From Planctomycetota bacterium (lineage in GTDB: Bacteria; Planctomycetota; Phycisphaerae; Phycisphaerales; SM1A02): 56,537 nucleotides of DNA. The DNA lies in contig JAQCEQ010000017.1 of NCBI GenBank assembly GCA_027618565.1, positions 1-56,537 on the forward strand. Reading direction: 5' to 3'. A program made the position numbers and the translations under genes. Shown piece by piece: positions 1 through 56,537 of this stretch (positions are counted from its first letter, which is position 1; every line of letters begins with the position of its first letter). The notes below the pieces were generated by a model. It saw only the letters and a program-made list of their open reading frames with translations. It did no database searches and had not been told where the DNA came from.

Positions 1-83
1 CTGAGTCCACTCGTTGCGCGCGCACGTTGCGCTCCCCGGCTTTGCCGAGAGCGCAATCGCACCGCAACTGACCCCAATCACTC

Positions 84-120
84 GCGGGCATCGGCACACG
101 CCGGTGCCCGCTTTCTTTTC
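84..120 (+). terminator. Intrinsic terminator of a gene upstream of the window
   Basis: A 12-bp stem (84–95 with 100–111, one T·G pair, loop ACAC) is followed directly by the T-rich run TTTCTTTT at 112–119. This is the classic rho-independent layout for rightward transcription. It would end a transcript entering from the left edge and insulate the SPFH gene that starts at 172. Confidence 0.75.
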
Positions 121-160
121 GCGCGAGCCCGCTTTCTTTTCGCGCGAGCCCGCTTTCTTT
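107..160. repeat. 21-bp tandem repeat, about 2.6 copies
   Basis: The unit CCCGCTTTCTTTTCGCGCGA (plus G) occurs at 107–127 and 128–148, and a third partial copy starts at 149. The first copy includes the right arm and T-tract of the terminator at 84–120, so the terminator tail has been duplicated in tandem. It sits just upstream of the gene at 172. Confidence 0.85.
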
Positions 161-171
161 ATTTTATCCGC

Positions 172-1092
172 ATGGCAACAATCAAGGAAACCCCACTCTC
201 CACCGTCAGCGGATGGCTGGTCCTCCCCGTGTGGCTGGCGATGCTCCCAGCGGGTCTCTGGCTCGTGATTTCCGCTGCGATGCACTCCGGGGCGGGGAGT
301 GTTCCCGTCAGCCGCATCGTGCTCGGTGTGGCCTGCTTCCTGCTTTTCTTGTTCCTGCCGATCGGCCTCTTCGTTGTTGCACCCAACGACAGTCGCGCCA
401 TCCTCTTCTTTGGCGTCTACAGGGGCACCGTAAAAACCATCGGCTTCCACTACGTGAATCCGTTCAGCACGAAGCGTCGCGTCTCGCTCCGGGTTCGGAC
501 CTTTGAGACCGGCTCCTCCAAGTCCGCGGGATATCGCACGAAGGGGTCCCCGATCAAGGTCAACGACTTAGACGGTAGCCCCATCGAGATCGCGGCGGTC
601 GTGGTCTGGAAGGTGACCGACACGGCGCAAGCGTTGTTCACGGTCGACGATTACGAGTCCTTTGTCGAAGTGCAGTCCGAGAGCGCCCTGCGGAATCTGG
701 CCAGTCGTTACCACTACGACTCGCCCGAGGGACAGGGTGTACCCAGCCTCCGCGGCAACACGGACCATATCGGCGAGCAACTCCAAGCCGAGTTGCACCA
801 GCGGTTGGCGGCGGCGGGCGTGGAAGTCCTGGAGGCTCGAATCTCCAGCCTGGCCTACGCGCCAGAAATCGCCGCCGCGATGTTGCGGAGGCAACAGGCG
901 TCCGCCGTGATCGCGGCCCGGCAGAAGATCGTCGAAGGCGCGGTCGGCATGGTGGACATGGCATTGAGGGGCTTGAAGGACCGAGGCGTCGCGGACCTGG
1001 ATCCCGCGCAGCGCGCCGCGATCATCGGCAACCTGCTGGTGGTGCTCTGCAGCGACCAGAGCGCACAGCCGGTCGTGCAAACGGGGAGCTGA
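172..1092 (+). CDS. SPFH/band-7 domain membrane protein
   Basis: A 306-residue protein with two hydrophobic segments near the N-terminus (about 14–37 and 47–70), followed by a soluble region that reads like an SPFH/prohibitin domain. The supporting features are the transition through VVAPNDSRAILFFG, the segment around residues 125–160 with a conserved VVWKV core, and a helical part ending near LRRQQASAVIAARQKIVEGA. SPFH proteins form ring scaffolds on membranes and often recruit proteases or organise lipid microdomains. No partner NfeD or FtsH gene is next to it. It is transcribed alone, converging on the NagB–PIG-L gene. The ATG at 172 was chosen because it precedes both membrane segments. 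The family call is firm; the cellular role is not known. Confidence 0.8.
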   Translation: MATIKETPLSTVSGWLVLPVWLAMLPAGLWLVISAAMHSGAGSVPVSRIVLGVACFLLFLFLPIGLFVVAPNDSRAILFFGVYRGTVKTIGFHYVNPFSTKRRVSLRVRTFETGSSKSAGYRTKGSPIKVNDLDGSPIEIAAVVVWKVTDTAQALFTVDDYESFVEVQSESALRNLASRYHYDSPEGQGVPSLRGNTDHIGEQLQAELHQRLAAAGVEVLEARISSLAYAPEIAAAMLRRQQASAVIAARQKIVEGAVGMVDMALRGLKDRGVADLDPAQRAAIIGNLLVVLCSDQSAQPVVQTGS

Positions 1093-1197
1093 GCATTTCG
1101 ACCGCACCCGCCGCGTCCGAGGGGAAAATGCTGGAGAGCGACGGCGCCGGGCTTCTTCGGGGGCGACTCGCCCACTCAGCCCACTCAGCCCGGACAC

Positions 1198-3213
1198 TCA
1201 CACCGACATGCCATCCCAGCGGACAAAGGCCTCCATCGCGGCGTATTCCGCCAGGCCAAGCGCGTCGTACTGACGCGCGGTGTCGCGGTTGCGCTCCTCG
1301 GCGCGCTGCCAGAATTCGCGGGCATCGCTGCCGGGGTATGGCGCGCGGTCCTTCTGCGACTGGTGCTTGAAGATCGCGCTGCGCTTGCGTTCCACCTCGC
1401 CGGGAGCCAGCGGCACCGCCATGTCGATCTGTTCCACCGGCCACTCCTGCCAGGCGCCGCGGTAGAGGAACAACTCGCAGTCGCTGAACCACGCTTCGGA
1501 CCGAACCTCCGAGATCGCGCGCTGAATCCCCTCGAGGCAGACGCGGTGCGTGCCGTGCGGGTCGCTGAGGTCGCCGGCGGCGTAGACCTGGTGTGGCTTG
1601 AGCCGAAGCAGCAGGTCAGTGACAATTTCCACGTCCCTTTCGGAGATCGGGTTCTTTCGCACCCGACCCGTTTCGTAAAACGGCATGTCAAGGAAGTGGA
1701 GCCTGGAGTCGGGGAGCCCGCACGCCAGCGCGGCAGACCGAGCCTCGCCGCGGCGGATGATGCCCTTGAGTCGCTGCACATCGTCGGGATCCACCTCGCC
1801 TGGCTTCTTCGCGCGGAGTCGATCCGCCAGCGTGAACTCGAGGCGCTCGGTATCGGCGCCGTCAAAGCCGAATGAGGTGTTGAACTCTGATGCAAAGTCC
1901 AGGAATCGAAGCGCATCGTGGTCAAAGACAGCGATGTTGCCGGAGACCTGGTAGGCGACATGTACCTCATGCCCCTGGTCCGCCAGGCGGATGAGCGTGC
2001 CGCCCATCGAGATGACGTCGTCGTCGGGGTGCGGGCTAAAGATGACGACGCGCTTGGGAAAGATGCGGTCGCGGGGCCGATCGATGTCGCCGGCCTGCTT
2101 GCGGCTGCTGGGCTTGCCGCCGGGCCATCCGGTGACGGTCCGCTGCAGGGCGCGGAAGACGCCAAGGTTGATCTCGTAGGGGGAGCCCGCGCGAGCCACC
2201 AGTTCCTGCAAGTGGTTCGAGTTGTAGTCCTCGGCCGTGAGCTTGAGAATGGCCTTGCTGGTCTGGCGCGAAAGCCACACGACCGCGCGTCGGGTCATCG
2301 CCTCATCCCAGGCCGTGGAGTCCAGAACCGCTTGCGTCCACGGGCACACCTCACGGCGAAGCGCGCTGGCCGCGGCACGGTCCAGCACCACCATGGCGCC
2401 AGGGTGTCCCTGCAGGAAGGTGGCCGGCACATGCGGGTCCGGTTCTTCCTCCACAAATCGCTGGACAATCGGCGACTTCGCCTCACCCATCGCCAGGAGG
2501 ACGATCCGCCGGCTTTGGAGGATCGTGCCGACGCCCATCGTGATGGCGCGCGCGGGCACGAATTCCTCGCCGAAGAAGTCGCTGGCGGCGTCGCGCCGCG
2601 TCAACGCGTCCAGCGTGATGAGCCGCGTGCGGCTCGTCTGACTGGAGCCAGGTTCATTGAAGCCAATGTGGCCGGTGCGGCCGATCCCCAGCAGCTGGAG
2701 GTCGATCCCTCCGGCGTCGCGGATGGACTGTTCGTACCGCTCGCACCACGCGGCTACTTCGCCCTGCCCGATCGTGCCTTCGGGGATGTGGACCTGAGCC
2801 ATGTCGATGTCGACATGATCGAAGAGGTGCTCCCTCATGAACCGAACATAGGACTGGAGCCGCGTGGGCTCCATCGGGAAGTACTCGTCCAGGTTGAAGG
2901 TGGTGACATTCGCGAACGACAACCCCTCCTCTCGGTGAAGTCGAACCAACTCCGCATAGACCCCGATCGGAGTCGCCCCGGTCGCCAGCCCAAGCACGCA
3001 CCGCTTCCCGGCCGCCGCCCGCGCGCGGATGAGCGTGGCGATGTCACGCGCCACGGCCTTGGAAGCATCGTGCGCATGCTGGATGACGCACACGGGAATG
3101 CGCTCTCCTTCAAGCATCGACGGCTGGGCGTGTCGTTGTGCGTCTGCGCCGGGCGAGGCCTTCGCGGCGGCCTGCGACGACCGGATGGTCTCGCTCGCGA
3201 TGATGGATGTCAT
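1198..3213 (-). CDS. Glucosamine-6-phosphate deaminase fused to PIG-L/LmbE deacetylase domain
   Basis: Fusion of 671 residues. The N-terminal half (about 40–320) is NagB-like: NLDEY around residue 107–111 supplies the family Asp, and GHIGFNEPGS around 181–190 supplies the catalytic His. The C-terminal half (about 390–671) is PIG-L/LmbE-like, with the metal motif HPDDD at about 395–399 and a second His pair in DPHGTH. NagB isomerises and deaminates glucosamine-6-phosphate to fructose-6-phosphate, and PIG-L domains remove N-acetyl groups from GlcNAc-type substrates. The fused protein could therefore do consecutive steps of amino-sugar breakdown (inference). E. coli NagB has Asp just before the GH of GHIAFNEP; here it is Thr (RTGH). 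Similar fusions are known in Bacteroidetes and Planctomycetes. Start 3213 is preferred over 3246, which is too close to the divergent gene at 3262. Confidence 0.85.
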   Translation of the reverse strand: MTSIIASETIRSSQAAAKASPGADAQRHAQPSMLEGERIPVCVIQHAHDASKAVARDIATLIRARAAAGKRCVLGLATGATPIGVYAELVRLHREEGLSFANVTTFNLDEYFPMEPTRLQSYVRFMREHLFDHVDIDMAQVHIPEGTIGQGEVAAWCERYEQSIRDAGGIDLQLLGIGRTGHIGFNEPGSSQTSRTRLITLDALTRRDAASDFFGEEFVPARAITMGVGTILQSRRIVLLAMGEAKSPIVQRFVEEEPDPHVPATFLQGHPGAMVVLDRAAASALRREVCPWTQAVLDSTAWDEAMTRRAVVWLSRQTSKAILKLTAEDYNSNHLQELVARAGSPYEINLGVFRALQRTVTGWPGGKPSSRKQAGDIDRPRDRIFPKRVVIFSPHPDDDVISMGGTLIRLADQGHEVHVAYQVSGNIAVFDHDALRFLDFASEFNTSFGFDGADTERLEFTLADRLRAKKPGEVDPDDVQRLKGIIRRGEARSAALACGLPDSRLHFLDMPFYETGRVRKNPISERDVEIVTDLLLRLKPHQVYAAGDLSDPHGTHRVCLEGIQRAISEVRSEAWFSDCELFLYRGAWQEWPVEQIDMAVPLAPGEVERKRSAIFKHQSQKDRAPYPGSDAREFWQRAEERNRDTARQYDALGLAEYAAMEAFVRWDGMSV

Positions 3214-3261
3214 GGCGCTGGATAGTATGCGCGGCTCCCCCCACACTCCAACGAGGAACCT

Positions 3262-4332
3262 ATGTTCTCAGCCAAGACCCTCCGCGCGGCGCACCGATTC
3301 GCCCTTCGCTCCTTTGCTCGCGCCGCTGCAGCCATTGCGCTGGCGGCATCCGCGGCGCTCTGGGGCTGCTCTGGTCTTGAGGAGTCCGCAGGAATTCCCG
3401 CGAAGGTCGTGAGCAGTTCCACGGCAGGCGTGATGCGCGTCAGCCTAGAGGGCGCCAACATGGACGCCATGCGACAGTCGGCGGAGATGATCTATTCGCT
3501 CGCCAGCAAGTCCAAGTCGCCGCAGACCATCCAGATGGCCGGCATACTGGGGCTCAGCATGGCCAACCTCGACCCCGGTGTCACCCCGGAGCTGGACGCC
3601 TATGAGGCGAGCCGGAAGACATTGGCGGAGGCCGGCGTGCGAGAGGTCTATGTCCTGCTCGGCGCTGGTTCGGATTCGACACGTGATTTCCTGCTTCGCG
3701 GTGAATCAGGGAAGGCAGAGCAGATGCAGGCCTCGTTCGCGGAGATCGCGGCACAGGTCAATGCCTCGATAGATGGCGGTGCCGAGGTCCGCCTGGCGGC
3801 TCCGGGAACGCTCACGGAGATCGCGCGTGGGTGGTACTCGTCGTCGCCGGAAGGGTCTCTCCCCGAGACCGGCGACGCCGCTCGCGCCGCGGAGCTGAAC
3901 GCGTCGCTGGATGCGCTTGACAATTCCGCGTTTGCCTTTGTTTTCAGCATGCCTGACGACTTCGAGCAGCAGGTGGCGCACATGATGGAAGACCCCCAGG
4001 AACTTGGCCCAGCCGCCATGTTTGCCGGGCAGTTTGAAGAGTCCATCACCAACCTTCGCGCCATCGCCGCGAGCGTGCGCTTTGGTGACTCACCGCTCCT
4101 TCAGGTGCAGGGCGACTTCGCCGACGAGGCCTCGGCGAGCGACTTCTCCGCGCAATGGAACAGCCTCCTGGTGATAGCCACTGGCATGATGGCCATGGGC
4201 GCGCAACCCGACCAAGCGGCACAGATGGCCGCCCAGGCCGAGGCGATGCGGACGGCGCTCTCCATGGATGCCCAGGGCGCGGTCGTGAAGATCGCCATCG
4301 ACCGAGCCAAGCTGGAAACGCTGCTCAAGTAG
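3262..4332 (+). CDS. Putative lipoprotein of unknown function
   Basis: A 356-residue protein with a basic N-terminus, a hydrophobic Ala-rich stretch and a Cys at about residue 36 (AALWGCSG), consistent with an exported lipoprotein signal, although the lipobox is not ideal. The mature part is acidic, rich in Ala, Met and Gln, and predicted largely helical. No catalytic motif or named domain was recognised. A GAGGAA ribosome-binding site lies 6–7 bases before the ATG at 3262. It is divergent from the NagB–PIG-L gene with only 48 bp between the start codons, and its 3' end overlaps aroC by 8 bp in convergent orientation. Confidence 0.7.
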   Translation: MFSAKTLRAAHRFALRSFARAAAAIALAASAALWGCSGLEESAGIPAKVVSSSTAGVMRVSLEGANMDAMRQSAEMIYSLASKSKSPQTIQMAGILGLSMANLDPGVTPELDAYEASRKTLAEAGVREVYVLLGAGSDSTRDFLLRGESGKAEQMQASFAEIAAQVNASIDGGAEVRLAAPGTLTEIARGWYSSSPEGSLPETGDAARAAELNASLDALDNSAFAFVFSMPDDFEQQVAHMMEDPQELGPAAMFAGQFEESITNLRAIAASVRFGDSPLLQVQGDFADEASASDFSAQWNSLLVIATGMMAMGAQPDQAAQMAAQAEAMRTALSMDAQGAVVKIAIDRAKLETLLK

Positions 4333-5497
4333 CGGAGCGCGGCATCGCCAGTCCGCGCCAGAAGTCGAAGTGCGCGTGGACCTCGTCCATCGTGTCGCCG
4401 CCGTGCTTCTCCAGGAAGACGCGCGCGATCTCGAACGCGACCACATTTTCCATGACCACGCTGGCGGCGGCGACGGCGGAGATGTCTGACCGCTCGTAAT
4501 CGCTTCGCTCGTCCTTGCCCGTCGTGAGATCCACGCTGGGGAGCCCGCGCAGCAGCGTTGAGATGGGCTTCATGCCGCCCTTTACCACCACTGGCATGCC
4601 GTTGGTCATGCCGCCCTCGATGCCGCCGGCGTTGTTGGTGGGACGCGTGAAGCCCAGGTGACACTCGTGCGTGCGCGCGCGGTCAAGGTGGATGGGATCG
4701 TGCACTTGGCTCCCGAAACGCTCGGTGACGGTTCGACCCATCCCAATCTCCACGCTCTTGAAGGCCTGGATCCCCATGACTGCGCCGGCGATGCGTGCGT
4801 CAAGCCTCTCGTCGGAGGCCACACAGGTGCCCAGCCCCGGAGGCACGCCAAACACATGCACTTCGCAAAGGCCTCCCACGGTGTCCTTCTCGACCTTGGC
4901 GGCACGGATCCGTTCGATGATCTCGGCGCCGGTGATCGCATCGGGACAGGCGATCTCGCTGGCGTCTCGTGCCGCGCGCAACGACTCCCAGTTCTGGCGC
5001 GTGACCTCCACCCTGCTCCACGCGTCAATCGCGCCGCGCACGAAACCAAACGCCTCGATCTCGAATTCCCTCAAGAGGCATCGCGCCAGTGCGCAACCCG
5101 CCACGCGAGCAGCCGTCTCGCGGGCGCTGGCTCGTTCTAGGGTGTTGCGGCAATCGTCGGTGAGCCACTTCATGCAGCCAGCCAGATCCGCGTGACCGGG
5201 CCGCGGGCGATGGACCGGCGGCGTCTTCTCGGCATCGTCCAGGCGCGAGTCCTTGTTGGGAATGGAGAGCACGATCGGCGCACCGGTCGTGAGCCCTCGA
5301 CGCACCCCTGCAGTCACTTGCACCCTGTCTGACTCGATCCGCTGCCGGGCGCCGCGACCGTAGCCCTGCTGGCGGCGTGCCAACTCCCCGTTGATGAAAT
5401 CGATGTCAACGGTAACCCCCGCCGGCATTCCCTCGATGAGCGTGGTGAGGCACGGCCCGTGCGATTCACCGGCGGTCCGCATGCGGAGCGTGCTCAT
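4325..5497 (-). CDS. aroC: Chorismate synthase
   Basis: A 390-residue protein with the family signature regions: the N-terminal RTAGESHGPCLTTLIEGMPAG (residues 6–26, split here as RTAGESHGPC and LTTLIEGMPAG), the RRQQGYGRGARQRIESD segment around 40–56, and a Gly-rich C-terminal region including NNAGGIEGGMTNG. It converts 5-enolpyruvylshikimate-3-phosphate to chorismate using reduced FMN, the last step of the shikimate pathway. The first Met of MSTLRMRTAG at 5497 fits the usual start of the family; an upstream in-frame ATG at 5509 is also possible. It is divergent from the SDR gene, whose start is only 18 bp away, so the two share a very short promoter region. AroDE, encoded 1.4 kb downstream on the same strand, supplies earlier steps of the pathway. 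Confidence 0.95.
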   Translation of the reverse strand: MSTLRMRTAGESHGPCLTTLIEGMPAGVTVDIDFINGELARRQQGYGRGARQRIESDRVQVTAGVRRGLTTGAPIVLSIPNKDSRLDDAEKTPPVHRPRPGHADLAGCMKWLTDDCRNTLERASARETAARVAGCALARCLLREFEIEAFGFVRGAIDAWSRVEVTRQNWESLRAARDASEIACPDAITGAEIIERIRAAKVEKDTVGGLCEVHVFGVPPGLGTCVASDERLDARIAGAVMGIQAFKSVEIGMGRTVTERFGSQVHDPIHLDRARTHECHLGFTRPTNNAGGIEGGMTNGMPVVVKGGMKPISTLLRGLPSVDLTTGKDERSDYERSDISAVAAASVVMENVVAFEIARVFLEKHGGDTMDEVHAHFDFWRGLAMPRSAT

Positions 5498-5515
5498 GCG
5501 TGGGATCATAAGGAC

Positions 5516-6358
5516 ATGGCTGATGCAACCCAACGACCACTCGCCCTCGTGACTGGCGCCAGTTCAGGCATCGGGTGGGCCTTCTCGGAACTCCTCGCGG
5601 AGCACGGGCACGACTTGGTGCTTGTCGCTCGGCGCGGTGACCGCCTTCGGCAGCTGGCGGAGAGGCTGGGGAGCGACCACGGCGTCACGGCCCATGTGTG
5701 CGAGGCTGACCTCTCGGTGCCCGGCGCGCCCGCAACGGTCCACTCATTCACGCAGGATCGATCCCTTCACGTGGGCGTGCTGGTCAACAACGCAGGGTAT
5801 GGATTGGGGGGTTCGTTCCTTGAGTCATCATGGGAGACGCATCGCGCATGGATGGAGGTCATGGCCGTGCAGTGGCTGCACCTCTCCCATCTGTACCTGC
5901 CCGCGATGCTGGAGCGACGCGCCGGGCGAATCATCAATGTGGCCTCGCTCGCTGCCTTCTGCCCCGAGCCGCCGGGAAGCAACTATCCCGCGGTCAAGGC
6001 CTTCATGGTGGGGTCCACGCGAGCACTCTCGCGCGACCTGCGCGGGACCGGCGTCACGGCGACCGCCGTGTGCCCTGGCTTCACCGACAGCGAGTTCCAC
6101 GACGTCCTTGGAAGCACCGCAACCGTCAGCAAGATCCCGCGCCTCATGTGGATGAGGGCTCGACCCGTGGTGGAACAGGGGTGGCGAGCCGCGCAGCTGG
6201 GTCGACCCGTCGTGATCACCGGGTTCAACAACAAGTGCGTCGCGGCGCTGTGTTGGCTGCTCCCGGGCTGGTTACTGGATGCCCTTGCGCCAAAGGCCGT
6301 GCTGGAGAGGACGAGAGTCCCGGGGAGAGGTCCGAAAACGACAAGCGCGGTCCCGTGA
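5516..6358 (+). CDS. SDR-family NAD(P)-dependent oxidoreductase
   Basis: A 280-residue classical short-chain dehydrogenase. The cofactor motif TGASSGIG is at residues 13–20, NNAG follows in the usual place, and the catalytic motif is YPAVK (Tyr-xxx-Lys) near residue 160, preceded by a conserved Ser region (INVASLAAF). It resembles the DltE/YqjQ-like group of SDRs that act on lipophilic or sugar substrates, and the C-terminal tail contains a hydrophobic stretch (CVAALCWLLPGWLLDAL) that may contact membrane. The substrate cannot be read from the sequence. The ATG at 5516 starts 8 residues before the beta-strand leading to the nucleotide motif. An intrinsic terminator-like hairpin overlaps its stop codon and probably serves the convergent small gene. 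Confidence 0.85.
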   Translation: MADATQRPLALVTGASSGIGWAFSELLAEHGHDLVLVARRGDRLRQLAERLGSDHGVTAHVCEADLSVPGAPATVHSFTQDRSLHVGVLVNNAGYGLGGSFLESSWETHRAWMEVMAVQWLHLSHLYLPAMLERRAGRIINVASLAAFCPEPPGSNYPAVKAFMVGSTRALSRDLRGTGVTATAVCPGFTDSEFHDVLGSTATVSKIPRLMWMRARPVVEQGWRAAQLGRPVVITGFNNKCVAALCWLLPGWLLDALAPKAVLERTRVPGRGPKTTSAVP

Positions 6359-6366
6359 CCGCACTT
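6335..6366 (-). terminator. Terminator hairpin for the small exported-protein gene
   Basis: A 10-bp stem (6343–6352 with 6357–6366, loop CCGT) pairs fully only in leftward RNA, where the single mismatch becomes G·U. In that direction it is followed by a short T run (complement of AAAA at 6335–6338). It overlaps the stop codon of the convergent SDR gene. Confidence 0.45.
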
Positions 6367-6398
6367 GCCGCTCCACAACCTGTTCCGTGAATCGCCTT

Positions 6399-6695
6399 TT
6401 AGCGGCCGCGGCTCGCTCCCAGGGAGGCCATGCCCTTCGCAGCGCTGCTGATCCGCTTGGACGACTGCGCCGTCCGCGACGACTTCGCCTTCTGCTCCGC
6501 CTCGATGTCAGCCGCGCTGCGGGACGTGCCCGCGCCAGCCTTCGCTGAAGATCCGGCACCCGATCGCGGACCGCCGGCATCGACCCTGGGCGCAATGGCC
6601 AGTGTAAATAGCGTTCCGATGATGACCGCCAGAATGAACGGGCGGGCGTGGACACGCGTGAAGTGGGTCGTAGCGGTCGTTGCGATCGGGTGCAT
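6399..6695 (-). CDS. Small exported protein of unknown function
   Basis: A 98-residue product beginning MHPIATTATT. It has a hydrophobic core at about residues 20–35 (ILAVIIGTLFTLAIAP) followed by VDAGG, which looks like a signal peptide with cleavage after VDA. The mature 55–60 residues are Ser/Ala/Gly/Lys rich and low in complexity (AKAGAGTSRS, RTAQSSKRISSAAKG). No domain was recognised. The start is supported by GAGAGG about 11 bases upstream. A much longer in-frame extension to 7103 runs into the aroDE coding region and was not used. Confidence 0.55.
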   Translation of the reverse strand: MHPIATTATTHFTRVHARPFILAVIIGTLFTLAIAPRVDAGGPRSGAGSSAKAGAGTSRSAADIEAEQKAKSSRTAQSSKRISSAAKGMASLGASRGR

Positions 6696-6930
6696 GGTTC
6701 GTTGTGCCTCTCGTTCCCGCCAGCCCTGTGCTGGGTGTCGGAGGGGCCGACTGGGAACGACACAAGGATCGAATTCCCCCTCGGTGACGCAAGCCCCCAC
6801 TAGAAAAAACTCTGTCGCCCGGCCCCGCGTGACTTCCCGGCCCCGCCTTGGTCCTGGCGGTGGCTTTGTGCGGCTTTTCTCGCCGATCCCACCGCTCAGA
6901 ATGGGGTGGTGAAGGGAACCGCCGGCAGGC

Positions 6931-8460
6931 TCACGCGTGGAGCCAACGCTGAGACTGGAGTCGACCCTGCCGCTCCAGGAGTGCCAGTCCCCCTGTGACC
7001 TGAACCCCTGCGGCGAGCGCAAGTTCCATTGCCGGAGTGACTTGTGGCTCATAGACCGTCTCCAGGAGCGCCGCCCCGGAGGGCCAACCTTCCGCGAGCG
7101 CACTGGGGAGCCCTCGGGGGTCCGATCCGCCAGTCATTCCCAGGCTCGTGGCCTGGACAACCAGATCGAATGGCTGGGATCGAGCCGGCCAATCCGAGTC
7201 CCCCTGTATGAACCGCTCGGCCCCGAGCAATTCGGCCTGTGCCCCTCGACCGGGAGAGCGATTCCAAGCAACGACCCGGGCACCCGCCGCGCCCAGCGCC
7301 GCGATCGCGGCCCGGCCCACGCCGCCGCAACCCAGCACCAGGACTCGCTTCCCCGCCAGGTCGCGCCCTATGAGCTCGCGCGCAATCTGGACGATCGCGA
7401 GCGCGTCGGTGTTGAGTGCTTCAAGCGTGTGGTCGCCCCGAACCACCAGCGTGTTCGCGGCGTCCATTGATGCTGCGGATGCGTCCACGATTCCCCCTCG
7501 TTCGCGCACGAATCGAACCAGATGCTGCTTGTGAGGCATCGTGACGCTGGCGCCGCGGAAGTCCAAGTGGGGGTCGTCAAGGAGCGAACCCACGGTGGCC
7601 TTGAAGTGCTCCCACTCTGGCGGGATGGGAAAGCGCGCGTACACAGCATCGACCCCTGCCTCCCTGAACCAGGCGCGGTGCAGTGCCGGGCTCCTGGAGT
7701 GCGACACTGGCCAGCCGATGACTCCGTACAACCGAGTTGCCTCGGATTGCTCGCGTAGCCGCCAGTCCTCGATCAACTCCGCCGCGGTGGGCTGGCCGGG
7801 CGCCGTTGCCTCTCCGGTTTCCGGACGCGCGTACGTCCAGAGTGAACCGGCCCTCGCAGCCAGACCTCGCGAGAGTTCGCCGGCCTCTCCCATGCACAGC
7901 GCCACCATCGGCTTGGGTCGATGCGCAAGGAGCTCAAACGCCTCGAGGTTGTCGCGGACGCTGCGCGCGGTCCAGACCACCTTGATCACGGAGCAACATG
8001 GCTCGGAGGCCGCGGCCGACACTCGCCGCGCCAGGTCCGTGGGTCTGCCCACGAAATCATGTGCGCTCAAGATGATTCGCGTGGCCTCCGTGTGGTCTCC
8101 GAAAGGTAGCCCTCGAAGTGCGGCACGAAGCCGCGCATCGCGCTCCACCGTCGCCAGCTCCACATCCAGGTACATCGGTGCGGCACGGCGGCAGATGGCC
8201 AGGAGCATTTCGCGTCGCTCATCGTCCGAGCCGAAGTAGGCACCCTGCTCTCGCGCGTCGCGCACCGTGACAATCGATGGCATCGGGCTCTCGCGGACCA
8301 GCCGCTCCGCCACGTCAACCACTGCGGGGTCATCAGCCATCGGGTCCAGCCGCCACTCCACCATGTCGGCCCCGGCGGTTCGCTCGCGGGCGGCGTCGGC
8401 AAGGATGGCATCGACAGCGTCGGGCCCCGTCACTCGCAGCGACACCACGATCCTTGCCAT
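6931..8460 (-). CDS. aroDE: Bifunctional 3-dehydroquinate dehydratase / shikimate dehydrogenase
   Basis: A 509-residue fusion. Residues 1 to about 230 are a type I 3-dehydroquinate dehydratase: VEWRLDPM near 34–41, the catalytic His in SAHDF (H134) and the Schiff-base Lys in VIKVVWT (K160). Residues about 243–509 are a shikimate dehydrogenase: YGVIGWPVSHSRSP at 245–258 binds shikimate, and VLVLGCGGVGRAA is the NADP loop. Together they perform two consecutive shikimate-pathway steps, from dehydroquinate to shikimate. The fused type I AroD–AroE arrangement is best known from plants and also occurs in Chlamydiae and Planctomycetes, which fits the proposed host. It is divergent from the gene at 8527 with 66 bp between starts. 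Confidence 0.93.
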   Translation of the reverse strand: MARIVVSLRVTGPDAVDAILADAARERTAGADMVEWRLDPMADDPAVVDVAERLVRESPMPSIVTVRDAREQGAYFGSDDERREMLLAICRRAAPMYLDVELATVERDARLRAALRGLPFGDHTEATRIILSAHDFVGRPTDLARRVSAAASEPCCSVIKVVWTARSVRDNLEAFELLAHRPKPMVALCMGEAGELSRGLAARAGSLWTYARPETGEATAPGQPTAAELIEDWRLREQSEATRLYGVIGWPVSHSRSPALHRAWFREAGVDAVYARFPIPPEWEHFKATVGSLLDDPHLDFRGASVTMPHKQHLVRFVRERGGIVDASAASMDAANTLVVRGDHTLEALNTDALAIVQIARELIGRDLAGKRVLVLGCGGVGRAAIAALGAAGARVVAWNRSPGRGAQAELLGAERFIQGDSDWPARSQPFDLVVQATSLGMTGGSDPRGLPSALAEGWPSGAALLETVYEPQVTPAMELALAAGVQVTGGLALLERQGRLQSQRWLHA

Positions 8461-8526
8461 GGGCGCGGAGGTTACGGCTCAAGCCAGACGGCGCGGTGGC
8501 ACCCCGCTCACCGATACGATGGCACG

Positions 8527-9174
8527 ATGCGCAGGCGTAGCGTCGATCCTGATCCCGTCGTCCAGCCCGACGACATCCCACAGCTGGCCTACCAGTTCAT
8601 GAGGTCGAACCTCACGGGGCACATTGCTTTCGACGGCGACCGGAGGACGATCAAGGTGACCCCCCTCCCGGACGGGAGGCTGGTGGCGCCTGTGATGGTG
8701 GCGATGCTGCGCTCGACGGACGTCGTGATCGAACTCCCGGACGATGGCGACGACAATCTCCAGCTCACGGTGACTCTGGAGCCGCTCGACCCGCACGGCG
8801 GAGAAGGCTTTGCCTGCGACCGCTGGCGCATCTATCACGGCGACCCGCCGGATGTCCGCTGGGCGCTGGCCACCATCGATGCTGGCCGGTATCGCGGCTG
8901 GTTCATTGACGGACCGACCCTCGCGCGGGAGAATCCGCTTGCCGGCTGCGAGTTAGCGATCTGTCGCGACGCAAACCTGGAGGTGGCCACACTCAAGCGA
9001 GCCATCCACAAGGTGATCGGAAGCGATCCCCCCAGCGCTCTCTTGGTGGGCGTGGACCCGTGGGGTTTTGATGTGCGACGCCATGTCGATGTCGTACGGC
9101 TGCGCCTCAAGGAAGGCACCATCGTGACGGATGAGCGCTCGGCGATGGCGGCGCTGCAGGACCTGGCGGACTGA
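8527..9174 (+). CDS. DUF2470-like protein, possible split-barrel (PNPOx/HugZ-like) fold
   Basis: A 215-residue soluble protein. The C-terminal 80 residues (ANLEVATLKRAIHKVIG, then VGVDPWGFDVRR, then an Arg-rich beta segment and DERSAMAALQDL) have the layout of DUF2470, a domain found at the end of heme-utilisation and pyridoxamine-phosphate-oxidase-like proteins. The N-terminal part (LPDGRLVAPVMVAMLRSTDVVIELPDD) alternates beta strands and could be a degenerate split barrel, but no flavin or heme residues can be assigned. It is a single gene, divergent from aroDE and 84 bp upstream of phhA on the same strand. Function is unknown; the fold assignment is a weak recognition and not a proven homology. 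Confidence 0.45.
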   Translation: MRRRSVDPDPVVQPDDIPQLAYQFMRSNLTGHIAFDGDRRTIKVTPLPDGRLVAPVMVAMLRSTDVVIELPDDGDDNLQLTVTLEPLDPHGGEGFACDRWRIYHGDPPDVRWALATIDAGRYRGWFIDGPTLARENPLAGCELAICRDANLEVATLKRAIHKVIGSDPPSALLVGVDPWGFDVRRHVDVVRLRLKEGTIVTDERSAMAALQDLAD

Positions 9175-9258
9175 GCGGCGCTCACCCATCGCGCCGTCAT
9201 CACACCGTTTCGCGCTCCCCGGAGCCCCAACCTAGAATCCACGACTGAGGAACAACTC

Positions 9259-10149
9259 GTGAGCGACATGAAGCCCAAGGGCATGGCCGGCAACTTGAAC
9301 CATGCAATGATCGACGATGTGCAGGCCAAGGCTGCGCAGGCCGTGGCCGACCACTTTGGCGAGCCCGGCTGCGACGACATCACCAAGGCGTACATCGACC
9401 AGCGCTACGAGGGGTACTCCGAGGAAAACCAGGAGACGTGGCGCACGCTCTACGACCGCCAGATGGGCTACCTGGATGAACATGCGAGCGAGACCTACTT
9501 GATCGGCGCGCGCGCGATCCGTCTGGTTCGCGAGCACATCCCGTATCTCGACGGCACCAAGTCGATCAATCACTACCTGCAGCAACTGACCGGCTGGCAG
9601 AGCAAGGCCGTTCCCGGGTATCTGCCCGCCAAGTCGTTCTTCGCCTGCCTGGCTCGAAGAGAGTTCCCAACGACCGTGGTGATCCGCGCCAAGGAGGACA
9701 TCGACTACCTCCCCGAGCCCGACATCTTCCACGACATTTTTGGCCATGTGCCGCTCCACGCCGACCCCACCTTTGCCGACTTCCTCCAGACCTATGGCAA
9801 GGCCGCGCTCTTGACCGACAACCCGTTCCACACGGAGCGGCTGTCTCGATTGTTCTGGTTCACCGTCGAGTTTGGTCTCATCCGCGAGGGTGGGAGGATC
9901 AAGCTCTACGGCTCCGGGCTCATCTCAAGCCCGGGCGAGAGCCGGCACGCGCTGGACAGCCCGGATGTGGACCGGCGACCGTTCGAGATGGAGCGTGTGT
10001 GTGACACCGCCTTTGAGATCGACCATTTCCAGCCGATTCTCTATGTGCTGGACTCGTTCGAACAGCTCAAGGACGCGATGAATTCGTACGCGGAGCGACT
10101 GCTCAACTCACGAGCAGATACGTGCTCCATGCAACCGGCAGCGCACTGA
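9259..10149 (+). CDS. phhA: Phenylalanine 4-monooxygenase (pterin-dependent)
   Basis: A 296-residue protein with the aromatic amino acid hydroxylase signature HDIFGHVP at residues 158–165. His158 and His163 are the expected iron ligands and Glu204 in FTVEFGL is the third. The length suits the single-domain bacterial enzyme, which converts phenylalanine to tyrosine using tetrahydropterin and oxygen. No pterin carbinolamine dehydratase is nearby. The start is GTG at 9259, chosen because GAGG lies 8 bases upstream and a TAGAAT −10-like box is at 9233–9238. The 3' end overlaps the convergent membrane-protein gene by 47 bp. An Lrp/AsnC-type regulator is encoded 2.7 kb downstream, but no link is shown by the sequence. 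Confidence 0.93.
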   Translation: MSDMKPKGMAGNLNHAMIDDVQAKAAQAVADHFGEPGCDDITKAYIDQRYEGYSEENQETWRTLYDRQMGYLDEHASETYLIGARAIRLVREHIPYLDGTKSINHYLQQLTGWQSKAVPGYLPAKSFFACLARREFPTTVVIRAKEDIDYLPEPDIFHDIFGHVPLHADPTFADFLQTYGKAALLTDNPFHTERLSRLFWFTVEFGLIREGGRIKLYGSGLISSPGESRHALDSPDVDRRPFEMERVCDTAFEIDHFQPILYVLDSFEQLKDAMNSYAERLLNSRADTCSMQPAAH

Positions 10150-10534
10150 TCGCGACCCCGGCCAGCATCGTGAGCCTAGCCGCAGACCACTGCCGCGCCG
10201 CGATCTCCTGCACGACGACGATGTAGAACGTCACGATCGCATACTTGAAGACCGTGAGTCCCGACATGTCCCAGTGCTGGAGGATCAGGTTGGCCACGGG
10301 ATTGAGTTCCTGCCCACCGCGCGAGATCACTGCTCCGGTGAGCAACACATCGAGCGCCGACACCAAGAGCAGCGCGCCGATGAGCGGCACGAAGTGAAGG
10401 TCGCTCGACTCCCGGTGGACGAAGGCGTGGAGCCACGCACCAATGCTGGGTTGGGACGTTGGCCTCCGGATCGCGCTGGAGATGGAGTCCGCCGGCGAAC
10501 ACAATGGCCGTAACTGGTGTGTGGATGCACCCAT
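10103..10534 (-). CDS. Small DUF5658-like membrane protein
   Basis: A 143-residue protein with three or four hydrophobic segments: LIGALLLVSALDVLLTGAVI, a stretch containing FKYAIVTFYIVVV, and a C-terminal helix around LAGVAISALPVAWSTYLLV. The spacing of DVLLT and NPVANLIL between the first two helices matches the DUF5658 group of uncharacterised membrane proteins. The start at 10534 is decided by an excellent ribosome-binding site (AAAGGAGG, 7 bases upstream); an ATG 60 bases further up has none. The coding sequence overlaps the end of phhA by 47 bp in convergent orientation. It lies downstream of thiC on the same strand, separated by the palindromic repeat at 10625–10671. Confidence 0.65.
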   Translation of the reverse strand: MGASTHQLRPLCSPADSISSAIRRPTSQPSIGAWLHAFVHRESSDLHFVPLIGALLLVSALDVLLTGAVISRGGQELNPVANLILQHWDMSGLTVFKYAIVTFYIVVVQEIAARQWSAARLTMLAGVAISALPVAWSTYLLVS

Positions 10535-10624
10535 ACCGAGGCCTCCTTTCGTATGCCTCTGCACAAAGGTCGGTTTCGAGACCGGTGCCGGCAAGGCGAC
10601 AAACGAAAATGGTGTGCACGCCCC

Positions 10625-10671
10625 GACGTTGGTGAGATTCGACCCCTAAGGGGCCGAATCTCACCAACGTC
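10625..10671. repeat. GTTGGTGAGA-type palindrome, copy 1
   Basis: A 22-bp imperfect palindrome with a 3-base loop: GACGTTGGTGAGATTCG at the left pairs with its complement at the right. The one mismatch becomes a G·U pair only in leftward RNA. It lies 15 bp beyond the thiC stop codon, between thiC and the membrane-protein gene. No T-tract follows in either direction, so it is not a textbook intrinsic terminator. Related palindromes are at 20227, 34227 and 45783. Confidence 0.85.
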
Positions 10672-10686
10672 CTGGGCTTCCCGGTA

Positions 10687-12510
10687 CTAGATCACCGAAT
10701 CGTGGCTGGGAAGGTTGTGCGCGGGGGCCGTGTTGAGTTGGACCAGGTCGCTGTGGCACGCCGCCTTGGCCGTGAGCCTCTCGGTCCCCTTGCTTGCCAG
10801 CCGGTGGATCTCCTCGGGACTGAGGACGCCGCGCTTTGCAAGGATGTCCTGCTGTTCCGTGGTGAGTGCGGCGCTGCGCACGGGCTTGCCGCGCTGGTGC
10901 TCGGGCGACTTGCCGCTCTCGAATTCCTGGATCTCCTTGGAGATCCGGACGCTGCACCAGTCGTGGCCGCACATGGCGCAGAAGTCGGTGTCCACGTCCA
11001 GATCCTCGTCGTGGTACGCGCGCGCGGTGTCCGGGTCGAACGACAATTCAAAGTGCCGTTCCCAGTTGAGCGCGGCGCGCGCCTTGGTGAGCTGGTCGTC
11101 GCGGTCTCGCGCGCCTGGAATCCCCAGCGCCACATCCGCGGCGTGGGCGGCAATCTTGTAGGCGATGCAACCTTGCTTGACATCGTCCCTCTTAGGGAGT
11201 CCCAGGTGCTCCTTGGGGGTGACATAGCACAACATGCTGGCGCCGTGGTAGCCCGCGGCGGTGGCCCCGATGCATGAGGTGATGTGGTCGTAGCCGGGGA
11301 AGATGTCGGTCACCAATGGGCCCAGCACATAGAAGGGTGCACCGTGGCAGACGCGGCGCTGGAGCTTCATGTTGAACTCGATCTGGTCGAAGGGAACATG
11401 TCCCGGGCCCTCGATCATGACCTGCACGCCCTTGCGCCACGCGCGCTCGGTGAGCTCGCCCAGCGTGGAGAGCTCCGCCAGCTGCGCGCGGTCCGTCGCG
11501 TCCGCCAGCCCGCCTGGCCGCAGGCCATCGCCGATGGAAAAGGTCACGTCGTGGGCTCGCAGGACATCGCAGATCTGTTCCCACGCGTCGTACATGGGAT
11601 TCTGCTTGCCGTGGACCAGCATCCACTTGGCCAGGAGCGATCCGCCGCGGCTCACGATTCCAATCAGCCGTTCCTTGATGAGCGGGAGGTGCTCTCGGAG
11701 GACGCCGGCGTGGATCGTGAAGTAGTCCACGCCCTGCCGCGCCTGGTGTTCCAGCGATTCCAGGATGACTTCAAGAGAGAGCTCCTCGATCTTCCGTCCG
11801 ATGATCATGGAGTAGATCGGCACGGTGCCGATGGGCACGCTGGAGTTGCGGATGATCGCGGCGCGGCACCCGTCAAGATCGCCCCCGGTCGAGAGGTCCA
11901 TCACCGTGTCTGCGCCCCATCGCTCTGCCCACTTGAGTTTCTCCACCTCCTCGTCCGTGCCCGACGACACCGGCGACGCCCCCATGTTGGCGTTGATCTT
12001 CGTCTTGGAGGCGCGGCCTATCGCCATCGGGTCCAGTCGGTGCGCCAGGTGATGCACATTCGCGGGGATCACCATGCGCCCCGCGGCGATCTCGTCGCGC
12101 ACCTGTTCGGGCGTGAGGTGTCCCTCTCGCTCTGCGACGCGGCGCATCTGCTTGGTCACCACGCCAAGCCGAGCGAACTCAAGTTGCGTGACGGGCTCGA
12201 ACGCAGCGGGTGGGACAGCCCGAATGAAACGGAGTGAACCCGCCGCGCCGATGCATCCGAGTCCTGCGCACGCCCGCGCGTGATCCGCTCCAGCGACAAT
12301 CGACCATCCTTCCGGCAGGAAGTCCCACGCTGTCTTCTCGCTCGGCGCCGGCATGCCGGGCGTGTCCGGCGAGGCAAACGCCAGCGCACCTCCGACATCC
12401 GCGCGCAGGGCGAAGCTCCCTGGCGTCGTCCCCGCCGCGCAGGAAGAGGGGTTGTGCGCCCCATGGAGCGGGAGGGGGATGGCTTGATCCGTTGTTGTCG
12501 ATGCTGGCAT
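10687..12510 (-). CDS. thiC: Phosphomethylpyrimidine synthase ThiC
   Basis: A 607-residue radical-SAM enzyme that rearranges aminoimidazole ribotide into the hydroxymethylpyrimidine phosphate moiety of thiamine. Family features include [27 protein letters not shown] and [13 protein letters not shown]. The C-terminal cluster motif C-x2-C-x4-C (CAMCGHDWC) is at residues 511–519 and binds the 4Fe–4S cluster. The length is typical. The ATG at 12510 has GAGGTGA about 6 bases upstream. Expression is almost certainly controlled by the TPP riboswitch in the 5' leader (12601–12690). The palindrome at 10625–10671 follows the stop codon. No other thiamine gene is nearby. Confidence 0.97.
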
Positions 12511-12600
12511 GAAGTCACCTCAGGCGTGAGCGATGTTGTGCCGCTGCTCGTGGAGGCGTCAAAGTGGTCCTGGGAAGGCCAGAAATACCTTTACTCCAAG

Positions 12601-12690
12601 GCCGCTTTCCTACGCCGGTGCGAACCGGATCAGGTTCCGCAGGTGCTTCTCAGCCCCGGATCGTGCATGATCCGGGGCGCCCTGAGCGAC
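12601..12690 (-). promoter_or_regulatory. TPP riboswitch (THI element) in the thiC leader
   Basis: Read leftward, the RNA contains the conserved pieces in order: CAGGGCGCC, a long extra P3a hairpin (GCCCCGGATC pairing with GATCCGGGGC), GGCTGAGA, then AACCTGATCCGG and GGCGTAGGAAAGC. Helix P1 can form between GTCGCT (12685–12690) and AGCGGC (12601–12606) with one G·U. It begins 90 bases upstream of the thiC start and should repress thiC when thiamine pyrophosphate is plentiful. The remaining thiC leader (12511–12600) has no gene. Confidence 0.95.
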
Positions 12691-12871
12691 GCCGGAGACT
12701 AGCACTGTGCGCCAGCCGAGAGAAACTCTCCCCTCCTTTCTGGAACCGTATGATGTTTCCAGATTGTGGGTCGGTCCCGCTCGGCGAGAGTTTGCCAGGG
12801 CGGGGGTTGTGTTTCCCTCGATCGAGTGCGCACCCGCGCATGTCCGGCAAACAACAAGCCCCCTCCCATCC

Positions 12872-13810
12872 ATGATGCAAGCACACTTGGACGAAGCCGA
12901 CCTCGCCTTGGTGGGCGCCCTGCACGTCTCGGCGCGACGAACAGGACGGGAGTTGGCGAAGGAGACGGGACTCTCAGAGGCCAATGTTTCCAGGCGCCTC
13001 AAGCGCCTCACGGACGAACACCTCGTCTTCTTCAAGAGTTATGTGCCGCCCGCGGCATTCGGGAGGATGGTCGAGGCCGCGGTGGTGCTCAATGGACTTA
13101 GCGCCAGTGATCTCCTCCGCGCCGGCGAGTGCCTGGCCGGGGTGGATGCCTGCGCGTCCGTGATCGAGGTAGACCATCGATACCTCATCTCCCACGCGCA
13201 CGCCAACACGCTCATCACCCTGAATGCGGCTCTCGAAGGCGGACTCGATCCGACGATGCCCTATCGCCTCCAGATCTACCCCATGCTGCGCTGCTACATG
13301 TTCCCGGGTGCGCGTGATCGATTCGAACAGCATCCGCCAGCCGACCGTGCTGACTTGGATGAGGTCGACCTCCAGATCCTGCGAATCCTGGAGGGCGATG
13401 GTCGAGCCACCTTTGCCAGCATTTCCAAGCGTGTCGGCATTTCCCCCACCGCCGTCGCGGAGCGATACCGCAAGTTGGAGGATCGTGGGGTGGTGTACCC
13501 GTTCGTGCTGGTGGCCGAAGAAGCCAGCGCGCAGCCCGGGCGGATCCTCCGCGTCGAGATTGCGGGACCGTTGCACACGCCTGCCGTCACGATCGAATCG
13601 ATCCTCAAGCCCGATTGCGCCGCTCTCATGGGCGGACCGGCGCAGTTCATGGCTTCCATCAACAGCAGAGACACGCGTGACTCGGCCGTGCTCGCCAGCC
13701 AGCTGAGCCAGGTGCCGGGTGTCATGAGTGCGACATTCGCACCCATTACCCGTGTGCACAAGCGCAAGGGAGTGATGGAGTCCGACGCCGTCGCCTGCGC
13801 CGCTCGCTAG
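12872..13810 (+). CDS. Tandem Lrp/AsnC-family transcriptional regulator
   Basis: A 312-residue protein with two winged-helix modules of the Lrp/AsnC type. The first HTH is at about residues 6–52 (LDEADLALVGAL, GRELAKETGLSEANVSRRLKRL). The second is at about 170–217 (LDEVDLQILRILEGDGRATF, then KRVGISPTAVAERYRKLED). Each is followed by roughly 90–100 residues that could form the RAM effector fold, though the RAM sequences are divergent. Ordinary Lrp proteins have one copy (about 150 residues), so this is an internally duplicated, covalently dimeric version. The first ATG of MMQAHLDEADL at 12872 was chosen; the frame is open 55 codons further but would overlap the riboswitch region. It is divergent from thiC. 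The effector is unknown, probably an amino acid. Confidence 0.8.
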   Translation: MMQAHLDEADLALVGALHVSARRTGRELAKETGLSEANVSRRLKRLTDEHLVFFKSYVPPAAFGRMVEAAVVLNGLSASDLLRAGECLAGVDACASVIEVDHRYLISHAHANTLITLNAALEGGLDPTMPYRLQIYPMLRCYMFPGARDRFEQHPPADRADLDEVDLQILRILEGDGRATFASISKRVGISPTAVAERYRKLEDRGVVYPFVLVAEEASAQPGRILRVEIAGPLHTPAVTIESILKPDCAALMGGPAQFMASINSRDTRDSAVLASQLSQVPGVMSATFAPITRVHKRKGVMESDAVACAAR

Positions 13811-13848
13811 CGCGGGTCGTCCACCCGTCTCCCCACCGCGACTCACCC

Positions 13849-16434
13849 TCAGCCGGACTGCAGCTGAGACAGTTTCTCCATGCGCGTCCGGTGGATCGCA
13901 CGGTCGGGTTCCAGGATCGTGAGCGCCTCCAATTGCCGGCGGGCAGCATCCCAGTCCTTTGCCTCGATCGCAGCGGCGGCGGCTTCTTCGCGCAGCGTGG
14001 CGTCGAAGGGGCTGATTCGAGTGGCACGAGTCGCCCACCGCAGTGCCGCCGGAGCATCGCCGCGGCGTCGCGCCGTGTGGGAGAGCTCGAGGGCGAACGA
14101 CGGGTCGTCCTCAGCCGCCGAGTCCAGCGCCTCCAGGTGCGCGGACGCCTTGATGGGATCGCGAAGCATCCAGTGGGCCGCCAGTTTCTTCCGCGGCCAC
14201 AGGTCGACGGGGCGAAGCGCCGCGTATCGCTCCAGCAGCGGGACGCACTCCACGGTGACTGTCCCGCCAGCGGCAGCAACGGCTCTTCGAGCCACCAACT
14301 CCGCAAGATCAGCGTGGTCTGGATGCTGCTGCAGCAGTTTCGCCAGCAACTCGTCGCTCATCGTCAGTGACTCGCCCTCACCCACCAGCTGGTCCAAGGG
14401 TGGCTGTGGATCGAAGCCCCACGCGCGAACCTGGGCGCCGGCCCAGACCTGGAACTGCGAAAGAAATTCCTCCGGGGTGACCTCAAGGACCTGCGCCATC
14501 GCCTGTGGCTCCGTGGCTCCCTCGGCATACATCGAGAGCATCCTTCCGATCGACGCGTCGCCCCAGGTGGCGCGGATGAACTGGACCATCCAGTGGCCCT
14601 GTGCGTAGGCAAGCGCTCGATCGCTGGGCCGCTTCGGGCGGATGAACGCCCACTTGATGTCGTCCAGGTTGAAGATCTCGCCTCTGCGCCACGCCTCGGC
14701 GAGCAGCCGGTAGGTGGTGTCCGGCCGAGCGCCCAACTCCATGTCCACCGCAATCGCCTCGGTCATCCAGTGCGGGATGCGGTTGGAGGTCTGGTCCAGC
14801 GTGACGGTGTGCGTGTACTCGTGACGCAGCACCTCCAGCCAGTCGAAGAGCCCCAGGAACTTCTTCGCCGGTCCCTCGCGCGGCGGCTCCATCGCGATCA
14901 CCGGCCCAGTGCTGGCGGCAATCGTGTGGATGAACGGCGTGCCGGTGAGCCGCACGCCGAAGTACTCGTGGTCCGGCATCAGCTCGATCGTGGTCTTGGT
15001 CCGAGGCTCGTGGCCCAGGCGGGCGCATACCTCGCGGTGCATCTGCTCAAGTGGGGCCAGCATCTCGGCAGCGAGCAGTTCGTCCTGGCCGGGCCGGCAT
15101 CGAATCCGGAAGTGCTCGCCTTCCACTACGGGCCATGACGAGATCTCTTCGAGGAGCGACAGGCTCAGGCGAGCCCGCGTGTCGAACGGATCCGATTCCA
15201 GCCCCGACCGCAGTGCCTCAAGAGCGCGTTCGTCTTCGCCCGACTGCATGAACAGCGCACCCATCTCCAAGCGAGGAGCGGTCCAGTTGGGTTCCATGGC
15301 CGATGCGTTCGCCAGCACCTCGGCCGCGCGCGCGTACTGGCGCTGCAGCGAGAGGAATCGCCCCGCGTCGAACAGCGCTCCTGCGTTCCCGGGGGCAACC
15401 ACGGCGTAGTCCGCCAGCGCCTGCTGCATGGCGTCGTCGCCAAGTCGCAGGGACTGGGCCGCAGCGAGGAGTGCCATCGCCTCGCGGTGCGTGGCCGCGC
15501 CCGGCATCGCGAGGACCTCGCGCGAGGCCTCGGCGGCGCCGTCGGCATCGCCTCGAACCAGCGCCACATGCGCACGAAGGAGCGACCCCAGCGGGCTGGC
15601 AGGGGACACCGATTCCACCTGCTCGATCGCGCGCTGGGCGCTGTCAAAATCAAACTGCCGCGCCGCGGCGCGACCAAGCAGGTACCACGCCTCAGCCAGC
15701 CGCGGGTTCAGTGCAAGCGCCGACTGCAGGGCCTTCGCGCCGTCCCCGGTCGCGTGGTGCGAGAGGAGGAGTCGACCCTCCGCCAGTGGGCCGTGCCAGT
15801 CCAGGGGGTTGGCGGCGGCGGCGGCACCAAGTCGATCCAGCGTCTCCTGGAGCGCGCTCGCGTCGATGGGCGTCGTGCGTGCCAGCACCGCCATCGCCTC
15901 CGCGGCCGCGGCTTCGACCTGGCCAGACCGGTCTCGGGCGGAAACTTCCTCCAACGCCGTGAGCGCGGCGCGCGCGCTGGTCGATGCGTCCTCCACGCGA
16001 CCCGCATCGAGCTGCATGAGCGCACGGAGTGATTGGATGCGCAGGCGCATCGCTGCCTGTGCCGCACCACCTGCGTCCGCCACCTCCCCCGCGTCCAGCG
16101 CCGCGAACGCAGCCGTCGTGTCGCCTCGCTGCCAGAGCGCGCGGGCCCGCAGCAACGCGGATGCCGTGGCATCGATCTGGAACGCAAAGTCCCAGGTCTC
16201 GATCGCCGCTTCAAGCCGCTCGTCCGGCGACTGCAAGTCACCATCCGCCCAGCGACCGTGGCGAATGCGGAGTTGCCGACGCTCCTCATCGTCAAGGAAC
16301 GCGGCGCGCTCGGCACGATCAATGCTGGGAGCTGGCTCGATCGACTTGGGAACCAGTTGCGCGGAGGCGCTTGAAGCGCACGAGAGCACCATCCCCGCGA
16401 CTGCGGCACGCGCGGCGAGCATGGAAGTCCACAT
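13849..16434 (-). CDS. Exported TPR protein with peptidase-MA-like gluzincin domain
   Basis: An 861-residue protein with a signal peptide (cleavage likely after SASA, residues 22–25). The N-terminal half is filled with TPR-type helical repeats (for example EAWYLLGRAAARQFDFDSAQ). The central zinc-protease motif is HEYTH, with a downstream Glu in PHWMTEAIAVDME. That is the arrangement of peptidase-MA gluzincins, with two His and a Glu as zinc ligands. More helical repeats follow to the C-terminus. Such proteins are common in Planctomycetes; substrates are unknown. The gene abuts the LolA-like gene exactly (stop TGA immediately followed by ATG), so the two are translationally coupled and may act together at the cell envelope. 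Confidence 0.8.
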   Translation of the reverse strand: MWTSMLAARAAVAGMVLSCASSASAQLVPKSIEPAPSIDRAERAAFLDDEERRQLRIRHGRWADGDLQSPDERLEAAIETWDFAFQIDATASALLRARALWQRGDTTAAFAALDAGEVADAGGAAQAAMRLRIQSLRALMQLDAGRVEDASTSARAALTALEEVSARDRSGQVEAAAAEAMAVLARTTPIDASALQETLDRLGAAAAANPLDWHGPLAEGRLLLSHHATGDGAKALQSALALNPRLAEAWYLLGRAAARQFDFDSAQRAIEQVESVSPASPLGSLLRAHVALVRGDADGAAEASREVLAMPGAATHREAMALLAAAQSLRLGDDAMQQALADYAVVAPGNAGALFDAGRFLSLQRQYARAAEVLANASAMEPNWTAPRLEMGALFMQSGEDERALEALRSGLESDPFDTRARLSLSLLEEISSWPVVEGEHFRIRCRPGQDELLAAEMLAPLEQMHREVCARLGHEPRTKTTIELMPDHEYFGVRLTGTPFIHTIAASTGPVIAMEPPREGPAKKFLGLFDWLEVLRHEYTHTVTLDQTSNRIPHWMTEAIAVDMELGARPDTTYRLLAEAWRRGEIFNLDDIKWAFIRPKRPSDRALAYAQGHWMVQFIRATWGDASIGRMLSMYAEGATEPQAMAQVLEVTPEEFLSQFQVWAGAQVRAWGFDPQPPLDQLVGEGESLTMSDELLAKLLQQHPDHADLAELVARRAVAAAGGTVTVECVPLLERYAALRPVDLWPRKKLAAHWMLRDPIKASAHLEALDSAAEDDPSFALELSHTARRRGDAPAALRWATRATRISPFDATLREEAAAAAIEAKDWDAARRQLEALTILEPDRAIHRTRMEKLSQLQSG

Positions 16435-17286
16435 TCAGCCCGGCTCCTTCGGGCGGCGGTCGATGGACCACTCGCCTTCGGGGAGCGTGGGTGCACTGAG
16501 CAGCGCACGCGCAGCCTCCGGCACCGCTTCATTCACGACGAGGGCCTTGAGGACGACGACCGTCCGCGAACCATCGGGTGCGTCCGCGCAGATGGCGGAC
16601 GGCTGCCACGTCACTGGGTCCCACGCAACCAGCACTCGCGTGAGTTCTCTCGCGGCGCGCGTGCCTGCCCGGGGAGCCAGTGCCGCGACGACAAGGCCAT
16701 CGGGCTTGAACGATCCCGCCACGGCGGTGTCCGGCCACGCGGACAACTCGCATGAAAAACCCTTCTCGAGGTCGGCGCGGCGCTGCCCGACAGGAAGCGG
16801 GATCGGACCCTCACCGGCGCGCAGTGGGTCGTAGTCCTCATCGGGAAGCGCCAGCTGCCGGGCCGTCGCCCGACGCTCCACCGGCACGAACTCCGTGAGC
16901 CAACCCTCTGCGTAGACGAAGTGCCGATTCTCGTGCTCCAGCCGGCCCGTGCCATCGATGAAGTCCCGGACCAGGATGGCAACTCGGCGCTGCGGGCCCT
17001 GACCCTCCACGACGAACGTGCCCGTCCGGCGCTCGGACTCTTCAGTGAGGGCGTCGGTCCGTGTGGCCACAAAGTGTGCCGACACCAGCGTGATCTTGGC
17101 CGCCGCCGCGTCGACACAGGCGAGCACCGAGTCAATGTCGGAATCCACGGGAACGGCCGGCGGCTGCGCGGGGGTGGCCTGAGCCTGAACTTGGGCCCGT
17201 GCCTCCGGGACCGCGGGGGTCGAACCACATCCGCCCTGCGGCGCCATCGCCAGTGCGAAGAACAGTGCCACGGGAAGCGACGCCAT
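16435..17286 (-). CDS. LolA-like outer-membrane lipoprotein carrier/DUF2092-like exported protein
   Basis: About 283 residues from MASLPVALFF. It has a short signal sequence followed by Cys (GGCGSTPAVPEA), suggesting a lipoprotein, although the residues before Cys are not a canonical lipobox. The body shows the LolA-like order: an amphipathic helix (DSVLACVDAAAAKITLVSAHF), then beta strands with a polar turn (SERRTGTFVVEGQGPQRRVAI, split across the turn) and the EFVPVERRATARQLALP segment. LolA-fold proteins bind lipids or lipoproteins in the periplasm. The upstream in-frame ATG at 17340 gives a poor leader, so 17286 was preferred. It is the first gene of a two-gene operon with the TPR protease, divergent from yceI. 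Confidence 0.6.
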   Translation of the reverse strand: MASLPVALFFALAMAPQGGCGSTPAVPEARAQVQAQATPAQPPAVPVDSDIDSVLACVDAAAAKITLVSAHFVATRTDALTEESERRTGTFVVEGQGPQRRVAILVRDFIDGTGRLEHENRHFVYAEGWLTEFVPVERRATARQLALPDEDYDPLRAGEGPIPLPVGQRRADLEKGFSCELSAWPDTAVAGSFKPDGLVVAALAPRAGTRAARELTRVLVAWDPVTWQPSAICADAPDGSRTVVVLKALVVNEAVPEAARALLSAPTLPEGEWSIDRRPKEPG

Positions 17287-17365
17287 GATCGATGGGATCG
17301 TACGCAGGCACGGCCTGGTTGGATCGCTGCTGCCACCCACAATCGCCGCGGCTTAGAATCGAACC

Positions 17366-18028
17366 ATGCCAGCGCCCCTTCGATGCCGACTCCTCGCGGT
17401 GCTTCCCATCACACTCGTTGCGACGATGTCGCTCCTCGTGGGCATCACCGCGCTTCGCGCGCCTGCGGCCGGCGTCACTCCCGCGACCCCGGTCACCCCC
17501 GCCGAGGCGGTGTGGAAGCTGGACCCCATCCACTCGATCGCCCTGTTCCGAATTCAGCATCTGAAGAGTGGCATGTTTTGGGGACGAGTCAATGGACTGG
17601 AGGGAACCGTCACCTACGACCAAGGTGGCTCGACGGCGCCGGTCCTCGACGTGACCGCGTCGCTTGACCACATGGACACGGGGTCGGAGAGGTTGGATGG
17701 AAACCTCAAGGGACCAAACTTCTTCAATGCGGCGGAGTTCCCGACGCTCTCCTTCAAGAGCACCGGCGGCGAGAGGGTCTCTGAAAGCCAATGGCGCGTG
17801 ACGGGTGACCTGACGATTCGCGGGAAGACGCAGCCGGTCGCGGTTTCCTTGGATGTCACAGGATTTGGCGGGATAGCCCTCGAGTCGCGCGCCGGATTCG
17901 AGGCCACGCTCACCATCAAGCGATCCGACTTCGGGATGCCGTGGGGAATCGAGAAACCCACCGCCGTCCTCTCCGATGATGTAAGGCTCATCGTGAGCCT
18001 CGAAGGAATCCAGCAGAGTGGCGGATGA
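17366..18028 (+). CDS. YceI-family exported lipid-binding protein
   Basis: A 220-residue protein with a signal peptide (hydrophobic LPITLVATMSLLVGITALRA) and a YceI beta-barrel. Diagnostic segments are WKLDPIHSIALFRIQHL, HMDTGSERLDGNLKGPNFF, FPTLSFKSTG, LTIRGKTQPVAV and SDFGMPWG. YceI proteins bind isoprenoid-type lipids in the periplasm. The ATG at 17366 has no ribosome-binding site, and a −10-like TAGAAT ends only 6 bases before it, so the transcript may be leaderless. The stop codon overlaps the next gene by 11 bp. Confidence 0.9.
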   Translation: MPAPLRCRLLAVLPITLVATMSLLVGITALRAPAAGVTPATPVTPAEAVWKLDPIHSIALFRIQHLKSGMFWGRVNGLEGTVTYDQGGSTAPVLDVTASLDHMDTGSERLDGNLKGPNFFNAAEFPTLSFKSTGGERVSESQWRVTGDLTIRGKTQPVAVSLDVTGFGGIALESRAGFEATLTIKRSDFGMPWGIEKPTAVLSDDVRLIVSLEGIQQSGG

Positions 18029-18917
18029 CACCGGCGCAATCGTGTCGTATGTTGGGCTCGGACTGTTCCTGCCGGCCCTGGTCGCGTTTGGCCTGGTGCT
18101 GGCCGTGCGGCGCTCTCCAAGTGGGCTGACGGGGACGGCGATTGCGCTGGCGTTCCTGCTCTCGTGGATCGCCGAGCGTGGGACGCTGGAAGTCCCTGGG
18201 AGCGAGCGGTGGCACCTGATCGCTGTCGCCGTGCTCGCGCTGGGCGCGTTCACGCCGTGGCTCAGTGTCCTTGAGGATCGCGTGCCCGACGTGCTGGCTG
18301 GAGCCGTCGCGGCGTCGATCGTGGGCGTCGCGCTGGGCAAGTGGGTCTCGTTTCCAGGTTGGACTCCGTACCACGCTTGGGCGATGGGCTGTGCCGCCGG
18401 CGTGGTAGGCCTCTCGACGGAATGGTGCGCCCTGCGTCGGCCCGGCGCGGCGATCCCCTTTTCGCTGGCGGCATGCATCGGCACCGAGTCGGTCTTGCTG
18501 GCGATGAGCGGGTTCCTCTCGCTCGCGGTCCCGGCGGGTGCCATGGCTCTGGCGCTGGGAGCCGCGAGCCTGGTGCTGGGACGGCCGCTGCATGCGCGCG
18601 ATCAACGCGTCACAGCGGACAGCCCCGTGCGCACGCTTGCCGGCGGCGGTGCGCTCACGGCGGTTGCGACACTCACGCTCCTTGGCTTTGCGGGTTGGAG
18701 CTACAACTTCTCGGCCATCCAGCCGTGGATGTGGCTGCTGCCGATCGCGGCGCCCGCGGTCCTCCTGCTCACCGAGGTCCCTGGGCTAGCGGCGCTGAGC
18801 ACTCGCTCCCCCACCGCCCGATTCGCCATCTGCATGGTCCCGATGACCGCGATCTGCGTTGTGGTGCTGTATCTCGCCTGGCGCGCGATGAACGACGGCG
18901 GCGGCAGCGGGGCTTGA
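18018..18917 (+). CDS. Polytopic membrane protein of unknown function
   Basis: A 299-residue protein starting at GTG 18018 inside the end of yceI. It consists of about nine hydrophobic helices (for example YVGLGLFLPALVAFGLVLAV, LIAVAVLALGAFTPWL, AVPAGAMALALGAASLVL, and the last at FAICMVPMTAICVVVLYLAW). There are almost no charged residues within the helices and no transporter signature was recognised. Overlap with yceI implies cotranscription and coupled translation, so a role connected to the YceI ligand is possible but not shown. It converges on the ribB-like gene with 21 bp between stop codons. Confidence 0.65.
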   Translation: MADDTGAIVSYVGLGLFLPALVAFGLVLAVRRSPSGLTGTAIALAFLLSWIAERGTLEVPGSERWHLIAVAVLALGAFTPWLSVLEDRVPDVLAGAVAASIVGVALGKWVSFPGWTPYHAWAMGCAAGVVGLSTEWCALRRPGAAIPFSLAACIGTESVLLAMSGFLSLAVPAGAMALALGAASLVLGRPLHARDQRVTADSPVRTLAGGGALTAVATLTLLGFAGWSYNFSAIQPWMWLLPIAAPAVLLLTEVPGLAALSTRSPTARFAICMVPMTAICVVVLYLAWRAMNDGGGSGA

Positions 18918-18938
18918 TCGACAGCCACTCCACGATTC

Positions 18939-20177
18939 TCAGATCGCCACCCACTCCACGATTTCCAGCCCAAACGCGTGGAGGCCGGGCATCGTTGCGG
19001 CGGTGGTTGACGGCGTGGTCGGAGCCGCGGGAGGCGTGTGCGTGAGCACGCGCAGTCGGTGCAGCCCGAGGTCGCGAAGCACTTGCCCGCCGATGCCAAA
19101 AACGCGCTGGTCCATGGGCTGCGCCCGACCCCCGATGCCGCCGGGAGCAGTGAGATCCGGAGCATTGACATCGTCCCGAACAGGGCGCTGCACCTGATGC
19201 AGCCGCCGCTCCAGCCCGTTGCCGGTGTCTTCGGTGCGCAAGTACACCAGCGCGCCCCTGCCTGCGTCGCGGATCGCGCGGAGGCTGGCGCGGATCGAGT
19301 CCTGCCCGGAACTTCCCGGCGCCGCCGCGTCGCGCTTCACGCCGAAGATGTCGCCCAGCACGTCACGCCGATGCATGCGCACCAAGACCGGGTCCGGCTG
19401 GTCGGGCACGCGGTCGTTCGCGTCGGGGATCCCGATGCCTCCGTGTGTCAGGGCCAAGTGTGGCTGCGGATCGATCGTGCTCTGCCAAGCGAGCAGCGTG
19501 AACGGCCCTTCCGGAGTGACCACGATCGAGCCTGACCGTGGCTCCAGCCGCGTGAGCAGGCTCTCGCTCTGGAGCCGGTGCTCGATGATCTGCTCGACGC
19601 TGCACATCTTGATGCCGTGCTGCGAACAGAGCTTCTCCAGGTCTGGCATCCGCGCCATCTCGCCGTCGTCGCGGACGACTTCGATGATGCACGCGGCGGG
19701 GCGCAGTCCGGCGAGCCGGCAGAGATCGACCCCGCCCTCGGTCTGCCCGGTGCGAACCAGCACGCCGCCCTCTCGCGCGCGGAGCGGATTGATGTGGCCG
19801 GGGCGGACGAAGTCGTCGACGCGGGAGTGTGCCTGCGCCAGGAGTCGAATCGTGGTCGCGCGGTCTCGGGCGCTGATGCCCGTGCCCACGCCGTGGCGGG
19901 GATGCCCGTCGACGCTCACCGTGAATGGCGTGCCGCGAAGGCTGGTGTTGAGGCCCGATTGGGGAACGAGGCTGAGCCGTTCGCAGGTCTCGGCGTCCAG
20001 GGTCACGCAAAGGTAGCCCGCAGCGACTCGAGTCAGGAAGGTGACCAGCTCCGGGGTGATGAACTCCGCCGCGCAGACGAAGTCGCCCTCGTTCTCGCGG
20101 CGCTCGTCATCGACCAGCACGATGACCCTCCCCTGTCGGAGGTCATCAAGGATGGCTGAAATCGGCGAGAGCGGCAT
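18939..20177 (-). CDS. ribB: 3,4-dihydroxy-2-butanone-4-phosphate synthase with degenerate GTP cyclohydrolase II domain (RibBX-like)
   Basis: A 412-residue protein. Residues 1 to about 205 are an intact RibB: VDDERRENEGDFVCAAE at 22–38, the substrate loop RGTPFTVSVDGHPRHGVGTG, and HINPLRAREGGVL with the Thr-Glu-Gly motif TGQTEGGVD. It makes the four-carbon precursor of riboflavin from ribulose-5-phosphate. Residues about 210–412 align with RibA, but the three zinc cysteines of CLTGDVFGSLRCDC are replaced by Asp272, Asp283 and Ala285 (RDVLGDIFGVKRDAAAP). The GTP cyclohydrolase II half is therefore very probably inactive. This matches the RibBX class described in other bacteria. The start at 20177 is the Met of MPLSPISAIL; the longer ORF upstream crosses a palindromic repeat and is not coding. 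Confidence 0.88.
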   Translation of the reverse strand: MPLSPISAILDDLRQGRVIVLVDDERRENEGDFVCAAEFITPELVTFLTRVAAGYLCVTLDAETCERLSLVPQSGLNTSLRGTPFTVSVDGHPRHGVGTGISARDRATTIRLLAQAHSRVDDFVRPGHINPLRAREGGVLVRTGQTEGGVDLCRLAGLRPAACIIEVVRDDGEMARMPDLEKLCSQHGIKMCSVEQIIEHRLQSESLLTRLEPRSGSIVVTPEGPFTLLAWQSTIDPQPHLALTHGGIGIPDANDRVPDQPDPVLVRMHRRDVLGDIFGVKRDAAAPGSSGQDSIRASLRAIRDAGRGALVYLRTEDTGNGLERRLHQVQRPVRDDVNAPDLTAPGGIGGRAQPMDQRVFGIGGQVLRDLGLHRLRVLTHTPPAAPTTPSTTAATMPGLHAFGLEIVEWVAI

Positions 20178-20226
20178 GTCGAGCCGCGCAGTATCCCACG
20201 AAGCGGTGCTCGCGTAGGAACCCCCC

Positions 20227-20275
20227 GGGAGTTGGTGAGAAAGAGCTCCTGAGGGGCTCTTTCTCACCAACTTCC
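20227..20275. repeat. GTTGGTGAGA-type palindrome, copy 2
   Basis: A 23-bp stem with loop TGA: GGGAGTTGGTGAGAAAGAGC pairs with its complement, with two G·U pairs that form only in rightward RNA. It sits between the divergent starts of ribB (20177) and the M42 peptidase gene (20311), so it cannot be a terminator of either neighbour. It would form a strong hairpin 35 bases before the peptidase start codon. Confidence 0.85.
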
Positions 20276-20310
20276 TGGTTGGAAGACCCGCCGCCTTACG
20301 ATCCCGCACC

Positions 20311-21672
20311 ATGCCACGCAGGCCCACGTCGCCCATTCCCCCCGTATCGCCGAGCCATCGCCGCGAGTGGGAACTCTGGCTCCTGCAGGTGACCAGCATC
20401 CCCACCGCCTCGGGACGGGAGCATCTGGTGCAGGCATGGATCGATGGCTGGCTGGAGTCGCGGCTGGACCGCGTTCGTGTGCATCGCGACGCCGCCGGCA
20501 ATGTTCTCATCACCAGGCGCGATGCGCCGAAGGGGCGATCCACCCGGCCAGTCCTGGTCACGGCGCACCTGGATCATCCGGCGTTCGTCGTCACGAAGCG
20601 TGGCGCGAGCGGCAAAGCGCTCCGCGGAACAAGTGCGCGCAGCGGCGCGAGCACCATCGAACTGGAGTTCCGCGGTGGCGTCCTTGACCCGTACTTTCAC
20701 CGTGCCCGAATCGAGATCATCGACCGCGAGGGCATCGCCCACGCCGCGCGAATCACGGCGCTGGATCCCAAGGCGAAGCCATTCAAGCGCGTGACGGCGT
20801 CGCTCATGGCGCGCGGCACGGCCGCCCGGTGCGCCGCGGCATCGGCCATCGCCAAGGGCGACATCGGTCGATGGGCGCTTCCCGCACCTCGCATCGGGGA
20901 GATCGACCTCGAGCCGCTTCCCGGTCCCGCTGGCGGGCCGGCTCACGCCTCTGCTTCGCGTTCTGCTTCCGCCCCCCGCCCCCGCCGCGCGCGATGCCTC
21001 CAGACGCACGCGTGCGACGACCTGGCCGCCGTCGTCGCCGCGCTCGCGGCCTTTGACCTGACGCTTCGCTCCAGGGCATTCGCACACCTGGGGCTCCTCC
21101 TCACGACAGCGGAGGAAGTTGGCTTCATTGGCGCGATCCATGCCGCGCGAACACGATTCGTCCCGCCCAACTCCCTCTTGGTCAACCTGGAGAACTCGCG
21201 CAGCTTCCCGCACGATTCGCCGATGGGCGCGGGACCGATCCTGCGCGTGGGCGACCGCATGAGCGTGTTTACGCCATCGCTCACCAATACCATCGGCGAT
21301 GCCCTCGCCGCGCATGCCGCCGCGCGTCCCGCGTTCCAGTGGCAACGCAAGCTCATGCCCGGGGGCGCGTGCGAGAGCACCGCGTTCGCCGCGTATGGAA
21401 TCGACAGCACCTGCCTGTGCCTTCCGCTGGGCAACTACCACAACATGGGCCGATTGGGCGAGGTGCAGGCGGCGCTGGCCCGGGGAGCTCGACCGCGTGC
21501 GCAGGTTGCTCCGGAGACCATCGCCATCGATGATTTCCATGGGCTGGTGGAGATGATCGCCGTCGCGGCGCTAGCCCTTGCGCCTCGCGCTGGAGCGCGC
21601 ACTGCTCCCAGCGCGCACCGATCCCTCATGGAGAAGCTCTACGCGGAGAAGTCGGTGGTCCTTCGCTCGTAG
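20311..21672 (+). CDS. M42-like metallo-aminopeptidase
   Basis: A 453-residue protein of the M42/M20 di-zinc superfamily. Expected metal sites are visible in order: VTAHLDHP at 83–90 (His), HACDDLAAVVAAL (bridging Asp), TTAEEVGFIGA (catalytic Glu pair) and LGNYHNMG (C-terminal His). A Gly/Ala insertion between the first two motifs forms the lid and dodecamer-contact region in this family. These cytosolic enzymes trim peptides from the N-terminus. The start ATG at 20311 follows the palindrome at 20227–20275. The gene is followed after 11 bp by argS and then upp, so the three may be one transcript. The segment RSASAPRPRRARC is a basic, Pro-rich insert of unknown meaning. Confidence 0.8.
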   Translation: MPRRPTSPIPPVSPSHRREWELWLLQVTSIPTASGREHLVQAWIDGWLESRLDRVRVHRDAAGNVLITRRDAPKGRSTRPVLVTAHLDHPAFVVTKRGASGKALRGTSARSGASTIELEFRGGVLDPYFHRARIEIIDREGIAHAARITALDPKAKPFKRVTASLMARGTAARCAAASAIAKGDIGRWALPAPRIGEIDLEPLPGPAGGPAHASASRSASAPRPRRARCLQTHACDDLAAVVAALAAFDLTLRSRAFAHLGLLLTTAEEVGFIGAIHAARTRFVPPNSLLVNLENSRSFPHDSPMGAGPILRVGDRMSVFTPSLTNTIGDALAAHAAARPAFQWQRKLMPGGACESTAFAAYGIDSTCLCLPLGNYHNMGRLGEVQAALARGARPRAQVAPETIAIDDFHGLVEMIAVAALALAPRAGARTAPSAHRSLMEKLYAEKSVVLRS

Positions 21673-21683
21673 ACTGCCCCCCC

Positions 21684-23549
21684 TTGGCTTCCACGGACCC
21701 AGTCGAACCCATCTCGCAGGCGCTGCGCTGGGCGATTGCGCGGGCGATCGGCTGTGATGTGTCCGACCCCCGCACCGATCCGGTCATCCGCGCCAGTGCC
21801 AGCGCACAATTCGGAGACTTCCAGGCCAATTTCGCGATGGCGCTGGCCAAGTCCACGGGCAGCAAGCCGCGCGACCTGGCCACCACCGTCGCCGCCGCTG
21901 CTGCTGCCGCGTGCGAACCCTTCGCCGAGCCGCTCGAAGTGGCCGGCCCCGGCTTCATCAACATTCGATTGAAGTCGGCCGCGCTCGCGTCCGCCCTCGG
22001 CGCGATGGACTCCCCCGCGCTGGGTGTCGCGACCACCGGCACCGGCCACACCGTGGCGGTCGACCTCTGCGGCGTCAATGTCGCCAAGCAGATGCATGTC
22101 GGCCACCTTCGCGCGACCATCATCGGCGACACGATCGCACGCATCCACGAACGACTCGGCTGGGCCACGTTCCGGCAGAATCACTTGGGCGACTGGGGCC
22201 TGCCGATCGCCATGGTGCTGGATCGAGTCCGCAGTCAAGGCACCAACCTGGAGGCGCTCACGCTGGACGACCTCAATAGTGCCTACCGCGCCGCGCAATC
22301 GGCCGGCCGCGGGGACGATGCCGGCCTGACTGCCGCGCGCGCGGCGCAGAGCGGCCCGCACCGGCTGGCCGAGCTGGAGCTGCAGTGTGCCGACGCCAAC
22401 GCCGCGCTTGAATCCGCCAAGCGCACATTGGTCGCCCTGCAGTCGGGCAACGCCGACCTCGTCCGCGACTGGAGGAAGCTCATCGATGTCACGATGCGTG
22501 AGGTCTACGAAACCGCCAAGACGCTGGGCGTGCACCTCCCTCCCGAGAGCGAGCGCGGCGAGAGCTTCTTCCGCGACAAGCTCCAGCCCGCGATTCAGGC
22601 CTTCGTGGATGCCAAGCTCGCGCAGCGCGACCAAGGCGCACTGGTGGTTCGATTTCCCGACCGCGAACGCCCGCTGCTCATCCAGAAGTCGGACGGCGCG
22701 GCGCTGTACGCGACCACGGACCTCGCGGCGATCCGATACCGCATCCAGGACCTTGGGGCCGAGCGAGTCATCTACTGCGTCGATGCCCGGCAGCGCGATC
22801 ACTTCCGCGACGCCTTCGATGCGGTGCGGATGATCGGGTGGACGCGCCTCGCGAAACCCGACGGCTCCATCGTCGATGTGGAACTCGTCCATGTTCCATT
22901 CGGCAGCGTCCTTGGCGCGGACCGCAAGCCACTCAAGACCCGCAGCGGCGAAAACTTCACGCTCAAGGCGCTGCTCGATGAAGCCTGCGCGCGCGGTCGG
23001 CGCGAAGTCCACGCCCGCGCCGCCGAGGCCACCTCCCCTACGCACGGCTGGCCGACCGCCGAACTGGATGCGACGGGCGACGCCGTCGGGATCGCTGCGA
23101 TCAAGTACGCCGACCTCTCCGCCGATGTCACGCGCGACTACATCTTTGACCTGGACCGCATGGTCGCCTTCGACGGCGACACCGGCCCCTACCTGCAGTA
23201 CGCCGCAGCTCGCATCGGCAGCATCATCCAGCGGAGCGGCCTCGACGCCGCTGCCTACGCCCACGCGCCGTTTCCCGCACAATGCCCCGAGGAGCGCACG
23301 CTCGCCCTCGCGCTCCTGCGGCATGGCTCGGCGATCGAGCAAGCCGCATCCGAAGCCGCTCCCTCGCGCCTCTGCCAGCACTTGTACGCACTTGCGGTCG
23401 CCTTCAACGGCTTCTATCAGGCGTGCCCCGTGCTCAAGGCAGAACCCGAGTCATTGCGCCTGGGCCGTCTGCGCCTGTGCGACCTCACGCGGCGAACGCT
23501 CGCTGACGGACTTGGCCTCCTGGGCATCACGATTCCCGCACGCATGTAG
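21684..23549 (+). CDS. argS: Arginyl-tRNA synthetase
   Basis: A 621-residue class I synthetase. The N-terminal Add-1 domain (about 1–105) includes NFAMALAK. The HIGH-type signature is HVGHLR within VNVAKQMHVGHLRATIIGD, then FRQNHLGDWG follows. The Arg-specific DLAAIRYR and the RSGENFTLKALLDEA segment, which carries the KMSKS-position loop, are present. The C-terminal anticodon-binding domain contains ALAVAFNGFYQACPV. It charges tRNA-Arg. The start is a TTG at 21684 with no recognisable ribosome-binding site, 11 bp after the peptidase stop; this start is the least certain part of the call. It is followed by upp after 9 bp. Confidence 0.94.
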   Translation: MASTDPVEPISQALRWAIARAIGCDVSDPRTDPVIRASASAQFGDFQANFAMALAKSTGSKPRDLATTVAAAAAAACEPFAEPLEVAGPGFINIRLKSAALASALGAMDSPALGVATTGTGHTVAVDLCGVNVAKQMHVGHLRATIIGDTIARIHERLGWATFRQNHLGDWGLPIAMVLDRVRSQGTNLEALTLDDLNSAYRAAQSAGRGDDAGLTAARAAQSGPHRLAELELQCADANAALESAKRTLVALQSGNADLVRDWRKLIDVTMREVYETAKTLGVHLPPESERGESFFRDKLQPAIQAFVDAKLAQRDQGALVVRFPDRERPLLIQKSDGAALYATTDLAAIRYRIQDLGAERVIYCVDARQRDHFRDAFDAVRMIGWTRLAKPDGSIVDVELVHVPFGSVLGADRKPLKTRSGENFTLKALLDEACARGRREVHARAAEATSPTHGWPTAELDATGDAVGIAAIKYADLSADVTRDYIFDLDRMVAFDGDTGPYLQYAAARIGSIIQRSGLDAAAYAHAPFPAQCPEERTLALALLRHGSAIEQAASEAAPSRLCQHLYALAVAFNGFYQACPVLKAEPESLRLGRLRLCDLTRRTLADGLGLLGITIPARM

Positions 23550-23558
23550 CCTCCGGCC

Positions 23559-24194
23559 GTGAGCCGCGAGTACCTGCATGTCTCTTCGCACGCACTCGTG
23601 GCCGAGGCTGTGGCGCGGCTGCGCGACCAGTCCACGCCGCCGGGTGAGTTCCGGCGACTGGTGCGCCTCGTCGGTTCCATCCTCGCCGTCGAGGCACTGC
23701 GCGAACTTCCGCAGCGGCAGGCCACGGTGCGCACGCCGCTTGAGGAGGCGCCCACGCTTCGCCTTGTGTCTCCTCCGGTCCTGGTGCCGATCCTCCGCGC
23801 GGGTCTCCCGATGTGCGATGGCGCGCTCGATGTCGTCCCCGAGGCAATGGTTGGACACCTTGGGATTCGACGCGATGAATCCACCGCGCGCCCTGTCGGC
23901 TACTACATGCGACTGCCGCCCATCACGCCGCAGACGGTCGCCCTCATCGTGGATCCCATGCTGGCCACCGGTGGCAGCGCCGCCAGTGCCGCCACGCAGC
24001 TGCGCGACGCGGGATGCCAGCATGTGCGCATGATGTGCCTGGTCGCCGCTCCCGAGGGTGTGGATCGATTGCACCGCTCACACCCGGAGATCACCATCTG
24101 GGCTGGCGCCCTGGACCGCGAACTTGACGAGCGCCACTACATCCGGCCCGGGCTGGGTGACGCCGGCGACCGCGCGTACGGCACGATGGGCTAG
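23559..24194 (+). CDS. upp: Uracil phosphoribosyltransferase
   Basis: A 211-residue enzyme that makes UMP from uracil and PRPP in pyrimidine salvage. It shows LVPILRAGLPMCDG, the PRPP-binding motif ALIVDPMLATGGSA, and the uracil-specific C-terminal YIRPGLGDAGDRAYGT. Length and order match the family. The start is GTG at 23559. It is the last gene of the peptidase–argS–upp run, and its stop overlaps the convergent cobalamin adenosyltransferase gene by 4 bp. Confidence 0.95.
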   Translation: MSREYLHVSSHALVAEAVARLRDQSTPPGEFRRLVRLVGSILAVEALRELPQRQATVRTPLEEAPTLRLVSPPVLVPILRAGLPMCDGALDVVPEAMVGHLGIRRDESTARPVGYYMRLPPITPQTVALIVDPMLATGGSAASAATQLRDAGCQHVRMMCLVAAPEGVDRLHRSHPEITIWAGALDRELDERHYIRPGLGDAGDRAYGTMG

Positions 24195-24778
24195 CGCCCC
24201 GTCGCCTGTATCCACGGCACATCCCCAACGCCGGCTTCTCGATTGGCCGCGCGAGCCATCGCAAACAGCAGGTCACTGAGCCGATTGAGCAGCGGGACGG
24301 CGTGCTCGCTGACGGTTTCCGTCGCCGACAACGCCAGGACCGCGCGCTCGGCACGCCTGGCCACCGTCCGTGCACAGTGGAGCCGCGCCGCCAGTTCGCA
24401 CCCGCCGGGAAGCACGAAAGTCTTCAGGGGCGCATTGGCATCATCGAACTGATCGATCCACCGCTCCATCTCCGTGACCCACTCCGCGGCGACTCGCGCC
24501 ACCTTGCCCTCATGCGCGCTCCCCGATGGTGTGGCCAGGTCGGCGCCCAGATCAAAGAGCCGGCTCTGGATCGATTGCAGCACGCCAAGGATCGCGGGAC
24601 TCCCTGCGGCCGTTCCCGTGCTTGCTCCCACCCCCGCGGCCGCGGCCGCGAGCCCGATCATCGCATTGGTTTCGTCCACCGTCCCGTAGGCCTCCAGCCG
24701 TGGATGGTCCTTGCGCACGCGCGCACCGCCAAAGAGCCCCGTCGTGCCGTCGTCGCCTGTCTTGGTGTAGAGCTTCAT
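24191..24778 (-). CDS. Cob(I)alamin adenosyltransferase, PduO type
   Basis: A 195-residue protein starting MKLYTKTGDDGTTGLFGG, the diagnostic ATP-binding N-terminus of the PduO/EutT-like adenosyltransferases. It is followed by YGTVDETNAMIG, VLPGGCELAARLH and ARTVARRAERAV in the usual order. It transfers the adenosyl group from ATP to cob(I)alamin, giving coenzyme B12. Start 24778 is the family-conserved Met; an upstream ATG at 24817 adds a non-homologous extension. No B12-dependent mutase or cobalamin-biosynthesis gene is in the window. It is probably cotranscribed with the asparaginase gene upstream (57 bp gap). Confidence 0.95.
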   Translation of the reverse strand: MKLYTKTGDDGTTGLFGGARVRKDHPRLEAYGTVDETNAMIGLAAAAAGVGASTGTAAGSPAILGVLQSIQSRLFDLGADLATPSGSAHEGKVARVAAEWVTEMERWIDQFDDANAPLKTFVLPGGCELAARLHCARTVARRAERAVLALSATETVSEHAVPLLNRLSDLLFAMARAANREAGVGDVPWIQATGR

Positions 24779-24835
24779 CGGCGTGCGTGCTGGCCGTGGT
24801 TGATGGCCTCGACCCACCGGCGATCGGCCGGCGGA

Positions 24836-25900
24836 TCAGTCCGCCCGGTGAACATACTCGGGCTCCACCGTCCGGCAGCCCGCTTCGTCGTGAATCACCG
24901 CCAGGAAGCCCTTTCGAAGCGCGGCGGACCCCCATCGACCGTCGGCGTGGATCGCGATCATCGCCACCTGATGATGCGGCAGGATCGAGTAGGAACGATC
25001 GACGCGCCTGAGCACCTCGATGATGGCCTCGGTCGGACCGGCACCGCGGCGCATCTCCTCCACCGCCAAGTGCGCGCCGCAGACGCCCATGATGAGTTCT
25101 CCCGTTCCCGTCCCCGTCGCGGCTCCCGCTCCGGGATCCACGAACAACCCGCTTCCGATGATCGGCGAGTCCCCCACTCGCCCCGGCACCTTGAACGGCG
25201 TCCCCGAGGTGCTGCACGCACCCGCTAGGCGCCCTCCCGAGTCCCGCGTCAGGACACCAACCGTGTCATGCTCGCGCCAGCGCAGTTCTCCCGTGGTGAC
25301 CACTTCCGCCAAGAGGTCTGACATGCCGCTCGCGCCAAAGATGGCCCCATTCCCTCCGTCTGTGGGTCGACCCGCGGCAGCAGCCTGGTCGCGCGACTGG
25401 TCCACGGCGTGTGGATCCGACCTCCACGCCTCCCACTTTGCTCGAGCTTCCGGCGAGAGCAGTTCCGCTTCCAGATGCCCATGCTGCGACGCAAATCGAT
25501 CCGCATCATCGCCAGCCAGCATGACATGGCGCGTGGAACGCATGACGCTGGCGGCCACGCGCACCGGGTGGAGGTGCCTCCGGAGCCCACAGACACTCCC
25601 GCACCTGGACGGCGATTCCATCACGGCTCCGTCCAGGCTGACTCGCCCACTGGCGTCGGGAAGACCGCCGTAGCCGACAGAATCCACACGCGGATCCCGC
25701 TCGGCCTCGCCGCAGACCTGGAGGCAGGCCTCGAGCGCGCAATCTCGCTCCCCTCCCGCCCCGGCTCCCACCGCCGCAAGCGTCGGCCACGCCAACTTGG
25801 CTCCGGCCACCGAGAATGACCATGTGGAGAGCAGGATCGGCGGGGAACAACTGGGACTCACGAGCTCGGCAGCCATTTCGGCTGGCAGTTTATCGGACAT
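24836..25900 (-). CDS. Isoaspartyl peptidase / N4-(beta-GlcNAc)-asparaginase family (Ntn hydrolase)
   Basis: A 354-residue precursor of the T2 Ntn-hydrolase family. The catalytic Thr is in HDTVGVLTRDSGG, where autocleavage before Thr would give alpha and beta chains. Downstream, the substrate motif GRVGDSPIIGSGLFVD and the TGTGELIM glycine-rich loop match the glycosylasparaginase group. Such enzymes cleave N4-glycosyl-asparagine or isoaspartyl peptides. The N-terminal part is longer and less conserved. There is no clear signal peptide from the ATG at 25900, so a cytosolic location is more likely. It is divergent from the first prepilin-like gene. Confidence 0.87.
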   Translation of the reverse strand: MSDKLPAEMAAELVSPSCSPPILLSTWSFSVAGAKLAWPTLAAVGAGAGGERDCALEACLQVCGEAERDPRVDSVGYGGLPDASGRVSLDGAVMESPSRCGSVCGLRRHLHPVRVAASVMRSTRHVMLAGDDADRFASQHGHLEAELLSPEARAKWEAWRSDPHAVDQSRDQAAAAGRPTDGGNGAIFGASGMSDLLAEVVTTGELRWREHDTVGVLTRDSGGRLAGACSTSGTPFKVPGRVGDSPIIGSGLFVDPGAGAATGTGTGELIMGVCGAHLAVEEMRRGAGPTEAIIEVLRRVDRSYSILPHHQVAMIAIHADGRWGSAALRKGFLAVIHDEAGCRTVEPEYVHRAD

Positions 25901-26130
25901 GGGTCGTGGGCCAAGTCACTCCGCCGGAATCCCCCTCATTTCTGTCCCGAGTTCCTGATCGTTCGGATCCGATCCCGACCACCTCCCGTATGATTCTGTT
26001 GCGGCATGGTCGAGTTTCGGCTCGGCTTGGGCACGCGCAGGAGCCGTCATCTCGCCCGCCTGCGTCGTCGATCCTGCGGAGCAATCCGCAACCTCTGCTG
26101 GCTTCAACTTGGGCCAGTCCGTTCCCCACG

Positions 26131-26170
26131 GCTCCCCTTTGGGAGCGCGGTCACCCGACCGCAGAAAGGA
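26131..26170 (+). promoter_or_regulatory. Two stem-loops and SD site in the leader of the first prepilin-like gene
   Basis: Back-to-back perfect 6-bp hairpins, GCTCCC/GGGAGC (26131–26146) and GCGGTC/GACCGC (26147–26162), end exactly at the AGAAAGGA ribosome-binding site (26163–26170), which is 6 bases before the ATG at 26177. A −10-like TATGAT lies at 25988–25993. The paired hairpins may protect a long-lived mRNA. Otherwise the 276-bp gap 25901–26176 holds no gene. Confidence 0.5.
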
Positions 26171-26176
26171 CCTCGA

Positions 26177-27307
26177 ATGAGGACCAAGCGTTCAGGATTC
26201 ACCATCGTCGAGTTGCTCGTCGTGGTGGCCATCATCGCGTTGCTCATCGCCATCCTTCTCCCGGCCATTCAGAAGGCTCGCGAGACCGCTCTGCTCACGC
26301 AGAGCATCGCCAACCTCAAGAACCTCGGTACGGCCAACGCGTCGTACGCCGCGGACTACAACGATCGCCAGTACACGATGTGCGGTGACGAGTGGGGTCT
26401 TTACGGCGGCAACTGCCAAGCAATCCTCGCCATTTCCTGCCCGCCCAACGCCATCGTCGGCTGGGACGCCGGCGGCGGCCTCTGGGGCTACTGGCTCGGT
26501 GGCGGCACCTGCACCGGCCCGGGCACCTGCGCTTCTAACTGGTGCGTCAGCTGGCCCAATGGTGGCATGATGGGCGGCTGCGGCTGGGGCTTCGGCTCAT
26601 TCCGCATGCCCAACCTGAAGGCCTTCAACGACTACATCAACGGCCGCTTCTACGACAAGGTGTACTACGCCCCGAAGGACGTGTACTCGCTCGAGAAGGT
26701 CTCGTACGCCCTGCAGTACCCCGGCGAGTTCTGCCCGCCAAGCCTCATGAACAACGAGGTGGTCTTCTCCACCTATGTGTGGAGCCCCGCCGCCATGTGG
26801 AACCCCGAGGTCTTCTCCTCCGACTCGACCGACGCCTCCGGCGCCTCGATCCCACACAACCCCGCGATGCTGGCCGCAGGGTTCAAGAGCCCCGGCGTCT
26901 CGCAGTGCCGGTTCCCCGACCAGAAGACCTGGATGATCGAGTGGTACTGGCTCCAGAACCGTGAAGGTGGCGAGTTCGCCCCCTGCTACACGCCCGCGCA
27001 GCCCTACCTCTACAAGCACGGCTACAACTCCGCGCCGGGCACCCTGTGGTTCGACAACCATGTTGCCACCTTCGGCATGGGCACCGCGATGGAGAGCAAC
27101 CAGCGCGTCAAGGCGCAGCAGGCCTCCGGAGGTCCCGCCTACAAGGGCCTGTGGTTCGGCGTCCCCAACACCTCCGCCCCCACGGGCGGCTTCATCACCG
27201 CCGCTTGGGGTGACAATGACTGCGGCTACGACATGTTGATCGACACGAACTGCCATGTGGCCACGATCGACGGCATTCAGGGCCGCGATACGGTGATCAC
27301 GCAGTAA
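26177..27307 (+). CDS. Prepilin-like protein, tandem copy 1
   Basis: A 376-residue protein with a type IV prepilin N-terminus: a short basic leader MRTKRSG, cleavage before Phe, and the helix [20 protein letters not shown], with Glu at position 5 of the mature protein. The rest is a large globular region rich in Trp, Tyr, Gly and Cys (for example the [12 protein letters not shown] segment), very different from ordinary pilins. Near the C-terminus, [16 protein letters not shown] resembles the His-X-Asp-Gly signature of planctomycete prepilin families, and it ends GRDTVITQ. It is likely exported and assembled or membrane-anchored through the pilin helix. It is the best expressed of three tandem paralogues by its strong SD. 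No secretion machinery genes are nearby. Confidence 0.85.
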
Positions 27308-27376
27308 GGCTGCTTGGCTTCGCCCACGTGGCGAGCCTGAACGCGGGACCGCAGAGGTCCCGGATTGACGAAAAGA

Positions 27377-27405
27377 GGGGCGGTCTCCCGAAGATCGCCC
27401 CTTTT
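27377..27405 (+). terminator. Intrinsic terminator after prepilin-like copy 1
   Basis: A 9-bp stem, GGGGCGGTC (27377–27385) with GATCGCCCC (27393–27401), one G·T, loop of 7, followed by TTTTAAA. It lies 70 bp past the stop codon and separates copy 1 from copy 2. Confidence 0.85.
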
Positions 27406-27456
27406 AAATTGAGGCGGCATAGGGTCGATAGAGATTCGGGCGTATGTTGGATACAC

Positions 27457-28575
27457 ATGAAGCATGGCCCCTCCCAGCGTGCCTTCACAATCGTTGAGTT
27501 GTTGGTGGTGGTGGCGATCATCTCGTTGCTCATCGCGATCCTGCTCCCCGCGATTCAGAAGGCGCGGGAGACAGCGCTGGTCACGCAGAGCCTGGCCAAC
27601 CTCAAGAACCTTGGGACCGCCAATCATGCGTACGCGACGGACTACAAGGACCGACAGTTCAGCGCGTGCGGCGATGACTGGGGCCTGTACGGCGGCAACT
27701 GCAATGCGATCCAGGCGGCGTATTGCCCGCCGCAGCAGATCGCCGGATGGGATGCGGGTGGCGGACTCTGGGGGTACTGGATGGATGGTCCTCTGTGCCC
27801 CGCGGGGATTCCCGGCAATTGCGGGCTGTTTGGGATCTACGTTCCGAATGGACTGGTTGGGTGCGTGGACACTGGCTTCGGGTATGCGTTCGGCTCGTTC
27901 CGACTCTGCAACTACAAGGCGTTCAACGACTACATCAACGGGCGCTACTACGACAAGGTCTTCTGGGCCCCCAAGGATGTGTGGAATCTTGACCGGGCGT
28001 CCTTCGCGCTCACCTACCCGGGGGAGTTCTGCCCGCCATCTCTGATCCCTGGCGGGGCTTCCGTCCGCTCCACCTATGTGTGGAGCCCCTCCGCCATGTG
28101 GAACCCGGAGGTGCACGCCAACAGCGGGGCACGCTGCCCAAATACGCTCGCCGCCGGCTACAAGAGTCCGTCGCTCTCTCAGGCCAAGTTTACGGACCAG
28201 AAGACCTGGATGCTGGAACTCTGGTGGCTACAAAATCGGGAGGGTGGCGAGTTTGCCACGTGCTTCTCCCCGGCTCAGCCCTACTACTTCAATGGGGGCT
28301 ACAACTCCGCTCCAGCCACCCTTTGGTTCGATGGCCACTGCAGCCTCATCGGCGTGGGCTCGGTGATGGAGAGCAACCAGCGGATCAAGGCGCAGCAGCA
28401 GAGCGATGGCACGGTCCTCAACAAGGGCCTCTGGTGGGGGTATCCAAACCCCTTGGCCCCGTGGGCCCCAAACGGATTTTTCCAGGACTGCGGGTACGAC
28501 ATGTTGGCGGACACCAGTTTCCACATCGCTACTGTGGAAGGCATCCAAGGTCGAGACACGGTCATCACGCAATAA
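27457..28575 (+). CDS. Prepilin-like protein, tandem copy 2
   Basis: A 372-residue paralogue of the protein at 26177. The leader is MKHGPSQRA, then the pilin helix [20 protein letters not shown] with Glu5. It shares the same landmarks: [69 protein letters not shown] and the tail GRDTVITQ. The His at the start of the C-terminal signature is replaced ([15 protein letters not shown]). There is no recognisable ribosome-binding site before the ATG at 27457, unlike copy 1, and it lies behind the terminator at 27377–27405, so it needs its own promoter. Composition is as in the neighbouring chromosome. Confidence 0.85.
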
Positions 28576-28702
28576 TGAATGTCCCGCGGTCCGGCTTTCA
28601 AACTTTCCTTCCCTTCCCTTGCTTCTCGCGCCATGAGTGGTAGCCTCACTTTGGCAGAGAGAAGCACCGGTCGCTTTCCAGCCGGTCCTGGAACCCCCCA
28701 CG

Positions 28703-29791
28703 ATGGCCACACAAAAGAGCCGAGCTTTCACGATCGTTGAACTCTTGGTCGTGGTTGCCATCATTGCGTTGCTTTTGGGGATCCTGCTGCCGGCCATCCA
28801 GAAGGCTCGCGAGACCAGCCTGATCACCCAAAGTGCCGCCAACCTGAAGAACTTGGGCACCGCCAACATGGCGTATGCCGCCGACTACAGCGATCGGCAG
28901 TTCACGAGCACCCCCGAGGATGTAGGGCTCTACGGCGGTTGCCAGCAGTACCTGACGCAAAACTGCCTTCCCCCGCTCTTGGTGGGCCGCGACGAACTGC
29001 TCTACTGGGGACTCTGGTTCGGTCCCGCGCCCACCGGATGCACCCCCCCCACCGTCACCTGCGACTTCTTCTTCGTGGCACAGGCCTGCCGCCTCGACCC
29101 GGGCCAGGCGATCTTCGGGCTCTTCCGTGGTCCCAATGTCGAATCGTTCAACAACTATGTGAACGGTCGTTACTACGACAAGCTCTACTGGGCACCCAAG
29201 GATCGGTGGAATCTTGACGGCGTACAGGGCTACCTCCAGAACCCGTCGGGATTCACCTACAACGCCGACGAGGGCTTGTGGTTCAGCACCTACTGCTGGA
29301 GTCCCGCCGCGATGTGGAACCCGGATGTTTTCAGCAGCAAGCTCGGCTTCCAGCACCCCGACACCCTCGCTGCCGGATACCGGTCCCCATCGTTCAGCCA
29401 GGCCAAGTACCCAGACACGAAGACCCACATGCTGGAACACTTCTGGCTCCAGAACCGCGAGGGTGGAGAGTTCTCCCCTTGCTTTGACCCGCCAACGCCC
29501 TACTACTTCAATCACGGCTACAACTCAGCGCCCGTCACCCTGTGGTTTGACGGGCATGTGAGCATGCTTGGCGTGGGCACGGTGATGGAATCGAACCAGC
29601 GGGTCAAGACGCAGCAGGCGGGGTCTGGTCTGGTGAACTCTGGGCTCTGGTGGGGTGCACCCAACGCATCGATTCCGGGATTCCCCTGGGGTTACAACCA
29701 GGACTGCTCGTACGACATGCTGGTGGACTCCAGCTTCCACATCCTCACGACCGATGGCATCCGCGGCCGGGATGTGGTGCAGACGCAGTAG
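28703..29791 (+). CDS. Prepilin-like protein, tandem copy 3
   Basis: A 362-residue third paralogue with leader MATQKSRA and helix [20 protein letters not shown]. The [38 protein letters not shown] and [16 protein letters not shown] landmarks are kept, and here the His-to-Asp-Gly signature is complete. The cysteine-rich N-terminal region of copies 1 and 2 is altered ([17 protein letters not shown]). The tail is GRDVVQTQ. The ATG at 28703 lacks a clear SD. It is the most divergent of the three, so the tandem duplication is not recent. Confidence 0.85.
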
Positions 29792-29833
29792 GGTCCCTTG
29801 TTCGACGTGCTTCGGGGACGGACATCGGGGTCG

Positions 29834-29938
29834 ATGAACCGAGGCGGCGCGATCGAGGAGGCCAAGAGGCCGGAGACTCGCGCGCGCCGCATTACCGGGT
29901 GCGTGGAAATGGTCAAGGCCGCCAAGAAGCCGATGTGA
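29834..29938 (+). pseudogene. Short remnant resembling the YdeI/OmpD-associated C-terminus
   Basis: A 34-codon frame whose product contains AKRPETRARRITGCVEMV. The string RPETRARRI followed by a helix ending in Lys/Gly is characteristic of the C-terminal end of YdeI/OmdA-family proteins. The full-length family member is about 150–190 residues, and nothing recognisable lies upstream in frame. It is probably the last piece of a decayed gene between the prepilin-like genes and groEL. A chance resemblance cannot be excluded. The rest of 29792–30031 holds only the groEL terminator. Confidence 0.4.
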
Positions 29939-29960
29939 GCGCGGGGTGCGAAGTGCGAGT

Positions 29961-29991
29961 GAAAAGGCCCCGCTCCAAGAGGAGCGGGGCC
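29961..29991 (-). terminator. groEL intrinsic terminator
   Basis: A perfect 11-bp GC-rich stem, GGCCCCGCTCC (29966–29976) and GGAGCGGGGCC (29981–29991), loop AAGA. In the leftward direction it is followed by TTTTC. It lies 40 bp past the groEL stop codon. Confidence 0.9.
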
Positions 29992-30031
29992 AGAATTGAC
30001 TCACTGTCGACTCAGATGCGACGAGCCGGGA

Positions 30032-31651
<1,620 letters not shown>

Positions 31652-31737
31652 GATTGGAATCTCGAATGTGGTCACGCCGCGTGACCGGTGGGTCTTGTCT
31701 TGGTTGATGTGAACGGATGGGAGTCAGGCGAGTTGGC

Positions 31738-32028
31738 TCAGTCGACGATGCCGAGGATGTCTTCCTCGGTCATGATGAGAAACTCTTCATTGTCGATCTT
31801 GACTTCCGTGCCGGAGTACGACGAGAAGATGACGGTATCGCCCTTCTTGACGGTGAAGGGGATGTAGGTGCCCTTGTCCTTGTTGAGCACGCCCGAGCCG
31901 AGGGCGATGACGCGGCCCTGCTTGGGCTTGTCCTTGGCGCTCTCGGGGAGGAAAATGCCGCTGTCTGTCTTGGTCTGTGCCTCATCACGCTTGACGAGGA
32001 TCTTGTCGCCGAGGGGTCGAACCTTCAT
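31738..32028 (-). CDS. groES: 10-kDa co-chaperonin GroES
   Basis: A 96-residue protein with MKVRPLGDKILVKRDEAQ, the mobile loop TKTDSGIFLPESAKDKPKQG and the GTEVKIDNEEFLIM C-terminal strand. It caps the GroEL ring. The GGAG ribosome-binding site is 8 bases before the ATG at 32028. A hexanucleotide repeat (32053–32106) lies in the leader only 25 bases upstream of the start. Confidence 0.97.
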   Translation of the reverse strand: MKVRPLGDKILVKRDEAQTKTDSGIFLPESAKDKPKQGRVIALGSGVLNKDKGTYIPFTVKKGDTVIFSSYSGTEVKIDNEEFLIMTEEDILGIVD

Positions 32029-32052
32029 GTGGTGTCTCCGAATGAAATTGAA

Positions 32053-32106
32053 ACTGAGTCTGGGTCTGAGTCTGGGTCTGGGTCTGGGTCTGGGTCTGGG
32101 TCTGGG
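32053..32106. repeat. Hexanucleotide microsatellite (TCTGGG) in the groES leader
   Basis: Nine consecutive hexamers: seven are exactly TCTGGG and two are xCTGAG variants at the groES-proximal end. It lies in the 101-bp gap between the receiver-domain gene and groES, 25 bases upstream of the groES start. Such arrays expand and contract by slippage. Confidence 0.95.
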
Positions 32107-32129
32107 AAGTTGGTGCTTCGGGCGGGTGA

Positions 32130-32555
32130 TCAGGCGGCGGGCCAGTGGCCGGCAAAGTGGCGTTGGACCGCGCGCTGGAGGGTCTGGAGGAGTGGCTCTA
32201 GCCCGAGCGGACGGTCATGCACGGCGAAGGCGCCCTCGCGCATCGCGTCGTGGAGGCCACGCACGGCGGCGGCATCGTTGACCTGGCGAGGACGGACGAC
32301 CACCGTGATCGGCGGAAACTGGAGTCGACGGAGCAACTGGAGGACGCGATGGCCGGCGGTGTGATCGTCCTGGTCATCCATCGGGATGGCGAGGTCGACC
32401 ACGGCGATGTGGATTCGCTCATGCTCGACTAGCGCCGCGGACTCTCGTGCGGTGCGCGCCATCCGGCAGCAGACACCCATCGGTTCGAGCAGCGACGGCA
32501 GCGTGCGAGAGATTGGCTCGGACCCCCACACTCGGTCGTCGCACGAGAAGAGCAT
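32130..32555 (-). CDS. Receiver-domain (CheY-like) protein
   Basis: A 141-residue protein that reads as a single response-regulator receiver domain: the N-terminal acidic pair in SCDDRVWG, the phospho-acceptor region IAVVDLAIPMDD with Asp near residue 55, and GAFAVHDRPLG where the conserved Lys is replaced by Arg. No output domain follows. The start at 32555 gives a domain-length protein; the in-frame ORF to 32726 would run through an AT-rich promoter region. It lies 101 bp upstream of groES on the same strand and could be cotranscribed. A partner kinase is not nearby. The Lys-to-Arg change suggests atypical signalling. Confidence 0.6.
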   Translation of the reverse strand: MLFSCDDRVWGSEPISRTLPSLLEPMGVCCRMARTARESAALVEHERIHIAVVDLAIPMDDQDDHTAGHRVLQLLRRLQFPPITVVVRPRQVNDAAAVRGLHDAMREGAFAVHDRPLGLEPLLQTLQRAVQRHFAGHWPAA

Positions 32556-32626
32556 GTTGAGGCGGCTGTGTGGTGCCGGCTCGCCAAGAGCCCCGGGGAC
32601 GCTGGTCGAGCTCGGACCACTCTCGT

Positions 32627-32650
32627 GTGTTATAGGACTATATATTCCAG
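32627..32650. promoter_or_regulatory. AT-rich promoter/operator between receiver gene and asnS
   Basis: The region contains the interrupted palindrome TATAGGACTATA (32631–32642) followed by TATTCC, an unusual AT-rich island in this GC-rich sequence. It lies about 70 bp from the receiver-gene start on one side and 130 bp from asnS on the other, so it probably holds −10 elements for both. Confidence 0.5.
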
Positions 32651-32782
32651 CCGGATGGGGCTGGTGGTGCTCTCCAAAGTGTTCCGGGTGCGAAACCACG
32701 CCGATGAATAGCAAACTGCGTGCCATTTGTCGGCATGGGTGGCGCCGACCCGCGCGAATGCCATCGGTACGCTCGCGCGCCC

Positions 32783-34213
32783 ATGAACTCCCCTGTCTCG
32801 ATCCCGCCGAGCCGAATTGCCAGTCTCTTCGCGACCGGGAGCGCTGCGGTGGGGACCCCCGTGCGGATCCAAGGGTGGATCCGGACCCGCCGCGACAGCA
32901 AGGCAGGCATCAGTTTCCTGCAGGTTTCAGATGGCTCCTGTTTTGACCCCATCCAGGTGGTGGCCCCCGCTGACCTGCCGAACTATCAGTCGGAGATCCT
33001 GAAGGCCGGCGCGGGGTGCTCGGTGGTGGTGGACGGGACGGTGGCCGCCAGCCAGGGCAAGGGCCAGGGGATCGAGATCCAAGCGTCGCGAGTCGAGGTG
33101 GTGGGTCTTGTCGATGACCCGGACACCTACCCCATCCAGCCCAAGGCGCACTCGTTTGAGTACCTGCGCGAGGTGGCTCACCTGCGACCTCGCACCAATA
33201 CCTTTGGCGCGATCGGGAGAGTGCGACACACGCTGGCGATGGCGGTCCACGAGTACTTCCACCAGAACGGCTTCGTGTGGATCCACACGCCGATCGTCAC
33301 GGGGAGCGACTGCGAGGGTGCGGGGCAGATGTTCCGGGTGAGCACGCTGGACCTGGCCAACCCGCCGCGCACGCCGGAGGGCAAGGTGGACTTTTCGCAG
33401 GACTTCTTTGGCCGCGAGACCCACCTGACGGTGTCGGGGCAGCTCAATGTGGAGACCTGGTGCATGGCGCTCTCCAAGGTCTACACCTTCGGCCCCACCT
33501 TCCGAGCCGAGAACTCCAACACCAGCCGCCACCTGGCGGAGTTCTGGATGATCGAGCCCGAGATGGCCTTTGCCGACCTGTCGGCCGACGCCGATTGCGC
33601 GGAGGCCCTGCTCAAGCACATGTTCACGCGCCTGCTGGCCGAGCGCGCCGACGACATGAAGTTCTTCGCCGACCGCATCGACAAGGAGTGCATCTCGCGC
33701 GTGGAGAAACTGCTCTCCAGCCCGTTTGAGCGGATGGACTACACCGAGGGCGTCAAGCAGCTGGAGGCAGCCATCACCAAGGGCCAGAAGTTTGAGTATC
33801 CCGTCAAGTGGGGCACCGACCTCCAGAGCGAGCACGAGCGATACCTGACGGAGACGCTTGTTGGCAGGCCAGTCGTCCTGATGAACTATCCCAAGGACAT
33901 CAAGGCTTTTTACATGCGAGCGAACGACGACGGCAAGACCGTCGCCGCGATGGACATCCTGGCGCCGGGCATCGGCGAGATCGTTGGCGGCAGCCAGCGC
34001 GAGGAGCGGCTTGAGTTCCTTGATGCGCGCATGATCGAAATGGGGCTCAACCCCAAGGACTACTGGTGGTACCGCGACTTGCGTCGGTACGGCTCCGTGC
34101 CGCACGCGGGGTTTGGCCTTGGCTTTGAGCGCACGATCGTGTACGCGACGGGCATGGCCAATGTCCGGGATGTCATCCCATTCGCGCGCACCCCGAAGAA
34201 CTGCGAGTTTTGA
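32783..34213 (+). CDS. asnS: Asparaginyl-tRNA synthetase
   Basis: A 476-residue class IIb synthetase. The N-terminal OB fold (about 15–115) includes [19 protein letters not shown]. The catalytic core follows with [20 protein letters not shown] (motif 1), [21 protein letters not shown] (motif 2, written as [15 protein letters not shown] then WMIEPE) and [15 protein letters not shown] (motif 3). The [11 protein letters not shown] segment is typical of AsnRS rather than AspRS. It charges tRNA-Asn, so Asn-tRNA is made directly. The start at 32783 fits the family N-terminus. The gene ends 14 bp before a perfect 22-bp palindrome (34227–34248). Confidence 0.95.
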
Positions 34214-34226
34214 GCTGGCCTCGGAT

Positions 34227-34248
34227 GAAGTTGGTGGCCACCAACTTC
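34227..34248. repeat. GTTGGTG palindrome, copy 4 (short form)
   Basis: A perfect 22-bp palindrome made of GAAGTTGGTGG followed at once by its reverse complement. It shares the outer arms of the longer palindromes at 10625, 20227 and 45783 but lacks their inner extension. It sits between the convergent asnS and prepilin-like gene, where it could act as a bidirectional transcript end. Confidence 0.85.
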
Positions 34249-34258
34249 CGGGGTGTCT

Positions 34259-35320
34259 CTAGTACCCGATTGATTTGTACGGGCCCTCGGGGATCACGCC
34301 AGGGAGCAGGCGGTCGCGGAAGTACACCCAGTCCAGTCGCACGGGCTGGCCAGTGAGCGGGTCCGTCAGGTCGGCAGGCGGCGTGTACCAGTGCCCGTAG
34401 ACCTCCAGCTCGGCGGGGAGCGTCTTGCGCTGGACCGAATAGACCTCGGTGGAACCATCGACATAGGAGAATGGGATCGCGGTGGGATCCCACATCGCTG
34501 GCCAGTCGATCCAGCCGCCCCAACCGCCGCCCTGCGGCGTCCCAGGAAAACGTGGATCGATCACCCAGCCCTCGTTGTTGAAGTTGAAACCGTCGTTGTC
34601 GTCTTCGACGACGGACATCATCGTGCGCGCGGGCTGCGGAATGCGCGAAATCTTGGTCGTGTTGGTGGCGGACAGCGGCACGCCATTCACGCAGAACCAG
34701 TCGTCCCACATTCCCGCCATGCCGCCGGCGTCGGTGGGCACCGTCACGCCCACGAACGCGTTGAGCGAGTAGGAACGAATTCGCCCGCTGGGGTCCAGCG
34801 GGCTGCGGTACACGCCATAGTCGCCGATGTAGGGCCACAACTTGCCGGCGGAAAGTGCCTTGCGATTGCTGTCGGCGGGATTGGTGGTGTTGAGGCCAAA
34901 CTCCATCTCCGTCGCGCCGATCAGGTGGACGCCGTAGGACGCCGACCAGCAGTGGTACTGAGCGGCGTTTGCATTCCCTCCATTGATCGTCCCCACGAAC
35001 GGCCCCCCGCAACCACCGGCTGGGTTGAGGTTGTATGCGAAATCGCTGGCCCCGGTCCGCGGCGACGCAATCGCCCCGTTGTAGTCCATGCTGTACGACG
35101 ACTGCGCGAGCGATATCTGCCGCTGGTTGTTGAGGTCGCCGCTCATGTTGGACATGCGGCGAACCTTCTTGGTGGCGATCACGATGATCGCGACCAAGAG
35201 CATGATGATCGCGAGGACGACCAGCAATTCGGTGAGCGAGAAGGCTCGAGCGCGCGGCGGCGACGGGGAGCACACGGCGTCGGGTTTCGGCACGCGTCTG
35301 CTCACCGAGGCGACGGGCAT
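34259..35320 (-). CDS. Prepilin-like protein, second subfamily, distal gene
   Basis: A 353-residue protein with leader ending PPRARA and mature helix FSLTELLVVLAIIMLLVAII, Glu5 present, then ATKKVRRMSNMSGDLNNQRQ. The globular part has tandem-conserved landmarks with the neighbour: KLWPYIGDYGVYRSPLDPS, RIRSYSLNAFVG, WDDWFCVNGVPL, TTKISRIPQPARTM and SYVDGSTEVYSV. It ends in DRLLPGVIPEGPYKSIGY. It differs from the trio at 26–30 kb. It starts 3 bp after the stop of the gene at 35324–36475, so both are made from one message. Likely exported and anchored by the pilin helix. Confidence 0.85.
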   Translation of the reverse strand: MPVASVSRRVPKPDAVCSPSPPRARAFSLTELLVVLAIIMLLVAIIVIATKKVRRMSNMSGDLNNQRQISLAQSSYSMDYNGAIASPRTGASDFAYNLNPAGGCGGPFVGTINGGNANAAQYHCWSASYGVHLIGATEMEFGLNTTNPADSNRKALSAGKLWPYIGDYGVYRSPLDPSGRIRSYSLNAFVGVTVPTDAGGMAGMWDDWFCVNGVPLSATNTTKISRIPQPARTMMSVVEDDNDGFNFNNEGWVIDPRFPGTPQGGGWGGWIDWPAMWDPTAIPFSYVDGSTEVYSVQRKTLPAELEVYGHWYTPPADLTDPLTGQPVRLDWVYFRDRLLPGVIPEGPYKSIGY

Positions 35321-35323
35321 TCC

Positions 35324-36475
35324 CTAGTACCCAAACGACCGGTTGGAGAGGCTTGGCACGATCCCGGGGAGCAGGCGGTCACGGAAGTAGAGCCAGTCGT
35401 TTTGCACACCATTGTCGTCGGGCGGCTGCGCGTAGCGGTGACCGAAGATCACGAGTTCCTCGGGGAGGTTGTCGTCTTCGGAGAGGCGCACCAGGGAGTA
35501 CACCTCGGTCGATCCATCCATGTACGAGAACGGGATGGCCGTGGGATCCCACATCGCGGGCCAATCGATCCAACCCTCCCAGCCTGAAGTTGGAGAACCT
35601 GACCACGATCCGGTATTGGGACGCCGTGGGTCGACCACCCAGCCTTGGTTGTTGAAGTTGAAACCATCGAAATCGTCCTCCACGATGGACGCGATCGTCC
35701 TCGCGGGCTGGGGGATGCGAGAGATCTTGGTGGTATTCGTGGCCGTCATCGGGACGCCGTTGGCGCAGAACCAGTCGTCCCACTTGTTAGCCCATTCGTT
35801 GGAGTCCTCTGGGACCGTCGATCCCACAAACCCATTGAGGGAGTAGGAACGGATGCGGCTGTTTGAGTTTTGGTAGGTCTGGCCGCTCACCCATGCAGAA
35901 GGATCGAGCGGGCTGCGGTAGACCCCATAGTCGCCGATGTAGGGCCAGAGCTTCCCGCTGGAGAGGGCCTTGCGGTTGCTGTCTGCGATGTTGGAGGTGT
36001 TGAGCCCGTACTCCACCTCCTCCGAGCCGAACATGTTGGTGCCGTAGGACGCCGTCCAGGAGTGGTAGGTGGCCGCGTTGGTGTTTCCTTCGTTGATCGT
36101 GATCTGGAAGGGTCCACCGCAACCGCCCGAAGGATTGAGCTGGTAGTTAAAATTCCCGTCGGTACTGGTCCGGTTGGAGGGGAGCGCCCCGTTGAAGTCC
36201 ATGCTGTACGAGCTCAGCGCCAGAGCGATCTGACGCTGGTTGTTCAGGTCGCCGCTCATGTTGGACATGCGGTGGACCTTCTTGGTGGCGATCACGATGA
36301 TCGCAACCAAGAGCGTGATGATCGCGAGGACGACCAGCAATTCGGTGAGCGAGAAGCCCCGTGGCCCGGGTCGGCGCGCGTGTTGGCGAACTCGCTGCCG
36401 CACACGATGAGGCCCAAGGAGGCATCCAAGTCGCTGCCCCTGTGGGGCGTGATTGCTCCGCATGGACGCTTTCAT
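35324..36475 (-). CDS. Prepilin-like protein, second subfamily, proximal gene
   Basis: A 383-residue paralogue of the downstream gene. It has an unusually long basic leader (about 40 residues, GPRG before cleavage) and then FSLTELLVVLAIITLLVAII and ATKKVHRMSNMSGDLNNQRQ. The body shares KLWPYIGDYGVYRSPLDPS, TTKISRIPQPARTIAS, DDFDGFNFNNQGW and SYMDGSTEVYSL. It ends DRLLPGIVPSLSNRSFGY. An internal Met near residue 5 is an alternative start. It forms a two-gene operon with the gene at 34259. It is divergent from the small exported-protein gene at 36524. Confidence 0.85.
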   Translation of the reverse strand: MKASMRSNHAPQGQRLGCLLGPHRVRQRVRQHARRPGPRGFSLTELLVVLAIITLLVAIIVIATKKVHRMSNMSGDLNNQRQIALALSSYSMDFNGALPSNRTSTDGNFNYQLNPSGGCGGPFQITINEGNTNAATYHSWTASYGTNMFGSEEVEYGLNTSNIADSNRKALSSGKLWPYIGDYGVYRSPLDPSAWVSGQTYQNSNSRIRSYSLNGFVGSTVPEDSNEWANKWDDWFCANGVPMTATNTTKISRIPQPARTIASIVEDDFDGFNFNNQGWVVDPRRPNTGSWSGSPTSGWEGWIDWPAMWDPTAIPFSYMDGSTEVYSLVRLSEDDNLPEELVIFGHRYAQPPDDNGVQNDWLYFRDRLLPGIVPSLSNRSFGY

Positions 36476-36523
36476 GGCGATTCCATGCTAGCCCCGGGTC
36501 GGCCCAATCCGTACCATGACCGC

Positions 36524-36961
36524 ATGAATCTCGTCACTCCAGCGTCTCGCCTCGCCTCCATTGCCCTGCTGGCGCTGGTCGCCGCACTCGGTGCCCCCGT
36601 CGTGGCTCAGGACCTGCAGGTGCCGGAGACCCCGATCGACCAGGTGCCGGAGGGCCAGCGCGCGGCGGCGCAGCGTGCCCGGATGGGGATCTTCGTCGAG
36701 TACCGGAAGTTGGTGATTGCGCGCGCCGAGGCTGCGCTCGCGTTGCAGGCGTTCCGGAAGTCGCTTCGCGGCAAGGAGCAGACCGAGGCGGACCTGGCCA
36801 AGATCGCGACTATGGATGCGGAGGTTTCCAAGGCCGGCGACCGCCTCGATTCCTGGACCGAGGGCAAGGAGTTGACTGCGGATGACTACGCCGCGATGGA
36901 CTACATCAACCAGGAAGTGACGCGCGCCGCACTGGCATGGGCCAAGAAGAACCAGGGCTGA
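36524..36961 (+). CDS. Small exported protein of unknown function
   Basis: A 145-residue protein with a clear Sec signal peptide (LASIALLALVAALGAPVVAQ, cleavage likely after VAQ or PVVA). The mature part is about 115 residues, charged and predicted all-helical (QRARMGIFVEYRKLVIARAE, SKAGDRLDSWTEGKELTADD). No family was recognised. It lies 48 bp from the divergent prepilin-like gene and 141 bp before the P-type ATPase start on the same strand. A connection to metal export is possible only by position. Confidence 0.6.
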   Translation: MNLVTPASRLASIALLALVAALGAPVVAQDLQVPETPIDQVPEGQRAAAQRARMGIFVEYRKLVIARAEAALALQAFRKSLRGKEQTEADLAKIATMDAEVSKAGDRLDSWTEGKELTADDYAAMDYINQEVTRAALAWAKKNQG

Positions 36962-37102
36962 GACCGGCGGCGTCATCCGATGGTGCCCACTTTCGCGCGC
37001 TGGGTGTGTCGACTCCGGTCTAGCAAGGTCGCATCGGAAGTACGCGTGGGAGCACACTACGGATCCAAACACTGCGCCACTTCCGGTGGCCCCGGCGGGG
37101 CG

Positions 37103-39070
37103 ATGCGCGGCAAGCAGCTCCCCCTGTGGCGTTCGGTCTTGGGCAATGCCGATCTCCTGAGTGCGATCGGGAGCGGCGCGCTTCTCGGCGGAGGGTTCGT
37201 CGCGGGACATCTGGTCGCCGCACCTCCCGAGGACCCATCACCGCTGGTGACGGGCATCTTCCTGGCCAGCGCACTCATTGGCGGCTGGCGCGCGGTGCTC
37301 ACGTCGCTACAGCAGTTGTTGCGATTCCAGTTTGATGTCGACCTCCTCATGGTGGTCGCGGCGATCGGAGCGGGCGCCGTGGGTCGCATCGAGGAGGGAG
37401 CGATGTTGCTCTTTCTCTTCTCGCTCGGGCACGGGCTGGAGGGGTTCGCGACGGAGCGCGCGCGACGAGCCATCGATGGACTGGGTGCGCTGACTCCGGA
37501 GGTGGCGTCGCGCATGCTGGACTCCTCAAGCGCCGCAGGTGATGTCGAGGTGGTGCGTGTCTCCTCCCTCGCGGTCGGTGACCTTGTGCGCGTGCTGTCG
37601 GGCGAGCGCTTGCCTGTGGACGGCGTCGTCGAGCGCGGCGAGTCCAGCGTGGATCAGTCGCCCATCACTGGCGAGAGCGTGCCGGTGGCCAAGGTGGCGG
37701 GTGCGATGGTCTTCGCCGGCTCGCTCAATGGCGATGGTGTGCTGATCGTGCGCGCGACCAAGCTGTCGAGTGAGTCCACGATGGCGCGCATGGTGCGGCT
37801 GGTGGAGGAGTCGCAGGCCAGCAAGGGTCGCGTCCAGCGGACCGCGGAGAAGTTCACGCGCATCTACACGCCCGTCATCCTGGTCATCGTTCCCATCCTG
37901 ATTGGAACGCTCTGCTCCCTGGGCTTCAACTTTGCGGACGCATTCACGCGGGCCATGGCGGTGCTTGTTGGGGCGTCACCGTGCGCGCTGGCCATCTCCA
38001 CTCCGAGCGCTGTGTTGGCTGGGATCGCTCGTGCGGCGAGGGCCGGAGTGCTGGTCAAGGGTGGCGCGTCCATGGAGGCGTTGGGAATGGTCGACGTCGT
38101 CGCGTTTGACAAGACGGGAACGCTGACCGCCGGGACTCCAGAGGTCACGGAAGTGCTGGCTGCCGACGGACACTCGCGCGAGTCTGTCTTGCGAATAGCC
38201 GTGGCGCTGGACGCGCAGAGTTCGCACCCGCTGGCGCGAGCTGTCGTTCGAGCCGCGCAAGCCGTCGGCCTCAATGGTGCGGCGACGACCGGCGCCGCGG
38301 CGACTGCGACCGGCGTTCGAGCGCTTCGTGGAAAGGGCGTAGCCGGCGAAGTGGACGGCGAGCGCGCCGCGCTGCTCTCGCCGCGAGCCGTCATCGCCGG
38401 AAGCGAGTGGCCAACTCCCGACGACACGCTGCGCGCCGCGGTCATCGCGGCTGAAGCACGCGCGCAGACCGTGTCGATGGTCGTGCTGGGTTCCAGGGTC
38501 ATCGGCGCCATCGGCATCTCGGATCCCCCGCGTGCCTCGGCAGCGAGCACCATCACGCGCTTGCGCGCGAGCGGCATTCGTCGGACGGTGATGCTCACAG
38601 GTGACAACTCCGAGGTGGCGCGTGCGATTGGCCTGGCCGTCGGCGTGGACGAGGTGCGGGCCGACCTCTTGCCGGAACAGAAGATCGATGCGGTCAAGCG
38701 GCTGTTGGGTGAATCCAGGGGTGTCGCCATGGTTGGCGATGGGGTGAACGACGCTCCGGCGCTGGCCGCGGCCACGGTGGGCATCGCGATGGGCGCGGGC
38801 GGGACCGATGTAGCGCTTGAGGCAGCGGATGTGGCACTCATGAGCGACGACTTGTCGGCGCTTCCGTTTGCGTTCGAGCTCTCGCGGCGAACTCGCACGA
38901 TCATTCGCCAGAATGTGGCGATCTCGCTCGGCGTGGTGGGGCTGCTGGTGATTGCGGCCTCGATCGGCTGGGTCGGCCTGGGCGTGGCGGTCGTCCTCCA
39001 TGAGGGGTCGACCGTGATCGTCGCGTTCAATGCGCTGCGGCTGCTGGGGTACTCGGGATCCCGAGTCTAG
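37103..39070 (+). CDS. P1B-4-type heavy-metal exporting ATPase
   Basis: A 655-residue P-type ATPase without N-terminal metal-binding HMA domain. Key motifs in order: PITGESVPV (actuator), GASPCALAIS with Ser-Pro-Cys at 292–294, DKTGTLTAG with the phosphorylated Asp336, SHPLARAV, and VGDGVNDAPALAAA. The last membrane helix contains HEGST at 633–637. The combination SPC plus HEGxT and no HMA is the P1B-4 group, which exports cobalt, ferrous iron or zinc. The start was placed at ATG 37103; ATG 36980 is possible but would add 41 residues without homology. It is immediately followed by a broken Rrf2 regulator, which may once have controlled it. Confidence 0.88.
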   Translation: MRGKQLPLWRSVLGNADLLSAIGSGALLGGGFVAGHLVAAPPEDPSPLVTGIFLASALIGGWRAVLTSLQQLLRFQFDVDLLMVVAAIGAGAVGRIEEGAMLLFLFSLGHGLEGFATERARRAIDGLGALTPEVASRMLDSSSAAGDVEVVRVSSLAVGDLVRVLSGERLPVDGVVERGESSVDQSPITGESVPVAKVAGAMVFAGSLNGDGVLIVRATKLSSESTMARMVRLVEESQASKGRVQRTAEKFTRIYTPVILVIVPILIGTLCSLGFNFADAFTRAMAVLVGASPCALAISTPSAVLAGIARAARAGVLVKGGASMEALGMVDVVAFDKTGTLTAGTPEVTEVLAADGHSRESVLRIAVALDAQSSHPLARAVVRAAQAVGLNGAATTGAAATATGVRALRGKGVAGEVDGERAALLSPRAVIAGSEWPTPDDTLRAAVIAAEARAQTVSMVVLGSRVIGAIGISDPPRASAASTITRLRASGIRRTVMLTGDNSEVARAIGLAVGVDEVRADLLPEQKIDAVKRLLGESRGVAMVGDGVNDAPALAAATVGIAMGAGGTDVALEAADVALMSDDLSALPFAFELSRRTRTIIRQNVAISLGVVGLLVIAASIGWVGLGVAVVLHEGSTVIVAFNALRLLGYSGSRV

Positions 39071-39085
39071 AGGCCCTTATCCGAC

Positions 39086-39409
39086 ATGCTCAGCCGCACC
39101 GCTGAATACGCCCTTCGAGCCATCGTCCACGTAGCCACCAGCCCAAAATCGCATTGCACGGCTGCAGCCATCGCCGAGCAAACCAAGGTTCCATCGGGCT
39201 ACATCTCGAAGGTGCTGTAGGACCTGGCGCGCGAAGGGCTCGTGCTGAGCCCGCGTGGCCCCAACGGCGGATTTCTGCTGGCCCGCGCGCCCGCCAAGAT
39301 CACGCTCCTGGAGAGACACTACGGGAACACGACGGTGGAGGAGATGGCGAAGGCGTCTCGCTCCGGGACTCGATGCCTCTTCCCGGTGGCCGTGCCCAAG
39401 TCGGCGTGA
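39086..39409 (+). pseudogene. Broken Rrf2-family regulator
   Basis: The frame begins MLSRTAEYALRAIVHVA and continues AAIAEQTKVPSGYISKVL, the unmistakable Rrf2 winged helix. At codon 45 (39218–39220) there is TAG where the family usually has CAG or similar (KVLQxL). After it the frame continues with LAREGLVLSPRGPNGGFLLA, still good Rrf2 sequence. After ITLL the expected cluster-binding Cys region is lost and unrelated sequence ends at 39407. So there is a nonsense mutation plus C-terminal decay. It starts 15 bp after the ATPase gene. Confidence 0.8.
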
Positions 39410-39410
39410 A

Positions 39411-40760
39411 CTACCCGCGGGCCTCGTCTTGAGGAATCTGGTGACCGTGGGGGTCGATCGTCGCGTTGGTTTCCGAGGCCAGTTGCGCAGCCAGTGCGTC
39501 GCCCGTCACATGCTCCAGGCGACTGGCGGTGGCGTGCACATGGTCTGGTCGGAGCGACGCTTGTTCAGTGAGGTACGACTCCCACAGTCGATGCGATCGA
39601 ATCACTCGGGATGCTTCACGGCTGCCCTCGGTGGTCAAGAGGATCCGCTGTTCGTCGCGTGCATCGACCAGCCCGCTGCGAGCCAGTGCGTTGATGGCCG
39701 CCATCATCACCCGGCGCCCGACGGCCATCTGCTGAAAGTGTTCACGCACGGCCACTCGCTGCACTGGCAACCCGCGCTCCTGGCTTCTCCACAAGAGGGC
39801 CAGCAGCTCCTCGCGGGCAATCCGCTCTCGCAGGCGTCGCTCACGCAGCACGCGAAGCACGATGCCGCGCTCGGGACCGATCAGTGCGCATGCGAGAAAG
39901 AGCAGGCCGGCCACGACGGCGATGGAACCAGCGCTGGAAGTGTCGCCAAGCGCATCGGAGGCCAGCGGCGGGACCGCGATGGCGGCGAGGTGACCCACGA
40001 TGCTGGCGACCACGGCAAGCGCGGGTCCGAGGAGGAGCATTGGACCCAAGCGGCTGGTGAGCATGCGAGCACCCGCGGGAAGCGCGGCAAGGAGCGCGAC
40101 GACGAGGATCGACCCCACGCTCTCGAATGCAGCGACGCTGACCATCGCCACCAGCGCAGCGAGGAGGAGATCGACCACGAGGGGCCTGGCGCCGATCGCC
40201 GCCGCGAATCCGGGGTCGAACGCTGACAACCGGAGTTCCTTGAAGAGGATCCACGACACCAGGCCGCACACGACGAGTGCGACGAGCAGTATCGGCACCG
40301 CGCGTGGCACGGTGAATGAATCCAGCCCCGGAACGCTGATCGTCACCACGTCGATTGGTGTCAGCTCCAGCGCACCATAGAGCACGCACGACGGATCCAG
40401 GTCCACGCGGTCCGCACCCTGCACGATCATGACCAGGCCAATCGCGAAGAATGCGGTGAAAGCCACGCCAAGCGCGGCGCCGCGATCGACGCGAAGGGTT
40501 CGCTCCAGGACGACGGCGAGAAGCAAGCACGCCACGCCACTCACGGCAGCGCCGGCCAGCATGAGGAGCGGGTCCCGTGACTGGAATGCAAGGAATGCGC
40601 CCGCGATCCCGGGGAGCACGGCGTGCGTCACGGCATCTCCGGCCATGACACGACCGCGCACGAGCAGCCACGCGCCGGGGATCGCGCAGGCCGCGCCGGC
40701 CAGCGCTCCGACCGCGATGATCCAGCCATCGATTTCCGGGATGAATGGCCGAACGGGCAT
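39411..40760 (-). CDS. Metal ABC transporter permease with C-terminal DtxR-like tail (second permease)
   Basis: A 449-residue protein. Residues about 1–300 form an ABC-3 (ZnuB/MntB/YtgD type) permease with 8–9 membrane helices and the GDAVTHAVLPG motif near 40–51. The last ~130 residues are cytoplasmic. A winged-helix-like part (REELLALLWRSQERGLP, RRVMMAAINALARSGLV) is followed by a segment matching the DtxR metal-binding/dimerisation domain: SHRLWESYLTEQASLRPDHV, ASRLEHVTG with Glu416-His417, and DPHGHQIP. In Chlamydia the fused YtgC-R permease is cleaved to release a repressor, and this tail has the same layout. The gene overlaps nothing; it is 2 bp after the upstream permease. Confidence 0.88.
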   Translation of the reverse strand: MPVRPFIPEIDGWIIAVGALAGAACAIPGAWLLVRGRVMAGDAVTHAVLPGIAGAFLAFQSRDPLLMLAGAAVSGVACLLLAVVLERTLRVDRGAALGVAFTAFFAIGLVMIVQGADRVDLDPSCVLYGALELTPIDVVTISVPGLDSFTVPRAVPILLVALVVCGLVSWILFKELRLSAFDPGFAAAIGARPLVVDLLLAALVAMVSVAAFESVGSILVVALLAALPAGARMLTSRLGPMLLLGPALAVVASIVGHLAAIAVPPLASDALGDTSSAGSIAVVAGLLFLACALIGPERGIVLRVLRERRLRERIAREELLALLWRSQERGLPVQRVAVREHFQQMAVGRRVMMAAINALARSGLVDARDEQRILLTTEGSREASRVIRSHRLWESYLTEQASLRPDHVHATASRLEHVTGDALAAQLASETNATIDPHGHQIPQDEARG

Positions 40761-40762
40761 GA

Positions 40763-42070
40763 CTAGGCCGTCGCTCCCCCGCCGCGGCGGTCCAGGTCTC
40801 GCTCCAGTTGCTGCACGAGCTCGGGGCCAAGGACATGCTCGATGATGTCCGCGTCACGGTCCACATGCGTCGGCGCAATGTCAGCGCGTCGAGTGAGGTA
40901 CTCCTCCCACAGCCGGTGAATGCGTTCGAGCGAGCGCGCTTGGGCGGACCCCGCCTCGGTCAGCGTGACTGCGTCGCGTGTGGCTGTCCACTGGATGTAT
41001 CCACGGCGGGCCTCGCGACCGATCAGCGCACGCAACCGCGGCCCGCTCCACGAGCGTCGCTGCAAGAGTGTGGCGAGCGCGACGGGGGTGCGGCGCAAGA
41101 GGGCAGCGGGCGTCGTGGCCGGACGCTCGCAGGGCGAGGACAGTTCCCACATCGCGCGTAGAAGGTGTTCACGCCTCACGCGCGCTTCCAGGCGCCATCG
41201 ACGGAGCGCACGCCAGAGGACTCCCTCCGCCGGCCCAACCACGAGCGCCACGAGGAAGGCCGCGCATGCAACCAGGACACAGAGTGCGCCGGCCGGCAAG
41301 TCGGGTGCCGACGCTGAGAGCAGTGCGCCGCCCGCGCCGCTCAGCGCCCCGATGGCCGACGCAATGGCGACCATCGAGCCCGTACGAACCGTGCAGGCTC
41401 GAGCCGCGGCGGCTGGCGTGATGAGGAGCGCCACCACGACCAGCAGTCCTGCGGCCTGCATGCCGACGACGATGACCAGCCCCAGTGCCACCATGAGCAT
41501 CGCGTCGAGGCGTCGGGTTGGGCGCCCGATCGCCTGCGCGAATGGCTCGTCGAAACAGAGGAGTCGCCACTCCTTGAAGAGTGCCAGGGTGAGGATCAGC
41601 ACCACCGACGCGCCGGCGAGCACCGACCAGAGGTCGCTGCTGGTCATGCTGGCCACGTGCCCCAGAAGGAGATGCGTCAGGCCCGCTTGCTGCCCTGTCG
41701 GCAGTGACTGCACGATGCCCAGGAGCGCCACGCCAAGCCCGTAGAAGCACCCGAGCACGATGCCCATCGCGGCGTCGTCGCGCAACCGCGTCTGTCGGCG
41801 GATCCACGACACGCACCACGCGCCGGCGAGCGCGGTCAGGGCAGCGCCGAGTGCGAGTGCGGGGAGCGACCGCGTAAGGCCGAGCGAGGCTGTCACGATG
41901 AATGCGATCGCCACGCCGGGAAGCGCGGCGTGGCTCATGACATCTCCCAAGAGCGCACGGCGGCGAAGCAGCACGAAGGCTCCGGCCGCCCCTGCGGCGG
42001 CGCCGAGCAGACTCACGGTGAGCAACACCGTGCGAAGCGTCCAGTCCATCATGGGTGGCGGCGGCTCCAT
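40763..42070 (-). CDS. Metal ABC transporter permease with C-terminal DtxR-like tail (first permease)
   Basis: A 435-residue protein. The ABC-3 permease part (about 1–285) includes GDVMSHAALPGVAIAF and many hydrophobic helices. The tail of about 140 residues contains a helix-rich region (VRREHLLRAMWELS), then SLERIHRLWEEYLTRRADIA, HVDRDADIIEHVLG with Glu411-His412 and GPELVQQLERDL. This again matches the DtxR dimerisation domain, although more diverged at its end than the other permease. Start 42070 has GGGAG 6 bases upstream. It lies 13 bp after the ATPase gene. Having the regulator-like tail on both permeases is unlike Chlamydia, where only YtgC carries it. Confidence 0.88.
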   Translation of the reverse strand: MEPPPPMMDWTLRTVLLTVSLLGAAAGAAGAFVLLRRRALLGDVMSHAALPGVAIAFIVTASLGLTRSLPALALGAALTALAGAWCVSWIRRQTRLRDDAAMGIVLGCFYGLGVALLGIVQSLPTGQQAGLTHLLLGHVASMTSSDLWSVLAGASVVLILTLALFKEWRLLCFDEPFAQAIGRPTRRLDAMLMVALGLVIVVGMQAAGLLVVVALLITPAAAARACTVRTGSMVAIASAIGALSGAGGALLSASAPDLPAGALCVLVACAAFLVALVVGPAEGVLWRALRRWRLEARVRREHLLRAMWELSSPCERPATTPAALLRRTPVALATLLQRRSWSGPRLRALIGREARRGYIQWTATRDAVTLTEAGSAQARSLERIHRLWEEYLTRRADIAPTHVDRDADIIEHVLGPELVQQLERDLDRRGGGATA

Positions 42071-42083
42071 GTGGTACTCCCGG

Positions 42084-42905
42084 TCAGGCGACGCCTCGGC
42101 TGGCGGCCTGGCGCAAAGCCTCCGCGGCCTCGGAGAGGATCGTCAGGCGTCCGCCATAGGTGCGGGCGACGTTCTCCTCAGTGAGCGTGTGGGCGGTGGC
42201 TCCTGCTGCGATCACGCGCATGTTGAGGAGCACGCACCAGTCAAAGTTCTGCGACGCCGTGGCGAGATCGTGGTGGACGGCGATGATGGTGCGACCCTCA
42301 CGCTTGAGTTCGGCGAGCACGCCCAAGATCACCTGTTCCGTCGATGCGTCCACGCTGGCGAGTGGTTCATCGAGGAGATACACCTGTGCACGCTGCATCA
42401 GCGCACGCGCGAGGAAGACGCGCTGCTGCTGCCCTCCCGACAGTCGCCCAATCTGCCGCATGGCCAGGTCCGCCATGCCGACACGATCCAAGACAGCACG
42501 CGCCTCGTCTATCACCGCGCGGGACACGCCGCGGAACCAGCCGATGCGCGGATACGCGCCCATGGCGACGACATCGACTGCGCGCACGGGAAACTCCCAG
42601 TCCACGCTCTCGCGCTGCGGCACATAAGCCACCATGCGGCGCTGCGTGTCAAAGGATGCTCCGTGCACAAGGACGCGCCCGCTCGTCGTCGCGACCTGGC
42701 CGAGAATCGCCTTCAGAAGCGTGCTCTTGCCGGCGCCGTTGGGGCCAACGATGCCGCACACGCTGCCAGTGGGAAAGTCGAGATCGATGTCCCACAGCAC
42801 GGGGCGACCGTCATAGGCAACCGTCAGATCGTGAATGCAGATCGCGGCGTCGGACGAGTGTTCGGCGCCGGGAAGGGTCGCGGGCGTGGCGTGAATGAGT
42901 GGCAT
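42084..42905 (-). CDS. Metal ABC transporter ATP-binding protein
   Basis: A 273-residue ATPase of the Mn/Zn importer class. Walker A is GPNGAGKST, the Q-loop YVPQRESVDWEFPV is typical of ZnuC/MntA/YtgB proteins, the signature is LSGGQQQRV, Walker B is VYLLDEP, and the switch His is in AVHHD. It energises import of divalent metal with the two permeases encoded downstream and the binding protein encoded upstream. The first 20 residues are variable. It is separated from the binding-protein gene by 58 bp. Confidence 0.93.
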   Translation of the reverse strand: MPLIHATPATLPGAEHSSDAAICIHDLTVAYDGRPVLWDIDLDFPTGSVCGIVGPNGAGKSTLLKAILGQVATTSGRVLVHGASFDTQRRMVAYVPQRESVDWEFPVRAVDVVAMGAYPRIGWFRGVSRAVIDEARAVLDRVGMADLAMRQIGRLSGGQQQRVFLARALMQRAQVYLLDEPLASVDASTEQVILGVLAELKREGRTIIAVHHDLATASQNFDWCVLLNMRVIAAGATAHTLTEENVARTYGGRLTILSEAAEALRQAASRGVA

Positions 42906-42963
42906 GGGGTGTGTCCTCGTGCGAGTTCGTTCGATCTGTGAAGTCTCTGTGGTCGATCAGGGT

Positions 42964-44142
42964 TCAGGCCGTCGCGGGCCGTGACAGAGAGCCGTCATGG
43001 CCAAGCGGATGGACATCGCCACCAAGCGCGGTAACGATGGTGGTGATGTCGTGGTCGATCATGCCGATGTAGGTGCCCTCGTGCGTGCCGGGATCGCCCA
43101 AGCTGTCGGCGTAGAGCGTGCCGCCAAGCTTCACCGTGTGCCCGCGTGCGGCGGCGCCCTCGATGAGCGCCTGCACGCTCTTGTCGGCCACGCTCGATTC
43201 CGCGAAGACGGCGGGAATCTTGCGCTGGACAATGAGGTCGACGAGGCGACGTACATCGTCAAGGCCGGCTTCTGATTCGGTGGAGACGCCCTGGATGCCG
43301 AAGACCTCGAATCCGAAGGCGCGACCAAAATAATGAAACGCGTCGTGCGAGGTGATGATGACGCGACGCTCGGGGGAAATGGTGGCGGTGCGCTCGATGC
43401 CCCACGCGCGGAGCGCGGCGAGGCGCTGCTGGTAGAGGTGCGCCTGGGTGTGGACGATGGCGGATGCGGCGGCCGCGGTGGTGGTGGCGTTGGCGGTGGT
43501 GGCGCTGGTGGCGCTGGTGGCGCTGGTGGCGCTGGTGGCACCCAGCTCGAGGGACTCGATCACGCCCGTCGCGGCCCGCGCTGTGCATATCGACCAGAGT
43601 GCTGGGTCCATCCACACATGCGGATCCCACGCGGCGTGGCTGCGGCCGGTGTTCGCGACATCGCTGGGCGCGCTGGTGCCATTGCCGGAGTCGCTCTCGT
43701 CGCCCACCGCAAACAGGTCGGCGTGCGGAATGGCATCGCCAAGGGCGATGACGGGGCGCCCGGTCGAGGCGGCTCGCGACAGCGTCTCCCCCATCTTGCC
43801 CTCCAGACCAAGGCCAACGACGAAGATGGCCGTCGCCGACATGAGGCGCGCCACATCGCTGGCGGTCGGTCGGTAGAGGTGTGGGTCGACGCCAGGCCCC
43901 ATGAGGCTTGAGGCTTGGATACCCTGGCCGCGCGCGAGGAAGTTGACCAAGTCACCGACGAATGGCGTGGTGCACACAAGTTGCCCTCTCGTTGCGGATC
44001 CGGGCTCGGCGCAGCCCCCAAGGAAGGAAGTCACGCTTGTCCCAACTCCACACAGGAGCCCCAGGGAACAACTGCCTCCCGCTGCTACAACCCATTCTCG
44101 GCGTGTGAGTTGTGGAGTGGAGATGGGTTTTCTTGTAGTCAT
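42964..44142 (-). CDS. Metal ABC transporter substrate-binding lipoprotein
   Basis: A 392-residue cluster A-I binding protein. The N-terminus has a twin-arginine-like TRREWVVAAGG and a lipobox-like LGGC, so it may be a Tat-exported lipoprotein. Four expected ligands are visible: His in VDPHLYRPT, His in WDPHVWMDP, Glu in VFAESSV and Asp in YADSLGDPG. The His-His-Glu-Asp set favours manganese or iron over zinc, and there is no His-rich loop. A low-complexity Ser-Ala-Thr segment (residues about 202–225) comes from a 9-bp repeat. The ATG at 44142 has no SD and lies inside the operator at 44134–44171; the message may be leaderless. Confidence 0.9.
   Translation of the reverse strand: MTTRKPISTPQLTRREWVVAAGGSCSLGLLCGVGTSVTSFLGGCAEPGSATRGQLVCTTPFVGDLVNFLARGQGIQASSLMGPGVDPHLYRPTASDVARLMSATAIFVVGLGLEGKMGETLSRAASTGRPVIALGDAIPHADLFAVGDESDSGNGTSAPSDVANTGRSHAAWDPHVWMDPALWSICTARAATGVIESLELGATSATSATSATSATTANATTTAAAASAIVHTQAHLYQQRLAALRAWGIERTATISPERRVIITSHDAFHYFGRAFGFEVFGIQGVSTESEAGLDDVRRLVDLIVQRKIPAVFAESSVADKSVQALIEGAAARGHTVKLGGTLYADSLGDPGTHEGTYIGMIDHDITTIVTALGGDVHPLGHDGSLSRPATA
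43498..43540. repeat. 9-bp tandem repeat inside the binding-protein gene
   Basis: About 4.7 copies of GGTGGCGCT. On the coding (minus) strand it encodes Ala-Thr-Ser repeats. Expansion by slippage would stay in frame. Confidence 0.9.
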
Positions 44143-44171
44143 GGCTACATCATTATGTAGTATTTGCTACA
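44134..44171. promoter_or_regulatory. Phased double operator of the metal-uptake operon and its regulator
   Basis: Four half-sites alternate in orientation at exact 11-bp steps: TGTAG 44134, CTACA 44145, TGTAG 44156, CTACA 44167. Each adjacent pair forms TGTAG-N6-CTACA (or its everted form). The array lies between and over the divergent starts of the binding protein (44142, minus) and the DtxR/MntR-like gene (44180, plus), and overlaps −10-like boxes for both (CATAAT leftward, TAGTAT rightward). The AT-rich content contrasts with the surroundings. It is the likely binding site of the adjacent regulator. Confidence 0.8.
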
Positions 44172-44179
44172 TTGTGTCA

Positions 44180-44719
44180 ATGGGCTCCCCGCGGCTAGAC
44201 AATCGATTCTCGAAGACGCGGTCAGACCACCTTTCCGAGCGCGCCGAGGACTATGTGGAGGCCATTGCGGACCTGGCTGGGGCGAATGAGTCGGGTGGAT
44301 GCCGGGTTGGGGCGCTGGCGGCCATGCTTGAAGTGTCACATGTGACTGTCGTGCAGGCACTTGTGCGTCTGGAGAGTCGTGGCCTAGTGAGGCGCAAGTT
44401 GCGCGGGCCTGTGTTTCTCACGCCAGCGGGCAGGCGTATGGCGGAGCGATCGCACGGAAGGCATGCGATCGTGTTGGAGTTCTTGCTCTGGCTGGGGGTG
44501 GGGCGCAAGGCGGCTGAACGTGATGCTGAGGGACTGGAACACCATGTCTCGGAGGAGACACTCACGCGGATGCGGATCGCGATGCACCGATCGGCGTCGG
44601 TTGGGCCTGCGGTGGACAAGTCGGGGCGGGAGCGAGTTGAGGGCGGACATGCCACCCGCGCGAGCGACGCGCTCCGCGCGGCGGTCAAGCAGAGCAGCCG
44701 CGCTCCGGGTCGGCGGTAG
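44180..44719 (+). CDS. DtxR/MntR-family metal-dependent regulator
   Basis: A 179-residue protein. An N-terminal winged helix (SERAEDYVEAIADLAG, CRVGALAAMLEVSHVTVVQA, split after VGAL) has recognition helix SHVTVVQALVRLESRGLV. The metal-binding/dimerisation domain follows with HGRHAIVLEFLLWLGV and AEGLEHHVSEETLTRM, containing the conserved Glu-His pair. There is no SH3-like third domain, which matches MntR rather than DtxR. The tail beyond the domain is about 45 residues and basic. It is divergent from the importer operon across the operator at 44134–44171 and probably represses both sides when metal is sufficient. Start 44180 is the first ATG after the operator, without SD. Its 3' end overlaps nagZ by 35 bp, convergent. 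Confidence 0.88.
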   Translation: MGSPRLDNRFSKTRSDHLSERAEDYVEAIADLAGANESGGCRVGALAAMLEVSHVTVVQALVRLESRGLVRRKLRGPVFLTPAGRRMAERSHGRHAIVLEFLLWLGVGRKAAERDAEGLEHHVSEETLTRMRIAMHRSASVGPAVDKSGRERVEGGHATRASDALRAAVKQSSRAPGRR

Positions 44720-45776
44720 ACGCGAACCCGCGGGACGCGATTGCACACAGTGTCCCCACGCGCGACGCGGCCTCGGTCAGTCGGTTCGCGAACCAGTCGT
44801 CTCGTGTTGCCTCGTCGGTGAGTCGGTCGATGATCAGCTTCTGCCGCTCCAGCGTGTGGCAGCACAGTGCCAGGTCCGCTCCCGCGCGGATGGCACGCAC
44901 GGCCGCATCGCCCAGGTCGAATCGATCCGCGATCGCCTGCATCTCCAGGCAGTCTGTGATGATCACCCCTTGGAACTTGAGTTCCTCGCGAAGGAGGCCC
45001 GAGAGCACTCGCGCGCTCATCGTGGCCGGAACGGCGGGGTCGATCGCCTCGAACAGCACATGCGCCGTCATGATGCAGGACACGCCGGCATCGATCGCTG
45101 CCCGGAAGGGAGGCAGCTCGATCTCGCGAAGTCGCTCCATCGCGTGCGGAAGGCGAGGCAATTCCAGGTGCGAATCCTGCGCCGTGTCGCCGTGGCCGGG
45201 AAAGTGCTTGGCGCACGCAGCCACGCCGCGAGATTGCATCGCGCGAATGAAGGCGCTGGCGCAGCGTGAGACGACGGCGGGATCCCGGGAAAAGGAGCGG
45301 TCGCCGATCACCGGGTTGCCGGGATTGGTGTCGACATCGACGACGGGCGCGAAGTCGAGGCCGAAGCCGAGCGATCGCAAGTCTTCGGCCAGTTGTGTCG
45401 CGATCGCGGACGCGCGTGACTCCGGATCGGCGCCGGTACCAATCTCGCGCATCGACGGCACAGCGCGGACTCCGGTCTCGATGCCAAGCCGCTGCACTCG
45501 ACCCCCCTCTTGATCCACGCTGATAAGCACGCGGTCACTGGGGTCACTCGTGCCCGCCGCCGACTGGATCTCGTCGATGAGCTGAGCCAACTGGGCCCGG
45601 TCACGGATGTTTCGTGTGAAGAGGATGAGGTTGCGCACGCCTGCCGCGATCAGGCTGCGAGCGCCGTCGGGGAGTCCAAGCCCGTCGAAGCCGATGCAGA
45701 GGCAACTGGCGGCGAGTCGGCGCGCGGTGACGGGGTCCACTGGGCGGATCGTAACGAAGCTCCAATGGCGCGTCAT
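44685..45776 (-). CDS. nagZ: Beta-N-acetylhexosaminidase, glycoside hydrolase family 3
   Basis: A 363-residue single-domain GH3 enzyme. Motifs: ISVDQEGGRVQRL, the family signature AKHFPGHGDT with the catalytic His-Gly region, and GVIITDCLEMQAI with the nucleophile Asp. It removes N-acetylglucosamine from muropeptides in peptidoglycan recycling. The C-terminus ends with a Cys-containing tail overlapping the regulator gene. The start ATG 45776 lies 7 bp from a palindromic repeat (45783–45829). The NagB–PIG-L fusion at 1198–3213 could process the released amino sugar after phosphorylation (inference). Confidence 0.92.
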   Translation of the reverse strand: MTRHWSFVTIRPVDPVTARRLAASCLCIGFDGLGLPDGARSLIAAGVRNLILFTRNIRDRAQLAQLIDEIQSAAGTSDPSDRVLISVDQEGGRVQRLGIETGVRAVPSMREIGTGADPESRASAIATQLAEDLRSLGFGLDFAPVVDVDTNPGNPVIGDRSFSRDPAVVSRCASAFIRAMQSRGVAACAKHFPGHGDTAQDSHLELPRLPHAMERLREIELPPFRAAIDAGVSCIMTAHVLFEAIDPAVPATMSARVLSGLLREELKFQGVIITDCLEMQAIADRFDLGDAAVRAIRAGADLALCCHTLERQKLIIDRLTDEATRDDWFANRLTEAASRVGTLCAIASRGFASTADPERGCSA

Positions 45777-45782
45777 CGTCCC

Positions 45783-45829
45783 GAAGTTGGTGAGAAAGGG
45801 TCCCTGTGGGGTCCTTTCTCACCAACTTC
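45783..45829. repeat. GTTGGTGAGA-type palindrome, copy 3
   Basis: A 22-bp stem with loop TGT: GAAGTTGGTGAGAAAGG at the left pairs with its complement at the right; two inner pairs are G·U in rightward RNA. It lies between nagZ (start 45776) and the end of the CRTAC1-like gene (45887), both leftward. Very similar to the copy at 20227. Confidence 0.85.
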
Positions 45830-45886
45830 CCCTGGAAACGGCACGCCGACATGACGGGGTGGGTGGCCACAGACCTCCCCGTGGGC

Positions 45887-47524
45887 CTACGGCTGCGTGA
45901 TCACCGCGCGACCGCCTGGCAACGCGGCGAGACTGGAGCGATCGTGAGAGCTCGTCGTTCCATCCGGCCAAGTGATGTTGACCGAGTGAATCCCAGCCGC
46001 AGCGCTGTCGCCCAACCCGATGCGCACCACCGGCTCACTCGCTGCGAAGTAACTGCGCCCTGACTGGCACAGCTGGGTCCACGACTTCTCGCCCGCTCGC
46101 ACCGTGACGATCGCTCCCTCGGCTGGTGCGCCGGACTTGAGCCGCAGCGCTATGGTCACGCCGCGCGAGGCACTTGCCTGATTGGCCAGATTGCGAAGGA
46201 GCGTCGCCGGTGCATCTCGGTTGACGATGACGGCGTCCAGGTCTCCGTCTCCGTCCAGGTCTCCCATTGCGGCGCCGCGACCGGTGCGTGCGGTTGCGCC
46301 CCGCAACCCGGCTTCCGGCTGGGGCTTGGTGAATTTTTCGGTCCCGCCACTCGCATTGCCCACCCCCAACAAGAGCAGCGGTTCCTGCGAATAGGGATCT
46401 TGGTCCTTGACCGCACGAGGGTCGCGCGAGACTCGGCCACAGGCTTCCAGCAGGTCCAGCGCGCCGTCCTCATTGAAGTCGGCAAGGAGCAAGCCGAATC
46501 GGGTCGCCCGGCGCGTCGGAGCACGCAACCCCGCGCGTGCGGTGGCGTCCTGGAATCCGTCGCCGCGCCGCAAGAAAAGCGAGTCGCTCTCGCCATCCAA
46601 GTTGCAGACGAGGATGTCGAGCAAGCCATCGCCATCGATGTCCTCGCACCCAACACCCATGCCTGCTTTGGCCCTGCCTTCCAGGTCCACGGCGCAACCG
46701 CGCGCGGCGGCCTCGTCCTTGAACGATCCGTCGGGTTGCTGCACCCAGAGACGATTGGGCATCGCATCGTTGGCGACGAAGATGTCGATGCGGCCGTCGG
46801 AGGTGAAGTCCGCGGCGCATGCGCCCAGCGCCGTCCCGGGAACCGCGTCGATGCCGCTCGTCGCCGCGCGCGCGAAGCTTCCCTTCCCGTCGTTGAGGTA
46901 CAGGCTTGACGATGCCGGCGCGCTGAACGATCTGGGACTGCAATAGTCGCGGCGTCCGTCGGGGCCCTCGCACGGAGGCTCGGCGCCAGCGGACCAGTCC
47001 AGGTATCGGCCGACGAACAGGTCCAGGTCGCCATCGCGATCGATGTCCACCAGATGCAGGACGCTTGGCCATTTGCCAGCGTCGATGCCACTCGCGGAGG
47101 CAGCACGAAATCGAATGAGGCCGGCCGTGCTGGCGCTGGCGCGATCCGACTCGTTCCACAGGACATCGATGCCACCAAGTCGGCTCACGATGAGTTCCTG
47201 ATCGCCGTCGCCGTCCAGGTCGCCCGTGGCCACGCCCATCGCATAGCCAGGAACGGCGGCGCCGCTCTCGCTGGAGATGTCGTTGAAATTCCAGGCTCCG
47301 TCGTTTCGCCAGAGGGCGCATCGCGCCTGTGCGGCCTCGGGCGCACCGATCGTCCCACCCTGCGCGAAGAAGATGTCAAGGTCGCCGTCGCCCTCCGCGT
47401 CGATGACTGCTACGCCGCCGCCGATGCTCTCGGGCATGCGGAAGTCGCCCGCCGCGCCGCTCTGCCACACAAATGCTGGCGCCACCATCGGCACCGCTTC
47501 CATCACCGGCGGTGCGTCAACCAC
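45887..47524 (-). CDS. FG-GAP/VCBS repeat protein with ASPIC/UnbV C-terminus (CRTAC1-like)
   Basis: About 545 residues. It is built of FG-GAP-type beta-propeller repeats with calcium loops of the form DxDGDGDLD (for example DAEGDGDLDIFFAQGG, DIDGDGLLDILVCNLDGE, DLDGDGDLDAVIVNRD). It ends in an ASPIC/UnbV domain (VRIGLGDSAAAGIHSVNITW, split before PDGT). Such proteins are usually exported and often fused to TPR repeats in Planctomycetes. Here there is no signal peptide. The likely start is GTG 47524, 8 bases inside the end of the upstream TPR gene, with GGAG 7 bases ahead. An internal ATG at 47503 is also possible. See the finding on a split fusion. Confidence 0.75.
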   Translation of the reverse strand: MVDAPPVMEAVPMVAPAFVWQSGAAGDFRMPESIGGGVAVIDAEGDGDLDIFFAQGGTIGAPEAAQARCALWRNDGAWNFNDISSESGAAVPGYAMGVATGDLDGDGDQELIVSRLGGIDVLWNESDRASASTAGLIRFRAASASGIDAGKWPSVLHLVDIDRDGDLDLFVGRYLDWSAGAEPPCEGPDGRRDYCSPRSFSAPASSSLYLNDGKGSFARAATSGIDAVPGTALGACAADFTSDGRIDIFVANDAMPNRLWVQQPDGSFKDEAAARGCAVDLEGRAKAGMGVGCEDIDGDGLLDILVCNLDGESDSLFLRRGDGFQDATARAGLRAPTRRATRFGLLLADFNEDGALDLLEACGRVSRDPRAVKDQDPYSQEPLLLLGVGNASGGTEKFTKPQPEAGLRGATARTGRGAAMGDLDGDGDLDAVIVNRDAPATLLRNLANQASASRGVTIALRLKSGAPAEGAIVTVRAGEKSWTQLCQSGRSYFAASEPVVRIGLGDSAAAGIHSVNITWPDGTTSSHDRSSLAALPGGRAVITQP

Positions 47525-49052
47525 TGGTGGCTCCGGGTGCTGGCGCGGCCGGTGCTGGCGCGGCCTGTGCCTCGCGTGCACACCGCGCGACGAGGTCGCG
47601 CAATCCCTTGCTCCCCGGCACGAACTCCAGGCCCTTCGTCGCCGTGGCGGCGGCGCGCGCGTACTGGCCCTGCCGTCGAATCGCTTCGGCGAGCACGAGC
47701 CATACGCGCTCGTCCTTGCGCGCGCCACTGAGCACAGATCCGGCGAGTCCCTCGGCATCCCGTGGTCGCCCAGTCTCGTTGAGCGCGATGGCCAGCGCCA
47801 ACCGCGACTCCACATCTGAAAGTTGTCGATTCCGCTCTAGCGGCTCCAGCGCCGCCACCGCGTCGGTGTACCGATTGAGCATCGCGAGCGTCAGCCCGCG
47901 GATGCGATGCGACTCAGGCTTGTCCGGCGCAATGGCGCAGGCTGCGTTCAGTTGCACAAGCGCCTCATCCAATCGGCGCAACTGCATGAGCGTGCTGCCG
48001 GCGTTGAACCGTGACCCAAAGTCGTTGGGCGCGATCGCACACGCGCGCAGAAGTGTGTCCGCGCTCGCGGCCAGATTCCCCTGCGCAGCCTGTGCGCTCG
48101 CGAGTCGGTCAAGCGCGAGTGGATCATTGGGGAGGAGTTCCACGGCGCGTCGCGCGCGGGTCATCGCCTCGGTGAACTGCTTGGCATCCAGCGCCGCATC
48201 CACTCGACTCAGCACCGCGTCCCGCGTCCCGCGCGCGGCGACGAGTTGAAGGTCGAATGGATCGTCGCTGGGTGGGCGGGTGGCGGCGTCGCCCTGACTG
48301 GCCCCAGGGCCGCGCGCCGGCTTGCCCTGCATCACGAGCGCGGAGTCGAGCAACGAGGCGTGCCACGGGGATCGAGCGGCGAGCGGTGCGAGGAGTGACT
48401 CGGCCGCAGCGCCATCGCCGGCATCCAGTGCAGCTCGTGCGCGACCGACGCGCGCCCAGTCGTTGGCTGGAGCTCGCGCCATCGCGTCGTCGAAAGCCGC
48501 GACGGCATCCTCGATCTCGCCATCTTCAAGTGCCCACTCTCCGCGCGTGATGCGTGGCCAGGGATCGGTGGGGGCGGCGGCGCACGCCTGTTGGATCGAC
48601 TCCATCGCCGCAGCGTCGTTCGTGGCTCGCTGGCATCTTGCGCAGCCGGCCAGTGCCTCGGCTCGCGCCGCAGGTGAGGCCCCATCAGATTCCGCGAGCG
48701 CGGACCAGACCGTGAGCGCCTGGCTCTCAAGTGCATTGGCCTGCAATGTGCGTGCGAGCGATGCGGTCGCAGCCGCGGAGCCCTCCGGCGCTGCTGCGGT
48801 GGCTGTGGCGATCGCTTGTTCAACGGCATCGCGGACCAGCGCTGGCGTATCCGGCGGAAGCGAGGGCACGGCGAACTCCACTCGGGTTGGTTGTGAAGTC
48901 GCCGTCGGGCGCGCTGGCACTTCTGATGTCGACCCCTGCTCACCGCACGCTGAACACAGTGCCACGAGAAGCAATGCGCCATTGATAGAACTTCGCTTTT
49001 CCAACGTCGCAGGCGGGCGCCCGACAAGTCCACTGCGGAGCGGCGGTCCCAT
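47517..49052 (-). CDS. TPR-repeat lipoprotein
   Basis: A 511-residue protein. The N-terminus has INGALLLVALCSACGEQG, a plausible lipoprotein signal with Cys after CSA. The mature protein is almost entirely TPR helices (for example ACAIAPNDFGSRFNAGSTLM, and then LRRLDEALVQLNAACAIAPD). It ends in a Pro-Ala linker (APAPAAPAPGATSG) right before the CRTAC1-like ORF, which overlaps by 8 bases. The codons for residues about 8–24 (LVGRPPATLEKRSSIN) fall in the direct repeat at 48981–49030, so the present start may be recruited from inserted DNA. The Pro-Ala linker region includes a 15-bp duplication at about 47536–47565. Confidence 0.8.
   Translation of the reverse strand: MGPPLRSGLVGRPPATLEKRSSINGALLLVALCSACGEQGSTSEVPARPTATSQPTRVEFAVPSLPPDTPALVRDAVEQAIATATAAAPEGSAAATASLARTLQANALESQALTVWSALAESDGASPAARAEALAGCARCQRATNDAAAMESIQQACAAAPTDPWPRITRGEWALEDGEIEDAVAAFDDAMARAPANDWARVGRARAALDAGDGAAAESLLAPLAARSPWHASLLDSALVMQGKPARGPGASQGDAATRPPSDDPFDLQLVAARGTRDAVLSRVDAALDAKQFTEAMTRARRAVELLPNDPLALDRLASAQAAQGNLAASADTLLRACAIAPNDFGSRFNAGSTLMQLRRLDEALVQLNAACAIAPDKPESHRIRGLTLAMLNRYTDAVAALEPLERNRQLSDVESRLALAIALNETGRPRDAEGLAGSVLSGARKDERVWLVLAEAIRRQGQYARAAATATKGLEFVPGSKGLRDLVARCAREAQAAPAPAAPAPGATSG
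48981..49030. repeat. 50-bp direct repeat, left copy
   Basis: Matches 49913–49962 at 41 of the last 49 positions without gaps; both copies contain TTGATAG near the start and GCGCCCGACAA near the end. The two copies flank the GIY-YIG gene. The left copy lies inside the N-terminal coding region of the TPR lipoprotein. It may mark a boundary of inserted DNA. Confidence 0.8.
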
Positions 49053-49072
49053 GCGTTGATTGTAACACCGCG

Positions 49073-49885
49073 GTGCAGATGCGGGATGAGGCGAAAGCCC
49101 AACGCGAGTTTGAGCGTGCCATCAAAGAGACGGCGAAGCAGGAGACCGCCCTCGCACGTGAGCGGAAGATGATTGAAGACGCTAGGGAGCACGCCGCTAG
49201 CGAGGAGCGGGCTTTGCAAGAGGCGCGTTTGATTGAGGAGTTGAAGCGGGTCAGCGAGGCTCAGCGCACCGAGTACGAGGCGCGGTTTCGACAGCAACTT
49301 GAGGATGAGGTTTCAGCAAAAACGTCCGCCTTTACTCTCCAGTTGGAGGAGGCTGATGCTCGGATTTTGGAACTCGAAGCGCAACGTCAGCGAACCAAGT
49401 CAATGGCGGAACAGGTCAAGGCTGGAACGGTTTACATCATCTCGAATATCGGATCGTTTGGCGAGAAAGTGTTCAAGGTCGGTCAGACTCGCCGGCTTGA
49501 TTACATGGAGCGCATTGACGAACTCGGCGACGCAAGCGTGCCATTCAAGTTCGATGTACATGCCCACATTTTAGCGACGGATGCGCCAAAACTCGAGAAT
49601 CACTTTCACGCCAAGCTGGTCGAGTATCAGATGAACAAGATGAACTGGCGCAAGGAGTTCTTCAAGGTTGACTTGTCCGTCATTCGGGACATTGCGGTGA
49701 AATCGGGTTTCAATGTGGAGTGGACCATGGAAGCGGCCGCAGAGGACTATCGCAACACACTCAAGTTAGAGACCGAGATGGCGGCAAGTCCCGAAGCAAA
49801 GGAGCGCTGGATCAGAGATCAACTCGGGATTGAGCACGACCAGAATATGGCGTTTGCCCCTACCGCTGAGGATGCGGACGACTGA
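49073..49885 (+). CDS. 5'-truncated DUF4041/T5orf172-type GIY-YIG protein
   Basis: A 270-residue frame. It opens at GTG 49073 directly in a coiled coil (MRDEAKAQREFERAIKETAK). That is the internal part of DUF4041 proteins, whose normal N-terminus (a membrane helix plus about 150 residues) is missing. Residues about 118–180 are a GIY-YIG/T5orf172 module: GTVYIISNIGSFGEKVFKVG (split after FGE), TRRLDYMERIDELG and ENHFHAKL with a C-terminal Glu. This domain is common in phage and mobile-element proteins. Codon choice is visibly more AT-rich than the surrounding chromosome. It lies between direct repeats. Whether the truncated form is functional is doubtful. Confidence 0.65.
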   Translation: MQMRDEAKAQREFERAIKETAKQETALARERKMIEDAREHAASEERALQEARLIEELKRVSEAQRTEYEARFRQQLEDEVSAKTSAFTLQLEEADARILELEAQRQRTKSMAEQVKAGTVYIISNIGSFGEKVFKVGQTRRLDYMERIDELGDASVPFKFDVHAHILATDAPKLENHFHAKLVEYQMNKMNWRKEFFKVDLSVIRDIAVKSGFNVEWTMEAAAEDYRNTLKLETEMAASPEAKERWIRDQLGIEHDQNMAFAPTAEDADD

Positions 49886-49912
49886 GCCATTCAACGAACT
49901 GTAACAAAGCCA

Positions 49913-49990
49913 GTTGATAGGAACTCGCTTTTTCAGTGTCGCAGGCGAGCGCCCGACAAATCGTTGATAGGAATTTTGTTTTTGCGCTGA
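49913..49990. repeat. 50-bp direct repeat, right copy, with a third partial copy
   Basis: The right copy (49913–49962) is followed immediately by a third start of the same unit: GTTGATAGGAA recurs at 49963 exactly 50 bp later, then diverges. The unit is therefore partly tandem on the right side and single on the left side (48981–49030). No transposase or integrase gene was seen nearby. Confidence 0.75.
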
Positions 49991-50005
49991 TCGTGGATCA
50001 GGGAA

Positions 50006-50632
50006 TCACGCAGTTTGCGCAGCGGAGTTTCTCGTGGACTTCACGAGTTCAATTGCCGCCTTCAACTGCGCGAGTCGCTGCTGCCGCGAGCCGAACAATT
50101 CGACCACATGTGGCTGATTCACTTGTGGCATGACGTTGAACCGTCCTTCACGATAGATCTGCTTGAAGATCGCATCGACCTCGTCGCGGTACTCGGTGTC
50201 GACTGGCCTGATGCCGTCCGCCTCCATCTCGACGGGCCACTCATCGCACTTGGCAACGAATGCCACGAGATCGAGATGATCCAACGACTCTCGCACCGCA
50301 GGAACCATCGACTCGACAAACGCGTCGGTGATATCTGTGGTTCCCTTGTTCGCGGTGTATTGCGAGTACGCGAGGTAATCAATCGGTCCGCGGTCGAAGA
50401 TCACATCGTCGCTCGATGTGGCGTAACGATGAATGCGACTGATGTTGTAATAGAGCTGTATCCCATTCTGCAGCTTGGTTGACTCTTCGCGAAAACGGAT
50501 TTTATAGGGGCCATGAAGTCCGAGCACTCGGTAGGGCTCTTCTTCTCGCGTGAAGTGTGGGAACTCACTGATCCAGTCATTGACGACTGTTGACTTTCCG
50601 AGGGAGTGACTTCCTGAGATGGCGATGCGCAT
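50006..50632 (-). CDS. AAA-type P-loop nucleotide-binding protein
   Basis: A 208-residue protein with an N-terminal P-loop GSHSLGKST at residues 7–15, a Walker-B-like VIFDRGPIDYLAY near 78–90, and a basic/acidic helical remainder (AIFKQIYREGRFNVMPQ). The layout is that of the AAA_28/NadR-kinase-like group, small NTPases and nucleoside or nucleotide kinases that often occur in phages and islands. The substrate is unknown. It starts at ATG 50632 with GATGGCG upstream but no strong SD. The gene is by itself on the minus strand in the accessory patch, 126 bp downstream in reverse orientation from the truncated GIY-YIG gene. Confidence 0.65.
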   Translation of the reverse strand: MRIAISGSHSLGKSTVVNDWISEFPHFTREEEPYRVLGLHGPYKIRFREESTKLQNGIQLYYNISRIHRYATSSDDVIFDRGPIDYLAYSQYTANKGTTDITDAFVESMVPAVRESLDHLDLVAFVAKCDEWPVEMEADGIRPVDTEYRDEVDAIFKQIYREGRFNVMPQVNQPHVVELFGSRQQRLAQLKAAIELVKSTRNSAAQTA

Positions 50633-50680
50633 GGTGCGTGGTGGTCAATCTGCGGAGTGAGTGGTCAGTGCACTTGGAAC

Positions 50681-50699
50681 ATTGAACCTTCAGTTCAAT
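50681..50699. other. Small perfect hairpin
   Basis: ATTGAAC and GTTCAAT (7-bp arms, loop CTTCA) lie between the AAA gene start and the end of the dehydrogenase/SHOCT remnant. There is no T-tract; it may be a terminator relic or recombination footprint. Confidence 0.4.
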
Positions 50700-50709
50700 T
50701 GACGGCGCT

Positions 50710-51178
50710 CTATTGCATCACAACCTGAGACTGAAAGGTGATGGCGAGCTTTTGAATCACCGTTTGATACTCGTCATAACTAACCTCTCCCTGCTTGGCT
50801 CGCAACGCCTTGATCTCATTTGTTCGTCGCGAGGACGGTTGACGCACTGAAGGTCGACTGCATCGCCACGAAAATCTTCTTCTTCACATCCACATTTTCA
50901 GAAGCCGCTTCGACGGCCCACTCCGCGTTGCGTCCATCCGCCATCGACTGTGTGTATCGAATGCGTGCGAGCGCGGCAGTTCCCTCTTCCTCGGTCATTC
51001 TCTGTTTGCTGACCGCTCGCGCCACCGTCTTCGCGTGATATGCCTTGGCTCGTTCGAGTTGTTCGGCGCTGATATCGATCTGCCAACAGTCGGTGCCACT
51101 TTGAGCGGCAACGAGCGAAATCCCAGAACCCATGGTCCCAGCTCCAATAACGGCGATACTTCGAATAGATGTAGACAT
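50710..51178 (-). pseudogene. Chimeric remnant: 3-hydroxyacyl-CoA dehydrogenase N-terminus joined to a SHOCT-like tail
   Basis: From ATG 51178 the frame encodes 120 residues beginning with the NAD-binding motif IAVIGAGTMGSGISL of 3-hydroxyacyl-CoA dehydrogenases (full length about 285). The reading ends at STVLATNK, exactly where the family continues with ATNTSS. The next bases, in a shifted frame, encode NEIKALRAKQGEVSYDEYQ and end at 50710; this looks like a SHOCT domain, a short C-terminal helix pair of unrelated proteins. The junction near 50816–50822 is thus probably a recombination or deletion breakpoint. Part of the dehydrogenase is absent, so the product should be inactive. Confidence 0.65.
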
Positions 51179-51276
51179 GGAAAGGTGATGGTAACACTTG
51201 ACTTCTTCCCTCGACTGATACCATTTCCGCGGTCAGAGGCGGCTCTCCGCGTCTTTCCCCGGAATCAGAGGACACC

Positions 51277-53088
51277 ATGCACATCCGACTTTTTTTGACC
51301 AACGTCGCGGTTCTTGCCGCAACTGTTTTTGTTTCGCAACCAGCGCATGCCATGGACGTTGAAACCGCGCGCATTGGCATTCGCGAGGTGTCCGCCACGG
51401 CTGGCGCGATCGCGCAAGCGGCGGCGGACGGCACTTCCGCCGATCTCGTTCGGTTGTCCGAGGCGATTACGGTCCAGCTCAGTGCAACTCTTTCCAAAGC
51501 AGGCGCGGGGACTGTCATCGCGCGCGAGGAGATGGCAACGATCTTGCGGGAACAATCACTCGCCGCCTCTGGGCTCATCGACTCGATGGATCCAGCCACA
51601 GCGAAACGATTCAAGATCGCTGGTGTGGATTCACTCGTGACGACCACGATCACTGGATTTACCGAAGTCATCGAAGAACTTGAAGTTGAGGGCCGATTTG
51701 GGAAGACGACAGCACAGCGGCGAACGGTCAAAGTCGATGGCGTCGCACGCGTCTTCAACACGACTTCTGGAAGACTCATCTCGTCCGCGATGTTTGATGT
51801 TTCACAGAATGGCGTCGACGAAATCATCAGTGGGACGAAGCGCAACACTTCTCCCCTTTCACGCGTTCTCGACAACACCGCTGCTTCCGTTTCTGACTCG
51901 ATTGCGAAAGAAATGGCGTCGATGATGAAGTCGTACGAGGCGGCTCATCCAGGCTCATTCGGCGCAGCCACAGCGCCCACAGCGCCCACAACACCCACAA
52001 GCACCACGACAACTTCGAAAGACCACACTCCATCGGTCTTGCTCATCACACGAGTGACCGCATCCGACCTAGGAGCCAACGCCTCAACCGCTTGGCGCGC
52101 ATCGGCTGCTTCCGCGCTCTCTGGTGTTGGATTTCGGGTGATTCTTGCTGAAGATTCGATTTCCTCCATGATTCCAACCGAGTTTGATCTCCTCGTTGCG
52201 TCACGATCGTCGATCACCAATCTTGCGCAGAGTGCCTCGGCCGATGGAGTGCTCGTGGTCGGACTCGACACACTCGACAAGACGACGAAGCAACTCAATG
52301 ACCCGAGTGCTCCCGCGTCATCGATCACCGAATGGACCCTTGGGGGACATTGGCGTTTGATGGATACCAGCGGACTCTCAGTAGGAGGTCAGCTCTTTGA
52401 AGAATCCGAAACGGTCGCACAATCGGAAACTCTCACCATCTCGTCGAATCCAATCAATGCACTCGTGCGAAGGTGCGCCCAATCGGTCGCCAAAAGTGCT
52501 TCATCGGCGGTCAATTCTTTACAAGCGCCAATTGCATCCACCCTCGTGCACATCGAGCCATTCGCTGTGGACCTTGGCGTTCCCGACATGCGCTTTGATG
52601 ACGATGGAGTGATTCATTTCACAACACAGTCACTGCAAGTGATCCCCGTTGGATGCACTGTGCTGATTGACGGCATCGCTCGAAACAATGCGCCTGGCGA
52701 TGTCTCACTCGCTGCGGGACTTCACCGCATCCGCCTCGAACATCCATTCTTTGACCCTTGGGAACAGATGGTGAAGTGTGAGCCAGGCATCACGATTCGT
52801 CCTGCGATGAAACTCACCGCCGCGGTCTGGACGCAGTGGGAAAGTCGCATCGCGTTTACCCAGGGGGTCAAGCGTGTTGAGCAAGATCGCATCGAATCGT
52901 CGCTCGACCGCGCAGCGGCGCGCGCCATCCTCGAGAAGAATGCGGATGCCACTCTCAAGATGGCCGAGGGACTCGCACAGTTTCTCAAACAGAGCAAGAT
53001 GACGATCGATACGAGCAGCGTCGAGACACTCATCAGTACACCACCCCGAGGATTCGACTTATGGGCAGACCTCTTCACCAATCCGTAA
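51277..53088 (+). CDS. Exported protein with CsgG/LpoB-like N-terminal domain and PEGA domain
   Basis: A 603-residue protein with a Sec signal peptide (FLTNVAVLAATVFVSQPAHA). Residues about 45–230 have a CsgG/curli-assembly-like order: TVIAREEMATILREQSLAAS and VDSLVTTTITGFTEV. A Thr/Pro/Ala-rich linker (PTAPTTPTSTTTTSK) leads to a second alpha/beta region (VLLITRVTASDLG). A PEGA-like domain at about 460–525 includes VLIDGIARNNAPGDVSLAAG and LHRIRLEHPFF. It is the first gene of a lipoprotein operon and overlaps the next gene by 28 bases. A cell-envelope role is inferred from the signal peptide, domains and neighbours. Confidence 0.7.
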   Translation: MHIRLFLTNVAVLAATVFVSQPAHAMDVETARIGIREVSATAGAIAQAAADGTSADLVRLSEAITVQLSATLSKAGAGTVIAREEMATILREQSLAASGLIDSMDPATAKRFKIAGVDSLVTTTITGFTEVIEELEVEGRFGKTTAQRRTVKVDGVARVFNTTSGRLISSAMFDVSQNGVDEIISGTKRNTSPLSRVLDNTAASVSDSIAKEMASMMKSYEAAHPGSFGAATAPTAPTTPTSTTTTSKDHTPSVLLITRVTASDLGANASTAWRASAASALSGVGFRVILAEDSISSMIPTEFDLLVASRSSITNLAQSASADGVLVVGLDTLDKTTKQLNDPSAPASSITEWTLGGHWRLMDTSGLSVGGQLFEESETVAQSETLTISSNPINALVRRCAQSVAKSASSAVNSLQAPIASTLVHIEPFAVDLGVPDMRFDDDGVIHFTTQSLQVIPVGCTVLIDGIARNNAPGDVSLAAGLHRIRLEHPFFDPWEQMVKCEPGITIRPAMKLTAAVWTQWESRIAFTQGVKRVEQDRIESSLDRAAARAILEKNADATLKMAEGLAQFLKQSKMTIDTSSVETLISTPPRGFDLWADLFTNP

Positions 53089-54536
53089 CAACTCGTCGCA
53101 CAACCCTCTTCGCACTGTTGAGCTCGATTGGGCTTGTGGGATGCCAATCAGAGTATCGCTCGAACACTGAGAAACTGATCGCACTGTACGACGTTGGGCA
53201 GTACGAACCCGCGGCAGCCGAAGCCGCGGCCGTGGCGATCGCGAGTGAGAAGGACGAGCAGAACCGAGTCATCTATTTCCTCGAAGCGGGTCGCGCCGCC
53301 CAATCAGCAGGACAATTCGAGTCGAGCGTTCGCTGGTTCGACGCTGCATTCGAGCAGGTGCGCCCATTCCTTGATACCGCGGCCGACTCCAAAGTGACCG
53401 AGGCGTTCGCCACCACGCTGGTCAACCAGACGACGGCGATTTACCGAGCAACTCCCAACGAGCGGATCATGCTCGACACCCTTCAGTCGCTCAACAAGCT
53501 TGCTCTCAATGACCTCGACGGTGCGCGGATCGAACTCCGACGCGCTCAAGACTGGCAGGATGATGCGCGTCGCCGATACGCCGAGGCGGTTCAACGGGCA
53601 CAGAAGGACACGCACTCCGCTGAATCGAAAGAGGGCATCGATGCCGACGGACTCCTCAAGGGCGATTCATTCTCAGAAGCGATGCAGGGTGCCGAAGGAG
53701 CGCTGGTTGATCTCAAGGGATACGGCGACTACGCCAACCCATTCACCTACTGGTTACGCGGGACCGTGCTCACGCAAGCAGCAGGGACGACGACGCAAGA
53801 TGTATCCAATGGTCGAAGCGACCTCGTGCAAGCGATGGGAATGGTCGAGGGAGATGCTCGCGCTTTTGTCGCGGCGCAGATTCAAGAGATTGATTCCATG
53901 TCCATCCGCACACCACCCGCCCGTTGGTGGCTGATTCACATGGGTGGACTTGCACCGCACAGGGAAGAAATCAAGATCACTCTTCCCCTTCCGATCAACG
54001 GCACGTTCACGATGTTCACAGCGGCGTACCCCTACCTGAAGTCGACGGGCTCCCTTCCGATTGCGCTCACGCTGACCGACGCGGACGCGGCACCGAGCAC
54101 ACACGCTCCCGTGACTCTCGCCGACTTCGACCGCATCGTCTCGGCTGAGTTTGACGAAATCAAGGGAATCATTTACGCGCAAGAGACGCTGAGCGGCGCG
54201 GTCAAGGCCACCGCGAGTTACGTCATGCAAGCGTCCATGAACGACAACTCTTCCGGGTTGGTGGCACTTGGAATGGCGATTTATCAACTCTCCACTCAGG
54301 CGGCCGACCTGCGCACTTGGCGCACCCTCCCTCGACAGGTCTTGGTCAGCGTGGTCCCAACTCCCGCCTCTAGTCGATTGGTCCTCAAGGGAGCCGACGG
54401 GGCGGAATTGCGTACGATCGAGGTGCCTGTTGGCTCGAGCGGATTCATCCTCTGCACCACACCCAGCAATGGCATTCCACCCGCACAGGCAATGATTGTG
54501 TTGCGTACGTCTTCCGGTCAAGTGGCGACTCAGTGA
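53061..54536 (+). CDS. COG3014-family lipoprotein
   Basis: A 491-residue lipoprotein (signal LFALLSSIGLVGC with lipobox LVGC). It matches COG3014: the YDVGQYEPAAAEA helical repeat, VIYFLEAGRAAQSAGQFESS, NERIMLDTLQSLNKLALNDL, RIELRRAQDWQDDARRRY, and a C-terminal beta region (GGLAPHREEIKITLP). COG3014 proteins occur in proteobacteria beside YcfL and LpoB, just as here. Function is unknown, though the operon suggests the envelope. The ATG 53061 lies 28 bases inside the previous gene, so translation is coupled. Confidence 0.75.
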   Translation: MGRPLHQSVTTRRTTLFALLSSIGLVGCQSEYRSNTEKLIALYDVGQYEPAAAEAAAVAIASEKDEQNRVIYFLEAGRAAQSAGQFESSVRWFDAAFEQVRPFLDTAADSKVTEAFATTLVNQTTAIYRATPNERIMLDTLQSLNKLALNDLDGARIELRRAQDWQDDARRRYAEAVQRAQKDTHSAESKEGIDADGLLKGDSFSEAMQGAEGALVDLKGYGDYANPFTYWLRGTVLTQAAGTTTQDVSNGRSDLVQAMGMVEGDARAFVAAQIQEIDSMSIRTPPARWWLIHMGGLAPHREEIKITLPLPINGTFTMFTAAYPYLKSTGSLPIALTLTDADAAPSTHAPVTLADFDRIVSAEFDEIKGIIYAQETLSGAVKATASYVMQASMNDNSSGLVALGMAIYQLSTQAADLRTWRTLPRQVLVSVVPTPASSRLVLKGADGAELRTIEVPVGSSGFILCTTPSNGIPPAQAMIVLRTSSGQVATQ

Positions 54537-54549
54537 AAGGTGACCCCCC

Positions 54550-54996
54550 ATGAATTCAAAGACCCCGATGCAAAACTTCAAGGCGCTCGCCCCTTTCTTG
54601 GCATGCGGTTGCCTTCTCGGAGCATTCACAGTCGGTTGCGGAAGCGTCAACACCGTGAGCACCCGTGCCCCGGGAAAGTCAGCAAGTTCAGTCCCACAAT
54701 TCGACCAGATCAATGATGCTCTCAACAGCATTTGGCTCAGCGCATCGGATGTGCGAGTGGCGGCTGCTCCTTCGGGCGTCCGCACCGCGCAGGTTGATGT
54801 CGCGAACAATGATTTTCGGACACGCCACTTTTCGTACCGCTTCGAGTGGTCGGATGGATCGGGGATGATGATCGAATCTCAAACGAACGTCTGGCAAAAC
54901 GGGGCCATCCCATCGGGTGGAATGCTCACGATCACCAGTGTTGCTCCGAACATCAATGCTGCCAACTTCAAACTGATGGTCCGCCGAAGCGACTGA
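54550..54996 (+). CDS. YcfL-family lipoprotein
   Basis: A 148-residue lipoprotein (signal FLACGCLLGAFTVGC, Cys near residue 30). The mature part matches YcfL (DUF1425): RTAQVDVANNDFRTRHFSYR, FEWSDGSGMMIE and LTITSVAPNINAANFKLMVR. YcfL genes in proteobacteria are next to lpoB. It is separated by 13 bp from the COG3014 gene, with AAAGGTGA before the ATG at 54550. Function is unknown. Confidence 0.75.
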   Translation: MNSKTPMQNFKALAPFLACGCLLGAFTVGCGSVNTVSTRAPGKSASSVPQFDQINDALNSIWLSASDVRVAAAPSGVRTAQVDVANNDFRTRHFSYRFEWSDGSGMMIESQTNVWQNGAIPSGGMLTITSVAPNINAANFKLMVRRSD

Positions 54997-55041
54997 TCTG
55001 AGTCCGCCATCACACTCAATAACGCCAGAGAAAGAACCACC

Positions 55042-55632
55042 ATGCGCACCGCACTCATAACTTCAACGCTTTCCGTCGTCACACTCTCGCTCATCGGCTG
55101 CGGGTCTCCCGCGAAATATGTCGAAACGGGCGGAACCGAATCGATCGTGAGCGTCGGGGAGGTCGACATCCAAGATATTCAAAAGGCAAGTTCTGGAATG
55201 CTGCAGTCGCTCATCGCCACGGGCATTCTGAACTCATCCGAGCACAAGCCGGCGCGTCTGCTCATTAGTTCGGTGGTGAACGACACGAGCAGCCAGTTCG
55301 ATGTGGGCGAAGTGATCTATCGGATGCGCGAAGAACTCGTGAACTCTGGACAAGCACAGGTCGACACAACCTACGGATCGAATGCCGAAGACAAGGCTGC
55401 CCAAGAAGTGGCGAAACGCCGCGCGTTTACAGGTCAAGGCGCGAGCGACACAGGCGAGCCCGACTTTTCTCTCACGGGGCGCATCACGCAAATCAAACGC
55501 TCGGCAGGAAACACGAAACAGTCAACCTATACCTTCCGCTTGACATTGACCAATCTTGCCACAGGACGCGAGGTGTGGACCAAGACCGTTGACATGACCA
55601 AGCAAGGCACAAAAAACGCTGTCGGAATGTGA
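55042..55632 (+). CDS. LpoB-like penicillin-binding-protein activator lipoprotein
   Basis: A 196-residue lipoprotein (signal ending LIGCGS). The core matches LpoB: VGEVDIQDIQKASSGMLQSL, PARLLISSVVNDTSSQFD, VIYRMREELVNSGQAQVD, and TYTFRLTLTNLATGREVW. In E. coli LpoB spans from the outer membrane to activate the class A enzyme PBP1B. No PBP gene is in the window. It shares no more than the fold with CsgG, to which the first gene of the operon is also related. The 46-bp gap to YcfL contains AGAAAG before the ATG. Confidence 0.82.
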   Translation: MRTALITSTLSVVTLSLIGCGSPAKYVETGGTESIVSVGEVDIQDIQKASSGMLQSLIATGILNSSEHKPARLLISSVVNDTSSQFDVGEVIYRMREELVNSGQAQVDTTYGSNAEDKAAQEVAKRRAFTGQGASDTGEPDFSLTGRITQIKRSAGNTKQSTYTFRLTLTNLATGREVWTKTVDMTKQGTKNAVGM

Positions 55633-55642
55633 GCGCGGCGCG

Positions 55643-56248
55643 ATGGTGAGAGTTCAAACAAAAGGCATTTTTTGCCTCGAAGCCGATTGGGAGCGGCGAC
55701 TCGACCGCGGGCTTTCACTGCGCCCCATGCTTGACCTCTTGCACCAGTGGGCTCCGCTTCGGGTGCCATTCGTCCACCGCGACATTGCCACGCGCGCTGA
55801 GTTTGACTACTACATGCATCGTTGGGCGCAGCGGCAAGCCGATCGATATCCAATTCTCTACATTGCAACTCACGGGAATGCTGGCATATTGAGCATCGGC
55901 GATTGGCGCCACTCGAAGAACCACATTCACCTTGAGGAAATCGAAGACCTGTTGGGCGGGATGGGGCGGCACCGATACATTCACTTCGGCGCGTGCGACT
56001 TTCTCGACTTGCACGGCACTCGTGTGAAGAAGTTCATCAAGAACACAGGACTCATCGGAGTGAGTGGATACCGCCGCGACCTCGATTGGCTCGAGTCCAC
56101 CTTGTTGGACGCTGCGATGCTCGCCGCGCTGCAGACCTATTCCCTTTCGCCGCGCGGGGTGCGCGCAGCAGAATCACACATTCGACGCACTGTCGGTGAA
56201 CTCGCCCGTCGCATGGAACTGCGCGTGCTCACCCGCAGTTCGTGCTGA
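55643..56248 (+). CDS. Caspase-fold-like (DUF6642-like) protein
   Basis: A 201-residue soluble protein without signal peptide. After a strand-loop region, YPILYIATHGNAGILSIGD places His77 at the end of a strand, and RYIHFGACDFLD places Cys118 at the end of the next. These positions and the surrounding hydrophobic strands match the catalytic His-Cys dyad of caspase-like/CHAT peptidases. It resembles uncharacterised DUF6642. The protein is smaller than most caspases and lacks obvious effector domains. It starts 10 bp after the LpoB gene (ATG 55643) but has no export signal, so it may be functionally separate from the lipoprotein operon. Confidence 0.55.
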   Translation: MVRVQTKGIFCLEADWERRLDRGLSLRPMLDLLHQWAPLRVPFVHRDIATRAEFDYYMHRWAQRQADRYPILYIATHGNAGILSIGDWRHSKNHIHLEEIEDLLGGMGRHRYIHFGACDFLDLHGTRVKKFIKNTGLIGVSGYRRDLDWLESTLLDAAMLAALQTYSLSPRGVRAAESHIRRTVGELARRMELRVLTRSSC

Positions 56249-56249
56249 G

Positions 56250-56537
56250 TCATCCATCGACCATCGGAGGTCGAGCGCCCACGACCACGACATCCAATTC
56301 CTTTGTTGGCCCTGGAAAGAGGTCGTTGTACGCCACGCCGACCACGGCAATTCCATAGGGGTATCCAATGAAGAAGATGCCAATGCCGCAAGCGAGTGCG
56401 CTGAGGCAGACCAAGATACATGTAAAGACCGCGAGTCCCATGAGTTGAAATCCTCGTCCTCGCGTGGCCGCCCAACCCATGCGAAGTGCGCCCCCTCTTT
56501 CTTTCTGTCGAAGGTCAGAGTCGGCTGCTCGAAGCGG
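56250..56537 (-). CDS. Membrane protein, C-terminal part (gene runs off the window)
   Basis: The frame is open from the right edge to the TAA-less stop at 56250, about 95 residues visible. There is a Met at 56480 but coding-looking residues continue upstream of it (ADSDLRQKERGGALRMGWAA, 20 residues), and no SD fits that Met. Two hydrophobic helices are visible (LMGLAVFTCILVCLSALACG and IFFIGYPYGIAVVGVAYNDL, overlapping a Gly-rich turn). The tail is PTKELDVVVVGARPPMVDG. The helical arrangement resembles the end of small uncharacterised integral membrane proteins. It ends 2 bp from the convergent caspase-like gene. The true start is probably outside the window. Confidence 0.5.
   Translation of the reverse strand, partial: PLRAADSDLRQKERGGALRMGWAATRGRGFQLMGLAVFTCILVCLSALACGIGIFFIGYPYGIAVVGVAYNDLFPGPTKELDVVVVGARPPMVDG

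Follow-up and report, generated by a model that had tools for sequence, protein, structure and literature searches.

In a planctomycete (Phycisphaerae) genome, an ABC importer whose substrate is probably manganese or iron has a DtxR-like domain at the C-terminal end of both its permeases. The locus lies in the stretch of DNA that we analyzed (56,537 nucleotides, hereafter the window), its genes run in the order binding protein–ATPase–permease–permease (Table 1), as the original prediction had claimed by comparison with chlamydial ytgABCD, and a separate regulator diverges from them. The observation of two tailed permeases is confirmed, as is the anticipated count of up to three metal-sensing regulator domains for one importer: the operon has three domains of the PF02742 type (the two tails and the stand-alone MntR), and a genome-wide search turned up no others. 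The interpretation offered with that observation is, as a whole, partly supported. We judge the chances evenly balanced that this is an importer with unlike, tethered DtxR-type sensor tails on its two permeases, which restrain transport while MntR controls transcription; the sequence comparisons point to metal sensing by the tails directly at the importer.

Table 1. Features of the importer locus (positions in the window).
Feature	Position	Strand	Remark
Permease D (P0001), 449 aa	39411..40760	-	ABC-3 core, DtxR-fold tail from about residue 311
Permease D tail as cut for alignments	39414..39872	-	Winged helix and metal/dimerization domain
Permease C (P0002), 435 aa	40763..42070	-	ABC-3 core, DtxR-fold tail from about residue 293
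Permease C tail as cut for alignments	40766..41230	-	Asp at DtxR positions 98 and 102
ABC ATPase of importer, 273 aa	42084..42905	-	DtxR domains on permeases instead
Metal-binding protein of importer, ZnuA family	42964..44142	-	Start codon overlaps box 1, so true start unsure
Stand-alone MntR-type regulator, divergent	about 44180..44719	+	DNA-binding and metal domains; start codon is our choice
Operator-like palindrome 1, TGTAGC-N4-GCTACA, one mismatch	44134..44149	.	Motif scan
Operator-like palindrome 2, one mismatch	44156..44171	.	Motif scan
Overlapping palindrome CTACAT-N4-ATGTAG, between the two boxes	44145..44160	.	1 match

Pfam searches matched permease D to ABC-3 at residues 15–291 (E 1.3e-27) and to Fe_dep_repr_C, the metal-binding/dimerization domain PF02742 of the DtxR family, at 376–444 (E 6.7e-17); the corresponding matches in permease C span residues 11–278 (E 4.7e-59) and 371–427 (E 3.5e-12). 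By profile and permease fold both proteins belong to PF00950 (ABC-3), and both tails belong to the DtxR family as regards PF02742. The N-terminal DNA-binding domain of that family (Fe_dep_repress, PF01325) was matched in neither tail at E ≤ 10, so that the profile search proposed for the tails came out positive for one domain and negative for the other, although AlphaFold2 models of both tails keep a winged-helix fold. The divergent neighbor, predicted to be a separate MntR, is complete and matches both domains. Against PDB sequences, the D tail matched MntR, IdeR and DtxR chains over residues 317–444 (best E 6.6e-13), and the C tail matched DtxR over 332–424 (best E 2.7e-4). Structure prediction, likewise proposed as a check, places both tails with DtxR-family structures (D tail: Z 17.8, rmsd 2.4, 135 residues; C tail: best Z 13.4, rmsd 2.4, 120 residues); since for helical proteins a Z near 13 is a borderline score, it is the sequence match that carries the weight for the C tail. 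The Glu-His segments expected at about 416–417 and 411–412 are E416-H417 in P0001 and E411-H412 in P0002 (numbered from the alignment rows with the four-residue offset of the first row), and the tails carry an HRLWExYL motif. The models run a continuous helix of 27 and 30 residues from the membrane part to the first DtxR helix. In two respects the locus is of the YtgCR type: its operon is ytgABCD-like, and a DtxR-type domain is fused to the C-terminus of an ABC-3 permease.

Related operons show how the two halves of the tails are conserved. The order-level sets, found via permease homology, matched 55 of 61 genomes (the window's own included); regions were taken for 44 relatives, leaving out 10 genomes with partial, unpaired or unfused matches (G005, G009, G029, G033, G038, G039, G044, G048, G051 and G052). 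At the level of the phylum, 101 of 119 genomes matched, and the 33 regions from 30 genomes were picked among the matches listed for length or pairing and hence do not represent the phylum evenly. Single tails came from the best 80 of 238 loci selected on HRLWESYL, among which YtgR of Chlamydiae does not appear; H79 and E83 lie inside this motif, and their presence in 50 of 50 single tails is partly due to selection. Next to FeoB, too, stands a probably tethered domain of this kind, with both HRLWESYL and FeoA. Where long ORFs in overlapping frames look chimeric (as at L041 and L047), the cause is a start-codon artefact of the ORF finder; tails were cut from domain ends.

In the related operons, Fe_dep_repr_C was matched by every C-position tail (37/37) and every D tail (33/33) and Fe_dep_repress (E ≤ 0.01) by no tail of either set (0/37 and 0/33), while all 34 neighboring stand-alone regulators matched both (the partial L039_reg was excluded from later regulator sets). 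At matched metal-half identity, the winged-helix identity is 0.470 for stand-alone proteins and 0.116–0.168 for five tail groups. The D tail of L059 scored like a C tail and was placed in the C group for the conservation, identity and profile comparisons; the two tails of L218 are swapped between “first” and “second” in the identity and ligand-set comparisons. A profile of the winged-helix half gave held-out stand-alone proteins a median of 54.0 bits (minimum 30.2), against medians of 2.8 for C and 1.8 for D tails; a weak signal of at least 10 bits is present in 6/38 C-position tails, 3/32 D tails (the window's own among them) and 19/50 single tails, and 4 of the 50 single tails match Fe_dep_repress. 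A loss of positive charge, had the tails shown it, would have hinted that DNA binding was lost; this idea was rejected, as the tails are more basic (mean net charge 4.2 and 3.7) than the stand-alone regulators (2.1). A tree of the tails (93 columns) leaves 43 of 81 inner branches open and does not reject a single clade for either C tails (p-AU 0.813) or D tails (p-AU 0.899); in it the MntR-type and IdeR-type stand-alone proteins each form one side of a branch.

Within the order, the 35 C-group and 32 D tails hardly vary at the ligand positions, in contrast to their drifting winged-helix half; the ligand sets differ between C and D tails, and the same C/D difference recurs in other phyla. Both observations speak against the tails being degenerate leftovers of fusion with little function, a reading that we consider very improbable. 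In its favor, 5 of the 45 related operons examined have no tails at all, and L135 and L137–L139 lack several of the ligands in each of their tails. Both tails are present in 30 of the 45, and also in loci from other phyla: the double fusion is common to many relatives and so is not peculiar to the Planctomycetota genome studied here. A third PF02742 match accompanies the tails in 27 of 29 doubly fused relatives.

The interval 44134–44171, singled out by the original prediction, proved to be exactly the two operator-like palindromes of Table 1, and sites of this MntR type with at most one mismatch occur only twice in the whole genome, both times in the importer promoter; the overlapping palindrome is weak alone, with at least one match (two mismatches or fewer) in 24 of 100 shuffles. 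Among relatives, box A is present at 21/27 loci with an MntR-type stand-alone regulator and 1/22 with an IdeR type, and box B at 0/27 and 14/22, where regulators exceeding 175 residues from the domain start were classed as IdeR type, the consensus of each box was read from the same promoters in which the boxes were then counted, and two stretches were scanned at loci with a neighbor. After allowing for kinship the association is not significant, as independent switches are too few (2 when only starred branches count, 6 when all do); every difference in the pairings drawn was in the expected direction. To judge from the promoters, the type of operator goes with the class of the stand-alone regulator and not with the tails, and the neighboring MntR seems to switch the importer genes.

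Were one or both tails cleaved as in the Ytg system, they could act, alongside MntR, as soluble metal-dependent repressors of the importer operon or of further genes. Cleavage of the YtgR tail has been observed in Chlamydia, where this tail binds the ytg promoter (in the passages of PMC5599777 cited here), and the tails described above keep both a winged-helix fold and a basic charge; in the doubly fused genomes G006 and G008, for which a profile search found no stand-alone DtxR-family match, the tails could be the sole such regulators. However, neither box A nor box B was found in the operons of these two genomes, and none of the 70 tails in the related operons matches the DNA-binding profile. 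The original prediction had allowed for released or tethered sensors: because the DNA-binding half is unrecognized by Pfam and hardly conserved, and the operator goes with the stand-alone class, the released form is unsupported and in our estimate quite improbable, whereas the tethered form, with its continuous joining helix, fits better. The data suggest that a recognizable DNA-binding domain is gone from most of the fused tails examined, and that the operator is accompanied by a separate regulator.

We therefore favor tethered sensors as a working model. Each of two different permeases would bear a metal-sensing and dimerization domain of the DtxR type, taken as cytoplasmic, which gave up recognizable sequence-specific DNA binding and retained its metal ligands; the C and D tails would most likely pair with each other on the transporter. 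In a metal-replete cell, the tails would fill with cytoplasmic metal and, through the joining helices, restrain the transport cycle in the manner of the MetNI and ModBC regulatory domains, while the stand-alone MntR would control transcription at the two candidate boxes in the divergent promoter. Alternatively, the tails may buffer metal or serve as a docking platform where it leaves the importer (taking up incoming metal, or holding a partner such as MntR), or they may be an assembly aid, in each case with no gating. Metal ligands conserved without the DNA-binding half would suit such a role, and the D tails of six phylum loci, which keep the winged helix alone, suggest a protein–protein role for that fold; the dimerization domain and the unlike ligand sets of the partners instead suggest a paired sensor, and we regard a buffer or platform as unlikely. 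Several points count against tethered gating: the retained winged-helix fold and basic charge; the weak winged-helix signal in the window's own D tail and some others, with the few single tails that match Fe_dep_repress; the operons without tails, which indicate that the importer can do without them; the loci with a winged helix only or with lost ligands; and the non-significant association once kinship is allowed for.

More tentatively, and with somewhat less than an even chance, a widespread class of DtxR domain may have left DNA to become membrane-tethered sensors that gate importers, with C and D as an obligate heterodimer of unlike metal sites; the domains beside FeoB would share in this, so that a single post-translational switch would serve two unrelated metal importers. 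Single permease–DtxR fusions are already published (Chlamydia YtgCR); among published titles and abstract openings we found none that deals with double fusions or with tethered DtxR domains as gates, a weak indication given thin coverage of the subscription literature. If the tails gate transport, the locus offers a system, with a fold already known, in which to ask how imported metal shuts off its own importer, a question testable with purified protein.

Compared with known systems, the locus shares with Chlamydia trachomatis YtgABCD its gene order and an ABC-3 permease with a C-terminal DtxR-type tail and metal ligands; it differs in that both permeases are tailed, whereas YtgC alone is described as a fusion in the cited passages of PMC5599777, and in that the tails lack a recognizable DNA-binding domain while a separate MntR and a matching operator adjoin. 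Stand-alone DtxR, IdeR and MntR share with the tails a fold of two domains and the metal ligands, but the tails are fused to permeases, carry HRLWExYL and have no Fe_dep_repress match. The permease cores resemble the PsaBC manganese importer (7kyp, 7kyo; Z 30.6 and 32.2), whose matched PsaC chains (258–290 residues) have no tail. Dimerizing cytoplasmic domains block ABC importers such as MetNI and ModBC, where, as far as the cited text of PMC10710835 describes them, the regulatory domains sit on the ATPase, the position characteristic of trans-inhibited importers, and have other folds; here they sit on the permeases with a DtxR fold, and the likeness would lie in the proposed logic only, a dimerizing cytoplasmic domain that reads the imported substrate.

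Four importer genes share the minus strand in the ytgABCD-like order of the original prediction: one for a ZnuA-family binding protein, one for an ABC ATPase, and one each for the ABC-3 permeases C and D. A stand-alone MntR-type gene diverges from the operon, as was also noted there. Both permeases extend ~157 residues past the ABC-3 match, and a profile search placed Fe_dep_repr_C (PF02742, the metal/dimerisation profile) in each extension at 61.7 and 46.6 bits, above the cut-off of 27, bearing out the proposal that both carry DtxR-like tails. The AlphaFold2 models (mean pLDDT 92.3 for D and 88.1 for C, the latter with a weaker metal domain containing ten-residue blocks at pLDDT 59–79) recover the DtxR-family fold; structural comparison pairs the permease cores with PsaC (Z 30.6 and 32.2) and aligns the D tail at Z 17.8 and the C tail at Z 13.4 with DtxR, IdeR and MntR. 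Foldseek recovers the same relationship at E 3.2e-5 for the D tail and only weakly for the C tail, at E 0.014 with probability 1.0. In both models the last membrane helix is followed almost at once by a joining helix, 27 residues long in C and 30 in D, that continues into the first DtxR helix.

Both permeases end in a DtxR-fold tail whose metal ligands are conserved; ligand positions are given in DtxR numbering, as mapped onto the alignment. Among 35 C tails of the order, a set containing one mis-sorted D tail (L059), these are H10 (33), H79 (35), E83 (33), D98 (34), D102 (33), E105 (35) and H106 (35); the 32 D tails have D/E10 (32), H79 (31), E83 (31), H98 (31), E105 (32) and H106 (32), with position 102 variable (E in 16, M in 9, others in 7; the window's D tail has Ser). 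In single tails from elsewhere, H98, E105 and H106 are present in 50/50. The C/D ligand difference is seen again in double fusions labeled Verrucomicrobia, Bdellovibrionales and Latescibacterota. The consistent unlikeness of the two tails, as read from their residues, fits partners that are not interchangeable. At four loci (L135, L137, L138, L139) short tails on both permeases have several metal ligands replaced (e.g., EH to EK in the C tail), and the sensor of this lineage may be dead or changed.

Tails occur on both permeases at 30 of 45 operon loci of the order (44 relatives plus the window), and in 23 of these 30 the retrieved region also includes a DtxR-family gene. The remainder comprise pairs with one tail (C only in 2, D only in 3), tailless operons (C and D in 3, two C-like permeases in 2) and a single tailed permease (5, two of them truncated at contig ends). 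In another 30 genomes of the phylum, 33 regions were picked for long or paired matches; tails reaching the metal half are present on both permeases in 11 of these regions, and a full C tail accompanies a D permease with a winged helix and no metal domain in 6 (L112, L113, L114, L116, L118, L120). Six regions hold a single tailed permease, four lack a full tail, and six represent unlinked tailed permeases, forming pairs in three genomes (L129/L130, L132/L133, L140/L141) in which C and D are distant and tails are kept on both. At L136 and L142, D stops after the winged helix and C is tailless.

A scan of named genomes for HRLWESYL gave, among the best 80 of 238 loci, two tailed permeases in 17, two permeases with one tail in 12, one tailed permease in 38 and no permease in 13. 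Record titles place the 17 double fusions in Planctomycetota (one being Tautonia sociabilis, an isolate), Verrucomicrobia, Kiritimatiellae, Bdellovibrionales and Latescibacterota, with one labeled Gemmatimonadota and two further bacteria. Single permease–DtxR fusions are known, from 11 phyla according to a review (PMC5599777). Searches of open-licence papers turned up no account of double fusions whose ligand sets differ, of a decaying DNA-binding half in fused tails or of tethered gating.

Judged from sequence, the DNA-binding half of the tails is not maintained. Fe_dep_repress (PF01325, the DNA-binding profile) matches 34/34 stand-alone regulators, 0/37 C-position tails (three from single-permease operons) and 0/33 D tails, and, among the best 80 of 238 scan loci, 4/50 single and 0/34 double-fusion tails. 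With metal-half identity matched at 0.4–0.6, winged-helix identity is 0.470 (bootstrap 0.404–0.524) among 48 stand-alone regulators and 0.116–0.168 across five tail groups. Held-out stand-alone proteins all score at least 30.2 bits against a winged-helix profile (48/48); a score of at least 10 bits is reached by 6/38 C-position, 3/32 D (the window's among these few weak traces), 19/50 single, and 4/34 and 4/48 other tails. Measured from helix 2 to the wing, 4/32 D tails fall below 30 residues; the median for stand-alone neighbors is 42. Counter to loss of DNA binding, the winged-helix fold remains in the models, tail charge is not lower, and the window's own D tail is one of those with a weak winged-helix trace.

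The divergent promoter contains two palindromes, the only sites in the 2.26-Mb genome within one mismatch of TGTAGC-N4-GCTACA. With classes set by a length rule and the consensus drawn from the promoters counted, this box is found at 21/27 loci with an MntR-type neighbor and 1/22 with an IdeR-type one, and a second box, TTTTGA-N4-TCAAAA, at 0/27 and 14/22, respectively (Fisher p ~2e-7 and ~5e-7, uncorrected for kinship; background 26 and 35 of 1420 random 460-base stretches from the same loci). The 22 loci with no neighbor in the stretch have the first box in 3, the second in 8, both in 2 and neither in 9. Regulator class switches at least six times on the permease tree, independent pairs on starred branches numbering only 2, too few for a test. 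The class of the free regulator goes with the operator, and because the split holds when only the order's doubly fused operons with a neighbor are counted (first box 18/18 and second 0/18 with MntR-type neighbors; 0/5 and 3/5 with IdeR-type), a switch of free regulator brings a switch of operator, with the tails retained throughout. In one genome (G032), the sole stand-alone match lies in a 265-aa frame 192 kb from the operon, which itself carries a perfect second-type box.

At least three PF02742 matches are present in 27/29 doubly fused relatives. The other genomes, G006 and G008 (95–96% complete), have two each and neither box at their operons. This fits loss of the operator along with its regulator, but it is also compatible with the tails serving as the only regulators there. 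That the tails are not the factor binding this operator is supported, and the proposed role of the tails as released repressors of the operon is not, given an operator that tracks the free regulator and tails devoid of Fe_dep_repress matches at both positions in the order.

The first box overlaps the annotated start codon, so either repression may act where the message begins or the binding protein truly starts further in. By eye, RREWV at the N-terminus of this protein resembles a twin-arginine motif and LGGC a lipobox. The ORF adjoining the importer possibly encodes a metal pump.

Features of the importer region and loci of the permease-less proteins
Feature	Position or loci	Observation
First operator box	44134-44149	Overlaps annotated binding-protein start codon, 44140-44142
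Second palindrome	44156-44171	
Binding protein	42964-44142	
Repeat in binding protein	43460-43542	Ala-Thr-Ser stretch dividing the ZnuA match into two
696-residue ORF	36980-39070	Adjoins importer; P-type ATPase motif DKTGT, by eye
Permease-less loci	L174, L177, L180, L181, L185, L187, L190, L194, L196, L206, L209, L213, L222	

The 13 permease-less loci among the best 80 of 238 each encode a DtxR-type protein with HRLWESYL in a frame of 339–398 residues. All nine proteins inspected have an N-terminal hydrophobic stretch resembling a membrane helix, preceded at L222 by an extension that is maybe a start artefact. Six scanned with profiles matched Fe_dep_repr_C and FeoA (6/6) and not Fe_dep_repress (0/6), and the following gene matches Gate and FeoB_C in both loci scanned (L194, L206). 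A tethered DtxR domain with no recognizable DNA-binding domain thus seems to adjoin two unrelated importers.

We propose that both tails would be cytoplasmic, form a pair on the C–D heterodimer and, at high metal, restrain transport; single-permease operons (L062, L070, L071) would present two copies of one tail. Lineages with a winged-helix-only D, and the ligand-replaced L135 and L137–L139, are at odds with any simple pairing bridged by metal. The precedent for such restraint is MetNI and ModBC, in which dimerizing cytoplasmic domains bind substrate and block the cycle (PMC10710835).
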